64,000 nt of DNA from a virus. The position numbers were made by a program, and so were the translations under genes. The stretch lies in IMG/VR virus record IMGVR_UViG_3300047498_000060, positions 1 to 64,000 of that record; one strand, written 5' to 3'. The notes under the pieces were generated by a model. The model had not been told where the DNA came from. It did not search any database and worked only from the letters and a program-made list of their open reading frames with translations. Below are positions 1 to 64,000 of this stretch, piece after piece (position 1 is the first letter of the stretch; every line of letters starts with the position of its first letter).

Positions 1-500
1 CCGTTGCGAGTCACCGAATCGGTAGCGGTCGTAAGGATCTCCGCAACGGCCCTCGACAGAACCCCACTATGCGTCACCGAATCGGATGGGGTAGAGAGGA
101 TCTCTGGAATAGCCCGGTAACCGACAAATTGACGGCCAACAGAATCCGTAGGAGTCGCTACAAGTTCCGCAACCACGCGGTAGTCGACAAGCTGCCTAGC
201 GAGTGAGTCAACCGGTACGGTAACGGTCTCGAACAATAGACGCCCATCCGTAGATGCACTCACAACAGAATCGCTAGGTGTCAGTAGCGCCTCCACGCTC
301 GTTCTGCTGAACACGCCTGCACGGGTCAACGCATCCGAAGGCAAAGGCACCGACTCAGGCACGGCACGTGAGCCAGTCGTCACCTTGTCTACGGCGTCGG
401 TAGCCGCGGCAATAGCATCAGCTACCGACCGGTACCCCACCTGCTGCCACTGGGCGGAGTCGACAGGCGTGTCAATCGCCTCACCTAGTAGGCGTTGACT
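1..500 (-). repeat. 63-bp imperfect tandem repeats inside the left-edge gene
   Basis: The sequence gtcaccgaatcgg occurs at 10 and again at 73, and related units continue rightward at about 63-bp spacing with much third-position drift. This is a coding repeat (21 codons), not a satellite or CRISPR. Confidence 0.7.
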
Positions 501-683
501 GGCGACGGCCCGTTGGATCGCGTCAGTGATACCCCCAATCGATTCAGTAAGAACCTGCTGCCCGTTGTAGGTGCGTACAACCGAGTCGATCGGATCAGTG
601 ATCGACTCGGCTATAGACGCTACGTTCGCTACGTTCTCGACGTTCTGAACGTAGAGAAGGAGTGAACCAAGACCGCCGGGCAT
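1..683 (-). CDS. 21-residue tandem-repeat virion protein, 3' end beyond window
   Basis: Open frame from an ATG at 683 to the left edge with no stop, 227 codons visible. After about 60 N-terminal residues (MPGGLGSLLLYVQNVENV...) the protein becomes a series of imperfect 21-residue units, each ending in a DSV-like turn and containing a YRxVxE or SRxVxE core, for example GRQFVGYRAIPEILSTPSDS. At least six units are visible. DNA period is 63 bp, best seen between 10 and 85. It lies 14 bp downstream of the GH5-like appendage gene in the same direction, so a fibre, filament or other extended virion component is likely. No catalytic motif seen. Function is inference; the repeat is seen directly. Confidence 0.75.
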   Translation of the reverse strand, partial: MPGGLGSLLLYVQNVENVANVASIAESITDPIDSVVRTYNGQQVLTESIGGITDAIQRAVASQRLLGEAIDTPVDSAQWQQVGYRSVADAIAAATDAVDKVTTGSRAVPESVPLPSDALTRAGVFSRTSVEALLTPSDSVVSASTDGRLLFETVTVPVDSLARQLVDYRVVAELVATPTDSVGRQFVGYRAIPEILSTPSDSVTHSGVLSRAVAEILTTATDSVTRN

Positions 684-697
684 GGCGGGATCCTACG

Positions 698-2485
698 TCA
701 GACCGCGTTGCCAGAGCTATCGATCCATCCGGTGCCGGACGCACCGAGGGCGTAGATGGGCTGGCCCATCGTGCCGAGCGTCGTGTCGACGAACACGGTC
801 CCGTCGAGAACCCCCGTCGGCCTCGTCGAGCCAGAGCCCGGCGTCATGGTGGCCACCGTCGAAGCCAGCGCGGCCACGCTCGACGCGGCACCCGTAGCAG
901 TCGCCTGCGCAGCTGCCGCGTCGGCGTCCGCCGTGGCGGCGTTCGCGAGCGCCGTGTTGGCCGCGCTCTGCGCCGCACCGGCCGCCGTGCCTGCGGCGGT
1001 GGCGGTCGACTGCGCAGTAGCAGCTGCGGTGCCTGCTGCCGAAGCCGCAGCCTGAGCGGTGGCCGCATTCGCGAGCGCAGTGCTGGCCGTGCTCTGGGCG
1101 GCGGCCGCGTTGGTCACTCCGGTGTTCGCAGTGGCTTGAGCGGCGGCGACTGCGGCCATCGCGACAGCGTGGGCGGCCTGCGCGGGGTCCTGCGCAGTTC
1201 CCTGGAAGAACAACTGGGCGAGCGCCATCTGCGGGCTATCGGTAGCGTACGCGTCGGAGCCGTTCCCCTGGCTCGGGCAGAGGGTGAAGTTGGCGCCGGA
1301 GTACCAGGCTTGCGGGCCGAGAGGCCACCACGCCATGCCGATCATCACGTCCTGGTTCGCGTTGATCAGCTGGAGGAGATCCGCGCACGCCGCGGCCGCG
1401 CCCGCCGTGCTGGCCTGGACACCGAACTCGCTGAGGTGGACGCGGATGCCAGCCGAGCGCGCCGCCGTGATGAGCGGCTGGAGGAGGAACGAGGCGATGA
1501 AGGGAGCGCCCGTGACGGCGCCGCCCGTCGACATCGTCCCCGTGCCGCCCGTGCAGCCCGTCAGCACGTTGCCCGAGATGCCGGTGAAGCTAACCGTCTG
1601 GACGCCGGCCGACGTCGTGATGTTCACGCGACCGGAATTCATCCCGAAGTTCGCCGACCACTCGGTCGCGCTCGCCAGCGTGATCGACGCGTGCGGGAGC
1701 GTGATGCCGTTCATGGCCGCCGCCAGCGTGCTCGTCGGTCCGACGTCGGTGCCGGTGCCGCTCTGGTTCTGGTCCAGGTACAGGTGCGCCGAGATGCACC
1801 AATTGTTTGCGCTGTCCGTGATCGCGAGCACGCCCGTCATGTTGCTGATGGGCGAGGCGTTGATGTCGTACCAGCTCGAGAGCCACTGACTCGCGTTGCT
1901 GAACTGCTCGCCCGGTACCATGATCAGCTGCGTCGCGCCGGCTGCTCGGATCGCCGCGATGGCCGCGTTACAGGAGGCGAACCAGGCGCGCACGTCGCCG
2001 CTCCCGGTGGGGCCTCCTTCGCTGGGCTTGCACGGCTCGTTCGAGAGTCCGTACATCACGAGCGAGTTGTTGGCGTACCGCGACGCGATGCGACCCCAGA
2101 AGTCGGCGAAGGCGGTGTTGGGGACCGCGGCGGTTCCGACGGCGTTGCCTCGGTAGCCGGCGAAGTCGGCGGTGATCGCGCCGTGCGGTTCGACCATCAC
2201 GTACATGCCCTTGCCGGTCGCGTACGCGACGAACGCGTCCATCTGCGCCAGGTAGGTCGCGGAGGCCGCGCTGCCCGACCCGAGCGCCGTGTTGAGCGTG
2301 AGCTGTAGCGCCTCCCATGAGACGAGCAGGCGCATGTAGTTCACGCCCTTTGCGTAGGCGTAGTCGATGTCTTCCGTGCTCGGGAACTGGTAGTTCGTCC
2401 CGCTGACCGGCGGGAGAGTGAGGTAGGAAAAGTTCGCCCCGGGCATGTTGACGCCACGGAGCTGCGGGATGTTCGCTGCGATCAT
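698..2485 (-). CDS. Tail appendage protein with GH5-like glycosidase domain
   Basis: 595 residues. N-terminal start LRGVNMPG, the SNEP motif with the acid Glu at 150, and HLSEFG with the nucleophile Glu at 353 match glycoside hydrolase family 5 (cellulase/mannanase clan), so the protein probably cuts a host surface polysaccharide. Between the two catalytic Glu residues, at about 258-327, sits an extra module (LPHASIT...GCTGGTG...GGAVT) also present near the N-terminus of the 2991-5387 product. Residues 434-548 are an Ala/Thr/Gln-rich helical stalk. The last 40 residues (TGVLDGTVFVDTTL...GWIDSSG) resemble fibre-end domains of many phage tail proteins. Starts inside a duplicated ribosome-binding region. 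Substrate unknown. Confidence 0.82.
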   Translation of the reverse strand: MIAANIPQLRGVNMPGANFSYLTLPPVSGTNYQFPSTEDIDYAYAKGVNYMRLLVSWEALQLTLNTALGSGSAASATYLAQMDAFVAYATGKGMYVMVEPHGAITADFAGYRGNAVGTAAVPNTAFADFWGRIASRYANNSLVMYGLSNEPCKPSEGGPTGSGDVRAWFASCNAAIAAIRAAGATQLIMVPGEQFSNASQWLSSWYDINASPISNMTGVLAITDSANNWCISAHLYLDQNQSGTGTDVGPTSTLAAAMNGITLPHASITLASATEWSANFGMNSGRVNITTSAGVQTVSFTGISGNVLTGCTGGTGTMSTGGAVTGAPFIASFLLQPLITAARSAGIRVHLSEFGVQASTAGAAAACADLLQLINANQDVMIGMAWWPLGPQAWYSGANFTLCPSQGNGSDAYATDSPQMALAQLFFQGTAQDPAQAAHAVAMAAVAAAQATANTGVTNAAAAQSTASTALANAATAQAAASAAGTAAATAQSTATAAGTAAGAAQSAANTALANAATADADAAAAQATATGAASSVAALASTVATMTPGSGSTRPTGVLDGTVFVDTTLGTMGQPIYALGASGTGWIDSSGNAV

Positions 2486-2515
2486 TGGGGTTCCCCTCGG
2501 GTGCTTCGTTGAGTA
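2478..2515. repeat. Direct repeat copy 1: duplicated translation-start region
   Basis: 38 bp nearly identical to 2697-2735 (one G fewer). On the minus strand it holds the tail LLNEAPEG codons, the GAGGGGAA ribosome-binding site and the ATGATCGC start of the GH5-like gene. Confidence 0.85.
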
Positions 2516-2533
2516 TCCTCGTACATTCCCATT

Positions 2534-2704
2534 CTAGCCGCGATCGAATGAGGCGGCGCGAGCGTCACGTTCGCAAGCAGCCATGTATCTCGCCTCGACC
2601 TCGCGTTCGTACTCGTCCATGGCTGACAGAGCGTCGTCGTCAACCCCCATCAAGAAAGTGCCATCTTCAGGAAAGTCGGTCATCACCGGCATCGTGGCGA
2701 TCAT
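2534..2704 (-). CDS. Small acidic hypothetical protein (56 aa)
   Basis: ATG at 2704 overlaps the stop of the upstream 97-residue gene as ATGA, with GAGGGGAA as ribosome-binding site. Product MIATMPVMTDFPEDG..., Asp/Glu-rich with many Ala and Met, no recognised family. The position between two virion genes and the coupled start support a real gene; nothing shows its role. Confidence 0.6.
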   Translation of the reverse strand: MIATMPVMTDFPEDGTFLMGVDDDALSAMDEYEREVEARYMAACERDARAASFDRG

Positions 2705-2735
2705 TGGGGGTTCCCCTCGGGTGCTTCGTTGAGTA
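2697..2735. repeat. Direct repeat copy 2: duplicated translation-start region
   Basis: 39 bp, the partner of 2478-2515. Here it is the 3' end of the 97-residue gene plus the start of the 56-residue gene, so this copy is probably the original. Confidence 0.85.
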
Positions 2736-2994
2736 GCTCGAGCATCGCGTGCCTGATGCCCGTCGTGTCGCCACCACTCTTCTCTGCGGCGCCGAGCGCC
2801 TTCGCGCAGTCGAGCATGGTGGCCTCGCGGACCATCGTCGCCGGGTCGTTGCCGGCGTCGCCCTCGCTCACCCCGAGCGGGTGGTGCGGCTGGTGGATGA
2901 CCGCGAGGCCGTCTGCCGTCGCGCCGTGGTAGCGGTACACGTGCCCACTGAAGTGCAGGTAGAGCGAGCCGACCTTCAGATCTTCGAGCTTCAT
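2701..2994 (-). CDS. Hypothetical protein (97 aa)
   Basis: Starts MKLEDLKVGSLYLHFSGHVY, which looks like a small beta-barrel opening, followed by a helical second half. ATG overlaps the stop of the 798-residue appendage gene as ATGA and its own stop overlaps the next start, so it is translated in series with the appendage genes. No family recognised; a chaperone or small virion part is possible but not shown. Confidence 0.7.
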   Translation of the reverse strand: MKLEDLKVGSLYLHFSGHVYRYHGATADGLAVIHQPHHPLGVSEGDAGNDPATMVREATMLDCAKALGAAEKSGGDTTGIRHAMLELLNEAPEGNPQ

Positions 2995-5387
2995 TCGAGC
3001 ACCCCTGGGAGCTTCATCATGCCGCGCACCGTGCCGGTCGCCGCGCCCGACAGGACCTTGACCGCGACGACCGCGAACTGCCCGTAGGGCACTACCAGGA
3101 GCGGCGCCTGCGAGGCGTAGATGTACGGCCCGCCCGTAAAGAGCGTGCCCACCGCCGCCAACGCGGGGGCCGTGAAGAAGCCGAAGAAGACCTCCTCGTA
3201 GATCGTCGCGGTGCCGAGGTTTGTCCCGCTCGTCCTCAGCAGGTAGACCCCGAGCACCGTCGCCGTCCCGCCCAGCGCCACCGACACGAACGGAGCGGGG
3301 AGGAACGCGTCGCTCACGTTGAGCGTGTACCCGAGCGGCGGCGCCTTCGCGAAGAGCGGGTACGCCTGCTCGGCGCCGACCACCATCGCGAACGCGTACT
3401 CTCCGTCAAGGGTGGAGTAGACCGGCGTCGCCGCAGAGAGCGCGTTCGCCGTGGACGGCGCGGTGTTGACCGCAAAGTTCGAGGTCGACGCCTGGGCGAC
3501 GACGTCCCAGCCCGCGCTCTTGCCGGCGCCCGCGAGCTGCTGGATCCAGGTCTTGTTGAGCAACCACTCCGTCTGGAAGACGGCGAGCTGCGCGATCTTC
3601 ATCTGCGGTGCCGCGCCCGCGACGCCGCTCGTGTAGACGCGGGCGAACACCGGGGCGTGGGTGACGTTGGTGGAGCCCATGAGCGGGCTGCCGATCGGGA
3701 GCTGGATCTGCGTATCTAGGAGCGGAGCCGCCGACGCGTCCGCGCTCGACATGATCTGGATCCGCGCCTGCCCGTCCTCGATCCACAGGTTGATCAGGTA
3801 GTAGGTCGTCGTGACGAGCGTGGCGGTCGTGCCGCCCGTGGTCTCGGTGCCGTTGTACTGCACGACGATCTTGCCGACCGCGCTCACGCTAACACGGAGG
3901 TAGGCGGGGGCGTTTGCCGGGACGGCCGTGGTCGTTGCTGGTGCGCCGAAGCCGATCTCGCAGAACGCGTTCGTGGTCTGCGAGATGAGCACCTTCGCCT
4001 GGAGGAAGAGCGGCGCCTGGTTGCGACCGAAGGCGAACTGCTTCTGCGACGTGAGGATCGCGTAGTTGCCGGACGCGGTCGCGCTCGCCGCGTTGAGCGT
4101 GATCAGCCCCGACGCCTGTGTGATCGTCATCCCGCTGACCGCCGTGGTCCAGCGCGACGGGTCGACGACGGAGGGGCCGACGTCGACCGACTCGTCGAAC
4201 AAGATCGTCTTGTTCGGGAGGATCAGGCTCCCCATGCGGTGCGCGCGGAGGATGCGGCCCTGCCCGGCGCTCTGCCCCATCACCGCGAGACCGTCCGCGG
4301 TGCCGGGAGTCAGCGCGGCCCGGTCCGCCTGCACGCCCGTCGCGAGGGCGAAGAACTGCACGCCGGTCGACGAGCCGAGGATCTTCCGCACGTTCGATCC
4401 ATCGGAGAGACCCATCTGGACCGGGCTAGACGTGCCGATCGCCGAGCCTGCCGCAACCGGGCCGACGATGATTGTGTTGTTGGACCCGTCAGAGTTGAGG
4501 TAGGCGTCCTTGGTGTTCGTCCAGAGGTCGACGCCGCCGAACGACGGGGAGGTGCCGGTGATCGTCCACGTGACGAGGAGCGCGCCGGTCTGAGAGAGGA
4601 CCTGCGCGTATTGCGTGTGGTTGGTCGACGTGAACGGCCCCATCGTGGCCGAGTTGCCCGGAGCGGTCATCAGCGTCACGCCGTCGACCGCGTCGACCTC
4701 GGCGATCGTCAGCGTGAGCGACGGGGTGGTGCCCGACACCGTGCCGTTGATCGTGAAGCCGAGGAGGCAGATGTCTCGGCCGACGTTCGGGATCAGAAAG
4801 GTGCCGGTCGCGGTGAGCGTCGCCCGGTTCTGAATGATCGTGATGTCGGCGCCGGGGTTCGTCTTGCCGAGAACGTTCGTCCCCGCGGGCAGAGGGCTCG
4901 ACGGGTGAAGCCCCACAGGAACGGAAACCTCTGCGGCTGTTGTCGCTGTCGACGCTGCTGTGAGTAGAAGAGCGCGCGTGCCGTCGGAGATGCTCGCCGG
5001 CATCGGATTGGCCGCAGTAAGCGGAGCTCCTGGTGCGTTCGCAGCCCCTGTGTAGATCTTGCTCGCGGGCATCTTCAGGGGTGCGTTCGTGACCGCACCT
5101 CCGAGCGACATAAGTCCCGTACCACCAGAGCAGCCACTGAAGACTGCGCCCGCAACCGACGTGTACGTGACCGTCTGTACGCCAGCGCCCGTCGTGACGT
5201 AGATCGTCCCCGAAGGGGGCACATTCGCCGCGACTGGAAGACTTACCGTGATCGACGCCTGCGGGAGCGACAGCCCTGCAGATGCCGCCGCTATCGTGGG
5301 CGCAATGCCCTGTGCCGCAAGCGAGATATCTTCGTCGAAGACGACATCCCCGCCCACGCCAGGGTTGAGCAGTGTGCCGTCAGCCAT
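2991..5387 (-). CDS. Large virion/tail appendage protein (798 aa)
   Basis: Residues about 38-103 carry the same LPQASIT...GCSGGTG...GGAVT module that interrupts the GH5 domain of the downstream gene. Residues about 400-560 (DPSRWTT...GNYAILTSQ...FLQAKVLIS...CEIGFG...LINLWIEDG) have the alternating strands of a concanavalin-like lectin/glucanase fold, common in receptor-binding proteins. The rest is Ser/Thr/Ala-rich beta sequence typical of phage appendages. Coupled to the 97-residue gene by ATGA. Probable role: host-surface binding or baseplate decoration. The fold assignment is from sequence pattern only. Confidence 0.75.
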   Translation of the reverse strand: MADGTLLNPGVGGDVVFDEDISLAAQGIAPTIAAASAGLSLPQASITVSLPVAANVPPSGTIYVTTGAGVQTVTYTSVAGAVFSGCSGGTGLMSLGGAVTNAPLKMPASKIYTGAANAPGAPLTAANPMPASISDGTRALLLTAASTATTAAEVSVPVGLHPSSPLPAGTNVLGKTNPGADITIIQNRATLTATGTFLIPNVGRDICLLGFTINGTVSGTTPSLTLTIAEVDAVDGVTLMTAPGNSATMGPFTSTNHTQYAQVLSQTGALLVTWTITGTSPSFGGVDLWTNTKDAYLNSDGSNNTIIVGPVAAGSAIGTSSPVQMGLSDGSNVRKILGSSTGVQFFALATGVQADRAALTPGTADGLAVMGQSAGQGRILRAHRMGSLILPNKTILFDESVDVGPSVVDPSRWTTAVSGMTITQASGLITLNAASATASGNYAILTSQKQFAFGRNQAPLFLQAKVLISQTTNAFCEIGFGAPATTTAVPANAPAYLRVSVSAVGKIVVQYNGTETTGGTTATLVTTTYYLINLWIEDGQARIQIMSSADASAAPLLDTQIQLPIGSPLMGSTNVTHAPVFARVYTSGVAGAAPQMKIAQLAVFQTEWLLNKTWIQQLAGAGKSAGWDVVAQASTSNFAVNTAPSTANALSAATPVYSTLDGEYAFAMVVGAEQAYPLFAKAPPLGYTLNVSDAFLPAPFVSVALGGTATVLGVYLLRTSGTNLGTATIYEEVFFGFFTAPALAAVGTLFTGGPYIYASQAPLLVVPYGQFAVVAVKVLSGAATGTVRGMMKLPGVLE

Positions 5388-5390
5388 GAC

Positions 5391-5489
5391 TCAATGTACC
5401 GCCTTTCTCTTACCGGCGGAAACCTTCGCTGCCCAGGCTGCGCGAACAGCCTCGGTTCGGGCAGATGCGGATGATGTTGCCCGGGTCAT
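5391..5489 (-). CDS. Possible 32-residue basic peptide
   Basis: ATG at 5489 follows a good GGGAGGT ribosome-binding site. Product MTRATSSASARTEAVRAAWA... ends 4 bp before the ATG of the 798-residue gene. A perfect 6-bp stem (ccttc/gaagg core, 5498-5512) overlaps the ribosome-binding site and could modulate it. May be a leader peptide or a leftover of a basic NUMOD-like segment. Weak because it is so short. Confidence 0.4.
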   Translation of the reverse strand: MTRATSSASARTEAVRAAWAAKVSAGKRKAVH

Positions 5490-5529
5490 CCGTACCTCCC
5501 TTCAAAGAAGGGTGTTGGCGTTTTGGGGC

Positions 5530-6399
5530 CTAGATCGTTACGGTCACGGTATTCTGTAGCGTATCTCCGCTCACCAACGTCGGAGGGCTAGGCTCCGCAG
5601 ACTCGAAGGGGAAAACACCTCCGTAGTTCGGAGAGCCGAGGATGGTCGCAGCTCCGGACTGCCCCTCGTTGTTGATGGTCTGTGTCGCGGTTGCCGTCCA
5701 GAGGTGAACCAGCGTGTAGGTCGAAGCCGCTGCTGTGTGGGCGTACGTCCCAACTGCGCGAGCAAAGCCTCCCGTCGTGAGCTCCGCTCCCTGGGTGTTG
5801 AGCGAGTTGTCCGCCGTCGAGGGCGTGAACACCGAGGCAGACAAGCACATCCATGCCGCGGGGTTCTGGCCCGGGAGGATGATGTACGGCGCCGTTGCAG
5901 CAGGCGTCGTGCCCGCCGCGCCAGCAGAGCTCGCCCCGTTGTACCACTGGTCGACTGTGAGCACGGTCGATGTGTTCGACGTGATGACGCCGTACACCAT
6001 GACGGTCGTCGAGATCCAACAGACAACAAGCTGTCCTGCGAGACCCTGCCCTACCGTCGGAAAGGCCGCGCCGGCGTTCGTAAGCGAGGTGGCTGATGCG
6101 GCCGTCGCTGCGCCCACCGCCGTGGCAAACGCGAAGGCCGGGCCCATTCCCATCGCCTTGGCGAGCCAATCAAAGGCGTTGGTGTACCCAACTGCCGTAG
6201 TTGTGGTGAGATTGTGGCGCCAGCCCGAAGAGCTCTTGCGCGTTTTCCCATTTCGACCCGGCGAGACGCTGGTGAGCCAGTGCGAGTGCTTGTCCGAGTG
6301 CTTGACCGCCCTCGAGGCCGCGCGAATGGCAGCAGAGACCGAGCGTGGTGCGCGTGCCGAAGAACGACCAGCTGCGGACTTGACGAGATGCTTTCTCAC
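5530..6399 (-). CDS. Virion structural protein (289 aa)
   Basis: The open frame extends further upstream, but that part lies inside the 219-residue gene. The GTG at 6399 overlaps that gene's stop as GTGA and is the sensible start. Basic N-terminal 65 residues, an Ala/Thr-rich middle, then LSASVFTPSTADNSLN... GGFARAVGTYAHT, a pattern seen in many phage tail-appendage or fibre-associated proteins. Sits in the appendage operon. Role inferred from pattern and position. Confidence 0.65.
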   Translation of the reverse strand: MRKHLVKSAAGRSSARAPRSVSAAIRAASRAVKHSDKHSHWLTSVSPGRNGKTRKSSSGWRHNLTTTTAVGYTNAFDWLAKAMGMGPAFAFATAVGAATAASATSLTNAGAAFPTVGQGLAGQLVVCWISTTVMVYGVITSNTSTVLTVDQWYNGASSAGAAGTTPAATAPYIILPGQNPAAWMCLSASVFTPSTADNSLNTQGAELTTGGFARAVGTYAHTAAASTYTLVHLWTATATQTINNEGQSGAATILGSPNYGGVFPFESAEPSPPTLVSGDTLQNTVTVTI

Positions 6400-7055
6400 G
6401 GCGACACCGCCTTCACCTTGAAGTGCTTGGAGAGATGGGCGATGTGGTCCTTCACCGTCGAGGGCTGAAGATAGGCCGCGACGTGCGCCTCGACTTCGGA
6501 CGGGTCGATGTTGGGAACGTCGACTGTCTCGGTGCCCTCGTGGTGCCCGCAGATCGCGCACTGCGGGGCGACCTTGAGGACCTTGGCATCCAGCCCCTCG
6601 CCAACGCGGAACTCGTCCGAGTAGGCGTGAGTGCTGGCCGTCTTGCACGCTTCTACGCGCGCGGTCTCTGAGACGGTATGGGGCGCGAGCATCGCGCGGA
6701 TCATGCTCTCGTCCGGGCCGTCGTCGTGCACCTCAAAGCCCTGAATCCAGGTGCGGTGTGCCTGATGAGGCATCACGTTCTCGCTCAGATAGAACGCGAC
6801 CGCCTCGGTGCGAGTCAGCGTACGACCACCCTCGGGACGGCACTTCTCGTGGATGATCTTCGCGATGACCTGTTCCTCGGGGAGCTGGACCGTGGTGACA
6901 GTCCCGCCCCGGGGTGCCTTGGTCACCTTCATCAAGTAGCCGCCAACGGCGTTGGGCTTCACCCTCTCCGCGGCAATGTCTTGAGGCGTCACCGGGGTGC
7001 CGACCGGTACGGGTTCCCAGTCGTAGAACTTGCTGATCTTCACCGCGATGTGCAT
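6396..7055 (-). CDS. Conserved-looking hypothetical protein (219 aa)
   Basis: MHIAVKISKFYDWEPVPVG... has one CAICGHHEG half zinc site near residue 160 and otherwise mixed alpha/beta sequence. Stop overlaps the GTG of the next virion gene. No family recognised. Context suggests a function in virion assembly rather than DNA metabolism. Confidence 0.7.
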   Translation of the reverse strand: MHIAVKISKFYDWEPVPVGTPVTPQDIAAERVKPNAVGGYLMKVTKAPRGGTVTTVQLPEEQVIAKIIHEKCRPEGGRTLTRTEAVAFYLSENVMPHQAHRTWIQGFEVHDDGPDESMIRAMLAPHTVSETARVEACKTASTHAYSDEFRVGEGLDAKVLKVAPQCAICGHHEGTETVDVPNIDPSEVEAHVAAYLQPSTVKDHIAHLSKHFKVKAVSP

Positions 7056-7112
7056 GCGCTTGCCTCTCGTGCTGAGCTTACCGCGCAGCGCGCAAGTAAG
7101 GGAACCGGCTCA

Positions 7113-7871
7113 CTAGGGGTGCCAGTGCTGGAGAAGGTACGTGGCCGCAGCGCCGAGCAGACCCAGGACGCCAACCGTGGTGCCGATGATGAACGTCCAC
7201 TTCTTGCGGAACGCATCTGCTTCCGCCAGCTCGTCGTCACGCTCTTGACGCTGCTGCAGGAGCAGGTCGCCGCGCGCACGCTCTGCTGCTTCACGCTCGG
7301 AAGCAATACGCTGGCTCTCTTCGATCTGTTTCTTCAAGGTCTCGATGACCTCGAGCGGCACCGTAAAGTTGGAGCCCGTCGGGCTCCGGTTCTCCGGCAC
7401 CACCACCGGAGGAGCGGGAGGGGGCACGGAGAGGATCACCGGTGCAGGCACGGCCTTGAGTGTCCCAGAGACTGTTCTCTTGGCCTTCACGTAGAGCGCC
7501 GGGTTGTCCTCGAGCATCTGCTGGACGAACTTCCGCGTCGTGATGGCCTCTTGCTTTGCCGCGCTCGCCTCACCGAACGCCTTGCCGGCCATCTCGAAGG
7601 CCTCGGCTGACGCGTTCGCGGAGCGATGCGAGTGCACCGCGGACATCCGGGCATACCACGCCGGGTCTTTGCCCGGAGGGATGGCATCCATTGCGCGCTT
7701 CAAGGACTCGTCCATGGCCTCGGCTCGCTCATCAATGACAGTTCGACGCGTCGGGACTTCCGTCGCCCCCAAGGGCGGAGGGCGCAGAGGAGTTATGGTC
7801 GGCACGGGGGCTCCCTCGGCAGCAGGAACATGGCCTGGAGGTGACACGCGAAACTCGGCGGGGTCGTGCAT
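7113..7871 (-). CDS. Tail-anchored membrane protein with coiled coil (252 aa)
   Basis: Good GGAGG ribosome-binding site before ATG 7871. Pro-rich first 45 residues, long charged helical region (LKKQIEESQRIASEREAAER), then one C-terminal membrane span (FIIGTTVGVLGLLGAAATYL) and a four-residue tail. This topology would put most of the protein in the cytoplasm. It could serve in lysis (a holin-like or XhlA-like anchor) or host-membrane takeover. It lies between virion genes, with 57-bp gaps on both sides and no clear terminator. Confidence 0.65.
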   Translation of the reverse strand: MHDPAEFRVSPPGHVPAAEGAPVPTITPLRPPPLGATEVPTRRTVIDERAEAMDESLKRAMDAIPPGKDPAWYARMSAVHSHRSANASAEAFEMAGKAFGEASAAKQEAITTRKFVQQMLEDNPALYVKAKRTVSGTLKAVPAPVILSVPPPAPPVVVPENRSPTGSNFTVPLEVIETLKKQIEESQRIASEREAAERARGDLLLQQRQERDDELAEADAFRKKWTFIIGTTVGVLGLLGAAATYLLQHWHP

Positions 7872-7929
7872 GAAGCCTCCAGCTCCCCACTAGGCTACCA
7901 CGTGGGTCAATGTTCCCGTCAAATCCACC

Positions 7930-8676
7930 TCAAAAGCCGCCGATCGAAGCTAGGTACGCTTCCAGTCCCGAAGGAGCCAACACGGAGGGGTAGACGACGA
8001 GGAACTGAAGTCGGATGATCGAGTTCTGTCCCCCCAGGTAGATCGCACTCGTGACATCGTCGATTGGGCCACCCGATGTGACCAACGTGGCCGCCACCCC
8101 GTCAAGGGACACCTGCGAATGGCCGGCTCCAGCATCGAACGAGGCGACGAGGTAGTGAGGGGCTGACGCGCTGCCGGGCGCCCCGGTCTGTTGGTTGTAA
8201 TAGTAGCCGTGGGCCCCGCCGTAAATGTAGTGGCCGGCCATGACCTTCGTGGGGTCAGTCGAGTTGAGCGCGGTCGTCACGCCCCAATACTGGAATCCGG
8301 GGGCGTCGCTGATCAGCTCGGGCGAGCTGGCGGTCAGGGAGGCTTGCTGGTGCGAGCCGTCATACTGGAAGACCGCGCCGACCGTGTAGGCCGAGTTGAG
8401 GATGATCGTGCTGATGGGCGTCCCGGCTAGCGTCGTCATCGGGGACGCCGAGAGTGCAAGCGCCGCGTTCCCGTTGATCGTTCCCATCGACGCGCCTGAA
8501 CCGTTCGTGAACACGAGCGAATGAGGCCCCTGGTCGTGCCACGTTGCGGCTCCACCGACGACTGTCAGCCCGGTGTCCGCTGAGAGCAGCAGCGAGTAAC
8601 CGCCAGGAAGAGTAGGCGTAGGAGAGGTAGAACCCCCTACCGTCGCAAAGCCACCAAGCCAGGAAGGAGGACTCAC
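7930..8676 (-). CDS. LamG/concanavalin-like virion protein (248 aa)
   Basis: The GTG at 8676 overlaps the stop of the upstream gene (GTGA) and is chosen over the longer open frame. After a short linker (MSPPSWLGGF...PTPTLPGG) come strands typical of a laminin-G/concanavalin jelly roll: WHDQGPHSLVF, AYTVGAVFQYDG, HYLVASFDAGAGHSQVSLDG, AIYLGGQNSIIRLQFLVVY. Such domains in phages usually bind glycans on the receptor-binding apparatus. Part of the appendage operon. Confidence 0.72.
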   Translation of the reverse strand: MSPPSWLGGFATVGGSTSPTPTLPGGYSLLLSADTGLTVVGGAATWHDQGPHSLVFTNGSGASMGTINGNAALALSASPMTTLAGTPISTIILNSAYTVGAVFQYDGSHQQASLTASSPELISDAPGFQYWGVTTALNSTDPTKVMAGHYIYGGAHGYYYNQQTGAPGSASAPHYLVASFDAGAGHSQVSLDGVAATLVTSGGPIDDVTSAIYLGGQNSIIRLQFLVVYPSVLAPSGLEAYLASIGGF

Positions 8677-10277
8677 TGCAGATCGCCCCACTCCGCCTGA
8701 ACGGATCCGTTCACCACGAGAGTCGTGTCTCCGGTAACTACAACAAGAAGGTTCTCTTGCCCGCCATCGAGAACGAGTGAAACCGCCCACCCAGCCGGAA
8801 CAGCCTGCGGTGTTCCGACGCTGTTACCTATTGCGAGACTCGCTACCGCGGCGCTTCCCATTGCATTCGCCGTTCCGCTTGTCTGAACGACGAACGCCCA
8901 GGTCAGCTCGAACCAGGCGCCGTCCACGGTGGTGGTGGACTGCAGACCCACGCTTACATGAAGCCGGGTCTGTCCTGGTGTTGTGAGACTGGAGATGGGA
9001 GACCCGGCTGTGCCAGGCAACGGGACCGTCAGGACTGTTACGGGGGTGTTATTCGTTGTTTGAAACGTCCTAGCCTTGGCTTGGCTCTGAGCAACGGTGC
9101 ATGGGGCAACAGTAGCGGGACGAAAAACCGTCTTGTCGTAGAACGTGGCGCCTGTCAGCACCAAAACGATCGACGGCGGCATGTCGGTGAAGTTGACTCC
9201 GTTGATCTGCACCCACAGTGCTGTCACGCCAGGCGGCACAGTTCCAACAGGCGCGGTATCGAAGTACCCCTGCAGTGCTACGGGGTAGGCCGTGTTGTTG
9301 TACACCGCGATCTGATAGCTGCCGAAGTCCGTCTGTACAACGACGGCCGGACCCGTGAGTCCTCCGTCCTCCAGCGTCAGAGTCCCCGTTGTCGACGACG
9401 GCAGCGCCCAGATGTTTGACCCATCGGAAAGCGACAGGTTAGCGTCGAAGTTGCCCGTAAACGGAGGGGTGTACCCAAGAGCCACCGACTTCACGTCCCA
9501 TTGGTTCTCTGCGGAAGACCACTTGAGGGTGAAGGCCCCGCCCTGGATGTCGCAGTAAATCGTTGTTGCGGACGTGAACGGGAACTGCGGATAACGAAGC
9601 ACGTGACCCCCCTGCGCCGTCAGGTGCAGTGGGTACGTCTGCCACGTTCCAGTACCATCGATGAAGGTGAGCTCGAGGCCATCAAGCGGTGTACCCGTGA
9701 ACGTCAGATCGATGGTGGCACCTGACTCAACAAGGTAGACAGTATCGGCATCCGGAAGAGCAAGATTGCCCGTCGCACTGATGACCGTCGGCGGGGTTAC
9801 GCCACCTCCTCCGCCCAGCGTAAGGACGTACGCAAGGACAGCCTCAAAGAATGGCGCGTAGCCGCGCTCATTCGGTGCGCCTGTCGTTGGCGGGATGAGA
9901 ACGTTGTCTTCTCCAACACGCTCCCCAAAGGCCGGCAAACACAACCCGTGAAACAGTAGAACGCCTGTGCTGCTGTAGCGAACGCGTATTACGAGAACAA
10001 CGATGTTCCCCAGACCTCCACTGTTTGTAACGAGCTGGATACGATAAGTTCCGGGGATGTCCGGTGTGAAAGTCGCCGTCGCTGTTGTCGAGCCAGAGAA
10101 GACCGCCGCACTGCCCGGCGGAACGTCCAAGAAGGACCATTGCCACGCCGTGTTCCCCGAGAGCACGCTGTGGCAGACCACGGGCTGCGTGAGCCAGATG
10201 TCATCGCGCGCAACGCCAGGAGTACCGACCGGGGTCGGGTTGGCGGCCTGGTCAAACCTGATCTGTGCGCCGGGCAT
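8673..10277 (-). CDS. Virion appendage protein with PKD/Ig-like N-terminus (534 aa)
   Basis: AGGAGA ribosome-binding site before ATG 10277. Residues about 40-95 (WQWSFLDVPPGSAAVFSG...DIPGTYRIQLVTNSGG) match a PKD-type Ig-like domain. The remaining 440 residues are Gly/Thr/Val beta-rich with no catalytic motif. It follows the J-like baseplate gene, with a plus-strand gene between, and precedes the lectin-like protein, so a baseplate-attached adhesin is the best guess. Confidence 0.7.
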   Translation of the reverse strand: MPGAQIRFDQAANPTPVGTPGVARDDIWLTQPVVCHSVLSGNTAWQWSFLDVPPGSAAVFSGSTTATATFTPDIPGTYRIQLVTNSGGLGNIVVLVIRVRYSSTGVLLFHGLCLPAFGERVGEDNVLIPPTTGAPNERGYAPFFEAVLAYVLTLGGGGGVTPPTVISATGNLALPDADTVYLVESGATIDLTFTGTPLDGLELTFIDGTGTWQTYPLHLTAQGGHVLRYPQFPFTSATTIYCDIQGGAFTLKWSSAENQWDVKSVALGYTPPFTGNFDANLSLSDGSNIWALPSSTTGTLTLEDGGLTGPAVVVQTDFGSYQIAVYNNTAYPVALQGYFDTAPVGTVPPGVTALWVQINGVNFTDMPPSIVLVLTGATFYDKTVFRPATVAPCTVAQSQAKARTFQTTNNTPVTVLTVPLPGTAGSPISSLTTPGQTRLHVSVGLQSTTTVDGAWFELTWAFVVQTSGTANAMGSAAVASLAIGNSVGTPQAVPAGWAVSLVLDGGQENLLVVVTGDTTLVVNGSVQAEWGDLQ

Positions 10278-10311
10278 TGCTCTGATCTCCTACACGCTGT
10301 ACCTGTACGGG

Positions 10312-10581
10312 ATGCCGTCCTTCAAGGAGCTGGACCCCGAGGTTACCAGGAAGCTGCTGGAAGGGCACGAGGACGTCCTGACTCCAGCCGTATTGAAGCA
10401 AGACGAGTTCTACCGGACGTGCCGCTGTCCGCGTTGCGGGAAGAGCTGCCAGAAGGAGTTCGTGAAGGGGCACACTTTCTCTGACGAGAACAACATTGCG
10501 CCGAGATCGTGTCTCCGCTGCACCTCCTGCAAGTGCCTCTTCGATCCGCACTCTGGCCTCGTTCTCGAGAACGCGGGCTAG
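10312..10581 (+). CDS. Plus-strand zinc-ribbon protein (89 aa)
   Basis: Runs against all its neighbours. CRCPRCGKSC and CLRCTSCKC form two CxxC knuckles of a probable zinc ribbon. Start is uncertain: no Shine-Dalgarno precedes ATG 10312, and coding-like sequence (SYTLYLYG) continues upstream in frame, so a nearby non-ATG start is possible. Stop overlaps the stop of the J-like gene by 4 bp, and its start faces the 534-residue gene across about 34 bp, leaving room for divergent promoters. Looks like an added single gene (moron). Confidence 0.6.
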   Translation: MPSFKELDPEVTRKLLEGHEDVLTPAVLKQDEFYRTCRCPRCGKSCQKEFVKGHTFSDENNIAPRSCLRCTSCKCLFDPHSGLVLENAG

Positions 10582-13500
10582 TTCCCGCTGCCAGAGATGT
10601 TCCTCGAGATCTGCAGCACGTCGGGGAAGAAGGCGGCAAGCCGGCCAGTGTTGAGCGCGTTCTGACTTCGTTCCGCAGTCAACGAGCGATCGACGTTGTG
10701 GATGATCGCAATGAGGTCGATGGGGTTCATCACGGACGTCGCGTTGCGGTTCGCGCAGATGTTCTCGAGGTCGCTGACGTTGAGTGTTCCGCTCGGAAGA
10801 ATCGCGGCAATGAAAGCTTCCACGTCTGAGGTGACGAGGTCAGCGGTCGAGCCCCCAAAGTAGACCAGGGTGAGCCGCACGAAGTAGGGGTTCAGGTGCC
10901 GCGCGAGCGGACTCGAGCAGATGACACGCTCGGTGTCAGCGGTGATGAAGTTGTTCGTATCCTGTACCGGCGCAGACTGGTCGTAGTTGACCTGGATGTT
11001 CTGCCCGCCCAAGAAGGTCGCGTTGTCTGGACTGTCACTCACTCCGGGCGCGAGGATAGAGGTCGACAGAATGAGCTTGGGGCGCTCGGCCGGCGAGAAC
11101 GAGAGGTTCGGATCGTCAGTGGTCAGGTAGTAGCCGTCAGAGTGGTAGTTGTCGACGGTGAGCTGGAGGCCCGCACCGAGGTTGTACTGCGGGCCCGTGC
11201 CCTGCGATACAAGCTGCACTTGGAAGCCGTAGAGCCCGCCACTCTCTGTGTTGGTGGACATCGTCGTAGAGACGATACGCTGCACTCCAGGGCGTAGAAC
11301 GGAGAACTGCTCCATCCCAGCTCCAGTACCCGCACTCGGGAGCACGGGGTCTACCTGGATGACGTTCACGTTACCGCCCGGGGCGATACTAGTGATGGTG
11401 TACGTCCCGGCATCTGGCGCCTCGTTGTTCTGGTCCACGCCCGTGATGAGCGAGAAGCCGAGAATGGCGTTCGCGGCTCCCGGACCTACGCCTGTTGTTC
11501 CAGAAGCTCCGCGAACAATGAGCGAGAGGGTAGGGCTGAACGTGAGCTGGTTGCTCGCATTGAGCGAACAGATGGTCGACCCAACGACGTTGTTGATCTG
11601 GGCGACCACGCCGGCGCGCGTCACATCCGTAGCGCCAATCGCAGAGCTGTCGTTGATGAAGATGATGGTCTTGTCCGGACCTCCGTCCAGGCTGATGGTG
11701 AGAGTCTTCGTGTTGAGGTTGACCACCGGATCAGCCAGAACCACGGTACCCGTCAGAGGAGCGAAGTCGATGATGAGCTCGTCGCCGTACTGGACGCCCT
11801 GTGTGACGAAGTTCGTGGAAAGTGACCGGAAAAAGGCTGCGTTCCCTAGGAGAGCCGTTCCCGTCGTGCCATCGAGCGGCTTCGCTCCACTGGGAAGTGC
11901 AGGGATGCGCTGGTACTTCTGCGAGGGGTCGGGGAAGTAGTTCAGCACCGATCCGTCCGCGGCGGTGTACGAGAAAACTGTGTTTCCGGTCACCTCGAAG
12001 CTGGTGGGGTCGATGAAGTAGAGCTCGACGGTGCCCAGCGAACGAGCGCCCACCTGTACGTGCGTACCGATCGCTGGGTTGAAGTCGTGGAGCGTGCGCA
12101 ACGGGTCGTATGCGAGGTCACTGAAAGGGATGTTCGGGACTGGGTCGAACCCATTGTCGTCGAGGACATTCGCCGCGAGCTGGAAGAACCCCACCTGATT
12201 GCCGTCCAGCGTCTGAGCAACATCGTAGCTGGCGTCGAGCGCTGGACGGAGCGAGGCCCAGCCGCCGTTGGCGTAGACCGTGGCCGAGGTGATGTCACGT
12301 GTGGTGAAGGTCCCCGTAGAGTACCCGAACAACAAGAACAACGCCGTTCCGCCGTTGACCTGCATCCCCGGCTTGATGGGCAGAAATCCGACACGGTTGG
12401 AATGGTTGTTGATGTCCGCGCCGAGCGTGACCACCGACCGCGGGATTGACGGCGTCGTCGCTCCTGCGATGGCAAAGCCAACCTGAGTGGCCACATCCGC
12501 CGGCGAGAGCCAACCGCCTGAGAGTGAGCCTGGGGTGAAGACCACGTTGACGATGACATGGTTGCTCTGGTCAGCGATGTTGAGGGTAAGACCAGAGAGG
12601 TTCAGCCCGGGAACACCGGTGTGTTCGGGGAATGGGGCAGAGACGAGACCCAGGATGCCGTCCTCGATGTCCGCTTTGACGCCGCTGCCGATGCTGGCAA
12701 AGCCGTTGGTCTGGCAGTCGACGGGCTTGGCATAGGGGATGGTTGTTCCGACCGGTTGTCCTGACGTGTCAAGCAGCTCGATAGAGGTAATGCGCACGAA
12801 GGGCATCACCATTCCTCCGTCGGTGTTCGGGGTGTAGACGACGTACGAGACATCGTTCACGCTCGAGGACAAGGGGCGATCCACGAGGATCTGATTGAAG
12901 AACGGATCTTGTACTGCCTTCACGGTGTAATGCCCCATGACGAGGCCGCCGTTCAGGAGCTGAAGAATGTCTCCCTCAGCGACCCCATAGTTCGCGAAGT
13001 CCACGCCGCTAGCAGTCGTCACAACTGACTGCCCTAGCACTGTCGACATATCGCTGCCGCTGATCTTCGTCTGCTTCGGATTCAGAAGGTCGATGAAGAT
13101 GCTGTCGCTGATGTGCCAGCGATACGCCCCGGTGACTTGTTCGATCGCCGGCGTGATGAGCAGCTGCGGAGAAGCACCTGCGATCTGCTGAGTCGTAAGG
13201 ATGCGGTATGTGCCGGCGTTTGGCGGATCGAGGATTTCGATGGAAAGCCCGTTGGCCTCCGCGTTGTTGAGCGCGGTCCAGACAGGGTCGTTGACGGAGT
13301 AGTTGCCGCCGGCGCCGGGAGCCAAGGTGTAATCCTCGAGCTCAACCCAGGAGGTGTTCGGTAGAGTCGGCGTGATGTTCGCGTTCAGAAGCACACCCTC
13401 AAGAACAGGATCGTCATCAACGATGTCGTTGAGGGTCAGCACCTTCACGTTGAAGGCGGAGCCCGCAACGTAGACATCAGTGCAGCCGCCGATGTGAACC

Positions 13501-14741
13501 TCTCCGTTCGGCATCTGGATAGTGCCGAAAGGCGTGTTCGGAAACAGGATGCCTCCGGGGATACCCGAAAGAGTCAAGGAGTTCTGCCGGAGCGTCCAAG
13601 CGAAGGTCGGGTTCGTCGTAGTATACGCAAGCACTTGATCAGCTAGATCGAGGGTCTGCGAGTTCACCACCGCGAGGACGGCGAGGTCACGCACGAGGGG
13701 CAGACTGCCCACAGGGAAGGCGTTGAAGACTGTCACCACGAAGCCGGCAGGAGCCGAACCCGTGGGTCCAATGAGTTGCGTGAAGTCGACGCCAGGATCC
13801 GTGGTCGTCATGCGCCGCGTGAGGAGGGCGCTCTGCCCGTCGGACACGGTCGCCATGAGGAAGCCGGCTGCGAGGATAGGGCCGAGCCCTCCTCCCGTGA
13901 GAACGTCGCGCTCCATCTCCGGGTCGTTGAACCCAATGGGAAAGCACGAAACAACCTCCGAGAGAGTGTTCTCAACCTGAAAGATGATGCCGCGCTCGGT
14001 GACGAGAGAGCGCTCGGTGAGCCCTTGCTCGATGCTGTTGACATACTCGACAACAGTCTGGGCATCGATACCGTTTGCGAACGCTACAAGGTTCGTAATG
14101 CGCGTTGCGCTCGCAACGTTGGCGATAGTGACTACGTCGTCCGCAGCGATGTTGTACTGGCTGCCCGGCGCCTCCGCGATGACGTTGACGTCGAAATAGT
14201 AGAGCGTGCCGTCGATGTTCAGCAGCATCTCGTCGACGCGTATGGACTGCGACTGCGTTGGGAAGAAGTGGTAGCCTTCCTGCGAGGTCACGAAGTTTGC
14301 AGGGGTCACGCCGATGCTCTGCGGAGACGCGAAGTAGATGCGGACGACACCCGTAGCGTACTTACCGCTCTCGATCGACGCGAACAGGTTGGCTCCGAGC
14401 GCCTGTGCCTCATCGGAGGTGAGGATGGTCGGGTTGGCGAACGACAGATTGTTCGCGACGCGCGTGATCTCACGGACGATGGGATTCCACAGAACGATGC
14501 CGGCCTTGACGAGCAGGTCCGTGATCGCGTCCCCCTCCTTCGTCGGCATGTCAGGGAACTGCTGGTTCAACGTCGTCTGAATGAAGAGTCCAATGTCGAC
14601 AGTGAACGGGTCCGTGCCCAGCCGCTGGAGGATGGGTTGTATGACGCTCACGGAATACGGACTGCCCGGCGAGAGGTCCAACGTCGGGTCGACGTTGTTC
14701 AGGCACTGCACGATAAAGGACCGTAAATCTGCGAGCGCCAC
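10578..14741 (-). CDS. Baseplate J-like wedge protein (1387 aa)
   Basis: The first 300 residues follow the baseplate J / gp6-like pattern: PTKEGDAITDLLVKAGIVLW, then FASPQSIGVTPANFVTSQEG, FDVNVIAEAPGSQYNIAADD (the strand-rich J core) and SIEQGLTERSLVTERGIIF. The remaining thousand residues are repetitive beta domains, far longer than P2 gpJ (about 300 residues) and closer in size to large-phage wedge proteins. The gp25-like gene lies 12 bp upstream, as in many contractile tail clusters. Role: bridges the baseplate hub to the peripheral adhesins encoded downstream. Confidence 0.8.
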   Translation of the reverse strand: MALADLRSFIVQCLNNVDPTLDLSPGSPYSVSVIQPILQRLGTDPFTVDIGLFIQTTLNQQFPDMPTKEGDAITDLLVKAGIVLWNPIVREITRVANNLSFANPTILTSDEAQALGANLFASIESGKYATGVVRIYFASPQSIGVTPANFVTSQEGYHFFPTQSQSIRVDEMLLNIDGTLYYFDVNVIAEAPGSQYNIAADDVVTIANVASATRITNLVAFANGIDAQTVVEYVNSIEQGLTERSLVTERGIIFQVENTLSEVVSCFPIGFNDPEMERDVLTGGGLGPILAAGFLMATVSDGQSALLTRRMTTTDPGVDFTQLIGPTGSAPAGFVVTVFNAFPVGSLPLVRDLAVLAVVNSQTLDLADQVLAYTTTNPTFAWTLRQNSLTLSGIPGGILFPNTPFGTIQMPNGEVHIGGCTDVYVAGSAFNVKVLTLNDIVDDDPVLEGVLLNANITPTLPNTSWVELEDYTLAPGAGGNYSVNDPVWTALNNAEANGLSIEILDPPNAGTYRILTTQQIAGASPQLLITPAIEQVTGAYRWHISDSIFIDLLNPKQTKISGSDMSTVLGQSVVTTASGVDFANYGVAEGDILQLLNGGLVMGHYTVKAVQDPFFNQILVDRPLSSSVNDVSYVVYTPNTDGGMVMPFVRITSIELLDTSGQPVGTTIPYAKPVDCQTNGFASIGSGVKADIEDGILGLVSAPFPEHTGVPGLNLSGLTLNIADQSNHVIVNVVFTPGSLSGGWLSPADVATQVGFAIAGATTPSIPRSVVTLGADINNHSNRVGFLPIKPGMQVNGGTALFLLFGYSTGTFTTRDITSATVYANGGWASLRPALDASYDVAQTLDGNQVGFFQLAANVLDDNGFDPVPNIPFSDLAYDPLRTLHDFNPAIGTHVQVGARSLGTVELYFIDPTSFEVTGNTVFSYTAADGSVLNYFPDPSQKYQRIPALPSGAKPLDGTTGTALLGNAAFFRSLSTNFVTQGVQYGDELIIDFAPLTGTVVLADPVVNLNTKTLTISLDGGPDKTIIFINDSSAIGATDVTRAGVVAQINNVVGSTICSLNASNQLTFSPTLSLIVRGASGTTGVGPGAANAILGFSLITGVDQNNEAPDAGTYTITSIAPGGNVNVIQVDPVLPSAGTGAGMEQFSVLRPGVQRIVSTTMSTNTESGGLYGFQVQLVSQGTGPQYNLGAGLQLTVDNYHSDGYYLTTDDPNLSFSPAERPKLILSTSILAPGVSDSPDNATFLGGQNIQVNYDQSAPVQDTNNFITADTERVICSSPLARHLNPYFVRLTLVYFGGSTADLVTSDVEAFIAAILPSGTLNVSDLENICANRNATSVMNPIDLIAIIHNVDRSLTAERSQNALNTGRLAAFFPDVLQISRNISGSGN

Positions 14742-14753
14742 GTGGGACCTCCT

Positions 14754-15413
14754 TCAGACAGCCAGGTTTGCGACGGCAGCCGTACCGGCTTGCGACAGAA
14801 GAGAGATGCTCGCGATGAGCGCACCTTCCTCCTGGTTGAACTCGGCGTTCGTCACGGTGGCGGAGAGTAACCGCTCTGCCGGAGGAATGGTGGGGTCTTG
14901 CGACTGGATGGTGATGATCTGCCGCTGCGTCTGGGTCACGCTCAGGATGATGGAGCTGATGATCCCGCCGGCGGAGGACTCGCTGTAGTACATCGAGAGC
15001 GGGGCGAGGGCGTTGCCGCCGACACGGGGCGCGAAGATGTCGCGGCCCGGTGTGGTGAGCAGGATCTTCAGGAAGACCTGCATCAGGCGGAGAATGCCGG
15101 AGACCTTCGAGGCCACCGGCGGGATCTCGAACTTGATGAGGGATCGCGGGGAGACCGTGAGCTGGTTCGAAACCACCGTCACCGAGGTGAGGGTCGCGTT
15201 GGCCAGGAGAACGGGCACCTGCGCGAGCAGACGGTTCTTCGAGAGAACAACGACGCTCGGGGAGGCGACGTCGTTGATGAAGACCTGCGAGACCGAGCTG
15301 AAGTCCTTGCCGTAGATATCGAGCGTCCGAGGCAACGCTACGGAAGGCAGGATCTTCGCCTTCGTCAACGGGATGATCGTCTGCGGGAACACCACCTGGA
15401 GGTCAATCGCCAC
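14754..15413 (-). CDS. gp25/W-like baseplate wedge protein with IPT/TIG-like N-terminus (219 aa)
   Basis: GTG start at 15413; no ATG is in frame nearby. Residues 20-95 (PRTLDIYGKDFSSVSQVFIN...NRLLAQVPVLL) resemble an IPT/TIG Ig-like fold. Residues about 106-140 (LRLMQVFLKILLTTPGRDIF) match the core of the GPW/gp25 baseplate family. Immediately upstream of the J-like gene, the usual neighbour. Follows the terminator after RNase HII. Confidence 0.68.
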   Translation of the reverse strand: MAIDLQVVFPQTIIPLTKAKILPSVALPRTLDIYGKDFSSVSQVFINDVASPSVVVLSKNRLLAQVPVLLANATLTSVTVVSNQLTVSPRSLIKFEIPPVASKVSGILRLMQVFLKILLTTPGRDIFAPRVGGNALAPLSMYYSESSAGGIISSIILSVTQTQRQIITIQSQDPTIPPAERLLSATVTNAEFNQEEGALIASISLLSQAGTAAVANLAV

Positions 15414-15433
15414 ACGGGCAGCCTACCGCGCAT

Positions 15434-15464
15434 GGCTAAGGAAAAGAAGGGCGGGGCCGCCCCT
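15434..15464 (-). terminator. Intrinsic terminator after rnhB
   Basis: On the minus strand a GC hairpin (GGGGCGG/CCGCCC) is followed by TTCTTTTCCTTAGCC. It separates RNase HII from the gp25-like gene and carries the TTAGC tail seen in most terminators here. Confidence 0.65.
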
Positions 15465-15473
15465 GGCGACCCC

Positions 15474-16052
15474 TTACCTTGGCCGGATCCACTCCGGATG
15501 GCTCTTCATGGGCTCGTAAGACCGGCGGTGCCACGGGGTCATCCCGTGAGCTGCCAGGCCCGCATCGTGACGCGGATTGCGGTACCCGGCGCCCGTGTCG
15601 AAGCCCCAGTGAGGGTATTGCCGGTGGTAGTCTCGCATGTCCTCGTCGCGGTTGAACTTCGCGATGACGCTGGCCGCACTGACTGCCGGGAAGAGCGAGT
15701 CGGCCTTGGGGACAAGACGCGCCTTAGGGAACATCGGCAGCGGGACGTTCCCGTCGACGACGACCTCCGCCTGCGGAAAGAGGCGCAGCATTTCGTAGAT
15801 GGCCAGAGAGTGACACCAGACCATACAGTTCCGCACCCCGTACTTGTCGATGGCCTCTGAGTGGCTCTCCACGAGGACCGATGGGAGCCTGTAGAGCTCC
15901 GGGTAAAGCCGGGCGTGGTCTTCCTTCTCGAGCTTCTTGCTGTCGGTCAGCCCGGGCATGGTCCAGCCCTCGGGGACTGCGACAGCGCAGACGAGGAGAG
16001 GGCCAGCCCAAGAACCGAGGCCGACCTCATCGACGCCGATGATGTGCTTCAT
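15474..16052 (-). CDS. rnhB: Ribonuclease HII
   Basis: 192 residues, close to the family norm. Start GVDEVGLGSWAGPL (Asp8, Glu9), TDSKKL, VVVDGN (Asp100) and ADSLFPAVSAASVIAKFNRD (Asp118) give the DEDD set of type 2 RNase H, and the C-terminal HWGFDTGAGY also fits. It would cut RNA in RNA-DNA hybrids or at single ribonucleotides, acting in replication or primer removal in the infected cell. ATG overlaps the preceding stop (ATGA). Phage RNase HII genes are uncommon; RNase H1 types are seen more often. Confidence 0.9.
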   Translation of the reverse strand: MKHIIGVDEVGLGSWAGPLLVCAVAVPEGWTMPGLTDSKKLEKEDHARLYPELYRLPSVLVESHSEAIDKYGVRNCMVWCHSLAIYEMLRLFPQAEVVVDGNVPLPMFPKARLVPKADSLFPAVSAASVIAKFNRDEDMRDYHRQYPHWGFDTGAGYRNPRHDAGLAAHGMTPWHRRSYEPMKSHPEWIRPR

Positions 16053-16297
16053 GTGTCCCAGAAGGCGGCGAGGAGCTCCTCGGTGGCGAGGAGCTCCTCG
16101 AGAAGGGCCGAGGACAGGACGTCTCGCTGGAGAGCAAGCGCGTCTCGGCGCGTGGTGAGCTCGGAGATGAGGTTCAACAGCGAGGCCACCGGCGTGGGGC
16201 CTGTGCCGGACGTCGTGATGACAGAGGGCTCCTGGAAGGTCGCGACGAAGAGATGTGCCTCATCCTCCGATTCCGCGATCTCAATGACCTCCTTCAT
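16049..16297 (-). CDS. Hypothetical protein (82 aa)
   Basis: The longer open frame is rejected because the upstream 69-residue gene ends at 16294 and its TGA overlaps ATG 16297. Product MKEVIEIAESEDEAHLF... with a C-terminal Leu/Glu-rich helix (LLEELLATEELLAAF). The plus-strand sequence gcgaggagctcctcg is repeated within that helix. No family recognised. Confidence 0.6.
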   Translation of the reverse strand: MKEVIEIAESEDEAHLFVATFQEPSVITTSGTGPTPVASLLNLISELTTRRDALALQRDVLSSALLEELLATEELLAAFWDT

Positions 16298-16503
16298 GCG
16301 TGTCGCGCCCGAAGAATCTCCAGGTCGGTAAGGCACAACGCGAGCTCTTCCGAAGGCCGTAGCCCCTTCTGGTACCCCAAACGCTCCTTCCTCGGAGTCA
16401 CCTTCGCAGCCAGTTCCGCGATTCGGTTCAGGAGCATTTTCTCTGTCGTTCGGATCGGTTCGTGGTCTTCGTCGCATAGAGTTGCTTTCTCACGCTTGGG
16501 CAC
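16294..16503 (-). CDS. Hypothetical helical protein (69 aa)
   Basis: MPKREKATLCDEDHEP... followed by charged helices. Coupled to the next gene by ATGA. No family recognised. Confidence 0.6.
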   Translation of the reverse strand: MPKREKATLCDEDHEPIRTTEKMLLNRIAELAAKVTPRKERLGYQKGLRPSEELALCLTDLEILRARHA

Positions 16504-16511
16504 GTGCGCTC

Positions 16512-16928
16512 CTATGTACCAGTAGGCGAAGTAGTAGTAGTACCCAGGACACCGAAGGGTACTTCAGTCGGCGACTGCTGCTTGACCGGGGTATTCACAT
16601 CCTGTGTGGGGTCCGGATCTGCAAACGCCGCCGGAGGTTGAGCCTTGATCTTCACCACAGCGGCTGTGACGTTGTTCAGGACGTTCTGGATGGCCTGCAA
16701 CGGGCTCGGGCGGTTCGGCGTCGGAGAAGTGGTCAACCGCGTGATCTGTGCCTGTGCGAGCTCCTCAAACGTGAGGGCGTTGAAAGACTGGGTCGTCTTG
16801 TCTCCCTCAACTGCAGCGTACGCGTCGCTGAGGGAGGTCCGGAGCTCTAGGTTCTGCTGCTGCTGTGCAGCGGTGGTGCTGGTCTGAGAGCCCGCAGTGC
16901 CGCTGTTACCCGAGGACGTTTCTCCCAT
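16512..16928 (-). CDS. Low-complexity hypothetical protein (138 aa)
   Basis: Both ends are Ser/Thr/Gly/Pro-rich and disordered-looking; the middle (LRTSLSDAYAAVEGDKTTQS) is helical. The start lies inside the end of the upstream gene, with GGAGC upstream. Could be a minor virion or scaffold-type protein; no direct evidence. Confidence 0.6.
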   Translation of the reverse strand: MGETSSGNSGTAGSQTSTTAAQQQQNLELRTSLSDAYAAVEGDKTTQSFNALTFEELAQAQITRLTTSPTPNRPSPLQAIQNVLNNVTAAVVKIKAQPPAAFADPDPTQDVNTPVKQQSPTEVPFGVLGTTTTSPTGT

Positions 16929-17409
16929 GCTCCAGCTCCTTCGCGTGGAGCCTTAGTAGAGCAGGGATCGTCTGCGCCTCATAGACGGACATCGAGCACG
17001 CAACGATCTTGATAGGCAGCGGCCATTCCCCGCCTTCAAGATGCGTTTTCAGGAGGGTGAGCGCCTCCACCATCGTCGCGCACTTCTGCGTGACGACAGC
17101 AGCACCTGGCGCGGGCGCGTAAGAGTACAGCACCTCCTGGTACTGGTCCCCCTTCGGTTGGTACGAGACCGCGCGCCGCAGGGGCTGTCGTGGTTCGGCT
17201 GCCGGCGCTTCAGAGGTGGGTTCGGGACGGCAAGCCGTGATGATGTGCGCATCGCCACGCGTCATCTGACCGAGCATCTGCCAACCTCCGTCGGCAAGCT
17301 CCTGGAGAACAGCCTCCAAAGACGCAGCGAACCTGTGTGGGTCTTTCTCGGCGACGACGTGTACCTTCCAGCGAGCACGCATAGGTTTCTGAGGAGGAGT
17401 CGCGGTCAC
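16906..17409 (-). CDS. DUF4177-like N-terminus, hypothetical (167 aa)
   Basis: RARWKVHVVAEKDP...LEAVLQELADGGWQMLG resembles the DUF4177 core (strand, helix, then a GW motif before a strand). A Pro/Ala linker joins it to a second domain (TMVEALTLLKTHLEGGEWPL). GTG/ATG choice taken from the open frame start at 17409, directly abutting the HAD gene stop. Confidence 0.6.
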   Translation of the reverse strand: MTATPPQKPMRARWKVHVVAEKDPHRFAASLEAVLQELADGGWQMLGQMTRGDAHIITACRPEPTSEAPAAEPRQPLRRAVSYQPKGDQYQEVLYSYAPAPGAAVVTQKCATMVEALTLLKTHLEGGEWPLPIKIVACSMSVYEAQTIPALLRLHAKELEHGRNVLG

Positions 17410-17985
17410 CTACTTCCTCCTCGCGAGCTTCTTCACCACGGCAATCACCTCGGGCCAGGACTGGGTGCAGAGAACGTAGTGCGGAAGCTCTTCGCGGAAC
17501 TGCGGGTTCTTCCAGTAGATGGGCTTACCGTCTGGATGCGCCTCGCGCCACTCCTTGAGGTTGCTCGGCTTGTCGTCGATGAGGGCGTCTCCGCGCACGA
17601 AGGCTTTGCGCTTCGCGTGGATGACGTTCTCGTGGGAGATGCCGAAGTACTTCTCGAGGGCAGCTTCGCGTTCGTGCGTCCACGTCCGCGATCCATGGAG
17701 GGGGCTCGTGACGATGATGACGTCCGAGATGTCCTGGAGCTCTTTCACGGCCTCTGCGGCTCCGGGATACGGTTGGATGCTACGCCCGCCCTCTTTCCTC
17801 AGCCGGTCATAGACTGCATCCATGTGTACTTGTGCCGCCGCAGGTAGCGACGAGAACACCTCCCAAGTGTGGATGTCATCGTGCGTGAAGCTATGTGGAT
17901 CGATATCGTGCAGCGTATCCAAGGTCGCTTGAATGAAGTTCAGCAACACTCCGTCCGCGTCGAGCAAAACAACTGGTCGATTCAT
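17410..17985 (-). CDS. HAD-family 5'(3')-deoxyribonucleotidase-like phosphatase
   Basis: 191 residues from ATG 17985 (GGAGA site, ATGA overlap with the HNH gene). HAD motif I is DADGVLLNF, motif II IIVTSP, motif III a Lys in AKRKAF followed by DALIDDKPSNL. The size and motif I match the NT5C group, which dephosphorylates deoxynucleoside monophosphates, so it probably tunes nucleotide pools during replication. Confidence 0.78.
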   Translation of the reverse strand: MNRPVVLLDADGVLLNFIQATLDTLHDIDPHSFTHDDIHTWEVFSSLPAAAQVHMDAVYDRLRKEGGRSIQPYPGAAEAVKELQDISDVIIVTSPLHGSRTWTHEREAALEKYFGISHENVIHAKRKAFVRGDALIDDKPSNLKEWREAHPDGKPIYWKNPQFREELPHYVLCTQSWPEVIAVVKKLARRK

Positions 17986-18512
17986 ACGTGTCTCCAAGTC
18001 TTTCCCTTCACCGCGGCCCCTAACGCTTGGCGCGTCACACCTAGCTCTTTCGCGAGGTCAGCTAGACGTTGGCCTCCTTCTACAGCCACGCGCGCATAGC
18101 GAACCAGATCAACGGTCAGTTTGGCGCAGTGCTGCGCCTCACCACGCGAACGCGTTTCTGGGTGGGTACGCGTACCGTTCCGGTCTCCGAAAGAACGACT
18201 CTCCTTTCGCAACTGCAGCGCCTGTCGTCCCTTGCTGGCCATGTCTCGCATGTTGTCCTGCTGAGTACCCGGACGTAGGTGCGCGGGGTTGCAGCAAGGA
18301 CGCGTGTCACAGAGGTGGAGCACCTGCGTCTCTGGCGAGAGGGGCCCATAATGAAGCTCGTACGCATAGACGTGCGTCTGCTTCCACTCTCCCGCGACCC
18401 ACAGGCTTCCGTACCCCGTGGAGGAGATGGCACGCACCCATAGCCAGCACGCGCCTAGACCCGGTCGATGTGCCGGAATCGGACCATTCTTGTCCAGGAG
18501 ATCCCAAAACAT
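17982..18512 (-). CDS. HNH homing-type endonuclease
   Basis: 176 residues from ATG 18512 behind GAGGTG. CWLWVRAISSTGYGSLWVAG, VLHLCDTRPCCNPAHLRPGT and QQDNMRDMASKGRQ are the classic phage HNH_3 layout with zinc cysteines. The C-terminal 35 residues (RLADLAKELGVTRQALGAAV) form a helix-turn-helix for DNA binding. A strong terminator lies just upstream, and it is coupled by ATGA to the HAD gene. Free-standing homing endonuclease; its target site is not visible here. Confidence 0.85.
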   Translation of the reverse strand: MFWDLLDKNGPIPAHRPGLGACWLWVRAISSTGYGSLWVAGEWKQTHVYAYELHYGPLSPETQVLHLCDTRPCCNPAHLRPGTQQDNMRDMASKGRQALQLRKESRSFGDRNGTRTHPETRSRGEAQHCAKLTVDLVRYARVAVEGGQRLADLAKELGVTRQALGAAVKGKTWRHV

Positions 18513-18520
18513 GTTGCACC

Positions 18521-18553
18521 TCAAAAGAAAACGACGGAACAAGTTCCGTCGTT
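18521..18553 (-). terminator. Strong intrinsic terminator after the MazG-like gene
   Basis: Perfect inverted repeat AACGACGGAAC/GTTCCGTCGTT (18530-18540 and 18543-18553) followed on the minus strand by TTTTCTTTTG. Ends the mazG-like transcript just before the HNH gene. Confidence 0.85.
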
Positions 18554-18581
18554 ACTTCCATCCAGACCTACAGCCTGACTC

Positions 18582-19154
18582 TCAGCAGCGTTTCCCGCCG
18601 TGTCGATAAGAACGGGTCTTGTTGAACTCTTCCTTGATGTCGATGGCCTCCCAGAGCTGCATGCCGTTGTCGTCACAGTAGAGGAAGCACTGCGCGAGTG
18701 CGTGACCCAAGTAGGCGTGCGTCGCCTTCATGTCGCGCGGACTAAAGCTCTGGAGGGAGAGTGACACGTCGGTGTGGAGGTTCGCGAGGAACTCCTCGAA
18801 GTTCAACTTCGAGAAGTCGTAGTGGGCCTTCATCTGGTCGATCGTGGCCTGCGACACAGCCCCGTCGAGCTCACGCGCATTGCCGTCGGTGCCGCAGCGC
18901 TGGCAGACACGGATAACGAAGTCAGCGATCTCAATCGGAATACCCTCGGGCTTCCCTCCTTCGCCTGACCAGACCTCGGTGAGCGCATGGTTAGCGCGGT
19001 ATTCCTCTAGAGCCTCTGAGAGCTCGGAGTGGAACAAGATGACCGAGCGGTAGTACGGCCGCGGATCTCCTTCCTTGATCCAACCAGAAGCGCGCGCGAT
19101 AGCGTCAGAGCGCCCACAGAGCGCGAGGACAGTGTGCGTAGGTGCATCAGTCAT
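18582..19154 (-). CDS. MazG-like nucleotide pyrophosphohydrolase
   Basis: 190 residues. ILFHSELSEALEEYR gives the ExxE half site, and IEIADFVIRVCQRCG gives the ExxD half site of MazG/all-alpha NTP pyrophosphatases. The ending EFNKTRSYRHGGKRC is typical of the phage MazG-like branch. It would hydrolyse (d)NTPs or stringent nucleotides. Last gene before a strong terminator. Confidence 0.8.
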   Translation of the reverse strand: MTDAPTHTVLALCGRSDAIARASGWIKEGDPRPYYRSVILFHSELSEALEEYRANHALTEVWSGEGGKPEGIPIEIADFVIRVCQRCGTDGNARELDGAVSQATIDQMKAHYDFSKLNFEEFLANLHTDVSLSLQSFSPRDMKATHAYLGHALAQCFLYCDDNGMQLWEAIDIKEEFNKTRSYRHGGKRC

Positions 19155-19381
19155 TGGGCAGAGGCTTTCAGTGCTGCGTTCTCGGTTTCAAGTTCCACGA
19201 TGCGATCTCGCAAAGCCTTCATGGTCTCGTCTGCCTTCCGCATCAACTCGGTCATCTTCAGCATGTTGGCGGAGGTGTCGCGCTGGCCCTTCACGGCCAG
19301 GTTCAAGAGGCGGAAGAGCTCCTCCTTGTCGAGCTTGAGGAAGGACACTCGATCGAGGTCCGGTGGTACTGCTTCAGGCAT
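19151..19381 (-). CDS. Coiled-coil hypothetical protein (76 aa)
   Basis: ATG 19381 follows GGAGAG and is preferred over the longer frame. The C-terminal half (MLKMTELMRKADETMKALRD) forms a coiled coil. Coupled to the MazG-like gene by a 4-bp overlap. Confidence 0.6.
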   Translation of the reverse strand: MPEAVPPDLDRVSFLKLDKEELFRLLNLAVKGQRDTSANMLKMTELMRKADETMKALRDRIVELETENAALKASAQ

Positions 19382-19438
19382 GATCTCTCCGTCGCACGCC
19401 GATCGGCGCACGTGCTCTTCGTGGGGTTGTGCGGCGAC

Positions 19439-19639
19439 CTACGGGGAGGTGCCGAAGGCCTTCGGCAGCTGCCACGGTCGTCCCGTGAGCTCCGAGATCT
19501 GCATGAGCGTCGCCCGGTGTTCCATGCAGATGGTCTCGAACTCTTTCTGAAAGGCCGCACTCTCCGCGGGAGAGCCTGACTGCACGATGGCGCGTTTCAG
19601 AATAGCAAGACGATCTACACGACGGTCCACTACGGGCAT
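19439..19639 (-). CDS. Hypothetical helical protein (66 aa)
   Basis: ATG 19639 behind AAGGAG. MPVVDRRVDRLAILKRAIVQ..., an all-helical small protein, no family recognised. Codes between the endolysin candidate and the coiled-coil gene. Confidence 0.6.
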   Translation of the reverse strand: MPVVDRRVDRLAILKRAIVQSGSPAESAAFQKEFETICMEHRATLMQISELTGRPWQLPKAFGTSP

Positions 19640-19674
19640 GAGCAACTCCTTCGGATGGTTGGTACTCCGTAACG

Positions 19675-20253
19675 TCAGGTACCCACCAGCATTGGAAGGC
19701 GACCCTCGTAGTCTTGCTGAATGACGTCGATGTCGACACTCACACCGGCGACCTGAACGGTGGGGTAGAGCTGCAGTTGGCAGAACCCGCAGCTAGGCGT
19801 CGGCACAGAGCTCATCGAGTGCCAGTACCGCACGACTCCGAGCGCGTACAACTCGGCCGCAGTTAGAGGCTGCGCGGCTCCGACGTAGAGGCCCGGCTGG
19901 TACCCCGCAGAGCTCACTGCGTTGGCCCACGCGTTGATCTTACCGATCACCATGGTCGCCGGCTCGTTCACGCTCTCGACGTCGAGCCAGATGGTAGCGC
20001 CTGCGGGGATTCCAAGTGCCTCGAGCTCGGCAACCGTAGCTGCCCCGTCCCACTTGTCCGCGTAGGTGACGAAAGACAGGAGCAGACCCGCGCCCGTGAT
20101 CGCCGCTACCTCGAAAGCGCCGATGCTTCCGAGGTAACGAATTGCGAACGAGAACCCATATGCCTTCAGAGCCGCAGCACTCTCGGATGTGAGCGTCGTG
20201 ACGGTGTCGATGCCTCGCGCGCCCACAACTGCCTTCTGTACTGCCAAACTCAT
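19675..20253 (-). CDS. DUF1906 (Rv2525c-like) glycoside-hydrolase-type endolysin candidate
   Basis: 192 residues. RGIDTVTTLTSESAAALKAY, then SFAIRYLG, IPAGATIWLDVESVNEP, GYQPGLYVGA and a late SVDIDVIQQD match the DUF1906 TIM-barrel family, which carries the conserved acidic residues expected of a peptidoglycan-cleaving enzyme. No signal peptide or extra binding domain. As the only peptidoglycan-hydrolase-like gene in the window it is the best lysis enzyme candidate, though a tail-associated role is possible. Confidence 0.75.
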   Translation of the reverse strand: MSLAVQKAVVGARGIDTVTTLTSESAAALKAYGFSFAIRYLGSIGAFEVAAITGAGLLLSFVTYADKWDGAATVAELEALGIPAGATIWLDVESVNEPATMVIGKINAWANAVSSAGYQPGLYVGAAQPLTAAELYALGVVRYWHSMSSVPTPSCGFCQLQLYPTVQVAGVSVDIDVIQQDYEGRLPMLVGT

Positions 20254-20306
20254 GTGGTTGATGTACCGGTTCTGTTAGAAGTACGCAAGCACGACTTGTT
20301 CGCGGG

Positions 20307-20897
20307 TTATCGCTTCTTACGGCCAACCTCGCCGCAGAGGCTCTGCATCGCCGCATCGTCCGCCGGCACGTGGCCGCTACGCACCATCGCAGCCAGGACG
20401 TATCCACAAGCCTCCGCGTCAGCGACCGCGCGATGCGCACCGCTGAGCGTGACGCCAAAACGGGGAGCCACGTCCGCGAGCTTGTTGCCTGGTGTTGGGT
20501 GGTACCTCCTGGCTAAGTCAAGCGTGCAGACGCGAAACTCCGGTGCGCGATACTTCGCGCCGCACCGATTGAGCTCCTGCAGCAGCATCCGTTCGTCGAA
20601 ACTAAAGTTGTGGGAGACCCACACCGGTGCGTCGAACTCTACAAGGAGCCGCGGAAGCATGTCCTCGAAGCGGGGCTGTCCCTGGAGCTGCTCTCGAGTA
20701 ATGCCGTTCACCTTGAGGGCACCCTGTACCTCTTGATCGTTCCAGTCCACATCCGACGGGCAGAACAGACTCGACCAATGGCGCACGGCTACGCCGCGCT
20801 CGAAGGTCACCACACCCAGCTCGATGATCCGCGAGTGTTTCCGGAACCCGGTTGTCTCGCAGTCGAAAGCACTCCACGATTGCTCGTACCACCTCAT
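20307..20897 (-). CDS. DnaQ-like 3'-5' exonuclease (DEDDh)
   Basis: 196 residues from ATG 20897 (ATGA overlap); the much longer open frame upstream is a chance extension through another gene. ExoI SAFDCETTGF (Asp/Glu), ExoII WVSHNFSFDERML (Asp) and ExoIII GAHRAVADAEA (His, Asp) are all present. It could act as proofreading subunit or as a host or phage DNA/RNA trimming nuclease. Confidence 0.85.
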   Translation of the reverse strand: MRWYEQSWSAFDCETTGFRKHSRIIELGVVTFERGVAVRHWSSLFCPSDVDWNDQEVQGALKVNGITREQLQGQPRFEDMLPRLLVEFDAPVWVSHNFSFDERMLLQELNRCGAKYRAPEFRVCTLDLARRYHPTPGNKLADVAPRFGVTLSGAHRAVADAEACGYVLAAMVRSGHVPADDAAMQSLCGEVGRKKR

Positions 20898-21400
20898 GAC
20901 TTCTCCCTCGTCAACGTTGAAGGAAGGTCCTCCCAAGTCACCGCGGCTCGCCCACACATGGAACAACGCCCAGCGTGAGCATCCCGAATGATCCCGGTAG
21001 CCTCCTTGGCCCCTGCCAGTAGGTCTTCTGACAGCTCCTTGCGCAGCATGCGTTCCACAAGGAGTCCCATACCTTCTCCCCCATCGGAAAGAAAGATTGC
21101 CCCATAGAGCGCGGACATCTGGAGGGTGCGGTCTCCATCCCTGAGCCATCTCTCGAGCCACGCTCGCACCAGAACACCCCGAACAAGACCTGGTCCGATA
21201 ACTAAAAAACCGGACTCGAGTTGGCCCCTGCCCAGCATGCAGTCCGAGATCGTGGTCCGGAGGCGGTCGACACCGTAGTTCCGCACGTAGGTAGCCAGAA
21301 CCGTGGTGCTTAGCTCTGTGGCGTGCGACGTAGCACGATGCTTGTTCCCCAGCCTCGCGCGCCAATGCGAGAGGACACAGCTGAACGAGGGAACAAGCAT
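20894..21400 (-). CDS. Hypothetical protein with C-terminal CxxC (168 aa)
   Basis: MLVPSFSCVLSHWRARL..., mostly helical. Ends with GRCSMCGRAAVTWEDLP, half of a zinc site. Directly upstream of and coupled to the exonuclease. No family recognised. Confidence 0.65.
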   Translation of the reverse strand: MLVPSFSCVLSHWRARLGNKHRATSHATELSTTVLATYVRNYGVDRLRTTISDCMLGRGQLESGFLVIGPGLVRGVLVRAWLERWLRDGDRTLQMSALYGAIFLSDGGEGMGLLVERMLRKELSEDLLAGAKEATGIIRDAHAGRCSMCGRAAVTWEDLPSTLTREKS

Positions 21401-21408
21401 CTTCTTCT

Positions 21409-21870
21409 CTACGTGTAGTGGATCTTGCCGTCGTCGCCCACGTAGAAGTCGGGAGCACTGTATGCCTCACACGCCATCGTGAGCGCCTCACCGTGGAACC
21501 AGCCCCCATCCCAGAACCCTGCGCCCGCTCCCGTACGCGTGAGCCAGAAGTCTTCGCCGGCGAACTGCGTGTCCGTGCGGCCAATAGGGTCGGCGTAGAC
21601 GCGCCCGCCGATGATGAGGTTCTCGTACTCCTCTCGGAAGACGGAGCACTCCTTCCAGATGCGCGCGAGACTCTCGTGGTGGAGGTCAAACCTGGTGAAC
21701 TTCGACCGTAGGGTGAACAACGGTACGTCATCCTTGTCGTAGACGTACGTGTTGCCCAGGCCCGCCTCGATGAAGGCCTCGCCTAGCAACCCAAGAGCGC
21801 GGACGGGCGTGTGGCCCATGAAGAGGCAGTGGTGAACGAAGTCAGCCGTCGCAGTCGTCATCATCGTCAT
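21409..21870 (-). CDS. Hypothetical protein (153 aa)
   Basis: Start at ATG 21870 behind GAGGG; other Met codons follow within six residues. FVHHCLFMGHTPVRALGLLG and the ending APDFYVGDDGKIHYT look like a folded, conserved phage protein, but I do not recognise its family. Start lies inside the Asp-rich end of the upstream gene. Confidence 0.65.
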   Translation of the reverse strand: MTMMTTATADFVHHCLFMGHTPVRALGLLGEAFIEAGLGNTYVYDKDDVPLFTLRSKFTRFDLHHESLARIWKECSVFREEYENLIIGGRVYADPIGRTDTQFAGEDFWLTRTGAGAGFWDGGWFHGEALTMACEAYSAPDFYVGDDGKIHYT

Positions 21871-22051
21871 CGAGCACCCTCGGCTTGTCCTCTTTGGGAC
21901 GAAGCTCCTCAAGCACCTCGTTGTTCAGCTCCTCACGGGCGATCTCGTAGAAGCCCGGCATCGCCATGAGCTCCGCCGGCGACATCTTCCCCACGAGCTC
22001 CTCGAGCTTTTCGTCGAACTCCTCCTGCGTGATGCTGCCGTAGTCAGGCAT
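21842..22051 (-). CDS. Acidic hypothetical protein (69 aa)
   Basis: Good AGGAG site before ATG 22051. Helical, ending in a run of six Asp then CDG. No family recognised. Confidence 0.6.
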   Translation of the reverse strand: MPDYGSITQEEFDEKLEELVGKMSPAELMAMPGFYEIAREELNNEVLEELRPKEDKPRVLDDDDDDCDG

Positions 22052-22307
22052 AGGCTCTCCTGTGCGCCTCGACGAGACGCAGCTTGGCGCTGCGGCACAG
22101 GCGCTTGATGCGGTTCTCTTCTTTGATGGCAGCTCCCTTGGTCTCGCAGAGCTTCTGGTAGACCAGCGTCCATGGTCGCCCTGGACGCGTAGCCTTGGCT
22201 CCCCCTACGCCGTTGTGCTCGCCGACTCGTCGCTCAACGTCGTTCGTCATGCCGGTGTAGAGCTTCGTCTTCGAGCTGTTCTCGAGGATGTAGACGTAGA
22301 ACTCCAT
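22044..22307 (-). CDS. GIY-YIG endonuclease domain protein
   Basis: 87 residues from ATG 22307 behind GAAGGAGG. FYVYILENSSKTKLYTGMTN (the GIY-YIG variant is YVY...YTG), VERRVGEHNG and EENRIKRLCRSAK give the catalytic Arg and Glu. Size and layout match the stand-alone UvrC/YhbQ-like GIY-YIG group. Its start overlaps the presumed stop of the previous gene. Confidence 0.82.
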   Translation of the reverse strand: MEFYVYILENSSKTKLYTGMTNDVERRVGEHNGVGGAKATRPGRPWTLVYQKLCETKGAAIKEENRIKRLCRSAKLRLVEAHRRAYA

Positions 22308-22563
22308 CAGACCTCCTTCGGCTTGAGCATGCCCGTCTCCATGTCCACCACCCGATGAAGAGATACTTCCACCCAAGGCCGTACGCACCATCGGGAGCAT
22401 GAGGCGGGGGCGTCTTGTGCGTGCAGTCGGGGCCCACTTTGAGGCAGACGACCTGCCCGAAGGTCACGCTGTCCATCGCCTCGTTCCGGAACGCGGCCCA
22501 GTCCCCGCCGCGCTTCTTCAGGTCCTGTAATATCTCTGGAGAGACAATCGACTCACTTTCCAC
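22307..22563 (-). CDS. Hypothetical protein, apparent one-base frameshift (about 85 aa)
   Basis: GTG at 22563 begins ESESIVSPEILQDLKKRGGD... and reads well to GLGWKYLFIG near 22355. The frame then runs on into the GIY-YIG gene as poor sequence. One extra G in the GGG run there gives VVDMETGMLKPKEV and a TGA that overlaps the GIY-YIG ATG exactly. Either a base-call loss, a pseudogene or a frameshift. No family recognised. Confidence 0.55.
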
Positions 22564-22888
22564 GCGCTGCCTTTCTGGCGGTGACGGCTGCCGATGTGTG
22601 CTGAGCGGCGAACGTTGCCGCGTTTGCCTTGGGGACACGGATAGTCAACTGGGTCTTCGCCATAGTGGCGGTCGCCTGTGTGCCGTCTGTGAGCGCAGTA
22701 ACTACCCCCTCGACACCCTCTGCAAGAGAGCAGATGAAGTCGACGTAAACGTTGCTCGTCTGATCCTCGAGGGGCGTGCAGATCGCGTCGGTAATGTCCG
22801 TGACGAAGTTCTCGGCGTTCTTCGCTTCCTGCGCGGTGCAGGCCACGAGCAGCGTGGTGACAGTACCTACAATAATGGTCTTCTTCAT
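22553..22888 (-). CDS. Small lipoprotein (111 aa)
   Basis: MKKTIIVGTVTTLLVACTAQ is a lipoprotein signal with the lipobox LVAC, so Cys17 would be lipidated and the mature protein anchored in a membrane facing the periplasm. Two further Cys residues (ICTPL, FICSL) could form a disulfide. Could be an outer-membrane spanin-like or superinfection-exclusion lipoprotein; neither is shown. Confidence 0.72.
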   Translation of the reverse strand: MKKTIIVGTVTTLLVACTAQEAKNAENFVTDITDAICTPLEDQTSNVYVDFICSLAEGVEGVVTALTDGTQATATMAKTQLTIRVPKANAATFAAQHTSAAVTARKAARGK

Positions 22889-22903
22889 GTCGGTTTCCTT
22901 TGG

Positions 22904-23227
22904 TTACGGGAGACAGAGTACGGCTTCTACTCGCTCTGCCATAGGCATGGCACCATCTGCAAGCATGGCGCGGATGGTGTAAGCACGCCCAGGCGTAATG
23001 GACGCGCGCCCACCTGTCACAACAACGTCCAGATCTACTTTCTTCAGGCGTTCCAGCAGCGCAGTCCTAGAGGCCGCGTAACTGCTGGACCATAACTTCG
23101 CGCGACCCTTTAGAGTAGCACCACTCCAGGATTCGATGCCCGCAAGAAGGGCCCTCTGATAGGCACCCTTCGCACACTTATTGGCCAGAAGGCGTGCCGC
23201 ATCAGACCCATACGTCGTGTAGGCCAT
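22904..23227 (-). CDS. Hypothetical protein with PMAERVEAVL motif (107 aa)
   Basis: Mostly basic helical sequence. The last 24 residues (TIRAMLADGAMPMAERVEAV) contain a motif also found in the products at 24758-24973 and 24980-25462. TGATG overlap with the upstream stop. Function unknown. Confidence 0.6.
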   Translation of the reverse strand: MAYTTYGSDAARLLANKCAKGAYQRALLAGIESWSGATLKGRAKLWSSSYAASRTALLERLKKVDLDVVVTGGRASITPGRAYTIRAMLADGAMPMAERVEAVLCLP

Positions 23228-23550
23228 CAGCTCCTCCCAGGCGGTCTTAGCGGCTTCAGCCCCACATTCACTGTGACCTCCTTGCCTCGTGGAACCTTAC
23301 CTGCCGAGAATGCGTTCTCGTACTGTGGTTCGTGCTTGTCGAGGACGCTCTGAGCCCACTTCCGCTGCTTGGAGCTCAGCGTGGCGCGGCCTGAGCGCTG
23401 AAGCTGGTGGTGCATGTCGTCGAACGCTGAGTGCTCCTCGTCGCTGAGCTCGAAGGTGAGCAGTTTCTTGATGAGACTGACGTCGGCGGCGTGAACCTCC
23501 TCCTTCGAGAGCTCGCTGACATCGTCCCGGTCTTCGTCGTCCTTGAACAT
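23227..23550 (-). CDS. Hypothetical protein (107 aa)
   Basis: First minus-strand gene left of the inverted cassette. Starts MFKDDEDRDDVSELSKEEVH behind one arm of the 16-bp inverted repeat, which supplies GGAGG. RATLSSKQRKWAQSVLDK is a helix found in many phage small proteins, but I cannot name the family. Confidence 0.65.
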   Translation of the reverse strand: MFKDDEDRDDVSELSKEEVHAADVSLIKKLLTFELSDEEHSAFDDMHHQLQRSGRATLSSKQRKWAQSVLDKHEPQYENAFSAGKVPRGKEVTVNVGLKPLRPPGRS

Positions 23551-23556
23551 CTAGTG

Positions 23557-23575
23557 CCTCCACTGCTCTTGTACC
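23557..23575 (-). promoter_or_regulatory. Promoter-like element J (GGTACAAG...TGGAGG)
   Basis: Minus strand GGTACAAGAGCAGTGGAGG, 6 bp before ATG 23550. AAGCT lies 16 bases upstream of ACAAG. Confidence 0.55.
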
Positions 23576-23614
23576 GCGTAGTTCTGACAGCTTGCACAAG
23601 CACGGAAGAGAACA

Positions 23615-23634
23615 GGGGACAAGAGCAGTGGAGG
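23615..23634 (+). promoter_or_regulatory. Promoter-like element K (GGGGACAAG...TGGAGG)
   Basis: Plus strand copy ending in GGAGG, 6 bp before ATG 23641. Drives the plus-strand cassette. Confidence 0.55.
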
Positions 23635-23640
23635 AACAAC

Positions 23641-24009
23641 ATGGCCAAGAAGCTGACACTGCGTCCAGAAGTCGCGGCATTCGCGCAGTTGATGGAGCGT
23701 GAGCTCCGAAAGAACGACCACAAAGGGACGTCCGGCTGGAAGAACGACACCGTCGACGACCTCCTGGTGCGTATCTTCGAGGAGACCGAGGAGCTCATTG
23801 CCTCCTTTCGGCCCTCGGGGAAGCGCGATGGGAAGAAGCGGAACGAACGTTTCCTGTTCCTCACCGTGCACCACATCGGGATAGCCGGACAGCAGATCGC
23901 CGACACGAACCCCATCCCCACGCGCACGACTGTCTCCGAGGCTGTCGACATCGCGAACTTCATCATGATGGTCGTCGATGTGCTCGGCGGCCTGAAAGAG
24001 AACGAATGA
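23641..24009 (+). CDS. Phage MazG-like pyrophosphohydrolase (122 aa)
   Basis: ATG 23641 is set by the GGAGG 6 bp upstream; the open frame continues further but lies in the promoter region. LRPEVAAFAQLMERELRKND, then IFEETEELIA (ExxE) and EAVDIANFIMMVVDVLGGL (ExxD) match the phage family of short MazG-like proteins. Would act on deoxynucleotide pools. First gene of the inverted cassette. Confidence 0.75.
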   Translation: MAKKLTLRPEVAAFAQLMERELRKNDHKGTSGWKNDTVDDLLVRIFEETEELIASFRPSGKRDGKKRNERFLFLTVHHIGIAGQQIADTNPIPTRTTVSEAVDIANFIMMVVDVLGGLKENE

Positions 24010-24071
24010 TCCCACCGATCCAAGAGGTCGCAGCACGAGAGCTCTTCGCCCTCATCGCCGACATCGCCTAG
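24006..24071 (+). CDS. Possible 21-residue coupled peptide
   Basis: ATGA overlap with the MazG-like stop, product MIPPIQEVAARELFALIADI plus one residue, then TAG followed by AGGAGGA serving the methyltransferase. May only keep ribosomes moving to the next gene. Confidence 0.35.
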   Translation: MIPPIQEVAARELFALIADIA

Positions 24072-24080
24072 GAGGACCTG

Positions 24081-24719
24081 ATGGATAACGTACGACACAG
24101 CTCCGTCTCGAACGAGCACTACACGCCGCCCGAGATCGTTGAGGCTGCGCGCCTCACCTTGGGGCACATAAACCTCGACCCCGCAAGCTGCGCGAAGGCC
24201 AACGCCGTGGTGCGCGCCGACCGCTGGCACGGCCTCGTCGACAACGGCTACTTGCAGGCCTGGGAAGGCAACGTCTTCCTGAACCCTCCCGGAGGCTGGT
24301 GCGACGTCTACGGTCGCCCGGTCATCAAGAAGTCCAAAGACAAGGCAGCCTGCACCCTCACGGGCGAGTGCGGGCTCGCTCCGGGGCACACGCACACGGG
24401 CACCGAGTCCTCGCAGAAGCTCTGGTGGCAGCGCCTCTCGCAGGCGTGGGCAGAGGGGCACGTTCACAACGCCATCTTCATCTGCTTCTCCATCGAGCTC
24501 CTGCAGTCCACGCAGGTCGACACAAAGGGACCGCTCCCCCTCGAGTTCCCCATCTGCTTCCCCGCGCGCCGCGTCCCCTACATCGGCGGGGACGGGAAAC
24601 CCCAGGGGAGCCCTCCTCACGCGAGCTGCATCATCTGCCTGACCAACAAACAGGACGTGCTCACACGCTTCATCGATCGCTTCTCGACGTTCGGACACAT
24701 CGTGGTGCCGCGCGCCTGA
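24081..24719 (+). CDS. Phage N6-adenine DNA methyltransferase (Dam type)
   Basis: 212 residues behind TAGGAGGACCTG. NEHYTPPEIVEAARLTLG and INLDPASCAKANAVVRA, followed by NVFLNPPGGW (motif IV NPP), match the phage Dam family (PF05869 type). It would methylate adenines in phage DNA, protecting it from restriction or marking replication. Transcribed against the surrounding genes; ends at a two-way terminator. Confidence 0.85.
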   Translation: MDNVRHSSVSNEHYTPPEIVEAARLTLGHINLDPASCAKANAVVRADRWHGLVDNGYLQAWEGNVFLNPPGGWCDVYGRPVIKKSKDKAACTLTGECGLAPGHTHTGTESSQKLWWQRLSQAWAEGHVHNAIFICFSIELLQSTQVDTKGPLPLEFPICFPARRVPYIGGDGKPQGSPPHASCIICLTNKQDVLTRFIDRFSTFGHIVVPRA

Positions 24720-24720
24720 G

Positions 24721-24759
24721 AGCTAAGAAAGAAGGGTCTCCCCTTCTTTCTTCTTAGCT
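24721..24759. terminator. Two-way intrinsic terminator
   Basis: agctaagaaagaaggg, then a tctc loop, then ccccttctttcttcttagct: a hairpin with A-rich and T-rich flanks on both sides. It can stop the plus-strand cassette and minus-strand transcripts of the gene at 24758. Confidence 0.8.
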
Positions 24760-24973
24760 ACGGCTTCAGGTTCTTGAAGCCCTCGAGGACACGCCACTCG
24801 ACCTTGCCGTCCTTCGGCTTTTGATTCAACTGGTTCATCATGCCCACGAGCCGCGCCTGGTTCGTGCTCATCCTGGGCCTGCCGCGAAGTACTTTCTCAA
24901 CGCGCTCAGCCATCGAAAGGGTCTGATCCTGCATCACGGCAGCTCTCCATGCCACGTCGTCTGCTTCTGACAT
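24758..24973 (-). CDS. Hypothetical protein with SMAERVEKVL motif (71 aa)
   Basis: MSEADDVAWRAAVMQDQTLS then MAERVEKVLRGRPRM, the second copy of the local motif. The rest is helical (ARLVGMMNQLNQKPKD). Function unknown. Confidence 0.65.
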   Translation of the reverse strand: MSEADDVAWRAAVMQDQTLSMAERVEKVLRGRPRMSTNQARLVGMMNQLNQKPKDGKVEWRVLEGFKNLKP

Positions 24974-24979
24974 GCTCTC

Positions 24980-25462
24980 CTACAGCTTGAGATCGAAGCG
25001 GATGTAATCCGCGGGAAAGGGCACCGAGACATCACAAGTAAACGTCTGGCCGTCTTTGCTCATCTTGGGGTTGCTGACCTCGAAGCCGACGATCGGCGTC
25101 CGCGTGAGCGGCGTGAGGATGGTCTCCATCGCCTCGGCGATCCTCTCCTTCACGACGGAGTCCCGCAGAGTCTTCTCGTCGCGAAGGACCGTCTCAACGC
25201 GGTCTGCCATGGGCGTTCGCTCGTCGGTGAGGACCATCCTTCGCCACGCAGCGACCCGCATGTTGATGTCGTCGAGCCGTGCGTTAGTGAACTCGCTCTG
25301 CGAGAGCGGCTGGACGAGCCCGAGGGATTCACGGACGTCGGCCTCCGTGAGGTCAGGCACTGTGTCATCGCTACCGGACTGGGAGGACACCGAAGCGGCT
25401 GTGTATGAAGCGGGGTCGGCCTGGTCCACGGGAACCCCCGGGTGGGGCAGCCAGGGATTCAT
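24980..25462 (-). CDS. Hypothetical protein with PMADRVETVL motif (160 aa)
   Basis: Strong AAGGAGG site before ATG 25462. Disordered start (Pro/Ser/Asp), then WRRMVLTDERTPMADRVETV, the third copy of the motif, at about residues 73-92. Ends in a beta-rich segment (VGFEVSNPKMSKDGQTFTCD). Start overlaps the upstream frame by 91 bp, probably because of a lost base there. Confidence 0.68.
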   Translation of the reverse strand: MNPWLPHPGVPVDQADPASYTAASVSSQSGSDDTVPDLTEADVRESLGLVQPLSQSEFTNARLDDINMRVAAWRRMVLTDERTPMADRVETVLRDEKTLRDSVVKERIAEAMETILTPLTRTPIVGFEVSNPKMSKDGQTFTCDVSVPFPADYIRFDLKL

Positions 25463-25730
25463 CTGTCACCTCCTTGCCGGTATGTGTGTCGATGACCTTC
25501 CAGAGGTACAGGGTGACGGGGACCTTCGTCGTCTTCGACGCAATCTTCGCCTCCTTGACCCGCTGGGCCTTGCAGCTGAGGGCGTCTGCGACGGTCCCTC
25601 GGCTGGCAATGGCTTTTCCGTTGTACTGGACGACGTAGCGTAGACTGCCCGTACGACCAGCAGCGCGAACAGGTGGGCGCGGCTTAGCCGCGGTCGTTCG
25701 GCGTCTTCGGGTGACACTTGGTAGGCTCAT
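25371..25730 (-). CDS. Hypothetical basic protein, 3' end doubtful (119 aa)
   Basis: MSLPSVTRRRRTTAAKPRPP..., then a folded part (YVVQYNGKAIASRGTVADAL... VTLYLWKVIDTHTGKE). After TGKE the frame runs over the next gene; one extra G in AAGGAGG would end it at a TGA overlapping ATG 25462. No ribosome-binding site at its ATG: without the 19-bp duplication at 25758-25795 it would read straight on from the gene at 25750-26076. Confidence 0.5.
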   Translation of the reverse strand: MSLPSVTRRRRTTAAKPRPPVRAAGRTGSLRYVVQYNGKAIASRGTVADALSCKAQRVKEAKIASKTTKVPVTLYLWKVIDTHTGKEVTDESLAAPPGGSRGPGRPRFIHSRFGVLPVR

Positions 25731-25749
25731 GCTGCACACAGTGTACTGG

Positions 25750-26076
25750 TCACCGTCCTGGGTGACCACCATCGTTCTGGGTGACCACCATCGTTCTATC
25801 AGGGCCGATACCCTTGTCGATGCCAAGCACGGCCTCGTACTGCTGCCCATCCGCGCCCGTGATAGTCATCGTGTCCGTCTTCTTCGGGGTCACCAAAGCC
25901 TGCTCGAGAGCGCGGTTGGTCCGGGCCTGCGCGCGGCGCTGCCCCAGCTCCTGCTGACGACGCTGTCGGCGGTTTGGTTGCGCCCGCAGCAAGGGAGGAG
26001 GGGCCTCGGGTACCGGAGCGAGCTTGGGCGGGTTCTTGGCGAGCGCTGCCAAGGTGTTACTGAGGAAGGTTCGCAT
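25750..26076 (-). CDS. Hypothetical protein, probably truncated by a 19-bp duplication (108 aa)
   Basis: ATG 26076 behind GGAGA. N-terminal MRTFLSNTLAALAKNPPKLA, Pro/Arg/Gln-rich middle, then MTITGADGQQYEAVLGIDKG and GPDRTMVVTQ. The reading frame breaks exactly at a 19-bp tandem repeat. With one copy removed the frame would run on into the 25371-25730 ORF. Family not recognised. Confidence 0.55.
   Translation of the reverse strand: MRTFLSNTLAALAKNPPKLAPVPEAPPPLLRAQPNRRQRRQQELGQRRAQARTNRALEQALVTPKKTDTMTITGADGQQYEAVLGIDKGIGPDRTMVVTQNDGGHPGR
25758..25795. repeat. 19-bp tandem duplication in a coding region
   Basis: ctgggtgaccaccatcgtt occurs twice in a row (25758-25776, 25777-25795). Nineteen is not a multiple of three, so it shifts the frame. 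Confidence 0.95.
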
Positions 26077-26077
26077 A

Positions 26078-27049
26078 TCAGGTCTCCTCGATAGAGTCCT
26101 CGAAACGAGCGCGGTTGTAACGACGGACGGCCGCCTCGAGGGCGGGCTTGCCGACAAGCTGGATCATGCCCTGCGAGTCGCGCACGAGGTCCTTCACCGG
26201 GTCGAAGTGATGATCGACCAAGATCTGCCAGCGCTCACGGTAGTAGCGACGATGCTTCGGCCCGTGAAAGCCGTGCTCGATGCGGCCGGGGGCGAAACCG
26301 ACCTGCGTGTTGGTGATACGCACCGCACGCTCCTGCCAGTCGCGACAGAGGCGGAAGAAGGCGGAGGTCATCCCGCGGTGGATGGTCTCATCGACCTGGC
26401 CGATCATCCCCCAGGCCATGTGGTGGTCCGCGCTGCCAAGGATGCACCAGTCCATGAGCCCGCAGGCCTGCTCCCAGAAGTCACGGCGGCACGCCCACGC
26501 GAAGCCAGAGTGCCCGTAGGGGTACGGGTCGGTGCTGTTCTTCTGGATCTTCACGCCGCGCTCGCGGAGGAAGCCGAAGCTCTGATGGGTCTGCAGAACG
26601 TTGCCATCGAAGCCCAGGTCAACACACTGCTGCCAGGGCTGCAACACCGCGAAGTGCTGGAGCTGGTGAAGCGTCTCCTGCGCCCACTGGGGATTGCGAA
26701 ACGAGATGTCTCCGTCCACCCAGGCCACGTACTTCCAGTCCCGCGGCAGAAGGTCGCGCACGGCCAGGTTGATGAGGTTCTCTTTCACCCAGATCTCGCT
26801 GCGCGTTCGCAGACGCAGATGCGGCTCGATGTCCTCGGTCACTTCGTGGTGGCGGTCACCAAAGGCAGCCTCGGCTATGTAACACCGGACGTTCGCCGTC
26901 TTCTCCATCTCCTCACGCCACTCACGGGCAAGGCGGTAACGAGAGTGGTAGCGCACCGGGTTGCTGAAGACCCCGATGACGTGAAGCGTGTTGTCCGAGA
27001 CGAGCCCGGGGTTCTTGATGTGACTGACGAGATGTCCGCTGTGCGTCAT
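26078..27049 (-). CDS. Glycosyltransferase-like protein (GT-A type)
   Basis: 323 residues from ATG 27049; a longer frame overlaps the zinc-finger gene and is rejected. YVAWVDGDISFRNPQW provides a DxD-type nucleotide-sugar/metal site after a strand. FAWACRRDFWEQACGLMDWC and GSADHHMAWGMIG resemble the acceptor half of galactosyltransferase-like GT-A enzymes found in large viruses. It would transfer a sugar to DNA bases, virion proteins or host surface; the substrate cannot be told. Confidence 0.7.
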   Translation of the reverse strand: MTHSGHLVSHIKNPGLVSDNTLHVIGVFSNPVRYHSRYRLAREWREEMEKTANVRCYIAEAAFGDRHHEVTEDIEPHLRLRTRSEIWVKENLINLAVRDLLPRDWKYVAWVDGDISFRNPQWAQETLHQLQHFAVLQPWQQCVDLGFDGNVLQTHQSFGFLRERGVKIQKNSTDPYPYGHSGFAWACRRDFWEQACGLMDWCILGSADHHMAWGMIGQVDETIHRGMTSAFFRLCRDWQERAVRITNTQVGFAPGRIEHGFHGPKHRRYYRERWQILVDHHFDPVKDLVRDSQGMIQLVGKPALEAAVRRYNRARFEDSIEET

Positions 27050-27056
27050 GGGAGTC

Positions 27057-27341
27057 CTACTGATAAGGGCGGAACCGTTGTACCCACCGCTCGCTGTGGG
27101 CGTTGTGGCAGCTGCGCGAGCAGAACAGGACGCGACGCAGCACAGGCCGCTGGCACTCGTTGCACTCGAAGTCTTCGCTCGGACGGATGTCACGAACAAA
27201 GAGGGGACGGATGAGGCCGAAGAGGAGCTTCCTGAGCAACATGCGGCTGCTTCTAGCGTCTACCTGAGTTTTCTGTTCTTCGCCAGAAGAACTCGACCAA
27301 GCGTCGAGAGGCTGCGAAGAGTCCGTGTCGTACACCAGCAT
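27057..27341 (-). CDS. Zinc-finger hypothetical protein (94 aa)
   Basis: C-terminal CNECQRPVLRRVLFCSRSCH is a CxxC/CxxxC zinc finger similar to the FCS/MYM type. N-terminal half is Ser-rich. The start is taken at ATG 27341 though the ribosome-binding site is poor; MLLRKLLF further in is an alternative. Follows a hairpin terminator. Confidence 0.55.
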   Translation of the reverse strand: MLVYDTDSSQPLDAWSSSSGEEQKTQVDARSSRMLLRKLLFGLIRPLFVRDIRPSEDFECNECQRPVLRRVLFCSRSCHNAHSERWVQRFRPYQ

Positions 27342-27349
27342 GGGCCCGT

Positions 27350-27393
27350 ACCTAAGTAAGACCTCGAGGGCAGGTGCTCAGCACCTGCCCTCG
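27350..27393 (-). terminator. Long hairpin, probable terminator
   Basis: Perfect 14-bp stem CGAGGGCAGGTGCT/AGCACCTGCCCTCG around one base (27365-27393). On the minus strand it is followed by AGGTCTTACTTAGG, a weak pyrimidine tail. Confidence 0.6.
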
Positions 27394-27401
27394 TAGATCG
27401 G

Positions 27402-27635
27402 TCAGTTGTCGTTCGCCGGATTCGGCGCGTCCATCATACCCACCTGCGCCTCCGTGAGCCCAAGAGACTTCTGCAAGAGGAGGAGGATGTTCTTCGGGTG
27501 GGTGTTCCCGAGCGTGAGGATGACATCCTCTCCATTGTAAAGAACAACCGCACAGAGAACCCCTTCCGGCAGCTGCGCGTCTAGGACTTGGCTGATCTTC
27601 GCGGCGATCTCCTCCATCTCTTTTTGCGTCTTCAC
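27402..27635 (-). CDS. Hypothetical protein (77 aa)
   Basis: GTG 27635 overlaps the presumed stop of the upstream gene (GTGA). MKTQKEMEEIAAKISQVLDA then a strand region (CAVVLYNGEDVILTLGNTHP). No family recognised. Confidence 0.62.
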   Translation of the reverse strand: MKTQKEMEEIAAKISQVLDAQLPEGVLCAVVLYNGEDVILTLGNTHPKNILLLLQKSLGLTEAQVGMMDAPNPANDN

Positions 27636-27798
27636 GGCTTCTTCCTTGGCTGGTGCACCATCGCGAAGCAGCGGCGGACGATGATCGCTTTGCGTGGGTT
27701 GATGCCGTAGATTCTGCACCCCACTCAAACAGCCACTCCTCCAACGGAAGTGAGTCGATGCGCTCCATCCACCAACGAGTGATCTCCTCCTGATTCAC
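27632..27798 (-). CDS. Hypothetical protein, apparent one-base frameshift (about 55 aa)
   Basis: GTG 27798 overlaps the previous stop (GTGA): MNQEEITRWWMERIDSLPLE EWLFEWG is interrupted at the GGGG run near 27725. With one more G it continues CRIYGINPRKAIIVRRCF... and stops at 27632 in a GTGA overlap with the next gene. As called, the frame runs through that gene as implausible sequence. Confidence 0.5.
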
Positions 27799-27914
27799 GG
27801 CCTCTTCCGTCGCTCTCGCCACACGCGCAGCTTGCTCTTCAGCCAGGCCCAGGCGAGGCGCAGACTACCGAGCATCCCAACAAGCGCTACGGCCTCATCT
27901 TGGCAGAAGTGCAC
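27795..27914 (-). CDS. Small basic helical protein (39 aa)
   Basis: GTG 27914 with GGAAAGG upstream, inside the end of the 137-residue gene. MHFCQDEAVALVGMLGSLRL AWAWLKSKL, then basic tail. Could be amphipathic or membrane-associated. Stop overlaps the next GTG. Confidence 0.45.
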   Translation of the reverse strand: MHFCQDEAVALVGMLGSLRLAWAWLKSKLRVWRERRKRP

Positions 27915-28308
27915 GGGATGCCTTTCCGAAGACCTCGGGACGTGGGCCGTTCACCGCGTTGGCCTTCTTCTTCGTGTCCTCCTTCTTCTTGCGAGCCAGG
28001 AGCTCCACCTGCGCCTTCGCGTCAAGCTCGACCCAGGCCTTCATCTCGGTCATCAGCCCGACGACGATAGCGATCTCTCCCGACACGTCTGCGAACGGCC
28101 CGGTGTTGCTCGCGTAGTCGACCGGCAGGCGGTTGAACGGGCGCAGACGCTCGTCGGCGGTACCATCCGTCGGCCTGTTCCCTTGCTGCCAGCTGTACCC
28201 CGGAGGTGACGCGTCGTTCCTCGAGACACGCAACGTGATGCCGGTTCTCAGGTCGGTGAAGTCCTGCACGACTTCCCAGACGTACGGCTTACGGTCTTTC
28301 TTTCCCAT
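27895..28308 (-). CDS. Hypothetical protein (137 aa)
   Basis: MGKKDRKPYVWEVVQDFTDL begins a beta-rich half, followed by a helix with Lys-rich end (ELLARKKKEDTKKKANAVNG). No family recognised. Overlaps the DnaA-like gene by 20 bp. Confidence 0.62.
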   Translation of the reverse strand: MGKKDRKPYVWEVVQDFTDLRTGITLRVSRNDASPPGYSWQQGNRPTDGTADERLRPFNRLPVDYASNTGPFADVSGEIAIVVGLMTEMKAWVELDAKAQVELLARKKKEDTKKKANAVNGPRPEVFGKASRALLPR

Positions 28309-28582
28309 GTGAATGTCCTCCCTTGGTTGTCTTCCGCGAACGCTTGCTGCCGTTCACGAACTCCCAGATGCTCTTGTGGCTGCGGTTGAGAGCGCGCGCG
28401 ATGGCTGGGTAGCTCCAGCCCTCAGCTCGCAACTTCTTGCAGACCAGCTTGCGTGCTGCCACGACGTGGGAGAGGCGACCTTTCGCGAGGATGAGCGCCC
28501 AAGGCACCGAACCTTGTTCACCGATGGTCAGTTCGTACGCTGCTCCCTCTAGCCACCTTGCTTCGCTGTTCGCCTTGACCAC
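28289..28582 (-). CDS. DnaA domain IV-like DNA-binding miniprotein (97 aa)
   Basis: HVVAARKLVCKKLRAEGWSY and PAIARALNRSHKSIWEFVN resemble DnaA domain IV (helix-turn-helix plus the signature that reads DnaA boxes), without the ATPase domain. GTG 28582 has a strong GGAGG; GTG 28507 would avoid the 65-bp overlap with the upstream gene and is possible. May bind an origin or regulate. Confidence 0.68.
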   Translation of the reverse strand: MVKANSEARWLEGAAYELTIGEQGSVPWALILAKGRLSHVVAARKLVCKKLRAEGWSYPAIARALNRSHKSIWEFVNGSKRSRKTTKGGHSHGKERP

Positions 28583-28919
28583 GCTTCTCCTCCTCGAACA
28601 CGCCGATACTCGCTTGAAACTGACCTACTGCGACGATGGCGTAGCCGTACCTGTTCCCGGCCTCAACGTGCTCGCGGACAGTTTCCATCAGCTGATCCTT
28701 CGTAAGCGCCGCTTCTCCGGAACGCCCCACCCCAAACGCGTCGCACATGAGCACCTCTACTAGCTTCCATCCCGGAGGATCGTAGTCCCCGATGTTGGGT
28801 GCATTGAAGATGTCCTCGATGTGGCTCTCGTCGAAGATTGTGAGCGGCGTCTTCTTCCTGGCCCTAGCCTTGTTCGTAGCGTCCGCACTCGCCGCACGGA
28901 TAGCATCCAGGCTCATCAT
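28518..28919 (-). CDS. Hypothetical protein (133 aa)
   Basis: MMSLDAIRAASADATNKARA..., then SHIEDIFNAPNIGDYDPPGW and a helical second half. TGATG overlap with the upstream stop. No family recognised. Confidence 0.62.
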   Translation of the reverse strand: MMSLDAIRAASADATNKARARKKTPLTIFDESHIEDIFNAPNIGDYDPPGWKLVEVLMCDAFGVGRSGEAALTKDQLMETVREHVEAGNRYGYAIVAVGQFQASIGVFEEEKRGQGEQRSKVARGSSVRTDHR

Positions 28920-29326
28920 CAGTGCTGCGCTAGCTCTGAGATGGCTTGATCGGTGATGCGCTTCGCGACCCCATCACGAAACTCCTTCACGTACGGCTTC
29001 ACGATCTCGGCGAAGAGCGTGTGAGCCTCGTTGTAGATGCGGTCCTCCACGATCTGCACGAGACGCGTGCGCTCCTTGTAGTCGCCATGGTGCTTCCGCT
29101 CGAGGAGCTCCTGGATGTACTGCCCGAAGGTGCGTCCGTCTCCGAACGCCATCTGCGGGAGGCGCTCGGCCACCTGCTTCCGCAGCTCGATGAGGAGCTC
29201 CGCCATAATGGCCCCCTTCATCGCCTGGTCGATCTTGTAGCCGACCTCGGGACGCAGGCGGTCTACCAGCTCCTTCACGATGTCCTTGTGGATGCGTTCA
29301 GCGTCCACTTCGATCTCGATCTTCAT
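28919..29326 (-). CDS. Hypothetical helical protein (135 aa)
   Basis: ATG 29326 overlaps the previous stop (ATGA). MKIEIEVDAERIHKDIVKEL and long helices after it; FGDGRTFGQYIQELLERK is the only conserved-looking stretch. No family recognised. Confidence 0.65.
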   Translation of the reverse strand: MKIEIEVDAERIHKDIVKELVDRLRPEVGYKIDQAMKGAIMAELLIELRKQVAERLPQMAFGDGRTFGQYIQELLERKHHGDYKERTRLVQIVEDRIYNEAHTLFAEIVKPYVKEFRDGVAKRITDQAISELAQH

Positions 29327-29678
29327 GTCATCTCCTGGAAGTACTCGCAGTTGGGACAGCGTTCGCCGGCGGCGTAGCTCTCCCAACCACAGCGAGGACA
29401 GCACGGCTTACTGTCGGGTCTGTTCGCGCCCTTGAGCGCATCGAGGTTCGAGTCTCCGATGGACCACATCACGCCCTGCATGAAGCCGAGCCAGCGGAAC
29501 TTCTTCTCGAGCCGCTCAGGACCCCACGTGAGGGCCTCGGTTGCCATCCGCATGAGGTGGCAGCGCTGGTTGTACTGGTCAGACCCGATGCGCTCCGGCG
29601 GGCAGCGTCTCGGGTCGTGAAGCGTCTTGTAGCGGACGACGATGGCGCGTAGCGCCTCACAGCCTTGTCGTTGTTCAT
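29323..29678 (-). CDS. Zinc-ribbon protein, apparent frameshift at the start (about 118 aa)
   Basis: C-terminus CCPRCGWESYAAGERCPNCE is a clear zinc ribbon. The body (LRAIVVRYKTLHDPRRCPPE) reads well, but no start codon lies in frame except deep inside the upstream gene. One added G near 29662 joins it to MNNDKG from ATG 29678, which overlaps the upstream stop (ATGA). No enzyme motif. Confidence 0.55.
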
Positions 29679-29938
29679 AGTCCGGCGGGAGGAGCCGGCG
29701 GGTTGAGCGCGGCGACCGCGGTCTGGATCTGAGCTGCCAGCTGCTGGGGTAGCTGTATGGGTGTCGTGCCGAGCGCAGCTGTCGCCCTGCACTGCCCATC
29801 CTGAATGGACGCCGTGAAGCGCCACTGCCCGGTGCTGCCGACCCAGAACGAGTCGGAGGTGTTCTGCCAGTTGGTCACCTGTCCAATGGCAATAGCTGCC
29901 TGCGCGAGAGTGTCTTGAACGAAGTTCTGCTGGGTCAT
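29675..29938 (-). CDS. Hypothetical protein (87 aa)
   Basis: ATG 29938 lies directly behind promoter-like element A, with TGGAG as ribosome-binding site. MTQQNFVQDTLAQAAIAIGQ then a beta part (SFWVGSTGQWRFTASIQDGQ). First gene of an operon. Confidence 0.65.
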   Translation of the reverse strand: MTQQNFVQDTLAQAAIAIGQVTNWQNTSDSFWVGSTGQWRFTASIQDGQCRATAALGTTPIQLPQQLAAQIQTAVAALNPPAPPAGL

Positions 29939-29944
29939 AGTGGT

Positions 29945-29962
29945 CTCCAGGATCCTTGTGCC
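29945..29962 (-). promoter_or_regulatory. Promoter-like element A
   Basis: Minus strand GGCACAAGGATCCTGGAG, 6 bp before ATG 29938; AACTT lies 13 bases upstream of ACAAG. Confidence 0.55.
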
Positions 29963-29993
29963 GTAAAGACACAAGTTCTTCACAACGCGCCGT

Positions 29994-30022
29994 GGCTAAG
30001 AAACGGGGGCCCAGAGGCCCCG
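29994..30022 (-). terminator. Intrinsic terminator
   Basis: Minus strand CGGGGCC-TCT-GGGCCCCCG followed by TTTCTTAGCC. Ends the transcript of the 367-residue gene. Confidence 0.75.
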
Positions 30023-30028
30023 TCCCGT

Positions 30029-31132
30029 TCATTTCGCGAGGATGAGGAGCTCGAAGAGCTTCTTCCCGATCTCATCCGGGCTCATCACCTCCGACTCGTG
30101 GAGCTGCCTGAAGGAGGTCACGACCTTGGTCAGCTTATCCGAGCCGCTTACCTTCTTCTCGTCGCGCAGCTTCTCGAAGTCTTCCTGCGTTGCCTGCGCG
30201 TAGAGCCTGAGCTCCTCGAGAGACTCCTTCAGCTTCCTGTTCTCCTCACCGAGCTTGACGCAGGCATCGTCTAGCGCGTTGATGCGGTTGTTCTTGTCAA
30301 CGGTCTGGTCCTTGAGTTCTACGACCTGCTCCTTGAGCCCTACGACCTGGCTCTCGAGCTCGGAGATTTTCTGTTGGCCCTTCGTGTTCTCCCCAAGGAG
30401 CATCTCCTCCATCTCCTTCGCCCCCCTTAGCTGCTCGAGGAGAGACTCTACGGTCACCTCGGGCGCTACCATGGGTTCGCTCGGAGGAAGAGGCGGAACG
30501 ACGCTGAGCAGAGGGCGTGCGCTCGAGGGAGGTGGCCTAACCACGGGCGTAGTGTGCGTCGCCCACCACGCGGTGAAATCTGTCGGCAGGTATCGACCTA
30601 CCGCGACAACCCGGCCGATGGCCTCCTCAATCTCAGCGATAGACCGGAAACGCCTCCACGGCTCGAGAGCACCAATGATAACGCCCTCCTCTGCCTCTCC
30701 TAGGGTGAGGTCCTTGAAGAGGGTGAGGGAGTGCCGGATGGCGTCCGCCGATGCTCGCCCAGGTCCCCTTGCCTCGTGCGGCTCGTTCACCGGTGCCTGG
30801 GCAGAAAAACCCGGAGAGGCCGCTGCTTCACGTCGTGCGACCGCCGTCATGATGGGACGTAGCGCGTCGTCCCACTTCGAGGATTGCCGGTCCAGACCGA
30901 CGCACGGCTTCTTGTGCTGCTTCGCTCGGCGGTTGATCTGGTCGTACTGCCCGTGCGACATGAGGAACTTGAAGACGACAATGGCATCGACCTCGGTGAA
31001 ATCGACGTCACTTGCGTTCACCCGATCCGGGACACACGTCCGTACTACCGTCACTCCGCGTTCTTGAAGCTTCGGCTTCAGATCCCGCTCGTACAATTCC
31101 TCGGAGAAGTTGTTGAACACCAGTGCCTTCAT
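30029..31132 (-). CDS. DUF2325-like N-terminus with long coiled coil (367 aa)
   Basis: Residues 1-90 (KALVFNNFSEELYERDLKPK, VDAIVVFKFLMSHGQYDQIN, KKPCVGLDRQSSKW) resemble DUF2325, a Rossmann-like domain of unknown role. Then a Pro-rich linker and a coiled coil from about 235 to 330 (ISELESQVVGLKEQVVELKD). Last gene before a terminator. Could be a scaffold or sensor; not known. Confidence 0.62.
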   Translation of the reverse strand: MKALVFNNFSEELYERDLKPKLQERGVTVVRTCVPDRVNASDVDFTEVDAIVVFKFLMSHGQYDQINRRAKQHKKPCVGLDRQSSKWDDALRPIMTAVARREAAASPGFSAQAPVNEPHEARGPGRASADAIRHSLTLFKDLTLGEAEEGVIIGALEPWRRFRSIAEIEEAIGRVVAVGRYLPTDFTAWWATHTTPVVRPPPSSARPLLSVVPPLPPSEPMVAPEVTVESLLEQLRGAKEMEEMLLGENTKGQQKISELESQVVGLKEQVVELKDQTVDKNNRINALDDACVKLGEENRKLKESLEELRLYAQATQEDFEKLRDEKKVSGSDKLTKVVTSFRQLHESEVMSPDEIGKKLFELLILAK

Positions 31133-32075
31133 TGAGTGGCTCCTTCATTATGGATAGGTGGGTGCGGAACTTGTGCGCGCTTGGACTAGTGACCTTGGTG
31201 TTTCGGTCGATCCACTCGTCGCAGTCATCTGGCCAGAACGTGAACACAAGGGATCGGCTTCGATGCTCTCTAACGACGTTGACGTTTTCTGCGGCTTCGC
31301 GTTCGGTACCTACGATGGCGGCAGTGTTCATCGGACTGCTATAGCTCTCGTACGGTCGCAGCCTCGTGTTCGTGTCGCGAGACAGTCCTAGAACAACACC
31401 AACGGCGTTGTTCACGTTGTTCCCAGCAGCGACCGAAATCTGAACAGTCGGTCTGCGCAGCAGGCTTACATAGGTCTGGATGAGTGACCCAATCACCTGC
31501 CCTAGTTGGAGACTGAGCACGTCCTCGGCTCCTCTGACCGTTGTTTGCCACAATGCCACAAGCTCTTTGTCGTTTGCATCGCTGTCGCGGTAGGCGCGGG
31601 AGATGTGCCCTACGTGCGCGTTCGGCGCGCAGACCTTGACGACGTACGGCACCAATCCGGTGGTCTTCGGAGTCGGCGTGTAGTCTAGGACGAGGCAGGT
31701 GTCGTACTCCTGAGTGGTGTGCTTGGCGTGCTGCTCAATCGACTCATGCACGATCTTGACCGGGCATGCGTGGCTGGTCGCTTCTTCCTCGTCTAGGACA
31801 CGCAGAGCCAGGTCTTCATCCTCAACTAGGACCGTGATCGACATGTAGGTGGCGTAGAGAGCAATGGCTCGCTGCACGAGGTAAGGGCTCATGGGGCCCT
31901 TCGGAAGAACGAAGAGGCACTTCCTCCTCCTCTTCCCCGGTGGGGCCGACATGAGAAGGACGGGTATCAGGACGGTGATCGCGTACCGCACCTCCCAGCC
32001 TGACAGCGGTCTCTCGAGACAGTCGTGCGTCACTAGGTGTGTCGGTACGTCGCAGGGGCCTCGACTACACGTCAT
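31008..32075 (-). CDS. Hypothetical protein (355 aa as read; about 315 if frame restored)
   Basis: ATG 32075 behind AAGGAGGAGAAGG. Basic patch KRRRKCLFVLPKGPMSPYL, then alpha/beta sequence (YDTCLVLDYTPTPKTTGLVP). The last 40 residues overlap the next gene by 125 bp and look unnatural. One added C near 31150 would end it as HNEGATQ at 31129, an ATGA overlap. No family recognised. Confidence 0.58.
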   Translation of the reverse strand: MTCSRGPCDVPTHLVTHDCLERPLSGWEVRYAITVLIPVLLMSAPPGKRRRKCLFVLPKGPMSPYLVQRAIALYATYMSITVLVEDEDLALRVLDEEEATSHACPVKIVHESIEQHAKHTTQEYDTCLVLDYTPTPKTTGLVPYVVKVCAPNAHVGHISRAYRDSDANDKELVALWQTTVRGAEDVLSLQLGQVIGSLIQTYVSLLRRPTVQISVAAGNNVNNAVGVVLGLSRDTNTRLRPYESYSSPMNTAAIVGTEREAAENVNVVREHRSRSLVFTFWPDDCDEWIDRNTKVTSPSAHKFRTHLSIMKEPLNEGTGVQQLLRGIVRAGSEAEASRTRSDGSTDVCPGSGERK

Positions 32076-32613
32076 CCTTCTCCTCCTTCACGCGCGTTGG
32101 GGCAAGGATGGCATCAAGCCGGTCGAAGCGCTCCTTGCAGAACTTCGACCAGCGCGTGAGAGGTTTTCCCCACTCCATGGGCGGTATGAGCTTGACCTCC
32201 TTCGAGAGGAGCGTTCTGCTGGCGTCGAGCCAGGCGTCTACTTTCTCGCGGAACAACACCTGCACGCGGTCGAGGGCGTTGTAGCCGATCCACACCTGCG
32301 CCACGCGCGCCTTGTCCGCTTGTGTGATGGCACTCAGATCGAGCCCACGAAGGGCAATCATCCCGCGACCGATGAGCTCCTCGTCCGTGAACTTCGAGGT
32401 CTTCCTCGAGGCCTCGGCGTGCACGATGACGCGAAGGTCCTCGGCGTGCGACTTGTATTTGCAGCTCGCGATGACCTCAGCCCATGTTTCAGTCGGTTTC
32501 GTGCGGTAGCAGACGTGAAACTGTCCCATGTGCTCGTGCACGAGGACGCGCGACGTCCCAGGCTCGACCTGGAAGCCGCCACCTATAAGGGTGAGCGCAT
32601 TGGCACCGCCCAT
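32065..32613 (-). CDS. Hypothetical protein (182 aa)
   Basis: ATG 32613 (TGATG overlap); a GTG three bases earlier is possible. MGGANALTLIGGGFQVEPGT then mixed alpha/beta. No motif I can name. Confidence 0.65.
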   Translation of the reverse strand: MGGANALTLIGGGFQVEPGTSRVLVHEHMGQFHVCYRTKPTETWAEVIASCKYKSHAEDLRVIVHAEASRKTSKFTDEELIGRGMIALRGLDLSAITQADKARVAQVWIGYNALDRVQVLFREKVDAWLDASRTLLSKEVKLIPPMEWGKPLTRWSKFCKERFDRLDAILAPTRVKEEKDDV

Positions 32614-33017
32614 CACTTCTTCTCACGGGGCGTGAGAACGAGGTCGACATCCTGAGCCATGTCGACAAACCAGTGAACCATGCGGCCCGCGCTGTTGACT
32701 GCCACGCTGACGTTCTCGAAGGCATCGAGAGCCTGGCCGCTGCGTATGGACTCCCTGCGCAGACGCTCCTCGAGGTCCTTGATGATACTGCGATCCCGAC
32801 TGACGCGCACCACGAGCTCGTCGTTACGGACGCGTGCTTCGTCAAGCGACTCCTGCAGTTGATGGTTCTCCTTCTGGATCACCTCGAGCGCCTTCTGCAG
32901 GTTGTCACGCTCGGCTCGCAAGTTGTAGAGCTGCGCCGCCGCGAGCGCTTCTTTGCTCTCGAAGAACTTCTTCGGGTTGACGCTGTTCCGCTTCTTCGTG
33001 GTCTTCTTGATGGACAT
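32613..33017 (-). CDS. Coiled-coil protein (134 aa)
   Basis: Start set by element B (GGAGG 8 bp before ATG 33017). Basic N-terminus MSIKKTTKKRNSVNPKKFF, then heptad-rich LRAERDNLQKALEVIQKENH and on to residue 100. First gene of an operon. Confidence 0.68.
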   Translation of the reverse strand: MSIKKTTKKRNSVNPKKFFESKEALAAAQLYNLRAERDNLQKALEVIQKENHQLQESLDEARVRNDELVVRVSRDRSIIKDLEERLRRESIRSGQALDAFENVSVAVNSAGRMVHWFVDMAQDVDLVLTPREKK

Positions 33018-33025
33018 GGAAAGAA

Positions 33026-33045
33026 CCTCCACTGTTCTTGTCTCC
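33026..33045 (-). promoter_or_regulatory. Promoter-like element B
   Basis: Minus strand GGAGACAAGAACAGTGGAGG; AAGTT sits 15 bases upstream of ACAAG. Confidence 0.58.
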
Positions 33046-33065
33046 GTTCCGGCCGAGAACTTGAG

Positions 33066-33092
33066 GGCTAAGAAGAAGGCCCCGAAGGGCCT
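33066..33092 (-). terminator. Intrinsic terminator with TTCG loop
   Basis: Minus strand GGCCC-TTCG-GGGCC then TTCTTCTTAGCC, 4 bp after the 231-residue gene. Confidence 0.85.
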
Positions 33093-33095
33093 CCC

Positions 33096-33791
33096 TCACA
33101 CGTGAATCCCGTGTGCGCCACGCAAACGGATGGGCGTGAACTCGAGCACCGGCACCTCGATGCCGTGGAACTCCTTCATCTTGGCCACGAACGTCATCCA
33201 GTCGTGGCCGGTCGTGGTCTCGTGCGTGCAGAAGAGGCACTGGCCCTTCTCGCTCTGCTCCTCGAGCTTGCGGTGGATGTCGATGCCGTGGATGCCGAAG
33301 CGACCGAGCAAGCCGGTCGCTCCGTTCACCCAGACCGTCGCGCCGTTGGTGGTGATCTCGTACTCGGCCGTCTCGACGTGTGGCTGACCGAGACACCTCT
33401 TCGGCCGCTGCTCGAGTGATGCAGCCACCGCTGGGTGCGTGTCCGGGTTGTGTTCGAGGTCCCACTTCTTCACAGCCTCCCTCATCAGCTCGATGTCGCT
33501 CGCATAGAACTTGATGAACGCCGGACCTCCTGGGAGCCTGGCCACCACAACGTCTTCCGTGATCTCGATGTGCCCGCCGAGCTCCTCGAGGTGCTCCTTG
33601 GCGGTCTGCATCGCCAGCCGGAAGTACAGCTTCTCGCCGAGCAGCTTCACCTGCTTGGCGAGCTCGTTGTAGCCGAACACCAGGGCTGTCTGATGAAGGA
33701 CGCGTGCAAGAGCGTGGTTCCGCTTCTCTTCTTCCGTAGGCTCCTGGTCAGGCTCCAGGGGTTCCATCGTCTCGTCGTCCGGGTTCGTCAT
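33096..33791 (-). CDS. Hypothetical protein (231 aa)
   Basis: ATG 33791 behind GGAGC; longer frame rejected. MTNPDDETMEPLEPDQEPTE acidic start, helical core (LAKQVKLLGEKLYFRLAMQT), then beta-rich half ending with CLFCTHETTTGHDW, a possible metal site. Last gene before a terminator. Confidence 0.65.
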   Translation of the reverse strand: MTNPDDETMEPLEPDQEPTEEEKRNHALARVLHQTALVFGYNELAKQVKLLGEKLYFRLAMQTAKEHLEELGGHIEITEDVVVARLPGGPAFIKFYASDIELMREAVKKWDLEHNPDTHPAVAASLEQRPKRCLGQPHVETAEYEITTNGATVWVNGATGLLGRFGIHGIDIHRKLEEQSEKGQCLFCTHETTTGHDWMTFVAKMKEFHGIEVPVLEFTPIRLRGAHGIHV

Positions 33792-34224
33792 GGAGCTCCA
33801 GTCTCTTTCCTGTTTCGGTGTCTTCGATGTGCGTAGCAGGCCCTGTAACGATGCACTGCCCGTTGTCGACGATACGCTGCGGGAGCCGTGTCCTTGGCTT
33901 CGCGGCGCGGTCTTCGTCGGTGCGTGCGGGTAGCGTCTTGCCGTAGGGGAGCACCTCGAACTGCTTGAGGATGATGGCGTACTGCAGGCCGTCGTCCGCA
34001 AGCTGCGGGTACTCCTTCACGCGCTCGAGGCGCTTCTTCTTTCGGAGCTCGCCCTTGGCGCTGTGCCCCTCACACCAGTGCCGACGCTCAGGAGTAGAGA
34101 CGCCTGACGCATCTTCGCCGGGGCTGCGTTCCACCCAGACCTCCACTACAGGCTCCTTGCAGACTTGCTCGTCTCGACCTGTGGTGGGGTTCTTCGTGTA
34201 GTAGCTGCACCTCGGTGCGTTCAC
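33748..34224 (-). CDS. Hypothetical basic protein (158 aa)
   Basis: GTG 34224 behind GGAGG and in GTGA overlap. Cys/His residues (CSYYTKN..., VCKEPVVEVWVE, HWCEGHSAKGELRKKKR) suggest a metal site. Ends basic. No family recognised. Confidence 0.62.
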   Translation of the reverse strand: MNAPRCSYYTKNPTTGRDEQVCKEPVVEVWVERSPGEDASGVSTPERRHWCEGHSAKGELRKKKRLERVKEYPQLADDGLQYAIILKQFEVLPYGKTLPARTDEDRAAKPRTRLPQRIVDNGQCIVTGPATHIEDTETGKRLELHDEPGRRDDGTPGA

Positions 34225-34442
34225 GGAACCTCCTTGTGGCCCTCGGACGGACACTCCGAGCACTTCACGCGGCTCGGGGCCTTGAACGTACCGTCCCTCT
34301 TGGCGCGCACCATGCGCTGGTCGGTGTGACCACACCAGAGGCGTAGCCACAGGCAGACGCGTACACCTCCTCGCTGCCCGGGGTGGCGCCACTCTTCTTC
34401 CACACTCTTTACAAGCACACGCGGATAGATCGGCTTCTTCAC
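34221..34442 (-). CDS. Zinc-ribbon-like small protein (73 aa)
   Basis: GTG 34442. VCLWLRLWCGHTDQR and VKCSECPSEGH give one CxxC pair plus further Cys/His. Belongs to the run of small metal-binding proteins. Confidence 0.6.
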   Translation of the reverse strand: MKKPIYPRVLVKSVEEEWRHPGQRGGVRVCLWLRLWCGHTDQRMVRAKRDGTFKAPSRVKCSECPSEGHKEVP

Positions 34443-34612
34443 GCCTTGAACCGCACGCTGGTCACGCCTCGCATGTCGAGCTCGTCCTTCAAGTACTCCG
34501 CCGCGGCCATGTCATTCTCAGCCTGGCACGAGGGGCAAGGGATGCCGTCCTCGTCCCCGTTGCCTGCGGTGCAGGTGCTTGCGTCCCCTGTGCACTCCAC
34601 GGGGCGGCTCAT
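34439..34612 (-). CDS. Small Cys-rich protein (57 aa)
   Basis: ATG 34612 in ATGA overlap with the upstream stop. MSRPVECTGDASTCTAG then IPCPSCQAENDMAAAEYLKD: a CPSC knuckle and two further Cys. No family recognised. Confidence 0.6.
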   Translation of the reverse strand: MSRPVECTGDASTCTAGNGDEDGIPCPSCQAENDMAAAEYLKDELDMRGVTSVRFKA

Positions 34613-34851
34613 GCTCGTCTCCTTGCGACCTTACGACCCGGCTTGGGCGGGTGTGCTGCTCTGTGCTCCGCCATGATGATGGACTTCACCACCATGTCCG
34701 CGACCACGCTGAGAGGCAGCATGTAGATGCGGCGCTTGTTGTAAACGCGCACGCCGAATGTCTTGGCAACGCGGTCGATGAGGACCGTACCGTCTTGTAC
34801 TCCGCCAGCGCCGTCGAGTGCGCCGGTTACTGCGAACCGTGATGTGCTCAT
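34609..34851 (-). CDS. Hypothetical protein (80 aa)
   Basis: ATG 34851 lies 5 bp after the GGAGG of element C. MSTSRFAVTGALDGAGGVQD then RVAKTFGVRVYNKRRIYMLP, a compact mixed fold with basic tail. By chance or design it is in frame with the upstream ORF, which has no stop between. Confidence 0.65.
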   Translation of the reverse strand: MSTSRFAVTGALDGAGGVQDGTVLIDRVAKTFGVRVYNKRRIYMLPLSVVADMVVKSIIMAEHRAAHPPKPGRKVARRRA

Positions 34852-35226
34852 GAACACCTCCACTGTTCTTGTACCTGTTCCGTGAGCAAGTTGGCCTGGC
34901 CTTCGCATCGGGCGTCCGCGATGAGCAGAACAACCCCTCGAGCGTGGCGTGTTGCTGCCCCAGACCGTCTTGGCCTCGGAGGCAGGACGCTGGGTAGCTG
35001 CCTGCCCGAGTTGGGCCTCGAGCTCTTTCACCTTCGTGCGCTCCTGGGCCAGGTGCGATTCGAGTGTCACGGTGAGGGTGCGCTGGGCCTCGAGCTCGTT
35101 CCACACACAAGCGTGGCAGAGAGCATCTGCCTTCACATCCGGTGGCTCGCAGCCCTCGTCGAGCTCGTAGGTCACACCGCAGCTGCTGCACTCTCCATCC
35201 CACTCCCACATGAGTTCAGTCGTCAT
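34852..35226 (-). CDS. Zinc-ribbon plus coiled-coil protein, 3' end unresolved
   Basis: ATG 35226 behind GAGGAG. CSSCGVTYELDEGCEPPD and ALCHACVWNELEAQ make a zinc ribbon; then HLAQERTKVKELEAQLGQAA is coiled coil. After about residue 90 the sequence turns implausible and runs through element C into the next gene without a stop. Removing one G in the GGGG run near 34960 gives ARGVVLLIADARCEGQANLL and a stop at 34848 (ATGA overlap). Confidence 0.52.
34857..34875 (-). promoter_or_regulatory. Promoter-like element C
   Basis: Minus strand GGTACAAGAACAGTGGAGG; AACTT sits 15 bases upstream of ACAAG. Lies inside the uncertain 3' part of the upstream ORF. Confidence 0.55.
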
Positions 35227-35244
35227 CGGTCTCCTCGGCTTGTT

Positions 35245-35670
35245 CTACAAGCTTCGCCTCTGGTTTGAAGAGAACACCTGGTACCGCTTGAGCGCCGCCT
35301 TCTCGCCGATACCGAGATGGTGCGAGAGGAACTCCGCCGGCCGCGCGAACACCTTGTCTCGGTCGGCCTTGACCTCGAGGGGCGGTGTCTTGAAGGGCCA
35401 GAAGTCGTCACGCAGCGACTTACAGACGTTGGCCCTGTAGGTGGCCGCACCGGCGCATTGAACGATGAAACTGCTGTTCTCGGGAGCCACGAGGGTGTGG
35501 CAGAGGACCGCGCCATCACCATGCGCGATGCTCACCCACTCCTCGGCCGTGTTGCCTCCCAGCCAGCCCGCGACTGCCACACGGGCCCACGGGCAGTCGG
35601 AGCACGGCTTCTTGTGCTGCTTGGTCGTGACGATGGCTTCGTCGTCGCTGACTACCAGACGCTTCTTCAT
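35245..35670 (-). CDS. DUF6283-like CxxCPW protein (141 aa)
   Basis: KQHKKPCSDCPWARVAVAGW, then HGDGAVLCHTLVAPENSSF and a further Cys pair match the phage family with a CxxCPW start and a CH motif. Probably binds a metal; function unknown. The next gene upstream is a diverged relative, so they look like a tandem pair. Confidence 0.65.
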   Translation of the reverse strand: MKKRLVVSDDEAIVTTKQHKKPCSDCPWARVAVAGWLGGNTAEEWVSIAHGDGAVLCHTLVAPENSSFIVQCAGAATYRANVCKSLRDDFWPFKTPPLEVKADRDKVFARPAEFLSHHLGIGEKAALKRYQVFSSNQRRSL

Positions 35671-36119
35671 CCTGTCTCGAACTCCACCGGCAGACCGATC
35701 TCTTTGTCGTTCACGTCGACCATGGGTAACTTCGATCCTCCTATGAATGGCACGCCACCGAACTGGATACGACTCACGACCCAGAAGAGGATGCCCCTCT
35801 TCGTAAGACCGTAACGCTTGCGCGTCGTGAGGTACTTCTTCACGGCACCGTTGGTGACAGTGTTGTTTTCACTCATCTGCGCCACCTCGCGGAGCACGAC
35901 GATCACCGAACCTGGGCACTCCTTGGCCTTCGACCCCGGCTTGGCGCCGGCTTCGATGTGATCGGGGTGCGAGGGGTCCGTGAGATGGCAGGACTGGTCT
36001 CCGCCACGGCGGAGCTGTCCCCAAATCCTCCGCAGGTTCGTCTTCGTGTAGAACGAGTGCTTGTGTTTCTTCCCCTGGTTCGCGAGGCGCCAGGGGCACT
36101 GCTCGCAAGGCTTGCTCAC
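35667..36119 (-). CDS. DUF6283-like CxxCPW protein (150 aa)
   Basis: GTG 36119 in GTGA overlap. KPCEQCPWRLANQGKKHKHS, then GGDQSCHLTDPSHPDH and KECPGSVIVVLREVAQ. Same cysteine plan as the next gene. The C-terminal half (KKYLTTRKRYGLTKRGILFW) is extra. Function unknown. Confidence 0.65.
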   Translation of the reverse strand: MSKPCEQCPWRLANQGKKHKHSFYTKTNLRRIWGQLRRGGDQSCHLTDPSHPDHIEAGAKPGSKAKECPGSVIVVLREVAQMSENNTVTNGAVKKYLTTRKRYGLTKRGILFWVVSRIQFGGVPFIGGSKLPMVDVNDKEIGLPVEFETG

Positions 36120-36247
36120 CGCGCACTCGTAGAACGGCGCAGGTAGATCACCTCGGGCTCCTTCTTCTTCGCGGGCGTAGAAGGCGGCGGTGTGGGCTGG
36201 GTCTTGCGCACTCGCTCGAGGCGAGTCCTTCGTGTTCGTCGACTCAT
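36116..36247 (-). CDS. Basic 43-residue peptide
   Basis: ATG 36247, 8 bp after element D's GGAGG. MSRRTRRTRLERVRKTQPTP..., very Arg/Lys/Pro-rich, likely nucleic-acid binding or disordered. First gene of its operon; GTGA overlap with the next. Confidence 0.6.
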   Translation of the reverse strand: MSRRTRRTRLERVRKTQPTPPPSTPAKKKEPEVIYLRRSTSAR

Positions 36248-36255
36248 GTGTAAAA

Positions 36256-36274
36256 CCTCCACGAGTCTTGTCCC
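36256..36274 (-). promoter_or_regulatory. Promoter-like element D
   Basis: Minus strand CGGGACAAGACTCGTGGAGG; AGTTT lies 15 bases upstream of ACAAG. Confidence 0.55.
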
Positions 36275-36294
36275 GTTTTTCGCACGAAACTGAC

Positions 36295-36320
36295 AGCTAA
36301 GAAGAAGCCCCATGTGGGGC
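36295..36320 (-). terminator. Intrinsic terminator
   Basis: Minus strand GCCCC-ACAT-GGGGC followed by TTCTTCTTAGCT, just after the 71-residue gene. Confidence 0.82.
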
Positions 36321-36329
36321 GTTCTTCCG

Positions 36330-36545
36330 TCAGTGAATCTCCTGCCCCGCCTTGTCGATGGCGAGCTCAAGCTCCTTCGCGAAGCCAGGGCGTGTCTTGA
36401 ACGCCTCATCAAGCGCGTCATTCATCCTCTTCGCCTCGGGGCCACAGAGTGCACACCAGTAGATGTACGCGCCCGGCTCAACGTCGGTAAAGTCCATCGT
36501 GTACTCAGGGTCTGCTGGCTCTCCGCAGTCTTTACACGTCTCCAT
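36330..36545 (-). CDS. Zinc-ribbon miniprotein (71 aa)
   Basis: ATG 36545 behind AAGGAG. METCKDCGEPADPEYTMDF and YIYWCALCGPEAKRM give two CxxC knuckles. Acidic helical tail. Last gene before a terminator. Confidence 0.68.
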   Translation of the reverse strand: METCKDCGEPADPEYTMDFTDVEPGAYIYWCALCGPEAKRMNDALDEAFKTRPGFAKELELAIDKAGQEIH

Positions 36546-36744
36546 CAACGTCGCTCCTTACTGTGGAGGGATCCCACGCAAGCCATTGACGCTGTGTCTC
36601 GGTCCTAGCCGGGATCTTGCTCCAGATCCCGAGCCTAGTATCGACAATCCAATCGGCGACAATCCAGAAGCACTGGTTGCAGAACCAGCGGTCGAGGATG
36701 GGCTTGTTGGCGTGCGGAGCGCTACATCGCGCACAGAACCGCAT
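36532..36744 (-). CDS. Zinc-ribbon miniprotein (70 aa)
   Basis: MRFCARCSAPHANKPILDRW and FCNQCFWIVADWIVDTRLG give two CxxC knuckles. Overlaps both neighbours; TGATG start. Confidence 0.65.
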   Translation of the reverse strand: MRFCARCSAPHANKPILDRWFCNQCFWIVADWIVDTRLGIWSKIPARTETQRQWLAWDPSTVRSDVDGDV

Positions 36745-36953
36745 CACCTGAAGATCTTCGTCTCACCGACGAAGTTGTGCACGGTGCCGTCGAAGACGGT
36801 GCTCTTGGGCATGAGGTGGATGTTGTCTCGATCGAAGATGCCGGCCTTCGCGAGCTCCTCGTTCCGTCTCTCGGTCCCGAAGATCTCCTCCGCCGTCTCG
36901 CCCGACTTGAGCCGCTCTGTGATGGAGAGTGCCTTCCTACGCTTCTTGCCCAC
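36744..36953 (-). CDS. Hypothetical protein (69 aa)
   Basis: GTG 36953. Basic start MGKKRRKALSITERLKSGET, then AGIFDRDNIHLMPKSTVFDG. No family recognised. Confidence 0.6.
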   Translation of the reverse strand: MGKKRRKALSITERLKSGETAEEIFGTERRNEELAKAGIFDRDNIHLMPKSTVFDGTVHNFVGETKIFR

Positions 36954-37392
36954 CAGCCGCCTCCTCTTCCTGCTTCTTCGTGAGGAGCCGTGCAGCCTCC
37001 TGCTCGGCGCTCTTCAGCGTCGCCTCGACGATGTTGAAGGCCTGGGCTGCAGCCAGAGCGCCCATCATGGCCACCCGCTGCCGGTCACCCAACAGCCGAT
37101 GGAGCGTGATGAGGCACATGCCCCACTTCTCTGAGATGATGCGGAGCGTCTTGTTCTCCTCGCGCAGGTCCTTGATGATCTGCAGGAGCTCGGCCTTCGA
37201 GAGATGCTCGGTGGGGTTAGCTGCAGCCAGGGCCTGGTCCACGCTCAGCTCGGGCGGAGAGGGCAAGGTCTTCAGGTCCTTGCGCGTGGGCACCTCACGG
37301 ACCTCGAGGGCCGTCTTGGCGAGCCCGACTCGCACCTCAAAGTCCTCCGGCGTCATCCCAGGCACCTTCGCTCCTTCGTCATCCTGCATCAT
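36937..37392 (-). CDS. Hypothetical coiled-coil protein (151 aa)
   Basis: ATG 37392 behind GGAGGAGC, in overlap with the polymerase fragment's stop. Acidic start, then LSKAELLQIIKDLREENKTL coiled coil and a C-terminal Glu/Gln-rich helix. No family recognised. Confidence 0.62.
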   Translation of the reverse strand: MMQDDEGAKVPGMTPEDFEVRVGLAKTALEVREVPTRKDLKTLPSPPELSVDQALAAANPTEHLSKAELLQIIKDLREENKTLRIISEKWGMCLITLHRLLGDRQRVAMMGALAAAQAFNIVEATLKSAEQEAARLLTKKQEEEAAGGQEA

Positions 37393-37802
37393 GCTCCTCC
37401 GTTCTGCTTCCTGTAGGCTGCGTCCTCCTCGATGAGGATCTGCAGCCTCTTCACACCATAGCGCGCCTCGATGAGCTTGAAACACTCTTCGAGCGTGACG
37501 GTCACAGCTTCGGGGCCACAGAAGTCCGCCGGCACCGTGAACACCTTGGTGGTCTTGTCGTACTCAACGACCTCGAGCATGCGCCAGAACGGTCTCCGAG
37601 CACTGACGAGCTTTCCTTCCAGCTCAATCATCATGTATCGCATCTCGAGGTCTGCATAGTCGGCCAGGATGAGAACAGGTGGACGCAGAGCTTTGGCGAT
37701 CTCACGCCCTACTTCAGTGCGAAGCGGGATGTTCTGGATGGCGGGCTCGTTCGAGAAGAACCGCCCCGTCCGTGGCACGTTCCACTCTCTGCGGTGCGTC
37801 AC
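37389..37802 (-). CDS. Fragment of a family A DNA polymerase (palm, motif A only; 137 aa)
   Basis: RTGRFFSNEPAIQNIPLRTE (residues 11-30) is the TGRxxSxxPxxQNIP signature of DNA polymerase I, and LILADYADLEMR (44-55) is motif A with the catalytic Asp at 48. Everything after residue 60 is unlike PolA, and motifs B and C are absent from the whole window. So this is not a full polymerase: a split-gene piece, a decayed remnant, or a reused domain. GTG 37802 overlaps the upstream stop, so it is embedded in an operon as a normal gene. Confidence 0.72.
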   Translation of the reverse strand: MTHRREWNVPRTGRFFSNEPAIQNIPLRTEVGREIAKALRPPVLILADYADLEMRYMMIELEGKLVSARRPFWRMLEVVEYDKTTKVFTVPADFCGPEAVTVTLEECFKLIEARYGVKRLQILIEEDAAYRKQNGGA

Positions 37803-38086
37803 GTCTTCTCGATCTCCGCAACAAGCTTCAACAGAACCTTCACCAGGTCCACGCCGAGCTCCGCCTTGATGGGCCTCCGCTCAGGCAGAATCTCATCACG
37901 CCTATCTCTGAGCCATGAGGCAAGGACCTTGCGCTCCTTGTCGTTGAACACCCCGAGAGGCGGGCAGTACACCGTGCCGCTGTGTGGCTCGTCCACGAAG
38001 GTCGAACAACACACGCGCATGTTGCCGCGCTTCTTGATCCTCTTCTGCGCCGCCTTGGGCATGTTGGCCTCGTCTAGAAGTGTCAT
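37799..38086 (-). CDS. Hypothetical protein (95 aa)
   Basis: ATG 38086 (ATGA). MTLLDEANMPKAAQKRIKKR, then CCSTFVDEPHSGTVYCPPLG and a helical C-terminus. No family recognised; nothing polymerase-like. Confidence 0.62.
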   Translation of the reverse strand: MTLLDEANMPKAAQKRIKKRGNMRVCCSTFVDEPHSGTVYCPPLGVFNDKERKVLASWLRDRRDEILPERRPIKAELGVDLVKVLLKLVAEIEKT

Positions 38087-38328
38087 CCCGTCTTCCTTCT
38101 GAGCTGCCTCATCGGGAAGCGCGCGTTCATGGTCTTCACGACCATCTCGAACTTCTTGGGCGTCAGCTCGACGAGCATCATCTTGTCCGTCGGCGCGATG
38201 AGCCAGGACTCGCTGTTGAAGTGGTCGACCTTCTGATAGTCGTCCGTGTACATCGCCTGAATGAGCACGCACATCGGACGCAGCTGCTCTACGTCGAACA
38301 CAAGACGAACCGGCTTAGGGCTGGGCAT
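38083..38328 (-). CDS. Hypothetical protein (81 aa)
   Basis: ATG 38328, 6 bp after element E's GGAGG. MPSPKPVRLVFDVEQLRPMC, mixed alpha/beta. First gene of the operon that includes the polymerase fragment. Confidence 0.63.
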   Translation of the reverse strand: MPSPKPVRLVFDVEQLRPMCVLIQAMYTDDYQKVDHFNSESWLIAPTDKMMLVELTPKKFEMVVKTMNARFPMRQLRRKTG

Positions 38329-38334
38329 GTGAAA

Positions 38335-38354
38335 CCTCCACGATCCTTGTCCCC
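38335..38354 (-). promoter_or_regulatory. Promoter-like element E
   Basis: Minus strand GGGGACAAGGATCGTGGAGG; AACTC lies 16 bases upstream of ACAAG. Confidence 0.55.
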
Positions 38355-38377
38355 GGACGGTGGAGGGAGTTGAAGAG

Positions 38378-38572
38378 CTAGTTCGGCGCGTCCTCGACCT
38401 CGCACACTGGGTCCTCGAAGTCGCCGTAGAGCGCGAACTCCTCGCCACACATGGGGCACGAGAACAAGAGCGTGAGCTTGCCCGCTGCGTTGCTGTTCTC
38501 CGTCTCGGCGTGCAGATCCTGGGGCGGCTTCCACCCGCAGGTGCAAACGAGCTCAGCGCTGTCTTCGCTCAT
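38378..38572 (-). CDS. Zinc-ribbon miniprotein (64 aa)
   Basis: ATG 38572 (ATGA). AELVCTCGWKPPQDLHAE and LLFSCPMCGEEFALYGDF form a two-knuckle ribbon; acidic tail. Confidence 0.65.
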   Translation of the reverse strand: MSEDSAELVCTCGWKPPQDLHAETENSNAAGKLTLLFSCPMCGEEFALYGDFEDPVCEVEDAPN

Positions 38573-38784
38573 GTCTGTGTCTTCGGTGCACTCTCGATGC
38601 GGATGAGCGCCCTCCGGTCGAACTCCCCGGTGCTGGTCACACTGGAGAACTCGCCGTAGTTGCTGTGATCGAGGAACCAGATGCACGAGACGGTCGGCGC
38701 TGGTTCCGCGATGCGGTTGACCGTCATCTTGGGGCCGCCGCTCTTCAGTCGAACAACATCACCCACTCGGATCTTCTTGGCCAT
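38569..38784 (-). CDS. DUF2158 (YodC-like) protein
   Basis: 71 residues. KIRVGDVVRLKSGGPKMTVN and VSCIWFLDHSNYGEFSS match DUF2158, a small beta-barrel family with a CxWF motif. Function unknown; common in phages and near toxin loci. Confidence 0.78.
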   Translation of the reverse strand: MAKKIRVGDVVRLKSGGPKMTVNRIAEPAPTVSCIWFLDHSNYGEFSSVTSTGEFDRRALIRIESAPKTQT

Positions 38785-38807
38785 GTTGTTCTTCTACGTC
38801 ACAAGCC

Positions 38808-41800
38808 CTACTTGTTCAAGTAGCTCGTGGGCTGCCCGTACGTGCCCGGTACTTCAGGCTGCGCGCCTCCGAGTGTCTCGTTCGCGAGGTTCGCTGGGTA
38901 CTCAGGGTCTGCCGAGACCGAAGTGCTCTGGATGACACCGTTCTGCTGCTCGGGGCGGTTCACCTTGCTCACGGGCAGGTCGTTCATCGCCACCGCGCGC
39001 GCGGCCTCTTGCATCGCTCCCGAGTAGCTCGAGCCGTCCATGGTGAGGCCGAAGAAGGTCACGAAGTCACCGGAGAGCAGGATGTCGACCGCTCGGTCGC
39101 TGCCCTGGTTCGTGTAGCTCGCGATGAGCGTGTCGATGACGCTCACCACCTCGACGTCGTATTCGGCCAGCGTAGTGTCGATGGCCTGGGCTGCAGGCAA
39201 GTTCATCGCCTTGGCCTGAGCTCCCTGCAGGAAGGACCAAAGCTTGTTCACCGCGGCTGTCGCAGTACCCACCTGGGCCGCTGTCGGGTTGTCACTCGTG
39301 AGCAGCGGATTGATGACCGCGTTCATGTTGGTGAAGTAGAGCGGCTGCTGTGTGACGCCGTTGAGCCACGCCTGCATGAGCCCCTGCACGAGGGTGTAGT
39401 CGTTGACGATGCCGACACGAAGCCGCGCGAAGGGCACGGGCTGAGGAGTGAACGTCCACGTTGTTCCGTCGACAATCTCGGGGGAGATCTCGATGACCCT
39501 GATGCCAGGGATGACCTGCTCAATCTCGTAGCTCACGGTCGGGCTGTTGTACTGCGTGGCGTACGTCTCCATGATGTCGCCCGAGTTGAGCCCATTCGGG
39601 ATGGCAGGGAGTTGGAACCATGGCGTGGTGCCGAGCTGCGTGACACTGGAGTAGAACGCGCACGAAGTATCGACAGGTCCGCCGATGGTCCCATTCGCCA
39701 CAACGACGTCACCGACGGTGAGCAGGTGGTCGGTCGCCGCGTCTCCGTTGATGGTCTGGATGATGTAGCAAGCAGAAGAGCCCGAACTCGTGTTCTGCGT
39801 GTCGAGCGTGTCTCCCACCGAGATGCTACCGTCTTGCGTGATGCCTGTGACCGTCCACGTGATGGTGGTGCTTAGGAACGTCGCGGTTCCCGTTGTAGTG
39901 CCGAGCAAGTCCGCGGCGAGGAAGAACAAGGGCGCAGCGTTCCCGCCTACGAAGACTTCTGAGGCCGTGGTTGTGTCGAGCGAGGCAAGAGTGAGAGAAC
40001 GCTTGCCGTAGCTGATGGTGAAGGTCGCAGGCACGGAGCCTGTCGCGGGGGACGAGAGCGAGGACTGCAGCGTCACATCGAGAGGCGTGAGACCTGTGCC
40101 GCCCTGGCTCGCCACGAGGTAGAGCCCTTGATTGACGTTCGGGCCCTGCACCGTGATGCAGTCGTACTTCGAGAGCGTGAGTGTGGGTCCGAACTGAACG
40201 TCTACATTCGTGGCAGAGTCACTGCCAACAGGAGAGCCACTACCGAGAGTACCCACCACAACATCACCGGCCACAAGCTGATGACCCGTGACGTCAGATT
40301 CTCCATTGATCTTCGAGATGACATAGTAACTCCCTGGCGTGGGGCCGCTGCGCACGGCCATCGTGTCCCCGGTGTGGATGAGGCCGCCGGTCACAATCCC
40401 CGTCACCGTGTACGTGAGGTCTGTGCCTGGACCCACGAACATCTGGCTGCCTGAAGACTCAGCCTCAGTGATGACCATCGTCGTCGAGCTCGTAGTGCTT
40501 CCTTCTGCCGAGCCCACGTAGAGCGAAGAGATGTACGTGCCAGCCTCTACAAGCGAGGTGTTTGCGTTGATGTAGCTCGCCACAATATCCGGTGTTGTAG
40601 GCGAACAACTCATCGTCATGCCCGAGATGAAGCCGAGCATCTGAAGAGCGCCTGCGCTTGCGACGTCATCAGCGTAGACCGTGATGCTTGTTCCGGCTGC
40701 CACTTGGCTGCTTGGATCAACGCAGACGATCTTGAGCTTGCGATTCACGGGGCCAATCTGAACAGCTACGGTCATCGAGATGGGGCCCGCGGTCGTTGTC
40801 GTAACAAACGCGCCCGAAGAGTCCACGGCTGCGATGCTGTAGAAGCTGCCGTTGTATTCGACGGTGTCCCCTGGGCGCACACCAAGCGCGAAGAGGTTTG
40901 CGATGTACGCAGGCGGCGAGCCGTACGAGGGCACCGTCCAGGTTGTTCCTGCTCCATCGGTGATGAGCTTGCCGCTGTACTTGAGCGGAGAGTAGTAGCC
41001 CTGTGCTTGTACTTGTCCTGTGGGGATGACCGCGTTGATGTCGGCCGCTACTTGGTCTGCCGTGCGAGCAACCGCGGGAGGACCCACCGTGCTGAGTGTA
41101 AGAGGGCACGCGTACGCTGTGCCGTCGATCTTCATCTTGAAGATGTTGTTCTCGGGAGCTGCGGCGGGCACTGTCCCATCCCCCACGAAGAAGCTCAGGT
41201 CACTGCCCTGCCCATCGAGCTCGGCGATGACCGAGGGCGGCAGAGTGATGGGCACGGTCGTGTCTCCATCGAGCACGAGCAGAAGAAGGTCGGTAAGGCC
41301 TGTGATGATGGTCATCGCCCCGGTCTGATCACCCACAGCCATCGCAGGCGTCGCCAGATGCTGAGCGTCGCTGTACGGCATACCAATCCCAGCGAGCGTG
41401 TAGTAGTCGCTCGCCTGATTCAGCGTCCCGAACGTGTCGACCGCGGTCTTCGAGGCGATGAGGTTCAGCACCACCTGCCGCACCTCCGTCAAACGAGCCG
41501 TGGGGCTCAAGCTGTTGAGCAGCTTCGCAGAAGAACCGATGAGGGCCGCGGCGCTCGAGAGCACGCTCTCCGACACGATGGCCGGCAAGCTGATGCTGTT
41601 GTAGTTGTCCACGCCCTTCACGATGAGCGTGACCGAAGCCACGAGCGCTTCGTGTGCCTGTTGCAGCTGCGTTATGAGCCCTGGGATGGCAGCCTTCGCC
41701 TGCTGAGGCGTCTGCACGATCTGCCCGTTGCTCTTCACGTTCTGGCCTGGCCCGTTCAGGAACGTCTGAACGTTGGTGCTGAACTGCTGGTACGCGGGAG

Positions 41801-42191
41801 CATTGGAGACCTTGCCGATGGCGCTTGTCCTATTCGCCGCAGCAGCCGCGAGGTTCTGAAGCGCCGTCTGCGCGTTGAACAACGGCGACACATCCGAGAC
41901 CGGTGTGACCCTCATCCCCGTAGCCGCGATGGCAGCCAAAAGCTGCTGTATGATGGTGGCTTCGGCAGTCACCTGATCACGGATGCGCTGCACCCCCAGC
42001 CAGAGCACGTAGAAGGGTGCGTTCGGGTACAAAACGAACAGCCCCGCAGCTGTCTGCTGAAACTGGTTGAACGTCAGGTCGGATCGTCTTACCCCGAGCG
42101 TATCAAGAGGGGTGGTGATGCTCGAAAGGACGAGCTGCTGGACGACGGCGTTGATCTCGTCCGAGGTGTAGCCGGTGCTGGGCTGGGTCAT
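38808..42191 (-). CDS. Giant virion-type protein (1127 aa)
   Basis: ATG 42191 in ATGA overlap. Residues 1-280 are helical (INAVVQQLVLSSITTPLDTL; QQLLAAIAATGMRV), the rest mostly beta with Thr/Ser/Gly bias. Two related segments (about 594-656 and 779-840) share YTVTGI...GDT...INGD...GDVVV, an internal duplication. The composition is like the J-like protein at 10.6 kb. Possibly a baseplate or tail component; family not recognised. Confidence 0.7.
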   Translation of the reverse strand: MTQPSTGYTSDEINAVVQQLVLSSITTPLDTLGVRRSDLTFNQFQQTAAGLFVLYPNAPFYVLWLGVQRIRDQVTAEATIIQQLLAAIAATGMRVTPVSDVSPLFNAQTALQNLAAAAANRTSAIGKVSNAPAYQQFSTNVQTFLNGPGQNVKSNGQIVQTPQQAKAAIPGLITQLQQAHEALVASVTLIVKGVDNYNSISLPAIVSESVLSSAAALIGSSAKLLNSLSPTARLTEVRQVVLNLIASKTAVDTFGTLNQASDYYTLAGIGMPYSDAQHLATPAMAVGDQTGAMTIITGLTDLLLLVLDGDTTVPITLPPSVIAELDGQGSDLSFFVGDGTVPAAAPENNIFKMKIDGTAYACPLTLSTVGPPAVARTADQVAADINAVIPTGQVQAQGYYSPLKYSGKLITDGAGTTWTVPSYGSPPAYIANLFALGVRPGDTVEYNGSFYSIAAVDSSGAFVTTTTAGPISMTVAVQIGPVNRKLKIVCVDPSSQVAAGTSITVYADDVASAGALQMLGFISGMTMSCSPTTPDIVASYINANTSLVEAGTYISSLYVGSAEGSTTSSTTMVITEAESSGSQMFVGPGTDLTYTVTGIVTGGLIHTGDTMAVRSGPTPGSYYVISKINGESDVTGHQLVAGDVVVGTLGSGSPVGSDSATNVDVQFGPTLTLSKYDCITVQGPNVNQGLYLVASQGGTGLTPLDVTLQSSLSSPATGSVPATFTISYGKRSLTLASLDTTTASEVFVGGNAAPLFFLAADLLGTTTGTATFLSTTITWTVTGITQDGSISVGDTLDTQNTSSGSSACYIIQTINGDAATDHLLTVGDVVVANGTIGGPVDTSCAFYSSVTQLGTTPWFQLPAIPNGLNSGDIMETYATQYNSPTVSYEIEQVIPGIRVIEISPEIVDGTTWTFTPQPVPFARLRVGIVNDYTLVQGLMQAWLNGVTQQPLYFTNMNAVINPLLTSDNPTAAQVGTATAAVNKLWSFLQGAQAKAMNLPAAQAIDTTLAEYDVEVVSVIDTLIASYTNQGSDRAVDILLSGDFVTFFGLTMDGSSYSGAMQEAARAVAMNDLPVSKVNRPEQQNGVIQSTSVSADPEYPANLANETLGGAQPEVPGTYGQPTSYLNK

Positions 42192-42424
42192 GATGCTTTC
42201 TCCTCGCACGCGCAGGTACTGTCTGGTCCACCTGGGATGATGCCTGCAGCCGCCTTCACTCGACAGGCCGCGCATGCAGGACGGAACACGAGACCCTTCT
42301 CACAAGAGTCGCACTCGAAGGGGCCGTCAGGCAGCTTGGGGTCGAGAGCGCCTACCCAGAAGTGCCAGGCGCACCTGTGGCACTGTACTTGTACGGTTCC
42401 GTGCGGTCGGATGTCATCCTTCAT
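42188..42424 (-). CDS. Double zinc-ribbon protein (78 aa)
   Basis: ATG 42424. VQCHRCAWHFWVG, FECDSCEKGLVF, PACAACRVK and CACEE supply at least four Cys pairs in 78 residues. Coupled to the giant virion gene. Confidence 0.65.
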   Translation of the reverse strand: MKDDIRPHGTVQVQCHRCAWHFWVGALDPKLPDGPFECDSCEKGLVFRPACAACRVKAAAGIIPGGPDSTCACEEKAS

Positions 42425-42555
42425 CGCCGGAGCTCCTCTTGCTGTCTGATGAAGCGACGGAGCAGCCAGATGCGCAGGTGGACCGCGCCAGCGCCCGCGA
42501 TGAAGCAGACGATGCTCGTGATGAGCGTGTGCCATCTGTCGAGGTCTTCGGTCAT
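42421..42555 (-). CDS. Single-span membrane peptide (44 aa)
   Basis: MTEDLDRWHTLITSIVCFIA GAGAVHL is one membrane helix, then a basic tail RIWLLRRFIRQQEELRR. No good ribbon-binding site. Could be a small lysis accessory or membrane regulator. Confidence 0.5.
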   Translation of the reverse strand: MTEDLDRWHTLITSIVCFIAGAGAVHLRIWLLRRFIRQQEELRR

Positions 42556-42572
42556 GGCCGCATCGTACAAGG

Positions 42573-42615
42573 GGCTAAGAAGAAGCGCCACGTCCCTTGT
42601 AGGACGCAGCGCCTC
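42573..42615 (-). terminator. Intrinsic terminator
   Basis: Minus strand GGCGCTGCGTCC-TACA-AGGGACGTGGCGC hairpin followed by TTCTTCTTAGCC, overlapping the end of the 219-residue gene by a few bases only. Confidence 0.75.
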
Positions 42616-42616
42616 T

Positions 42617-43276
42617 TTACTTTGTGACGCCCGCTTTACGTGTTGCCCATGCCTTAGCAGCACGCGCGCTGCGCTGCTCGGAGGTAAGATGCGCCGCCTT
42701 CTTGCTGTGGTTTGCGCAGAGCGGTTGTTTCACGCTGGTCATAGTTGCCGGCTTACCGCACCGCAAGCACTGCTGCTTCGGCCTCTTCCTACGCGCCTCG
42801 CGTAGTGCACGCAAACAAGTTCTATCGCCGCATGTTGGCTTGGTGCCCTTGGAGCGCGCTTGATTAGAGCTGACACGTGTCGAAGGCCTACCGCACACGA
42901 CGCAAGGCAGAAGCAGATACTTCCTGTTGCTGTGCTCAAAGCAATAGGCTTTCGTACCCACGGCAATCGCATTGCGTGCTGACGCGGGAGTGGGTGCCTT
43001 TCCGCACGTAGCGCACGCAAGCTGCTCAGGTATAGGCTCTGCATCGAACTCGATGTCAGCACGAGCAAGGAGGCCGAGCTGCAGCTTAGAAAGGTCCTCC
43101 TCGCCGACAACGTTCCCCTCCGCGTCTGTGACCTTGATCTTACGTGGCCGTGCGCTTCGCATACGAGCCGCGGCGATGCCGGCAATAACTAGCTTCTTGC
43201 GACGGGTCAGTGCCTGGGCCTCGGCAATACACATCGTCTCTCCCACGATCGTTATGATGTGTTGCTCATCGTCCAC
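42617..43276 (-). CDS. Multi zinc-ribbon protein (219 aa)
   Basis: GTG 43276 behind element F's GGAGG. ACATCGKAPTPASARNAI, PCVVCGRPSTRVSSNQ, TCGDRTCLRALREARRK and CLRCGKPATMTSVKQPLC are tandem treble-clef or ribbon units, then an Ala/Arg tail. Likely a nucleic-acid-binding protein; related arrays occur in phage HNH-associated proteins, but no nuclease motif is seen. Confidence 0.65.
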   Translation of the reverse strand: MDDEQHIITIVGETMCIAEAQALTRRKKLVIAGIAAARMRSARPRKIKVTDAEGNVVGEEDLSKLQLGLLARADIEFDAEPIPEQLACATCGKAPTPASARNAIAVGTKAYCFEHSNRKYLLLPCVVCGRPSTRVSSNQARSKGTKPTCGDRTCLRALREARRKRPKQQCLRCGKPATMTSVKQPLCANHSKKAAHLTSEQRSARAAKAWATRKAGVTK

Positions 43277-43283
43277 AGAAACA

Positions 43284-43303
43284 CCTCCGTTGTTCTTGCC
43301 TCC
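43284..43303 (-). promoter_or_regulatory. Promoter-like element F
   Basis: Minus strand GGAGGCAAGAACAACGGAGG, 7 bp before GTG 43276; a variant with GCAAG instead of ACAAG. Confidence 0.45.
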
Positions 43304-43337
43304 GAAAACACCAGTGCTTCTTCCAGTACTGCACGAC

Positions 43338-43526
43338 CTACTCGCCCTCGCGCTTCACGCGTGCACGCTCCTGGCCGAGCAACGCGTTGACCTCGCAGCG
43401 TAAGGCGTAGATACGCCTGCGCTGCTCCAGCTTGAGCGGCGACTTCTCCGTGGGCGGTGCTAGCGCCTCCTCGAGCGCGAAGAGCGCCTTTGACGCTGCC
43501 TCGAACTCCTTCTCGGGAACGGGCAT
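43338..43526 (-). CDS. Helical miniprotein (62 aa)
   Basis: GGAGAAG before ATG 43526. MPVPEKEFEAASKALFALEE and EQRRRIYALRCEVNALLGQE, two helices. No family recognised. Confidence 0.6.
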   Translation of the reverse strand: MPVPEKEFEAASKALFALEEALAPPTEKSPLKLEQRRRIYALRCEVNALLGQERARVKREGE

Positions 43527-43757
43527 CTACTTCTCCTTCAGGGCTTCGATCATCAGGTCAGACAGCTGCCAGGGTACGCGTCGCGTGGACAGGATCTTAC
43601 CCTGGAAGGCGTGGAAGTACCGGTACGCGCCGCAGCGTCGGCAGAACTGCCATCGCTTCGTGTTGTGATCCGTCACGTGCTCCTGCGTCTCCCCAAGAAC
43701 CACGTCCCTCGTGGGGTGCTTGCACAACCGAATGCGCCGCGCGAGAGCAGGGGTCAT
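43527..43757 (-). CDS. Small zinc-site protein (76 aa)
   Basis: ATG 43757 (ATGA). RLCKHPTRDVVLGETQEH and WQFCRRCGAYRYFHAFQGK form a His/Cys zinc site. No family recognised. Confidence 0.6.
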   Translation of the reverse strand: MTPALARRIRLCKHPTRDVVLGETQEHVTDHNTKRWQFCRRCGAYRYFHAFQGKILSTRRVPWQLSDLMIEALKEK

Positions 43758-43930
43758 CGGGGCCACAGCGCAGTGATGAGCACTGCTGCGACGATGGTGA
43801 TGAGGAGCAGGGACACCTGCCGCTGCTCTTGAGCCCATGCGACATCTTCCACATGACGCTGTTCGTCGGTGAGCTTCGCACGACGTGCGCGTTCTTCTCT
43901 ACGCCTTCGGTGTCGACCTGGGCTCAGCAC
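43754..43930 (-). CDS. C-terminal-anchored membrane peptide (58 aa)
   Basis: GTG 43930 to TGA 43754, in ATGA overlap with the next ATG. Basic start MLSPGRHRRRREERARRAKL, then VSLLLITIVAAVLITALW as one membrane span at the end. No Shine-Dalgarno. Spanin-like or regulatory role possible, unproven. Confidence 0.5.
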   Translation of the reverse strand: MLSPGRHRRRREERARRAKLTDEQRHVEDVAWAQEQRQVSLLLITIVAAVLITALWPR

Positions 43931-43931
43931 G

Positions 43932-44522
43932 TTACGTGCTCACCTTGAACTCGTTGGCGTCCCAAACGATACGGTAGCCCAAGAACGTAGAAAGCTCTCC
44001 GCGTGCTCCAAACTTCTGGATGTTGGACGATCCCCGCTCACCGAGGTCTTCCTCTCCGCCTACGCGTGCTTCGTACTCGAGAGCTTCTTCATCCTGCTTC
44101 GTGAAGTACACCGTGGTCGGTGCCTGCCCGTGTGTCTCCATGTACTGCTTCACCGCCTCTACAACGCGAAGACGTGTTCGTTTGGGCATGGGCGTGCGCA
44201 AGAACTTCACGAGCTTGTTCTCGTCGTCGAAGTCGGCGGCGATGTAGCCCCAGTCCTTGCGTGGTCCATCGGGGATGACGCCGACGAGGCCGTTGATGAG
44301 ACCGAGGGTGCCGAGGAACATCCCATCCACGACCTGCAGCGTGGGATGCTGGCGTGTGGTCTTGTTGACCGGTATACGAATCTCGATGAGGTTGCTGATG
44401 TCTGCACGCACCTCTGGGTCTTTGATGAGCTTATTGAGACGTTCGATGAGGATGTCCGCGAGCATGGCGTTGAAGGCGTGCTTGTCAGCTTCGGGGTTGG
44501 TGAAGAGAGGCATGCGTGTCAT
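43932..44522 (-). CDS. Hypothetical protein (196 aa)
   Basis: MTRMPLFTNPEADKHAFNAM, helical, then TTRQHPTLQVVDGMFLGTLG and a C-terminal FLGYRIVWDANEFKVS that looks like a conserved phage ending. No family I can name. Confidence 0.65.
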   Translation of the reverse strand: MTRMPLFTNPEADKHAFNAMLADILIERLNKLIKDPEVRADISNLIEIRIPVNKTTRQHPTLQVVDGMFLGTLGLINGLVGVIPDGPRKDWGYIAADFDDENKLVKFLRTPMPKRTRLRVVEAVKQYMETHGQAPTTVYFTKQDEEALEYEARVGGEEDLGERGSSNIQKFGARGELSTFLGYRIVWDANEFKVST

Positions 44523-44616
44523 TCGTGCACTCCGAGGTCACAGTGGTTGTGGTGCTGATCTTCTTGCCGGCCACGACCTCTTCGGTGGTGGTTGTAACAA
44601 CTCTGATGGTCTTCAT
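44485..44616 (-). CDS. Thr-rich peptide (43 aa)
   Basis: ATG 44616 behind GAAAGGAC. MKTIRVVTTTTEEVVAGKKI STTTTVTSEC, a beta-hairpin-like Thr repeat. Its last ten codons overlap the next gene. Confidence 0.5.
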   Translation of the reverse strand: MKTIRVVTTTTEEVVAGKKISTTTTVTSECTNDTHASLHQPRS

Positions 44617-44722
44617 ACGTGTCCTTTCGTCCCCGGGCGGCTACGCACAGGGCGTAGAGCACGTTGTCGGGCTTGAGATCGCGATGCACGACGCGGCAAC
44701 ACTGCGAGCACGGGTGGCTCAC
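44613..44722 (-). CDS. Cys-rich peptide, apparent one-base frameshift (about 36 aa)
   Basis: GTG 44722: MSHPCSQCCRVVHRDLKPDN VLYALCVAARG, broken at the GGGG run near 44637. One added G gives TKGHV and a stop in ATGA overlap with the Thr-rich peptide. The HRDLKPDN string recalls a protein-kinase loop, but the protein is far too short for that. Confidence 0.42.
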
Positions 44723-44876
44723 AGGGCGGCGGAATGGGAGCAGCCGCGAGCCTCGCCCAGTCGTACGCCTTCTTCTTCGACACCGGCAGCGTGGGCGGCC
44801 AGTAGTTGTTCGAGTACACCGCGACGATCGGGCTGTTGTAGTACTGCGAGTTGTTGACTCCGCTGTAGGCGATCAT
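44719..44876 (-). CDS. Hypothetical protein, apparent one-base frameshift (about 52 aa)
   Basis: MIAYSGVNNSQYYNSPIVAV YSNNYWPPTL... reads well to KKAYDW. With one added G in the next GGG it ends GEARGCSHSAAL at 44719 in GTGA overlap; as called it runs on to 44613. No family recognised. Confidence 0.45.
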
Positions 44877-45172
44877 GGCTCCACGGGGTACTCAGGCAGG
44901 TCGACCGTCTGGCCCGCAAGGGCGTGCGTGCTGTCCTTCAGGAACTCGATGCGCCCGTTCTTCACGAAGGAATGACAGCGAGAGGGACAGCCCTCGGGTG
45001 TGTCGGCGTCTGCGCCGTTGTACGTCACAAGCACCGAGGGCGCGAACGTAGGCTTGTCGATGTTGCCGTCGAAGGTGTGGTTCAGGTGGTGTGGGTGCTT
45101 GCAGCCTGGGCACAGGATCTCCCAGGCATAGTGCTCCTTGGTGTCGTACCGCTTGATGCTGCGCGTCCTCAT
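44873..45172 (-). CDS. DUF6527-like protein (99 aa)
   Basis: ATG 45172 (ATGA). WEILCPGCKHPHHLNHTFDG, FAPSVLVTYNG and CHSFVKNGRIEFLKDSTHAL match DUF6527, a small Cys/His family of unknown role found in phages. Confidence 0.75.
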   Translation of the reverse strand: MRTRSIKRYDTKEHYAWEILCPGCKHPHHLNHTFDGNIDKPTFAPSVLVTYNGADADTPEGCPSRCHSFVKNGRIEFLKDSTHALAGQTVDLPEYPVEP

Positions 45173-45615
45173 GGCTCGAGGCAACCTTGGTGTAGAAAGC
45201 CATGCCAGTTGTTCGTCTGGATGGAGCCAGCCCCGGCCTTGCAGGTATGGCCTGCTTTGTCGACGTGGAGCGTTCCGTCTTCGGGGCTACCGTGCCGGAC
45301 CCAACATCGGTGGGTTCGTTCATCTTTCATCGTGCAGTTCCCCGCTCTTCCGTCGATCTGCCATGGGTGACCCTCCGGCCAGTCCTTGTCCGGCACCATG
45401 CAGATGAGGTGCTTGCCGTCACAGTTGTCCCAGTCGCAGGTGCGCTTGCCGGTGTGGTCCTCGCTGAAGTACACATCCCCCGGCTGGAGCTCAACGGCGG
45501 TGCCGTTGGGGAGCGTGTAGCTGTAGGTGGCGAGCTCGTGGCTCTTCTCTCCGTAGCAAGTGGATTCAGAGCAAGGCGCTCTGGTGACGACTTGGATGAC
45601 GTAGCGGATCTGCAT
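45169..45615 (-). CDS. Conserved Cys-rich phage protein (148 aa)
   Basis: ATG 45615 behind AAGGAG. TCDWDNCDGKHLICMVPDKD, GHPWQIDGRAGNCTMKDERT and HRCWVRHGSPEDGTLHVDKA followed by GHTCKAGAGS resemble an unnamed family I recall from other phages. Metal binding likely; function unknown. Confidence 0.6.
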   Translation of the reverse strand: MQIRYVIQVVTRAPCSESTCYGEKSHELATYSYTLPNGTAVELQPGDVYFSEDHTGKRTCDWDNCDGKHLICMVPDKDWPEGHPWQIDGRAGNCTMKDERTHRCWVRHGSPEDGTLHVDKAGHTCKAGAGSIQTNNWHGFLHQGCLEP

Positions 45616-45655
45616 GGCGCGCTCCTTGGCACACCCCGAGCATACCCCCCTCGGC

Positions 45656-45844
45656 ATGCCGCTCCTCTACCACGTGGTCATCGCCCTTGTTCTCGCGGGG
45701 CTCGTGTTGTGGGCCATCACGCAGTTCCCGCTCGACGCCACCATCGCGAAGATCATCCGCGTGGTGGTCATCGTCGCCGTGGTGCTCTGGTTGCTCGGGG
45801 CCTTCTTCGGCTTCCCCGAGCTTGGGGCATATCGCTACAGGTGA
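45656..45844 (+). CDS. Two-span membrane protein, Thivi_2564-like (62 aa)
   Basis: Plus strand, opposite to all neighbours. MPLLYHVVIALVLAGLVLWA and IIRVVVIVAVVLWLLGAFFG form two membrane spans around a short acidic loop (QFPLDATIA). Pattern matches the small Thivi_2564 family. Could be a class II holin-like or moron protein. No ribosome-binding site is evident and the function is not known. Confidence 0.6.
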   Translation: MPLLYHVVIALVLAGLVLWAITQFPLDATIAKIIRVVVIVAVVLWLLGAFFGFPELGAYRYR

Positions 45845-45855
45845 GGCGAGAACGA

Positions 45856-46758
45856 CTAGCTGCTTTCTTTTTCGCGCAGCTGCCGGACCAGCCCCTTCGA
45901 CACGCCGTACTTACGTGCTAACGCACCGTGGCTGAGAGTGGACGTCTTTAGTTCAGCACGTAACGCCGCACGTTCTGCAACCGGTCGCCTGTTCATGTCA
46001 CGAACGGGGGTCGTTACTATGTCGTCTATTGACCAGCCCTTTTTTAGCCGGTCGATTATCACGGAATCGGTCAGGTTGAAGGCTTCGCACATCTCCGCAC
46101 GAGTCAGTTCCACGCCGGCGTATTCGTACTTCAAAGCGCGCGCCTTGTTTCTGTTCGTCTTGCCACAACCGCACGAGGTGGTGGGTTTGTCAGTACGTGT
46201 GAGCTCGTAGTAGCTGACACGCACGTCTTTGCCACACGAGCACCTGCACCGGAAGTAGACTGCCTTTTCATCATCCGGCGCCAGCACAGTAAGGTCGCCC
46301 ATCCGGCGACCGCGGGTCATCTCCTGCCGCCTTCGGGTCTCTGCGCCCAGGCGGCTCTTCATGCGAGGAACGCAGTTCAAACAGCTGGTAGCTTTCCCGT
46401 GTCGAAGACGGTAAAGGTCGACCTGCCGCTCACCGCCGCAGTCGCAGCGACAGAGCCAGTGTCGCTTCTCCCCTTTCACGGTGAAGGAAACGGCCACCAG
46501 TTTGCCGAAACGCTGCCCTGCGATGTCCATCGGCATTGATACCGGCGTCTGACCACGCATGCACCCGCATGTTCGTAGCGTGCCACGTAGCAGTGAGGAC
46601 ACGCGCTTCCAACAAGTAGCACCGCAGGCTTCGCAGAGGACTTGCACCTCGGGATACGGGTACTTTATCCCTTTGTAGTGGTGTAGGCGCGTTGCCGCAT
46701 CGACGACGACCAACCTCCCACATCGAAAGCCCTTGGGTACAAAGGATTGTCGTGTCAT
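45856..46758 (-). CDS. Tandem zinc-finger protein of the homing-endonuclease accessory type (300 aa)
   Basis: ATG 46758. Three related units: RCGRLVVVDA...CEACGATCWKRV...CGCM; GQRFGKLVAVSF...WLCRCDCGGERQV...CLNC; MGDLTVLAPD...FRCRCSCGKDV...CGCG. This is the Cys-rich unit that goes with HNH/AP2 homing enzymes in phages. The C-terminus (HGALARKYGVSKGLVRQLRE) is a helix-turn-helix. I see no HNH or GIY-YIG site, so it may be a DNA-binding relic or regulator. Confidence 0.62.
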   Translation of the reverse strand: MTRQSFVPKGFRCGRLVVVDAATRLHHYKGIKYPYPEVQVLCEACGATCWKRVSSLLRGTLRTCGCMRGQTPVSMPMDIAGQRFGKLVAVSFTVKGEKRHWLCRCDCGGERQVDLYRLRHGKATSCLNCVPRMKSRLGAETRRRQEMTRGRRMGDLTVLAPDDEKAVYFRCRCSCGKDVRVSYYELTRTDKPTTSCGCGKTNRNKARALKYEYAGVELTRAEMCEAFNLTDSVIIDRLKKGWSIDDIVTTPVRDMNRRPVAERAALRAELKTSTLSHGALARKYGVSKGLVRQLREKESS

Positions 46759-48101
46759 ATCAACACCGCCTGCAAGCGCTCCTTGTACTTCTGCAGGTAG
46801 GCATCTGCCCACGACGCGGGAAGACCCTTCTTCTTTGCAAAGGCGCGTACACGAGCAGACTGCTCACGGTAGCCCAGCTCCACTAGCGACGCGCCATTCT
46901 CCGGCAGGATGAGACGCCGCGCTGGTGACGGGAAAGCGTAGCCGCAACCAGGGCAAACCGTCTCTCCGCAAAGAACCAGCTCGTGGCAGTCGGGGCACTC
47001 TTTGACTTCCGACGTCTCTGGCAAAGGCAGGAGAGTACCGCTGAGAGAGAAGTCGCGGTCAACATAGGGGTACCCGTGCCGAAGAACATTCCCCGCGTGG
47101 TCCAGGATTTTGGCTGGTGAACCGCGCCGCTGACAACGCGAGCACTGCTGCTGGTACACCACGTAACTCAGTGTCGGCCGCGCCATGATGACAACGCGTA
47201 CCGCCGGGATGTCGACGCCCTCATTCATCAAGTCACAAGACCACAGCACGCGTGTCTTGCCAGACCTGAAACGCGAAACAATTTCTTTCTGCTCTGCCGC
47301 GGTCATGCCGCCGTGGATGTGTTCGGAGACCACGCCGCCAGCGGTGAACTTTGCGGCAAGGTGCTTTGCATGCAACACAGAGACGGCAAAGCCGAAAGCG
47401 CGCTGCCCGCCTGCGCGCTTCTTGTAGTCCTTGAGCGTATCGCCTGCGAGCTCTTCTCGGTCCATCACGCGCGCCAGAGCCTCCTGGTCATAGTCACCTG
47501 CGGCATGCGGCACGTTCGACAGGTCCACTAGCACCCCACCAGCGCCGTAACAGGTAGGAGCCACGACCAACCCTTTCCGCAGCAGCTCCTTGTACGTCGC
47601 CCCCACAAGGAGCGTGTCGAATGTCGACGCGAAGCCAATCCCGTCATAGCGAACAGGCGTAGCCGTAGAGCCGCACACGCGCCCGTGCGGGTGGCTCGCC
47701 ACAATGTCCTGGTAGGTGCGGGCGGCAGCATGGTGGGTCTCCGCAATGAAGACGTGGTCTGCGCGCTCTAGGTCGCGTCGGCTGTAGGCCTGTACGCCGG
47801 CAACACAAACCGCCATGTAATCCGGCAGCTGGTTACGGCCGAAACCGACAATACCAATGCGCTCACGAGGAATGCCGTAAGCCGTGAGATGTTCGAGAGT
47901 CTGGTTCATGAGCAGCTCGCGGTGAACCAGCATCAGAGAGGTTCTGCCGGCACGCAAAGCCCGCGCCGCTAGACCCACGTCCATGTAGGTCTTGCCGCTC
48001 CCGCCTGGGGAGGAGATGAGTACGTTCTTGCCTGCTTCACTCAGTGCCCAGGCCTTCTTGATGGTCCGCTTCTGATGCGGATAAAGAGATTCTTCGTTCA
48101 T
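46755..48101 (-). CDS. SF2 DNA helicase with altered motif II
   Basis: 448 residues from ATG 48101 behind GGAG. Motif I SSPGGSGKTY (31-40), motif III GSTATP, motif V/VI region WSCDLMNEGVDIPA and YQQQCSRCQR. Motif II reads AETHH (120-124) where DEAH/DECH is expected: the first Asp is Ala (codon GCG). C-terminal CPDCHELVLCGETVCPGCGY is a zinc ribbon. Probably a repair or recombination helicase like UvsW-type phage enzymes; whether it still hydrolyses ATP is unclear. Confidence 0.8.
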   Translation of the reverse strand: MNEESLYPHQKRTIKKAWALSEAGKNVLISSPGGSGKTYMDVGLAARALRAGRTSLMLVHRELLMNQTLEHLTAYGIPRERIGIVGFGRNQLPDYMAVCVAGVQAYSRRDLERADHVFIAETHHAAARTYQDIVASHPHGRVCGSTATPVRYDGIGFASTFDTLLVGATYKELLRKGLVVAPTCYGAGGVLVDLSNVPHAAGDYDQEALARVMDREELAGDTLKDYKKRAGGQRAFGFAVSVLHAKHLAAKFTAGGVVSEHIHGGMTAAEQKEIVSRFRSGKTRVLWSCDLMNEGVDIPAVRVVIMARPTLSYVVYQQQCSRCQRRGSPAKILDHAGNVLRHGYPYVDRDFSLSGTLLPLPETSEVKECPDCHELVLCGETVCPGCGYAFPSPARRLILPENGASLVELGYREQSARVRAFAKKKGLPASWADAYLQKYKERLQAVLI

Positions 48102-48109
48102 GTATTCTC

Positions 48110-49402
48110 CTACCGAACAACAATGAGGTACTTCGAGCATCTCGTGATGGCAGTGTAGAGCGCGCGCTTCTTCGTCTCCGCGTCCATGTGTCCCGTGGGC
48201 TTGTCCACCACGATGACGTAGGTGAACTGACTGCCCTGGCTCTTGTGCACGGTGAGCGCGTAGCCGAAGTCGAAGAGCATGCCGATGCTCTCCCAGTCGC
48301 GCACACGATAGTCGGCCGCATCCTCGTACTCGTCGAAGTCGCGGATGGTCGCCTCGCGATTGAACTGGACCTTGCTGATGAGTCCCTCGACCATCAGCTC
48401 GTCGTCCTCGAAGAGCACCTGCGCGTAGTAGTGGAGCTTCGTCTCGCGCTTCTTCGAGAGCTGCACCACGACGCCGCGCATCCCGTTGAAGACGGTGTGC
48501 GCGATGTTCTTCAGGCAGATGACCTGGTCACCTACCTGGAGCTCGTCGGTGTAGTGGACGTCCCACGCGGCCCTGCGCGCCATGCCGTTCAAGGCCACGC
48601 GCTCTCGGTTGGTGTTCGTGAGGATGGCCACGTCGTTGTAGGTGGCCTTCTGCCCGAAGAGCTGGCTCACCACCGTCTCGAGCTGGGACATCCCCACGAT
48701 CTGCACCTCACGCGTGGGCGTGTTGTAGCTGTGGTTGTGGGGGATGAAGCCCTTGCGTCGGACCTCGTCGCTGAGTGCGAGGATGGGGCTACCCTGTGCC
48801 TGGCGGTGGATGGTCTCGAGGCGTAGGTCAGGGTCCTCCATCAGGTTGAACTTGCCGTACACCGGCGGCAGCTGCCCGTGGTCGCCCACCGCCAAGATGG
48901 GGATGCCGAACTGATGGAGCGCATCGTAGAGTCGCTCGTCCACCATCGAGGCCTCGTCCACGACGATGAGGTCGAGCCCAGGCTTCTTGCGCGACACCCA
49001 TCCCGTCACGCGTCCCGTGTTCTCGTCGACCACGGGGATGTAGAGGAGCGAGTGGAGCGTGCTGATGGTGTGGTTGGAGTACTGGCTGTTGGCGTCCTGG
49101 AGCTTGCGACGCAGTACGCCCGTGGCCTTGCCTGTGAAGGCAGAGAAGCCCACGGGCTGACGCTTGTAACGACCTGCGAGGAGGGACACTAGCGTCGACT
49201 TGCCTGAGCCGGCGTACCCACCCAAGGTGAGCAGGCCGCCGCTCATGTGCTTGCCGTACCACCTGCAGACCTTCTCGAACACCTCGCGCTGCTCATCGCT
49301 GAGCATGCTCTCGTCGAGGACCCGCTTGTGGCCCACGCTGTCGTTGCTCTTCTTGGGTACGTGCGTGAACTTGTACGGGCTGTTCTCGGTCTGCTTGTGC
49401 AT
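48110..49402 (-). CDS. SF1B helicase, RecD2/Dda-like
   Basis: 430 residues. Motif I GGYAGSGKST (61-70), motif Ia FTGKATGVL, motif II IVVDEASMVD, motif III GDHGQLPPV, motif V TVHKSQGSQF, motif VI YTAITRC, all intact. Smaller than RecD2 and close to phage Dda (439). Likely 5'-3' DNA unwinding in replication or recombination. TGATG overlap with the small gene upstream; 8 bp from the SF2 helicase gene. Confidence 0.88.
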   Translation of the reverse strand: MHKQTENSPYKFTHVPKKSNDSVGHKRVLDESMLSDEQREVFEKVCRWYGKHMSGGLLTLGGYAGSGKSTLVSLLAGRYKRQPVGFSAFTGKATGVLRRKLQDANSQYSNHTISTLHSLLYIPVVDENTGRVTGWVSRKKPGLDLIVVDEASMVDERLYDALHQFGIPILAVGDHGQLPPVYGKFNLMEDPDLRLETIHRQAQGSPILALSDEVRRKGFIPHNHSYNTPTREVQIVGMSQLETVVSQLFGQKATYNDVAILTNTNRERVALNGMARRAAWDVHYTDELQVGDQVICLKNIAHTVFNGMRGVVVQLSKKRETKLHYYAQVLFEDDELMVEGLISKVQFNREATIRDFDEYEDAADYRVRDWESIGMLFDFGYALTVHKSQGSQFTYVIVVDKPTGHMDAETKKRALYTAITRCSKYLIVVR

Positions 49403-49599
49403 CACGGCTTCCAGCTCGTGAAGTCCTCGGGGTCCATCAGGTTGAGGCCCATCTTCTTCTTCAAGAAGTTGTAGGTCTTTTGCTGCGTGCCCTTGTCGGC
49501 CTCGAGGGCTTCGGTCAGCCAGTCCTTCTCGGCCTGGCGCTGCTTCGGGTCCTCGGAGAGGTCGAGGTTCTCGCTGAACAGCACGTAGTCGTCACTCAT
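49402..49599 (-). CDS. Hypothetical protein (65 aa)
   Basis: MSDDYVLFSENLDLSEDPKQ, acidic helical protein ahead of the helicases, coupled to both neighbours. No family recognised. Confidence 0.62.
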   Translation of the reverse strand: MSDDYVLFSENLDLSEDPKQRQAEKDWLTEALEADKGTQQKTYNFLKKKMGLNLMDPEDFTSWKP

Positions 49600-50033
49600 C
49601 GCTTCTTCTTTCTCTTCGTCTTGGGCTCGTAGCCGAGTAGCTCGGATCCGAGCATCAGAACTTCATGGGGGAACTCGCCGGCGAGCTCCTTGTTGTGGAT
49701 GACATCGAGCAGCACGCGGATGATGGTGCGGTACCCGAACGTGTGCACGTCAGGAGCATCCTGCTGCCCGATGACATTGGCGAACTTCGCGGACTGCAGG
49801 AAGAACTGCCCCACCGGAGAGCCGAGCCACTGGATGACCGCGGCGGCTGCGGTGGCTTGCTTCTGCGTTGGCTTTCGCGGGCTATGCTGGTGCTCCGGGT
49901 CGAGCAAGTAGGCGAGCGTACTGAAGCCACCGCCGCGTTCGTTGTGCTCCTCCCAGAGCTGGGCGAACAACTCCTCTGCCGGGTTGTCGGCGAATCGGTA
50001 CCTACTAGGCCCGTGATGCTTCAACTTAGGCAT
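49596..50033 (-). CDS. Hypothetical protein (145 aa)
   Basis: ATG 50033 behind AGGAG. Mostly helical (EELFAQLWEEHNERGGGFST; FLQSAKFANVIGQQDAPDVH), Lys-rich tail. No family recognised. Confidence 0.65.
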   Translation of the reverse strand: MPKLKHHGPSRYRFADNPAEELFAQLWEEHNERGGGFSTLAYLLDPEHQHSPRKPTQKQATAAAAVIQWLGSPVGQFFLQSAKFANVIGQQDAPDVHTFGYRTIIRVLLDVIHNKELAGEFPHEVLMLGSELLGYEPKTKRKKKR

Positions 50034-50346
50034 GGTGATCTCCTGGTGAGACAAAGAGCTTCTGCAGCTCCGCGTTCGTCGTGTTGATGATGTCCTTGCG
50101 GTACGCATGCCTGCCAATGAGGTCCTCGCTGTACGCGCTCACATGGAGGCTCTCAGGCGTGAGCCACAGTTTCCCGCCCATCCCGAGGTTCCCCATGAAG
50201 CGGAACTCCCAGGTCCCGTAGTTGTCTCGGATGTTCCACTCGAGCATCTTGTACATGAACTGCTCACGCATCGACTCCGAGGCGCCGGCGTGCTCCACGA
50301 GCACGTTGAAGATCTTCTCGAACAACTCGTATGCCCCTAACCGCAT
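50026..50346 (-). CDS. Hypothetical protein (106 aa)
   Basis: MRLGAYELFEKIFNVLVEHA helical start, then YGTWEFRFMGNLGMGGKLWL beta region. Terminator hairpin lies just upstream of its ribosome-binding site, so its promoter is not evident. Confidence 0.65.
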   Translation of the reverse strand: MRLGAYELFEKIFNVLVEHAGASESMREQFMYKMLEWNIRDNYGTWEFRFMGNLGMGGKLWLTPESLHVSAYSEDLIGRHAYRKDIINTTNAELQKLFVSPGDHHA

Positions 50347-50359
50347 GGGTCCCTCGCGA

Positions 50360-50388
50360 GGCTAACAACAGCGGGGCTTACGCCCCTA
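50360..50388 (-). terminator. Intrinsic terminator
   Basis: Minus strand GGGGC-GTAA-GCCCC followed by GCTGTTGTTAGCC. Confidence 0.7.
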
Positions 50389-50670
50389 ACTTGTTCTTTT
50401 AGATCGATGCCTACCTGGTTGATCAGTGGAAAGTGCCTCGCAGTTTTGTGTTTCGACCTCGTTGTCTATTGCTCGCAACGCGGCGTCACGTTGCACGCTT
50501 GTTAGCGGTATGGGTACTACTAGCGCGCTACTGCCTTCAGCCAGTCTCCCGAATCGCATCACTCTCTTTACGCGTAAGGGTGCATTACCTGATGCTACGG
50601 AATCTTTCTTTTGACCTCCGTCTTCTGAGAATAACAAGAACCTCCAGACAGCCGTTGGTGTCTGCCTCAT
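50386..50670 (-). CDS. Possible gene of unusual composition (94 aa)
   Basis: ATG 50670 directly after element G, ribosome-binding site poor. MRQTPTAVWRFLLFSEDGGQ..., no family. This stretch is visibly less GC-rich than its surroundings and codon use is irregular, so it may be an acquired gene or non-coding. Bounded by terminators on both sides. Confidence 0.42.
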   Translation of the reverse strand: MRQTPTAVWRFLLFSEDGGQKKDSVASGNAPLRVKRVMRFGRLAEGSSALVVPIPLTSVQRDAALRAIDNEVETQNCEALSTDQPGRHRSKRTS

Positions 50671-50682
50671 GATCCTTGTCCC
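50665..50682 (-). promoter_or_regulatory. Promoter-like element G
   Basis: Minus strand GGGACAAGGATCATGAGG: same core but the start codon lies inside the element. Confidence 0.45.
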
Positions 50683-50706
50683 GCGTAGCGGGTGGTTCTT
50701 GCCGAG

Positions 50707-50741
50707 AGCTAAGAGAACAAAGAGCGAGCCGAAGCTCGCCC
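50707..50741 (-). terminator. Intrinsic terminator with TTCG loop
   Basis: Minus strand GCGAGC-TTCG-GCTCGC followed by TCTTTGTTCTCTTAGC, just after the DUF262-like gene. Confidence 0.82.
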
Positions 50742-50746
50742 CTGTT

Positions 50747-51268
50747 TCACTTCCTCTCTTGAGCGAGGAGCTCACGCACACGTTCGAGCTCCTCGCTCGT
50801 GTGCGCAACGCCTCCCTCGTTCAAGTCCAAGTACCACTGGAGTGTTTCGGCGCGCGTGTCTAGGTCGTTCACGTGCCACTTGAAGCTGGTTTGCGTGATG
50901 CGAAGGTTGTCGATGTAGTCCTTGAACCGATGCTTGCCGAAGATGACCAGCTCGTTGCGCAGGAACTTAGTCACAGCTTGGAGGCGCTGCTTGCCGTCCA
51001 CGAGAACGAAGTCCTTGATGCCTCCATTGTGCCAGCGTGGGCAGTTCGTGTAGATGTCCTTGCCGCTGTTACCTCCGCGCAGGATGAACTCGACGTAGCG
51101 CACCTGCTTCTGCTCATCCCACACATGAGCACGCTGGAAGTCAGGGTCCAGGTTGAGCCCATCCTTCTCGGTGTAGCCCCTCAACGCCTCGAGGAGATAG
51201 CTCCATGAGATGTCGACCTGGTAGTTCGCGGTTCGGGTGAACTGCGGGATGTCGCGAAAGCGCGCCAT
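50747..51268 (-). CDS. DUF262-like protein (173 aa)
   Basis: LNLDPDFQRAHVWDEQKQVR, VEFILRGGNSG and FVLVDGKQRLQAVTKFL match the DUF262/ParB-like N-terminal domain (as in GmrSD), including the DGKQRL motif. In bacteria this domain belongs to defence or nuclease proteins; the phage form lacks the DUF1524 nuclease half. Could be an NTPase-type regulator or counter-defence protein. Confidence 0.75.
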   Translation of the reverse strand: MARFRDIPQFTRTANYQVDISWSYLLEALRGYTEKDGLNLDPDFQRAHVWDEQKQVRYVEFILRGGNSGKDIYTNCPRWHNGGIKDFVLVDGKQRLQAVTKFLRNELVIFGKHRFKDYIDNLRITQTSFKWHVNDLDTRAETLQWYLDLNEGGVAHTSEELERVRELLAQERK

Positions 51269-51271
51269 CAC

Positions 51272-51976
51272 CTAGTGCCCGTGGTTGCAGCCCAGAATGT
51301 ACTTCCTGCCATCAGGTCCATCGAGCACCTCCTCGTAGCTGCCGCAGCAGCCCTCGTCTCGCTGCTTCTTGAAGCGACGTATCTGGCTCGGACTCTTGAG
51401 CAGTGCCACGCGCTGATTGTCCATACACTCGAGCCCTAGGTTGTGGAGGTGACAGCCTGCCCAGCGCGCGATGTTGCTCGGCAGTACGTCGTCCCAGTCC
51501 TTCTTCCGGCTCGCACAGCGTGCGGCTGCAATGGCCTCACGCGCTGCGACCCAGAAGACGTGCATGGCCCTGTCCGTGGAGCGTAGGTGCGGCAGCGCCT
51601 TCATGTTGTCGGCCGTGGACAGCTTGAGATCCACGGGCCCGAGCTCGATTCTCATCTCGGGATGAATGAAGGCGTGCTTCTCGTCTCTCCACATCCAACG
51701 CAAGGACAGCGTGGTGCGGTCCACGCATAAGAAGAACCGCTGTCCGTAGCCACCCTCGAGAGCTGACGGCTGCTTGGCCATCGGGGTGAACTTCACGGGC
51801 CGTTTGAGCTTGGTCGTCTGCTGTCGAATCTCCGCGAAGATGATGGGCATGTCCGTCGGATCATCCAACCTGAACTGTCCCTCGCGCCGTGCCCACTTCG
51901 CCGGGCGTAGCAAGGCGCTGGTCTGGTGCATGGCCCGGCGCTTGTACTCAGCCGGGTCCACGACCATCCATACCAT
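51272..51976 (-). CDS. Hypothetical protein (234 aa)
   Basis: Start taken at ATG 51976 inside the end of the zinc gene. MVWMVVDPAEYKRRAMHQTS and the C-terminal GCCGSYEEVLDGPDGRKYIL are the recognisable stretches. Internal similarity to known families not found. Confidence 0.62.
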   Translation of the reverse strand: MVWMVVDPAEYKRRAMHQTSALLRPAKWARREGQFRLDDPTDMPIIFAEIRQQTTKLKRPVKFTPMAKQPSALEGGYGQRFFLCVDRTTLSLRWMWRDEKHAFIHPEMRIELGPVDLKLSTADNMKALPHLRSTDRAMHVFWVAAREAIAAARCASRKKDWDDVLPSNIARWAGCHLHNLGLECMDNQRVALLKSPSQIRRFKKQRDEGCCGSYEEVLDGPDGRKYILGCNHGH

Positions 51977-52229
51977 CGAGCTCGCGTTCGACAAGCGCCT
52001 GCGCCTCGAAGCGGCTCAACGAATGGTCACGTAGTCCCTTGCGCGTTCGGCGCATCGTCTCGAGGAACTTGTTGCAGCGATTCTGGGTGTTCGTGAGGTT
52101 CGTCAGCATCGCCTGGTACTCGGGGTGAGCACGCACCCGAGCAAGGTCTGCCGGTTCACAGGGCAGGTGGTCACGGTAATCCTCGGCTGTGCGGAACAAT
52201 CGTCCGCAAGAACACTCGTTCAACTCCAT
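51948..52229 (-). CDS. Zinc-finger protein (93 aa)
   Basis: ATG 52229 behind AGGAG. MELNECSCGRLFRTAEDYRD HLPCEP is a C2HC-type finger at the N-terminus; the rest is helical. Confidence 0.62.
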   Translation of the reverse strand: MELNECSCGRLFRTAEDYRDHLPCEPADLARVRAHPEYQAMLTNLTNTQNRCNKFLETMRRTRKGLRDHSLSRFEAQALVERELDGMDGRGPG

Positions 52230-52240
52230 GGGTCTCCTGA

Positions 52241-52696
52241 CTAGAGCGGGACGATGGACAGGACAATCTTGAAGATCGCCGCTGCAGGCCCCGCGTACTG
52301 TTCGCACTTCTTGAGGATGTCGCAGATCTTCTCCCACCCGGACTTCTCGGTGACGAGGCCCGTGTCGAGGTAGGTCTGCACGATGGCTTGAAGCTCGGCG
52401 GGTGAGGCCTTCTTCAGGCCCACCACGTCGGCTGCCTTGAGCGGGGTCTCCTGCTCGATGGCGACGATCATCTCCTGCTCGCTGAACAACTCTTCGGCCA
52501 TAGCCATTCTCCTCAGCTGGGCGGCCACCCGGCCCCGGGTGTCCTTGGTTACCCCGCCATCATAGAGAAGGAGCTCGATGGTCGTCTTCGAGGTCCGGAA
52601 GAGTCGTGCGACACGCGTCTCACCGAGTTCAGCGCGCAGCCTTCTTAGCCGGTCTCTTTCGCTCGGTTCGAGCTTCAGGTCGCGGGACTGGGGCAT
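52241..52696 (-). CDS. Helix-turn-helix protein (151 aa)
   Basis: RLRAELGETRVARLFRTSKT plus TIELLLYDGGVTKDTRGRVA gives an N-terminal helix-turn-helix. The C-terminus (YAGPAAAIFKIVLSIVPL) is hydrophobic and could be a short membrane contact. Overlaps the previous gene by 68 bp. Confidence 0.6.
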   Translation of the reverse strand: MPQSRDLKLEPSERDRLRRLRAELGETRVARLFRTSKTTIELLLYDGGVTKDTRGRVAAQLRRMAMAEELFSEQEMIVAIEQETPLKAADVVGLKKASPAELQAIVQTYLDTGLVTEKSGWEKICDILKKCEQYAGPAAAIFKIVLSIVPL

Positions 52697-52949
52697 AGAG
52701 CTCCTTCATGGGCTTGCGTCCATCACGGATGGCGATGGCTTCCTGGCACCAGTAGTGCTGGCGGATCTCGTGGATGTGCTGAGGGTTGTGCGGGTTCCAG
52801 GGTTTCACGCCCGACAGGTCGAAGGGCGTTGGCTGCCCACAGACGGCCGCGTGTTCCGGAGGCTCTCCCTGGATGAAGTGAGCGAGCGCGAACTCCTTGT
52901 TGCCCTCCTTGTGGGCGAAGATGTACCAACCCTCTTTCTTCTCGCTCAT
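52629..52949 (-). CDS. Hypothetical protein (106 aa)
   Basis: MSEKKEGWYIFAHKEGNKEF ALAHF, then WNPHNPQHIHEIRQHYWCQE, Lys/Arg-rich tail. ATGA overlap with the NUMOD4 gene. No family recognised. Confidence 0.62.
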   Translation of the reverse strand: MSEKKEGWYIFAHKEGNKEFALAHFIQGEPPEHAAVCGQPTPFDLSGVKPWNPHNPQHIHEIRQHYWCQEAIAIRDGRKPMKELYAPVPRPEARTERKRPAKKAAR

Positions 52950-53203
52950 GCGTCTCCTACTTTCCGTACACCGAGATGACTGCCTTCCTCGTAAACCCGC
53001 TTACCTGCGAGACCCACTGCTGGGTAGCCGTTCTTCCCGGGCTTGCCGCCCAATACATGCGGTGTGGACCATAGGCCCTTCCGTGCGTGGCGACCGCGAC
53101 GGTACCAGGACCGAACGCGGCCAAGGTTACTGACCTCGTAGCCAACATGGTCACGGGTAGTGCGCCATTCCTCGGAGGCAAGCTCCGTAGCTGAGAACAT
53201 CAT
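52946..53203 (-). CDS. NUMOD4-only remnant of a homing endonuclease (85 aa)
   Basis: EEWRTTRDHVGYEVSNLGRV RSWYRRG and VLGGKPGKNGYPAVGLAGKR are the NUMOD4 domain that normally precedes an HNH nuclease. After KRVY the HNH part is missing and the protein ends within 15 residues, coupled by ATGA to the next gene. Probably a decayed or deleted homing gene now kept as an ORF. Confidence 0.75.
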   Translation of the reverse strand: MMFSATELASEEWRTTRDHVGYEVSNLGRVRSWYRRGRHARKGLWSTPHVLGGKPGKNGYPAVGLAGKRVYEEGSHLGVRKVGDA

Positions 53204-54138
53204 GCCGGCTTGTTTTTCAGCAGGGCGAAGTTGTGTTCGTTCGTGAGCTCTTTGCGGAACTGATGGAACCCCCAGATGTTACCTACGGGGACGTGATCGA
53301 ACACCCAGCTCATGGCCGCCTTCATCGCCTGACGTTCCCACTCCCGCATCGTGAGCGCCTGGCACTGATGCTCGAATGGGCTCATGTGGCCGTTGACGAG
53401 GATCTTGCCGGCGCGGTCCAGGTCAGCAACGGGAGCGAACTTCCCCTGGTTCAAGTACGAGACAGCAGCACAACGCCCTGCGGAGACGAGACAGAGCTCG
53501 CGGTCGGTCCAGATCCTCTTGGGATCTTCCTCGAAGATGCCCTGAAGCAGCCCGTCGTCGCTGCCGACGTAGGGAAGGTGCCACTCGCCTGCGGCGAGCT
53601 TGCGGGGCTCGCTCTTCTGGTAGGCATCGAGCGCCATGTGCATCGTGCGCTCGAACTCCGGTTGTGCCATCGGGTCAACGCGGAGAGCCCATGCGTTGTC
53701 CCACTCCGTCGCCGTCGCAACCACGGTAGTGAACATCCAGGGCTCGACGATGCGATTGGAGATCTGCTTGTGGAGGCCGATCTTCGCGAGCTCGCGTGCA
53801 GACTCAAGCATCTGGTTGCGTGCGTGCAACCACTCCTTACGCGCAGCAAAGCGCGGCGTGATGGCGTGCTCGTCACCGCCATCATCGTCGCTGAGCTCTT
53901 CGTTCGCTTGCATGCCAGATTGGTTACGTCCCCAAAACACGGGAAACATCGGATCTTCCTCAACGCGCTTGAGGAGCTTCTCTACTGGGATCGCTCTGCT
54001 GGAGGCGGCGTTCCTGCTGAACATCCTGTGCGTGTTGAACTCCGCCAACACGATACGAGGCATAGTCAGCTCGAATGTGGTCACCCGCGCTCCGTTTGGG
54101 CCCACTGAATCAAGTATCAACTTCGCGTCATAACCCAT
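53200..54138 (-). CDS. thyX: FAD-dependent thymidylate synthase
   Basis: 312 residues. THRMFSRNAASSR (36-48) is the ThyX RHRxxSxNxxSxR motif with the first Arg replaced by Thr, and GKILVNGHMSPFEHQ is the second conserved block. It makes dTMP from dUMP with FAD and methylene-tetrahydrofolate. Length is above the bacterial norm (about 220-260), as often in phages. Provides nucleotides for replication. Confidence 0.88.
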   Translation of the reverse strand: MGYDAKLILDSVGPNGARVTTFELTMPRIVLAEFNTHRMFSRNAASSRAIPVEKLLKRVEEDPMFPVFWGRNQSGMQANEELSDDDGGDEHAITPRFAARKEWLHARNQMLESARELAKIGLHKQISNRIVEPWMFTTVVATATEWDNAWALRVDPMAQPEFERTMHMALDAYQKSEPRKLAAGEWHLPYVGSDDGLLQGIFEEDPKRIWTDRELCLVSAGRCAAVSYLNQGKFAPVADLDRAGKILVNGHMSPFEHQCQALTMREWERQAMKAAMSWVFDHVPVGNIWGFHQFRKELTNEHNFALLKNKPA

Positions 54139-54141
54139 GTC

Positions 54142-54780
54142 TTACCTGTTCGAGCCCGGCGGGGCTTTGTGTGGATTCACTGCAAGCTCTGCGAAGTGCG
54201 CTTCGAGCTCCTGTTTGAACGCCTCGATGATAGTTGGCTTGTTCTTGTGGATCTCTGCGGCTACCTGTCGGTCCTTTTCTTCTGCCTCAAGCTCTGCTTT
54301 GAGCAGCGATTGGAAACGCGGGAAGATGACGTTGCAGAACTGGGTACACTGAACCTCGGGAACCTGGATGAAGTGGCGACCTGCCTCCTCGAGGTGCGTG
54401 AACTCCATCCAGTCGTCGAAGCCTGCCTCCTCGTCGAGGTCGAAGGACAACCCACTCTCCGGATCTTCTCCCTTGAGAAGCTTCTCCTCGAACATCTTCT
54501 CTTCGGGGTCCTCGAGCTTGCTCGCTGCCGCACGAATAGAGGCGATCGACGCCACGGAGTCGTAGACCCGCCTGTCCGAGCGGCCGAACATCAGCTTCTC
54601 GAACAGGTAGTCCGGGCGCATGCCGAGGAGGAACGCACGGAACTCCTTCCCAGGCTGCGACCATACGTAGACGTAGTTTCCGCGGTCGCTCGCCGTCGAG
54701 AAGAAGCCGGTCTCGAGGTCCAGTACGATGAGAGCCCAATCTTCGCCGTTTACGTTGTCGACCTTGTACTTCTTCAGCAT
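54142..54780 (-). CDS. Hypothetical acidic protein (212 aa)
   Basis: ATG 54780 behind AAGAGGTG. MLKKYKVDNVNGEDWALIVL beta start, then helical acidic region (KLEDPEEKMFEEKLLKGEDP). No family recognised. Confidence 0.65.
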   Translation of the reverse strand: MLKKYKVDNVNGEDWALIVLDLETGFFSTASDRGNYVYVWSQPGKEFRAFLLGMRPDYLFEKLMFGRSDRRVYDSVASIASIRAAASKLEDPEEKMFEEKLLKGEDPESGLSFDLDEEAGFDDWMEFTHLEEAGRHFIQVPEVQCTQFCNVIFPRFQSLLKAELEAEEKDRQVAAEIHKNKPTIIEAFKQELEAHFAELAVNPHKAPPGSNR

Positions 54781-54782
54781 GT

Positions 54783-55046
54783 TCACCTCTTGCACTTGAT
54801 GCCCGAGTCGTCTGCTCCTGCATCCACCTTGTACTCGGCCATCGCGTCAACCACGGCGCAGTACGCCGCGCGGACTTCCTGACCCTCGATAGACTCTGCG
54901 CCAGTGTGCTGGTACGCCAGTCCGTCGTCCGTGCGCGCGTTCATGAGGTCCTTCACTGCCTTGGGCGAGAGCACGGCTCCGCCACCGCAGCCGGCGAGGA
55001 AGCTGAGGATGGCGGTGTACGTGAGGGTCCACTTGAATTTCTTCAT
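54783..55046 (-). CDS. Small lipoprotein (87 aa)
   Basis: ATG 55046 behind GAAGGAG. MKKFKWTLTYTAILSFLAGC with lipobox LAGC then GGG. Mature part has two Cys (AAYCAVV, IKCKR). Membrane lipoprotein, second in the window. Confidence 0.72.
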   Translation of the reverse strand: MKKFKWTLTYTAILSFLAGCGGGAVLSPKAVKDLMNARTDDGLAYQHTGAESIEGQEVRAAYCAVVDAMAEYKVDAGADDSGIKCKR

Positions 55047-55075
55047 GGGAGCTCCTTCGACATTGTAAGAGAACG

Positions 55076-55303
55076 TCAGCATGTTCGGTCCGGCACTGCT
55101 GCGGCCATCTCGTCGCTGGTGCACTGCTCACGCCAGCAGAGCTGACACCAGGCGATGCCCACGATACTGCTGACGTTGTGGGGCAGGGAGAGTGGGACGG
55201 TGACGCGGACCCTGGCGTTACCTGCGAGCAGCCTCACGCCGCACTTGCAGCAGACGTGGTCGACCTGCAGCGTGACGAGCTTCGGCTCGGGCGCTTCTCT
55301 CAT
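55076..55303 (-). CDS. Zinc-ribbon miniprotein (75 aa)
   Basis: ATG 55303 (ATGA). DHVCCKCGVRLLAGNARVR and IAWCQLCWREQCTSDEM give two CxxC knuckles. Confidence 0.62.
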   Translation of the reverse strand: MREAPEPKLVTLQVDHVCCKCGVRLLAGNARVRVTVPLSLPHNVSSIVGIAWCQLCWREQCTSDEMAAAVPDRTC

Positions 55304-55731
55304 CCGTTCCCCCCTCGATGCCACCGCGCGTTGCGCAGTCGGTTGGTGTACTCGGCGACCCAGGCCATAGCCTCCTGTACCGTCGGGAAGCGACCGATGG
55401 TGTCGTGCACACCGGCGAGTATCTGGATGGCGTAGTCGTGGACGTACTGCGTGGGCGGGAAGTTCAGTGGCGCGTACGTCTGCAGCGCGTCGACGAGCCG
55501 CTGGTAGGTTGCCTGACTTGGGCTCCCGTTCTTCTGTGACTCTGAGAGCACCAGCCAGGCCGCGTTTGCTACGCGCTCGGTATCCCGCCAGCTACGCATG
55601 AACTCGATGAACTTCTCGGCGAGCTGCTCCTGCGTGAGCGTCTTGGTGAAGTACTCCTTTACCTGCGCCTCGTCTGCGGCCTCGTATCCACGAATCTCAT
55701 CGATGGGCATCCGTCGTTGTTTTGCTGCCAT
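55300..55731 (-). CDS. Hypothetical helical protein (143 aa)
   Basis: ATG 55731 behind TGGAGG. MAAKQRRMPIDEIRGYEAAD, then helices to RNARWHRGGNG. First gene downstream of element H. No family recognised. Confidence 0.63.
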   Translation of the reverse strand: MAAKQRRMPIDEIRGYEAADEAQVKEYFTKTLTQEQLAEKFIEFMRSWRDTERVANAAWLVLSESQKNGSPSQATYQRLVDALQTYAPLNFPPTQYVHDYAIQILAGVHDTIGRFPTVQEAMAWVAEYTNRLRNARWHRGGNG

Positions 55732-55759
55732 GATCCTCCATGGAGCGCGTGAAGCGTCC

Positions 55760-55773
55760 GAGATCCTTGTGCC
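55760..55773 (-). promoter_or_regulatory. Promoter-like element H
   Basis: Minus strand GGCACAAGGATCTC; AACTC lies 16 bases upstream of ACAAG. Here TGGAGG is about 20 bp further downstream, at the ribosome-binding site of the 143-residue gene. Confidence 0.5.
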
Positions 55774-55810
55774 GCAAGCCAGGCAGGAGTTGTAGGCGTA
55801 GCTCTCCTTT

Positions 55811-56479
55811 TCAGTAAAGCGTATCTCCTTCATCTCCGGGTTCTTCAAAAGACACGCCGTCAGGAAGAGCGTACGACTCGTCATTGTCTGACGTAGCTAC
55901 GGTGCGTGTCCGATAGCTGGTCGGTCTTCCGACACTCATTACGTGTCGTGGAGTCAGCTTTTTGATGTGAGCACGAGAGGTTTCTGGATCTAGGCCTAAC
56001 TGTTCGCACACAACAAGGAAGCTGGTGCTCACCTTTTCCTCACGCACCCGTAGCGCCCAGCTTGGATGACCAGACGCCTCTACGAACAGCCACTCAAACG
56101 CCTGATCTGCGAGCTGTCTCTGCAGCAGTCGCGTACTGGACCGGTACAGCACCCAGTCGAAGGCAGCGCGACGAATCAGCTCTAGCATCAACCCCCTGCA
56201 GCCTTCAACCTCCTGCCGCAGCAGCTCCTCTTCGTACGGGGTGCGCCGAACGTAGGGGGTGCGTTCCACGGGCCGGCGGATGAGGATGACCTCGGGAGCC
56301 AAGGGCTCCGGGTCCCATGCCGAGGGAGCAAGCTCCACCTCAGGGAGGACCACCAAGACCGGCGGCGGGACCACCACCGCACGCGCCGGAGGCAGGACAA
56401 GCTTAGGGGTGACGAGTCGCGTGTCCCTGGCGGCACCCAGAACCGCAGAACGAATGAAGGCAGAAGGGGTAAGCAGCAC
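55811..56479 (-). CDS. Hypothetical protein (222 aa)
   Basis: GTG 56479. Pro/Val-rich first 75 residues, then a helical domain (YEEELLRQEVEGCRGLMLEL; LVVCEQLGLDPETSRAHIKK) that could be a helix-turn-helix. Follows the virion protein at 56.5 kb. Confidence 0.6.
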   Translation of the reverse strand: MLLTPSAFIRSAVLGAARDTRLVTPKLVLPPARAVVVPPPVLVVLPEVELAPSAWDPEPLAPEVILIRRPVERTPYVRRTPYEEELLRQEVEGCRGLMLELIRRAAFDWVLYRSSTRLLQRQLADQAFEWLFVEASGHPSWALRVREEKVSTSFLVVCEQLGLDPETSRAHIKKLTPRHVMSVGRPTSYRTRTVATSDNDESYALPDGVSFEEPGDEGDTLY

Positions 56480-56482
56480 GGG

Positions 56483-57394
56483 TCAAGGGGCCGTGACAAC
56501 GACATCGAGTGGTTGCCCTAGAATCGGGGCGTAGGGAAAGCTGACGACGCTCCGGTCCGTGCGCTTCAAGACGATCTGCGCGCTCCCCGGTGCTCCGGCC
56601 TGGAGTGTGATCGTTCGTTCACGCTGGTTCAGGATGAAGCCCACGACTCCTTGGTCGGTGGTGCTGTACCGGACGTCTCCGTATGCCGTACCTAGCTCTT
56701 GGCCGTCCGAGGCGAGAACCTGGATGCCGATAGTCTGACTCGTCCCCGCAACCAGTGAGTAGGGTGGAGGCGGATCGAGTACCACCTCCACCACACGCGG
56801 GAAGATGAGGTCCGGCATGTTCACGTTCGGCTGATCAGGCACTGTGATCGTCCGGGTGATGTCTTCCTCTCCCTGGATGGTCACATCGTACTGCGCGTTC
56901 CTGAAGAGGCTGACCTGCGCATACCCTGTCCGGTCGGAGGAGATGACGACGCGTTCCTTCAGGACTGCTGAGCCGTCGACCAGGAGCGGATCGAATTTCG
57001 CCACGAAGTGGATCTGAATACCCTTCTGTGGAGCGCCCGTCATGTCACGGAAGTAACCTGAGGCTACACAGAGACGGATGTCGTTGGCATCCGGCGGCTG
57101 CATGATGGTGCCGACGACGTTGAACTCGTTCGCTACCGGAGGTATGGGCGCCGAAACGACCTGAAGGTACTGCGGCAAGGCGAACGATGTCCCGAACCGG
57201 TAAGCGCGCAGCTGGTACGTGGTGCTAGGAGCCGTTACAGGCAGAAGAAAACCGACGTGACCGTTCACATCGGTCGCCCCCATCGTGAAGGCCTGCGTCC
57301 CATCCTGGGACAGAATCTTGACGACCGCCCCAGCGAGTGGGTTCGCGTTCGGTGTCGAATCAAGCAGAAAAATATCGACCGATTCAAACGTCAC
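56483..57394 (-). CDS. Virion protein with Ig-like domains (303 aa)
   Basis: GTG 57394. N-terminal domain (AGAVVKILSQDGTQAF, TDVNGHVGFLLP) looks like a carboxypeptidase-regulatory/transthyretin-like sandwich. A second (KERVVISSDRTGYAQVSLFR) is similar. The last 100 residues (IGIQVLASDGQELGTAYGDV) resemble a bacterial Ig-like repeat. Structural role in tail or head decoration. Confidence 0.68.
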   Translation of the reverse strand: MTFESVDIFLLDSTPNANPLAGAVVKILSQDGTQAFTMGATDVNGHVGFLLPVTAPSTTYQLRAYRFGTSFALPQYLQVVSAPIPPVANEFNVVGTIMQPPDANDIRLCVASGYFRDMTGAPQKGIQIHFVAKFDPLLVDGSAVLKERVVISSDRTGYAQVSLFRNAQYDVTIQGEEDITRTITVPDQPNVNMPDLIFPRVVEVVLDPPPPYSLVAGTSQTIGIQVLASDGQELGTAYGDVRYSTTDQGVVGFILNQRERTITLQAGAPGSAQIVLKRTDRSVVSFPYAPILGQPLDVVVTAP

Positions 57395-57599
57395 GGGGCA
57401 CCTGTTCTGACAGTCGCTGTATTAGCCCCATCGTCATGTTCCGACAAGAACCATCGGGCATCGCAGGAAAGATGTCCAGGTAGACTTGAAGGGCTCGAAG
57501 AACGGCGAGAGCCTCCGCCTTCCGTCCTGGCTGGCTCTCCAGGTCTTTCGCGATAGCGAAGCAGTGCCGGAACACGTCCTTGGTCTGCTGGGACGACAT
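57384..57599 (-). CDS. Hypothetical protein (71 aa)
   Basis: ATG 57599 behind GAGGTGC. MSSQQTKDVFRHCFAIAKDL, all-helical. Small gene between two virion proteins; could be a chaperone. Confidence 0.6.
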   Translation of the reverse strand: MSSQQTKDVFRHCFAIAKDLESQPGRKAEALAVLRALQVYLDIFPAMPDGSCRNMTMGLIQRLSEQVPRDV

Positions 57600-57634
57600 G
57601 AGCACCTCACTTCGGCCGGTTCTTACGCGTGCGC

Positions 57635-58639
57635 CTAGAAACTCCTGCGTACGGCAAAGTCTAGTTGCCGTGCCTGCACGGTGAACAAGTCGTCCTTCCC
57701 CGTGGAGGGACTGAGCAGATCCAGCGTCAGAATCGAAGGGTCGTTCGGAATGCAGACATCGCGGGCGAGCGCGGTCCCCCCGATGGCCACCGTGACCTTG
57801 ACGCCACGAGTCAGAAGGATCTGGGCGCGCCCTGTACGGTCGGTGAGGAGCTTGGTGCTGCCCCCGAGAATGGTCGTGCCTCCCACCTGAAGCCCCTGCG
57901 TATCTGCGGTGCTGATGAGAACCTCCTGGTTGACTGAGGGATTCCCGCTGGAATCCGCGAGCTGCACGAAGCAGGCAACCAGTCGATTTGCGTTGAAGAG
58001 TGGCGCGTTTGGCCCCTGGAGAGGGAGGCTGAAGTCGCTGCCGAGGCGCTTGGTCGAGTTCCAGAAGCGGGTCTCATAGAAGAACTCGGGGCTCCCGAAG
58101 GCGTCGACGAAGCCATACTGGGCCTGCTGTGGGACCAGCAGAATGCGGGCGTCTTGGCCGTAGGCGATGGACTCAAAGCCAGTGACTGCTAGCCCAAGGA
58201 AGGGCGCAGCCTGCCCGCCGGTGCACTGCAGGGAGGTGATGGCTCCCGCGCGCTTGGTCTGCACCACGAGAGTGGGACCTGACGAGTAGCTAATGAGAAA
58301 GTTCGAGGCTGCCGTAGCGACCGCTGCGACAACTGAGGCCATGGAGACGAACCCCGAGCCCGGGATGACTACCGAGACGGGGTACTGGTCCATGGCCAGG
58401 AACTGGAGGTCGAGCCCACCCACATTGACCAGCTGGGCACCGTTGTCGGGAGCTCCCGCGAAGTTGAGCGGGAGAGATGCTGGCGCCCAGGTGTCTCCGT
58501 GTAGGGCCTCGTAAGGCCCCTCGGGAGTCTGCCTGGAACGCCAGACTTCAAGGCGGTCGTACCCCTGCCAGCTTGCCGGCTCGAACACGAAGTTGAGCGG
58601 GAGCTGCTGAGTGATGACAGGGGACGACCGGCGCGTCAT
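57635..58639 (-). CDS. Virion structural protein (334 aa)
   Basis: PLNFVFEPASWQGYDRLEVW, then beta-rich to about 240 and a C-terminal Ig-like unit (VNQEVLISTADTQGLQVGGT, LLTDRTGRAQILLTRGVKVT) like that of the 303-residue neighbour. Probably a head or tail structural protein. Confidence 0.66.
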   Translation of the reverse strand: MTRRSSPVITQQLPLNFVFEPASWQGYDRLEVWRSRQTPEGPYEALHGDTWAPASLPLNFAGAPDNGAQLVNVGGLDLQFLAMDQYPVSVVIPGSGFVSMASVVAAVATAASNFLISYSSGPTLVVQTKRAGAITSLQCTGGQAAPFLGLAVTGFESIAYGQDARILLVPQQAQYGFVDAFGSPEFFYETRFWNSTKRLGSDFSLPLQGPNAPLFNANRLVACFVQLADSSGNPSVNQEVLISTADTQGLQVGGTTILGGSTKLLTDRTGRAQILLTRGVKVTVAIGGTALARDVCIPNDPSILTLDLLSPSTGKDDLFTVQARQLDFAVRRSF

Positions 58640-59025
58640 GGGGCCGCCATTTCGACGGGTTCCACCACGACAGGGGGAGAGAGCTCAGCCTCAAGCTCGG
58701 TAGGGGTCGACGGCGCCGCGGGCGCGGCAGGTGATGGGCGCGGCGGGAGAGAGGGCACCATGATCGTTCCGTCCTCCTTCAGCTGCGTGCCGGGCCCAAG
58801 CGGGACCTTGTACTTCAGCTGCATCTGCGCCTGTAGTGTGACGAGCTGGTTGTTCACCTCTCGGCGCAACGCGTCGGCGTCTCGCAACGAGACTGCGGCC
58901 AGGTCGTACGTTTTCTGCGCGTTCACGAGTCGAAGAGCCGCGTTCTCCAGACGGAGGCGGTCCCCTTCTTCGATCTTCACGCCGCTGGGCACGAGTGGCC
59001 CAGATACCTGCATGCTTTCGTTCAT
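58636..59025 (-). CDS. Coiled-coil and Pro-rich protein (129 aa)
   Basis: ATG 59025. LRLENAALRLVNAQKTYDLA and LRREVNNQLVTLQAQMQLKY are helices, then a Pro/Ala tail. In the virion block; role unknown. Confidence 0.62.
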   Translation of the reverse strand: MNESMQVSGPLVPSGVKIEEGDRLRLENAALRLVNAQKTYDLAAVSLRDADALRREVNNQLVTLQAQMQLKYKVPLGPGTQLKEDGTIMVPSLPPRPSPAAPAAPSTPTELEAELSPPVVVEPVEMAAP

Positions 59026-59060
59026 GTAGCTCCCATTGTCCCGCGTGCGCTGTGAGCCCG

Positions 59061-59282
59061 TCAACTTCCCCCGGTGAGGAAGTCGCTGATGGAGCTCACA
59101 ACGAGCGCGGATGTTGTGTCGACCGCGGATTTCGGAAGAGATGCAGAACCGGTGCGGCCGGTGAGGATGTTCTGCAACACGGTGACCTGGTTGTTGATGG
59201 TCGTGGTCTGGGAGGTAGCCCAGGCCTTTGTCGCTGCGACCAGGGCGTCGAGACGGGCGTCACGGGCTGCTGCATCGGCCAT
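59061..59282 (-). CDS. Hypothetical protein (73 aa)
   Basis: MADAAARDARLDALVAATKA then a Thr/Asn/Ser-rich helix. No strong ribosome-binding site. No family recognised. Confidence 0.55.
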   Translation of the reverse strand: MADAAARDARLDALVAATKAWATSQTTTINNQVTVLQNILTGRTGSASLPKSAVDTTSALVVSSISDFLTGGS

Positions 59283-59286
59283 GGAA

Positions 59287-59688
59287 CTAGTCTACCTCAG
59301 TTTTCGCCTTGCGCGCGTTCGGACATCCGCGCTCGTGGGTGGCGACGTTGTTCACGACAAGTGATGCGCACTGCGAGCACCTGACGTGGATAGCCTCATC
59401 ATCATCCGACCAGGAGCTTTGGTCGAAGCCTTGTTTTCTTAGCTGCTCGAGGCGGTTCATTTCTTCTGCCAATCCTTGGGGAGGAAACCGCCTCGCGAGA
59501 TCCAATCGTCGAGCGACTCGAAGGCGTCGGCCAGGTGACGCCTTCTTCTTGTCTGGGTCCTTCGCTGTGCGTGCCGCCGTAGCAGCGCAGACGCAGCCCT
59601 TACACCAAGGGAATAGCCCATCGGGTCTTCGCTTGTCCTTGGGGAATGGGCCGGTGCTGCCGCACTTTGTACACCGCTTCTCAAGCAT
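59287..59688 (-). CDS. Two zinc-ribbon protein, HNH-associated type (133 aa)
   Basis: CTKCGSTGPFPKDKRRPDGL FPWCKGC resembles the Cys-rich start of phage HNH/endonuclease VII-like proteins. A second Cys site is VRCSQCASLVVNNVATHERG then CP. No HNH catalytic His is seen. Confidence 0.6.
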   Translation of the reverse strand: MLEKRCTKCGSTGPFPKDKRRPDGLFPWCKGCVCAATAARTAKDPDKKKASPGRRLRVARRLDLARRFPPQGLAEEMNRLEQLRKQGFDQSSWSDDDEAIHVRCSQCASLVVNNVATHERGCPNARKAKTEVD

Positions 59689-60847
59689 CAACAGAACCTA
59701 GCGCTCCTGCTAGAAGCTTTCCAGCCTCCCGTTGTAGTTCCAGCTTACGATCCTGATCCTCCGTCTTCGTGGCCACGATACCCAGCGCCGCCGCTGCCCA
59801 GTACGCATTCGGTACGCGAGCGCCGTCCGGGTCGTAGCTCACAGGAGGCAGATCCATGATCCCGCCGTGGTCTGCCTCTTGCTGTAGCCACACAAGGTCG
59901 CTCTTGGTCAAAACGCCAGCCAAACGACCGCGTAACTTTGCCCATGGGATCTTTTCTTCGTGAGCAACGCGCAACGCAAGGAGCATGCGTTCCATTGTTT
60001 TCTCTGACAACTGAGCCGTTACGGCATCGCGGATAGCGGACGCCTGCGCAATCACTTCCTTGCGGGCTGTATCGTCGCTGATCTCGAGGTCGCTGTCCGT
60101 GATGATGCTGCCTAGATGAACACGGCTGATTGTTTCATCCAACACCGCACTCGTGCCTGTTTTGATCCGCCACACAGTTTGGCAGACAGAAAGCTTGCCT
60201 GCCCCAAAGTCCGAGTTTCCCCACTCGACACCGATAGCCACATGTTCACCCGGAAACGCCTCGAAAACCATCGGCATCAAGCACTTGAGCGAGCAACGTA
60301 CTGGCGAACTCGTGGCTTCGACAGGCTTGGCCCCCGCTTCCGTGCAGGCGCTAATAAAAGCGCGCAGCAGCGGTGCGCTAGCTAGGTGCCTGTTGTACCT
60401 CTGGCTCAAGAATCCGCGAAGCTCGTCGTTGACCGTGCGATGGAGGAAGCGCGCGGGCGCACCGCTGCGGTCCTTGAACTCCTGCATGGAGAAGAGCTCG
60501 CGCAGGTTGTTCGCGAGGAGGTGCAGACGCGGGAGCTTCTCCTCTGCGCGGGGCGGCGTCAACAGGCTGTTCGTGAAGTTCATCGGCATCGTAGCCTTCT
60601 GACACAGCTGGCCCAGGGCATGGCGGTGGATGCCCACGTCCTTCGAGCCGTCGTACCGGATGCGCAGGCTCTCGATTACGCCGCTCACGAAGAACGTCAT
60701 CCTCTCGACGGGCACCAGCTTGTCGACGATGAGCGTGTTCGCCACCACCGTGACCAGTGCGTCCTCCTGGAGCTTACCCGCGGCGAACCGCTTCATGAGG
60801 TCGTTCTGCGATTTCTCGTACGTGTCGAACAATCCTACTTGTTGCAT
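59681..60847 (-). CDS. DUF932-like protein (388 aa)
   Basis: ATG 60847 behind TAGGAGAG. VNDELRGFLSQRYNRHLASA, then GVEWGNSDFGAGKLSVCQTV WRIKTGTSA match the DUF932/phage-plasmid-like family, which occurs next to replication genes. Function unknown. A strong hairpin terminator lies in its leader. Confidence 0.68.
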   Translation of the reverse strand: MQQVGLFDTYEKSQNDLMKRFAAGKLQEDALVTVVANTLIVDKLVPVERMTFFVSGVIESLRIRYDGSKDVGIHRHALGQLCQKATMPMNFTNSLLTPPRAEEKLPRLHLLANNLRELFSMQEFKDRSGAPARFLHRTVNDELRGFLSQRYNRHLASAPLLRAFISACTEAGAKPVEATSSPVRCSLKCLMPMVFEAFPGEHVAIGVEWGNSDFGAGKLSVCQTVWRIKTGTSAVLDETISRVHLGSIITDSDLEISDDTARKEVIAQASAIRDAVTAQLSEKTMERMLLALRVAHEEKIPWAKLRGRLAGVLTKSDLVWLQQEADHGGIMDLPPVSYDPDGARVPNAYWAAAALGIVATKTEDQDRKLELQREAGKLLAGALGSVDA

Positions 60848-60853
60848 CGCTCT

Positions 60854-60896
60854 CCTAAAAAGAAAGCGGCGCACCCGGGTTAGCCGGATGCGCCGC
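60854..60896 (-). terminator. Strong intrinsic terminator in the leader of the DUF932-like gene
   Basis: Minus strand GCGGCGCATCCGG-CTAA-CCCGGGTGCGCCGC (13-bp stem) then TTTCTTTTTAGG, which abuts the AGGAGAG ribosome-binding site. Confidence 0.85.
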
Positions 60897-60920
60897 GGGT
60901 AGAACGCCGTACTGGCGTTA

Positions 60921-60933
60921 CAGACCTTGTACC
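60921..60933 (-). promoter_or_regulatory. Promoter-like element I (partial match)
   Basis: Minus strand GGTACAAGGTCTG directly after the stop at 60934. Only the downstream half matches; no TGGAGG. Confidence 0.35.
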
Positions 60934-61200
60934 TTACTTCTTTCTCTTCTTGTAGCGCGTCGCGATCTGCTCACCCTGCTGGCGCACAGTGATGAGGAAG
61001 AGGCGGAAAGCGTACGCGTCCTCCTCGTTCTTGAAGTAGGCGATGAAGGCGTCGTCCTCATCCCAGACCCCCCACCAGCCTTCGGGCCATACATCAGCGA
61101 TGTCTACGGTTAGGCACTCTTCGCGTTCGGAAGGCTCAGCTACTCCAACGCCTTCTTCAAGTAGATACTCAAGGTGATGCCTTCGCGGCAGCTCTCTCAT
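60934..61200 (-). CDS. Hypothetical protein (88 aa)
   Basis: MRELPRRHHLEYLLEEGVGV, then Trp-rich VWPEGWWGVWDEDDAFIAYF and a Lys tail. ATGA overlap with the upstream stop. No family recognised. Confidence 0.63.
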   Translation of the reverse strand: MRELPRRHHLEYLLEEGVGVAEPSEREECLTVDIADVWPEGWWGVWDEDDAFIAYFKNEEDAYAFRLFLITVRQQGEQIATRYKKRKK

Positions 61201-61433
61201 GCCTGACCTACGACCTGCTTCTTGCCGAAGATCGTGTCCCAGTTACTCCGGTACTGCGGGGTCGCCACCTGCGCAGGACCGTCGCTTGTCGCCGCGTTCT
61301 CCGCCTCATGTCCGTCGATGGCGTCAGCGAACTCCGTGAACAACGCCTTGGCAGGACACTCGTCCTGGTGCACGGCAGCTTCTCGTCTCAGAACTGCGGC
61401 TACGGGATGCTCTTTCTTCTTGTCGTCACTCAT
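61197..61433 (-). CDS. Hypothetical protein (78 aa)
   Basis: MSDDKKKEHPVAAVLRREAA, one helix, then disordered end with YRSNWDTIFGKKQ. Overlaps the sigma-factor stop by 8 bp. Confidence 0.62.
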   Translation of the reverse strand: MSDDKKKEHPVAAVLRREAAVHQDECPAKALFTEFADAIDGHEAENAATSDGPAQVATPQYRSNWDTIFGKKQVVGQA

Positions 61434-62265
61434 TCGCCTGCCCTGGGTTCAGCTTCTTCATCAGGATGACACCCATCTGCGTCTTCATGCGTGCGATCTG
61501 GCTGTCAGACTTGCCCATCTTCTTCGCGAGGGCGCCGGTGCGCGTGATCTTGGGGTGGTCGTTCTTTCCGAAGGTGTAGTTGAACAGTGTGTGCATGTCC
61601 GGCTTATTTGGGAAGAGAGTGTGCAGGGTGTTGGCGGCGAGCTCGAGCTGCTGCTCCTCGAACGCGCGTCCCCCAACGTTGGAACCGGGGGTGTAGTCGA
61701 ACTCCTCGGCGCCGGCGAACATGCCTGCGGGGATGTCTCGACGCTGCGCCTTCTGGATCTCTCCGATGAGCTTCGGCGTCAGCTTCCGGAAGTCGTGGTC
61801 CGGGTCACGCAGCATGTGCGTGTGGATCTCGTCATTCGTCGGCTCGCGCCCGAGCTCGTCGAGCAATGCGTCCTTTGCCCGGTTGATGTGCCCGATGTAC
61901 CTGGCCTTCTCCTCGGGGATGTAGCCGGTGTTCTGGTGCTTGTTGTTGTAGCGCTGCACCTTGATGAGGTGGTTCTCGACGTGCGTATTGAGCGCAGCAC
62001 CCTTCGTCGGATCGTACGTCCTGAATGCCTCTATGGCGTGCTTCTGGAGCTGGGAGCGGAACGCGCTCTCCGGCACCATCGGGGCCTTCCAGGTCGAGAC
62101 TTTCCTAGTGAAGACTGGTGCGTAGAGCTTGAGGAGTGGATCGAGATCCGTCGGCTTCTGACCGTTCTCTTTCCACTTCTGCCACAACGTGAGCTCGTGC
62201 TGCTTACGTGCTGATGGGGCCCCGGCCTCTTTCGAGCCCAGGTACTCACTGAGCGGATTGCTCAT
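61426..62265 (-). CDS. Sigma-70-family RNA polymerase sigma factor, phage type
   Basis: 279 residues from ATG 62265; longer frame rejected for overlap. Region 2-like core FRTYDPTKGAALNTHVENHL (81-100) and IKVQRYNNKHQN; region 3-like YIPEEKARYIGHINRAKDAL and LDELGREPTNDEIHTHM (136-151); region 4-like helix-turn-helix ITRTGALAKKMGKSDSQIAR (240-259). This layout matches the sigma-like proteins of many large phages. It would redirect host RNA polymerase to phage promoters, plausibly the repeated elements in this window. Confidence 0.8.
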   Translation of the reverse strand: MSNPLSEYLGSKEAGAPSARKQHELTLWQKWKENGQKPTDLDPLLKLYAPVFTRKVSTWKAPMVPESAFRSQLQKHAIEAFRTYDPTKGAALNTHVENHLIKVQRYNNKHQNTGYIPEEKARYIGHINRAKDALLDELGREPTNDEIHTHMLRDPDHDFRKLTPKLIGEIQKAQRRDIPAGMFAGAEEFDYTPGSNVGGRAFEEQQLELAANTLHTLFPNKPDMHTLFNYTFGKNDHPKITRTGALAKKMGKSDSQIARMKTQMGVILMKKLNPGQANE

Positions 62266-62275
62266 GGGAATCCTT

Positions 62276-62683
62276 CTAGCGGTGACCCACGACGCGCATG
62301 ACAGCATCGGTGAGGGTCTCGCTTGCATCCTTCTCGGAATGCTCCGCCACGGGCAAACGCCCACGCTGGAGGAGCGGACTGTGCGGATGGCCGTCGCGAG
62401 CGTTCTCGAAGAGCTCGGACATCAGGGCCTGCGCGGGGGAAGCCGAGGTGCCGGGCGAGTCGAAGAGGCGCTCGATCATGTCGGCGCGCGTGTCCTTCGC
62501 CGCGCGCATGACGCCCTTGCTGTAGATGTCTGGGTAACCGTTGGCGCCCTCGGGCGGTGCGTCGCCCCAGCGAGCATTCAACGTCCCCGGCTTCCGACCT
62601 TCGGGCTGCTCGTAGACGTTGTTCACGCTGACGTTCGTGTCGTCGAGGTTCGTCTCTGCGGCGTCGGCTTGCTTCTGGGTCAT
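62276..62683 (-). CDS. Hypothetical protein (135 aa)
   Basis: ATG 62683 behind GGAG. MTQKQADAAETNLDDTNVSV..., disordered first half with PGTLNARWGDAPPEGANGYP, helical second half. 10 bp from the sigma-factor start. No family recognised. Confidence 0.62.
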   Translation of the reverse strand: MTQKQADAAETNLDDTNVSVNNVYEQPEGRKPGTLNARWGDAPPEGANGYPDIYSKGVMRAAKDTRADMIERLFDSPGTSASPAQALMSELFENARDGHPHSPLLQRGRLPVAEHSEKDASETLTDAVMRVVGHR

Positions 62684-62712
62684 GGCGGAGCTCCTGCTGG
62701 GATTGTACTCGG

Positions 62713-63162
62713 TCAGGGCGGGGGCTGGTAGGCCCAGGACTTGTTGCGTGCGTCCCAGCGATCGAAGCATGCGCGGCTGCAGAAGGTGTGGCTGCCGTTG
62801 CCGGTCAGGGGGATGAGGCACAGCCGGCAGACCCGCTCCGTCGGCGTCTCGTACATGACGACCTTCCTGGTCTCCTGGTTGTGCAGGTCCTTCTCCTGTG
62901 CGAGCTCGCGCTGCGCCTGGCGAAGCTCCTGCTCCAGCCTCTGGATGGAAGCTCTCATCGCCGCGATGACGGCCTGCTCGAAGTCGCCGGCGTAGAAGCG
63001 GATGTCCTTGTTCAGCCGCGCAACGACCGCTTCCTTCAAGGCCTCGTCGCTGTACTCCCCCTGCAGCGTGACGGCGAGATGCCGGTTCCCGTTCGCCAGC
63101 TCACTCACCTTCACACCGATGCAGTGCATGTCGATGCCCGGCGCGGACCGGTCTTCATTCAT
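62713..63162 (-). CDS. MYM/FCS-type zinc-finger protein (149 aa)
   Basis: ATG 63162 in the end of the upstream gene. First 70 residues fold-like (VKVSELANGNRHLAVTLQGE), coiled coil (RLEQELRQAQRELAQEKDLH), then CRLCLIPLTGNGSHTFCSRA, a FCS-type zinc finger near the C-terminus. Confidence 0.65.
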   Translation of the reverse strand: MNEDRSAPGIDMHCIGVKVSELANGNRHLAVTLQGEYSDEALKEAVVARLNKDIRFYAGDFEQAVIAAMRASIQRLEQELRQAQRELAQEKDLHNQETRKVVMYETPTERVCRLCLIPLTGNGSHTFCSRACFDRWDARNKSWAYQPPP

Positions 63163-63775
63163 GATCAAGTTTCACCTCCAACAATCGTTTGCCTTGTTCC
63201 ACCGCGAAGTCTGGACTGCCGTGCGTGTAGCAGACCTCGAAGAAGGCCTCGCCGATCTTGCGCGCGTTCGCGCAGGTGGGCTCTCGGCCATACGCTTGCG
63301 TAGCTACAACTCCACTCCGCACAGCGAGCAATACAAGCCTCGCTTTCTCCCGCTGCGCATCTGCCAGTTGTCTCGGGCCGCGCTGCTCTTCTCTCGTACC
63401 GAGCTTGAATGTGACGTGTGCAATCATGGCATCGTGGACGATCTGATCGATCTTCCGTACCCAGAACTCGAGGTACTCTGGATCCAGCATGTCGCTACGC
63501 GAGGACATCATGTGGGCTTGCAGGTCCTTGACCTGCATGATCTGCCAGATGTTGCCTGAGACGAAGACCACGTTGAGGAAGAGGTTTGCTGCCATCCTTG
63601 CGCGTTGCTGCGTTCTAGTGAAGACGTGGGGGTTACGTAGCGAGTCCAGGCTCTCCGCCTCCTTCTCCACTGCCCTAACGAGTTCGCGTTGCCTCTCAAA
63701 CGATTCAGAGAAGCTGGTTGTGAAGTGGGCGTCAGATGGAATGAGGGCGCAGTACGCCTCGAGCAGCGGACACAT
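63155..63775 (-). CDS. Hypothetical helical protein (206 aa)
   Basis: ATG 63775 behind GAGGAGG. All helical (FERQRELVRAVEKEAESLDS; LADAQREKARLVLLAVRSGV). A 7-bp hairpin (CGAGGGC/GCCCTCG) lies just before the ribosome-binding site. No family recognised. Confidence 0.65.
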   Translation of the reverse strand: MCPLLEAYCALIPSDAHFTTSFSESFERQRELVRAVEKEAESLDSLRNPHVFTRTQQRARMAANLFLNVVFVSGNIWQIMQVKDLQAHMMSSRSDMLDPEYLEFWVRKIDQIVHDAMIAHVTFKLGTREEQRGPRQLADAQREKARLVLLAVRSGVVATQAYGREPTCANARKIGEAFFEVCYTHGSPDFAVEQGKRLLEVKLDHE

Positions 63776-63823
63776 CGAGAAACCTCCTCGAGGGCAGCGT
63801 AAAGCCCTCGAAGTACTTATCCC

Positions 63824-64000
63824 CTACCCTATGCCGTCCTTGAACGCCCCGGGAATGCCGATGCCGAATTTTGCTCCCTTCGGTTTTGCTATTTGAGCTA
63901 TCGAAGGACCAGGAGGTGGGCTCGCTTTTGGGGCTCCGACCTGCGTAGTCTTCTCGAGCTGCGACGCCGGTGTCAGTCCTGCGATGGCTTCCTTCCGCAT
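63824..64000 (-). CDS. C-terminal part of a gene beyond the right edge
   Basis: 58 codons read from the edge to TAG at 63824: Pro/Ala/Lys-rich ending AKFGIGIPGAFKDGIG. A Met codon falls exactly at the edge, so the true start may be there or further right. No family recognised. Confidence 0.5.
   Translation of the reverse strand: MRKEAIAGLTPASQLEKTTQVGAPKASPPPGPSIAQIAKPKGAKFGIGIPGAFKDGIG

Follow-up and report, generated by a model that had tools for sequence, protein, structure and literature searches.

A 137-aa open reading frame (ORF) of a large phage is predicted from its sequence to be a real small phage protein that derives from the DNA-binding and active-site strip of bacterial-type DNA polymerase I (Pol I). 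The DNA under study is the first 64 kb (the window) of a 183,295-base virus record (G000; IMGVR_UViG_3300047498_000060). Our preferred reading, to which we give a probability of about 0.4, is that this mini-protein is a small non-polymerase protein that has been exapted from the QNIP block and motif A of Pol I and that would act by binding, as a mimic, competitor, or decoy. The same strip with the same substitution is found in unrelated phages, a recurrence that makes it probable that the strip on its own has been selected for some function.

The mini-protein gene is located at 37389..37802 on the minus strand with a GTG start and a TGA stop. The GTG overlaps the TGA of an upstream 95-aa ORF of unassigned function (37799..38086, minus strand) as GTGA. 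The stop overlaps the ATG of a downstream ORF of ~151 aa (36937..37392, minus strand; coiled-coil-like by eye) as ATGATG, and GGAGGA is found directly ahead of this ATG. Both halves of the mini-protein ORF exhibit coding-like codon composition in frame. The clean coupled start and stop claimed in the preliminary description are confirmed by these overlaps. Its view that the ORF is not an obvious random ruin is upheld by the codon use of both halves and by the recurrence of the strip in other phages. No close relatives of the ORF and its two neighbours were found in IMG/VR.

The single Pfam family identified in the ORF by hmmscan is PF00476 (DNA_pol_A) with 37.6 bits (cut-off 34.3 bits) and an E-value of 1.6e-9. 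The hmmscan match covers residues 9-57 of the ORF and positions 115-167 of the 381 positions of the profile, and the stretch homologous to DNA_pol_A (profile 112-167) is located at 37632..37787 on the minus strand. The TGR/QNIP block (residues 12-38, TGRFFSNEPAIQNIPLRTEVGREIAKA; 37689..37769, minus strand) carries TGRFF..EPAIQNIP, while motif A (residues 47-55; 37638..37664, minus strand) is ADYADLEMR with the catalytic Asp present. Motif A retains its active-site D and E, and TGR retains its Arg. The C-terminal extension (residues 58-137; 37392..37631, minus strand) has no relatives detected by hmmscan or the relative search, the C-terminal half has no relatives in G000 or in record G001, and these 80 residues differ between phages. 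Motif B (O-helix, R...K...YG) is missing in the ORF, where the PF00476 alignment stops at profile position 167 of 381. Motif C (HDE) has no match in the ORF or in the rest of the window, and no second PF00476 match was identified inside the 64-kb window by the profile search. The earlier account of a 137-residue product with the QNIP block and motif A, and of motifs B and C that are missing from both the product and the rest of the window, is correct in these respects.

The tblastn search of the ORF against bacterial-type polA gave E-values down to 6e-8, and a profile built from the mini-proteins reaches 7e-17 with structures of bacterial Pol I, such as that of M. smegmatis (6vdc). Judged from these alignments, the polymerase match of the ORF is to be taken as far better than chance, and the chance-level alignment considered in the preliminary description is ruled out. 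The structure prediction proposed there was uninformative. AlphaFold2 gave no confident fold for the window ORF (pLDDT 58), for which Foldseek gave no significant match, and a poor model for the mini-protein of Caulobacter phages (pLDDT 66).

Outside the window, at 163941-166016 of the 183-kb record, lies an uninterrupted gene for a 691-aa family A polymerase, which has QNIP, motif A, motif B, and motif C regions of its own. The search of the full genome for polA pieces, which had been proposed earlier, identified this complete polymerase and no partner piece (motif B or C) of the fragment, either nearby or elsewhere in the 183-kb record. The fragment is of the bacterial type (IPLRTE.GR; IPLRTEVGREI), whereas the resident polymerase has IPKPDSDKFK (IPKPDSDKFKLR). 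In local alignment, the fragment scores 127 and 120 with two polA of the bacterial type and 88 with the resident polymerase. By sequence type, the fragment is accordingly of a different lineage from the resident polymerase. A 56-base stretch of the mini-protein gene is 80% identical to the resident polA. A recent duplication from the resident polA is nevertheless unsupported, since the number of same codons (9) is near the expectation from codon bias (6.3) and bacterial-type polA is the nearer match at the protein level.

Other stand-alone strips were identified in IMG/VR. An alignment-based scan identified a 63-aa mini-protein directly behind a sigma-70-like (region 3) gene in G002 (L047), a 177-kb relative of the window phage. 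The DNA pattern P[AP]xQNxPxRT matched seven stretches in 2.9 million viral contigs, none of them in a full-length polymerase. These matches are the already known carrier phages and a new one, the 142-kb unrelated phage G008 (L145), which has a 59-aa mini-protein. An ORF resembling an HNH endonuclease is present in G008 at ~2290-2980 on the minus strand, ~1.5 kb upstream of the mini-protein, and no family A polymerase was detected in this 142-kb record. A 273-aa ORF with permuted family A segments is located at L048:2344-3165 (plus strand) and at the same place in L049 (records G003 and G004). It consists of a motif-B piece (NDIHRKTAAELFGIPEEEVTEKQRQLAKT...LYG), a CxxC stretch, and a C-terminal QNIP block, which is the reverse of the polymerase order. 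This permuted order suggests that short segments, and not the palm fold, may be what is kept. The start-stop overlap of the mini-protein with the upstream gene is exhibited by all four arrangements read. A complete family A polymerase is present in all carrier records searched except G008 and the fragmentary 89-kb contig G004 (G003 type).

Several candidates were rejected. The same pattern gave one match (L153) in ~780 bacterial genomes, which is PAFQNIPIST in an unrelated frame and not a mini-protein. EPAIQNIP in L034 is part of an unrelated protein. The tblastn match in Vibrio 1.117.O, labelled 'hypothetical protein', is a full-length polymerase that sits in a 2037-base ORF.

G000 and G002 belong to one virus family with many collinear ORFs at 40-65% identity and polymerases at 63% identity, and G003 is a distant member of this family. 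G008 and the Caulobacter phages share just a handful of ORFs with the family. Since the carriers share few ORFs across groups, the mini-proteins occur in at least three unrelated large-phage groups, where the window phage and its relatives are counted as one. The G000 record, IMGVR_UViG_3300014168_000002, and IMGVR_UViG_3300047496_000430 form one little-sampled large-phage family. The second of these records has ~87% DNA identity to G000 over 80-182 kb, and the third is collinear at 40-65% protein identity. G001, a near relative at 97% in the polA protein, spans just the 80-182 kb part of the record and is therefore uninformative on the mini-protein locus in the 37-kb region. The locus differs within the family, as the mini-protein lies behind the sigma gene in G002 and 24 kb from the sigma homologue in the window phage (61429..62421, minus strand; 46% to the G002 sigma-factor gene). 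The window also has an ORF at 45856-46812 (minus strand) with repeated cysteine-containing units that by eye resembles an HNH or homing-associated DNA-binding protein and has a relative in G002.

Conservation in related phages, another check proposed earlier, was found in G002 and in stand-alone strips of further large phages. The window and G002 mini-proteins are identical at 22 of 36 core residues. They use the same codon at only 11 of these positions, about the 9.7 that codon bias predicts, which places the conservation at the protein level. G002 is the sole relative usable for assessing selection on the window ORF. In the tree, the resident polymerases of G000, G002, and G003 form a group that is separate from the mini-proteins. 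A branch with SH-aLRT support of 76 has the mini-proteins on one side, in a tree of 81 columns where the mini-protein branches are very long, so their common origin is not proven.

All mini-proteins share a substitution in the QNIP block. The Asn before xQN (E. coli Asn675, numbered after PMC2814812) is Ala or Pro in all of them, while it is kept in 92 of 92 full-length polymerases of the fetched loci. In the window protein, the Asn of PNLQNIP is replaced with Ala (EPAIQNIP) and the Gln of DYSQIELR (E. coli Gln708) is replaced with Asp (DYADLE). Motif A is DYADLE, DFAELE, or DF[AS]EIE across the mini-proteins and DYTKFE in G008. The Gln708 position is thus Glu or Asp in the mini-proteins but Lys in the G008 member, and it is Gln in 80 of 80 bacterial full-length sequences, 79 of which have DYS at the motif start. 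The Asn675 signature is to be read with the search in mind, as the pattern that led to L145 and L048 requires Ala or Pro and would miss stand-alone strips with Asn. No such requirement applied to the detection of the window ORF, of the Caulobacter proteins (by tblastn), or of L047 (via its motif A).

The tblastn search against annotated phages identified gp221 of the Caulobacter phage phiCbK, an 81-aa protein of PHROG 12116 that is annotated as 'putative Pol I DNA polymerase, palm domain'. This family is present in 26 records of phiCbK-type phages at 70-100% identity. The window ORF matches the PHROG 12116 profile with an E-value of 0.00016 that covers just profile positions 4-28 of 81. The gp221 gene is directly behind GcrA and overlaps it in all seven Caulobacter regions read (L035, L041-L046), while CcrColossus has neither GcrA nor the mini-protein. 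From this joint presence and joint absence, gp221 and the GcrA homologue may be one functional unit. The dN/dS of gp221 among Caulobacter phages is ~0.3. Its dN between phiCbK and Rogue is 0.17, which is lower than that of the flanking genes GcrA (0.29) and gp220 (0.51). In the first conserved block of gp221, 5-8 of 20 codons have synonymous changes inside an invariant core, hence the protein and not the DNA is what is kept. The gp221 protein is under purifying selection. In another Caulobacter phage, BL57 (PQ287320.1), the matches to the T7-like polymerase at 96148-97408 are split over two open frames of 318 and 855 codons, which suggests a possible frameshift, insertion, or sequencing error.

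Motif B, motif C, fingers, and thumb are all needed for polymerisation by family A enzymes. The mini-protein has none of these and therefore presumably cannot polymerise, and it would act by binding rather than by catalysis. It may mimic the primer-template strip of a polymerase and so compete with, or act as a decoy for, a factor that recognises family A polymerases. The candidate targets would be the Pol I of the host, with its partners, or a defence system able to sense the phage polymerase. Phages can escape from Borvo and AbiQ by mutations in their DNA polymerases, one of which is of family A (PMC11348598). The extension of this idea to a class of polymerase mimics in several unrelated large-phage lineages, where an Asn675-altered Pol I strip would compete with, or serve as a decoy for, a host factor or defence that recognises family A DNA polymerases, is rather doubtful. 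The suggestion in the preliminary description that a domain may be reused for another job is supported in outline by the recurrence, the purifying selection where it is measurable, and the shared substitution.

Four other explanations were weighed against the exaptation of the strip as a binding protein. It is unlikely that the ORF is a decaying remnant, namely a laterally acquired piece of a bacterial-type polA gene that is drifting and open by chance. Such a remnant would fit the single strip of the gene that is left, the 80 C-terminal residues without relatives, and the different place of the fragment in G002. It does not fit the intact frame with coupled ends and coding-like codon use over both halves, the active-site residues retained in motif A (D and E) and in TGR (R), or the same strip that G002 keeps at saturated synonymous distance. 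The dN/dS of the Caulobacter homologues and the same Asn675 change in the same strip of unrelated phages also argue against drift. The origin of the strip might be explained by homing endonucleases or introns that target the QNIP codons of polA, where a flanking exon was copied and later kept. The polA intron of SPO1 lies between the Asn675 and Leu676 codons (PMC2814812), the site that is altered in the mini-proteins, and the ORF near the G008 mini-protein is HNH-like by eye. Such a by-product is highly unlikely, as it accounts for origin and not maintenance, the core codons vary freely, and no endonuclease gene adjoins the window ORF or the Caulobacter gene.

The direct translational coupling behind GcrA in the seven Caulobacter regions and behind the sigma-70 region 3 protein in G002, together with the absence of both GcrA and the mini-protein in CcrColossus, would be explained by a transcription partner that works with the coupled sigma or sigma-cofactor gene (GcrA in phiCbK-type phages and sigma-70-like in G002). 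We regard this role as quite unlikely, since the gene upstream of the mini-protein does not resemble a sigma factor in either the window phage or G008, the sigma homologue of the window phage is 24 kb away, and the two cases may be coincidence. The preliminary description had also proposed half of a split polymerase. Phage polymerases with domains spread over ORFs are known (PMC10684548), and the motif A residues are retained. However, it is extremely improbable that the ORF supplies a piece of a split family A polymerase and assembles with other pieces that have diverged strongly. The window phage, G002, G003, and the Caulobacter phages all carry a complete polA, the search for pieces with motif B or C found none nearby or elsewhere in the record, N675 is lost, and the intact resident polymerase is of another lineage than the fragment.

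The Caulobacter member is already known in GenBank and PHROGs under the name of a DNA polymerase. Short phage ORFs are commonly labelled by annotation pipelines after the enzyme they resemble, and the name 'DNA polymerase' is here misapplied to a protein that is unable to be one. In the literature, we found no account of stand-alone polA strips as a recurring, marked group or of the Asn675 signature. The phiCbK genome paper treats gp123, its T7-like polymerase, and gp222, its GcrA homologue, and a search of its text gave no mention of gp221 (PMC3556154). If the mimic reading is true, the strip would be a new way of counter-defence, given that phage polymerases are implicated in escape from several defences. 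The question is directly testable with phiCbK and its laboratory host Caulobacter crescentus.

The window mini-protein is clearly homologous to bacterial Pol I in the TGR/QNIP block and motif A, and the nearest type is IP[IL]RTE.GR. It differs from bacterial Pol I in that the fingers, thumb, motif B, motif C, and exonuclease are absent and both Asn675 and Gln708 are replaced. Like the window protein, the split phage polymerases have polymerase sequence in a short ORF, but their other pieces are nearby and jointly form a polymerase, whereas the window record has a complete one (PMC10684548). The divPolA1 and divPolA2 proteins are also second PolA-related proteins beside the main phage polymerase, but they are full-length diverged enzymes while the window protein is one short strip, and divPolA1 keeps the main catalytic palm residues and is thought to be active (PMC11348598). 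Another comparable system is gp221 of phiCbK (PHROG 12116), although the Caulobacter phages are otherwise unrelated to the window phage (3 ORF matches). The gp221 protein differs in that it is behind GcrA, does not have the 80-residue C-terminal extension, and is ~40% identical in the shared part. Like the window protein, it is a stand-alone QNIP block and motif A (78-83 aa) that is coupled to an upstream gene, Asn675 is replaced, motif A has the form D[FY][AS][ED][IL]E.R, and the carrier phage has a separate complete polymerase, which is T7-like in the Caulobacter phages.
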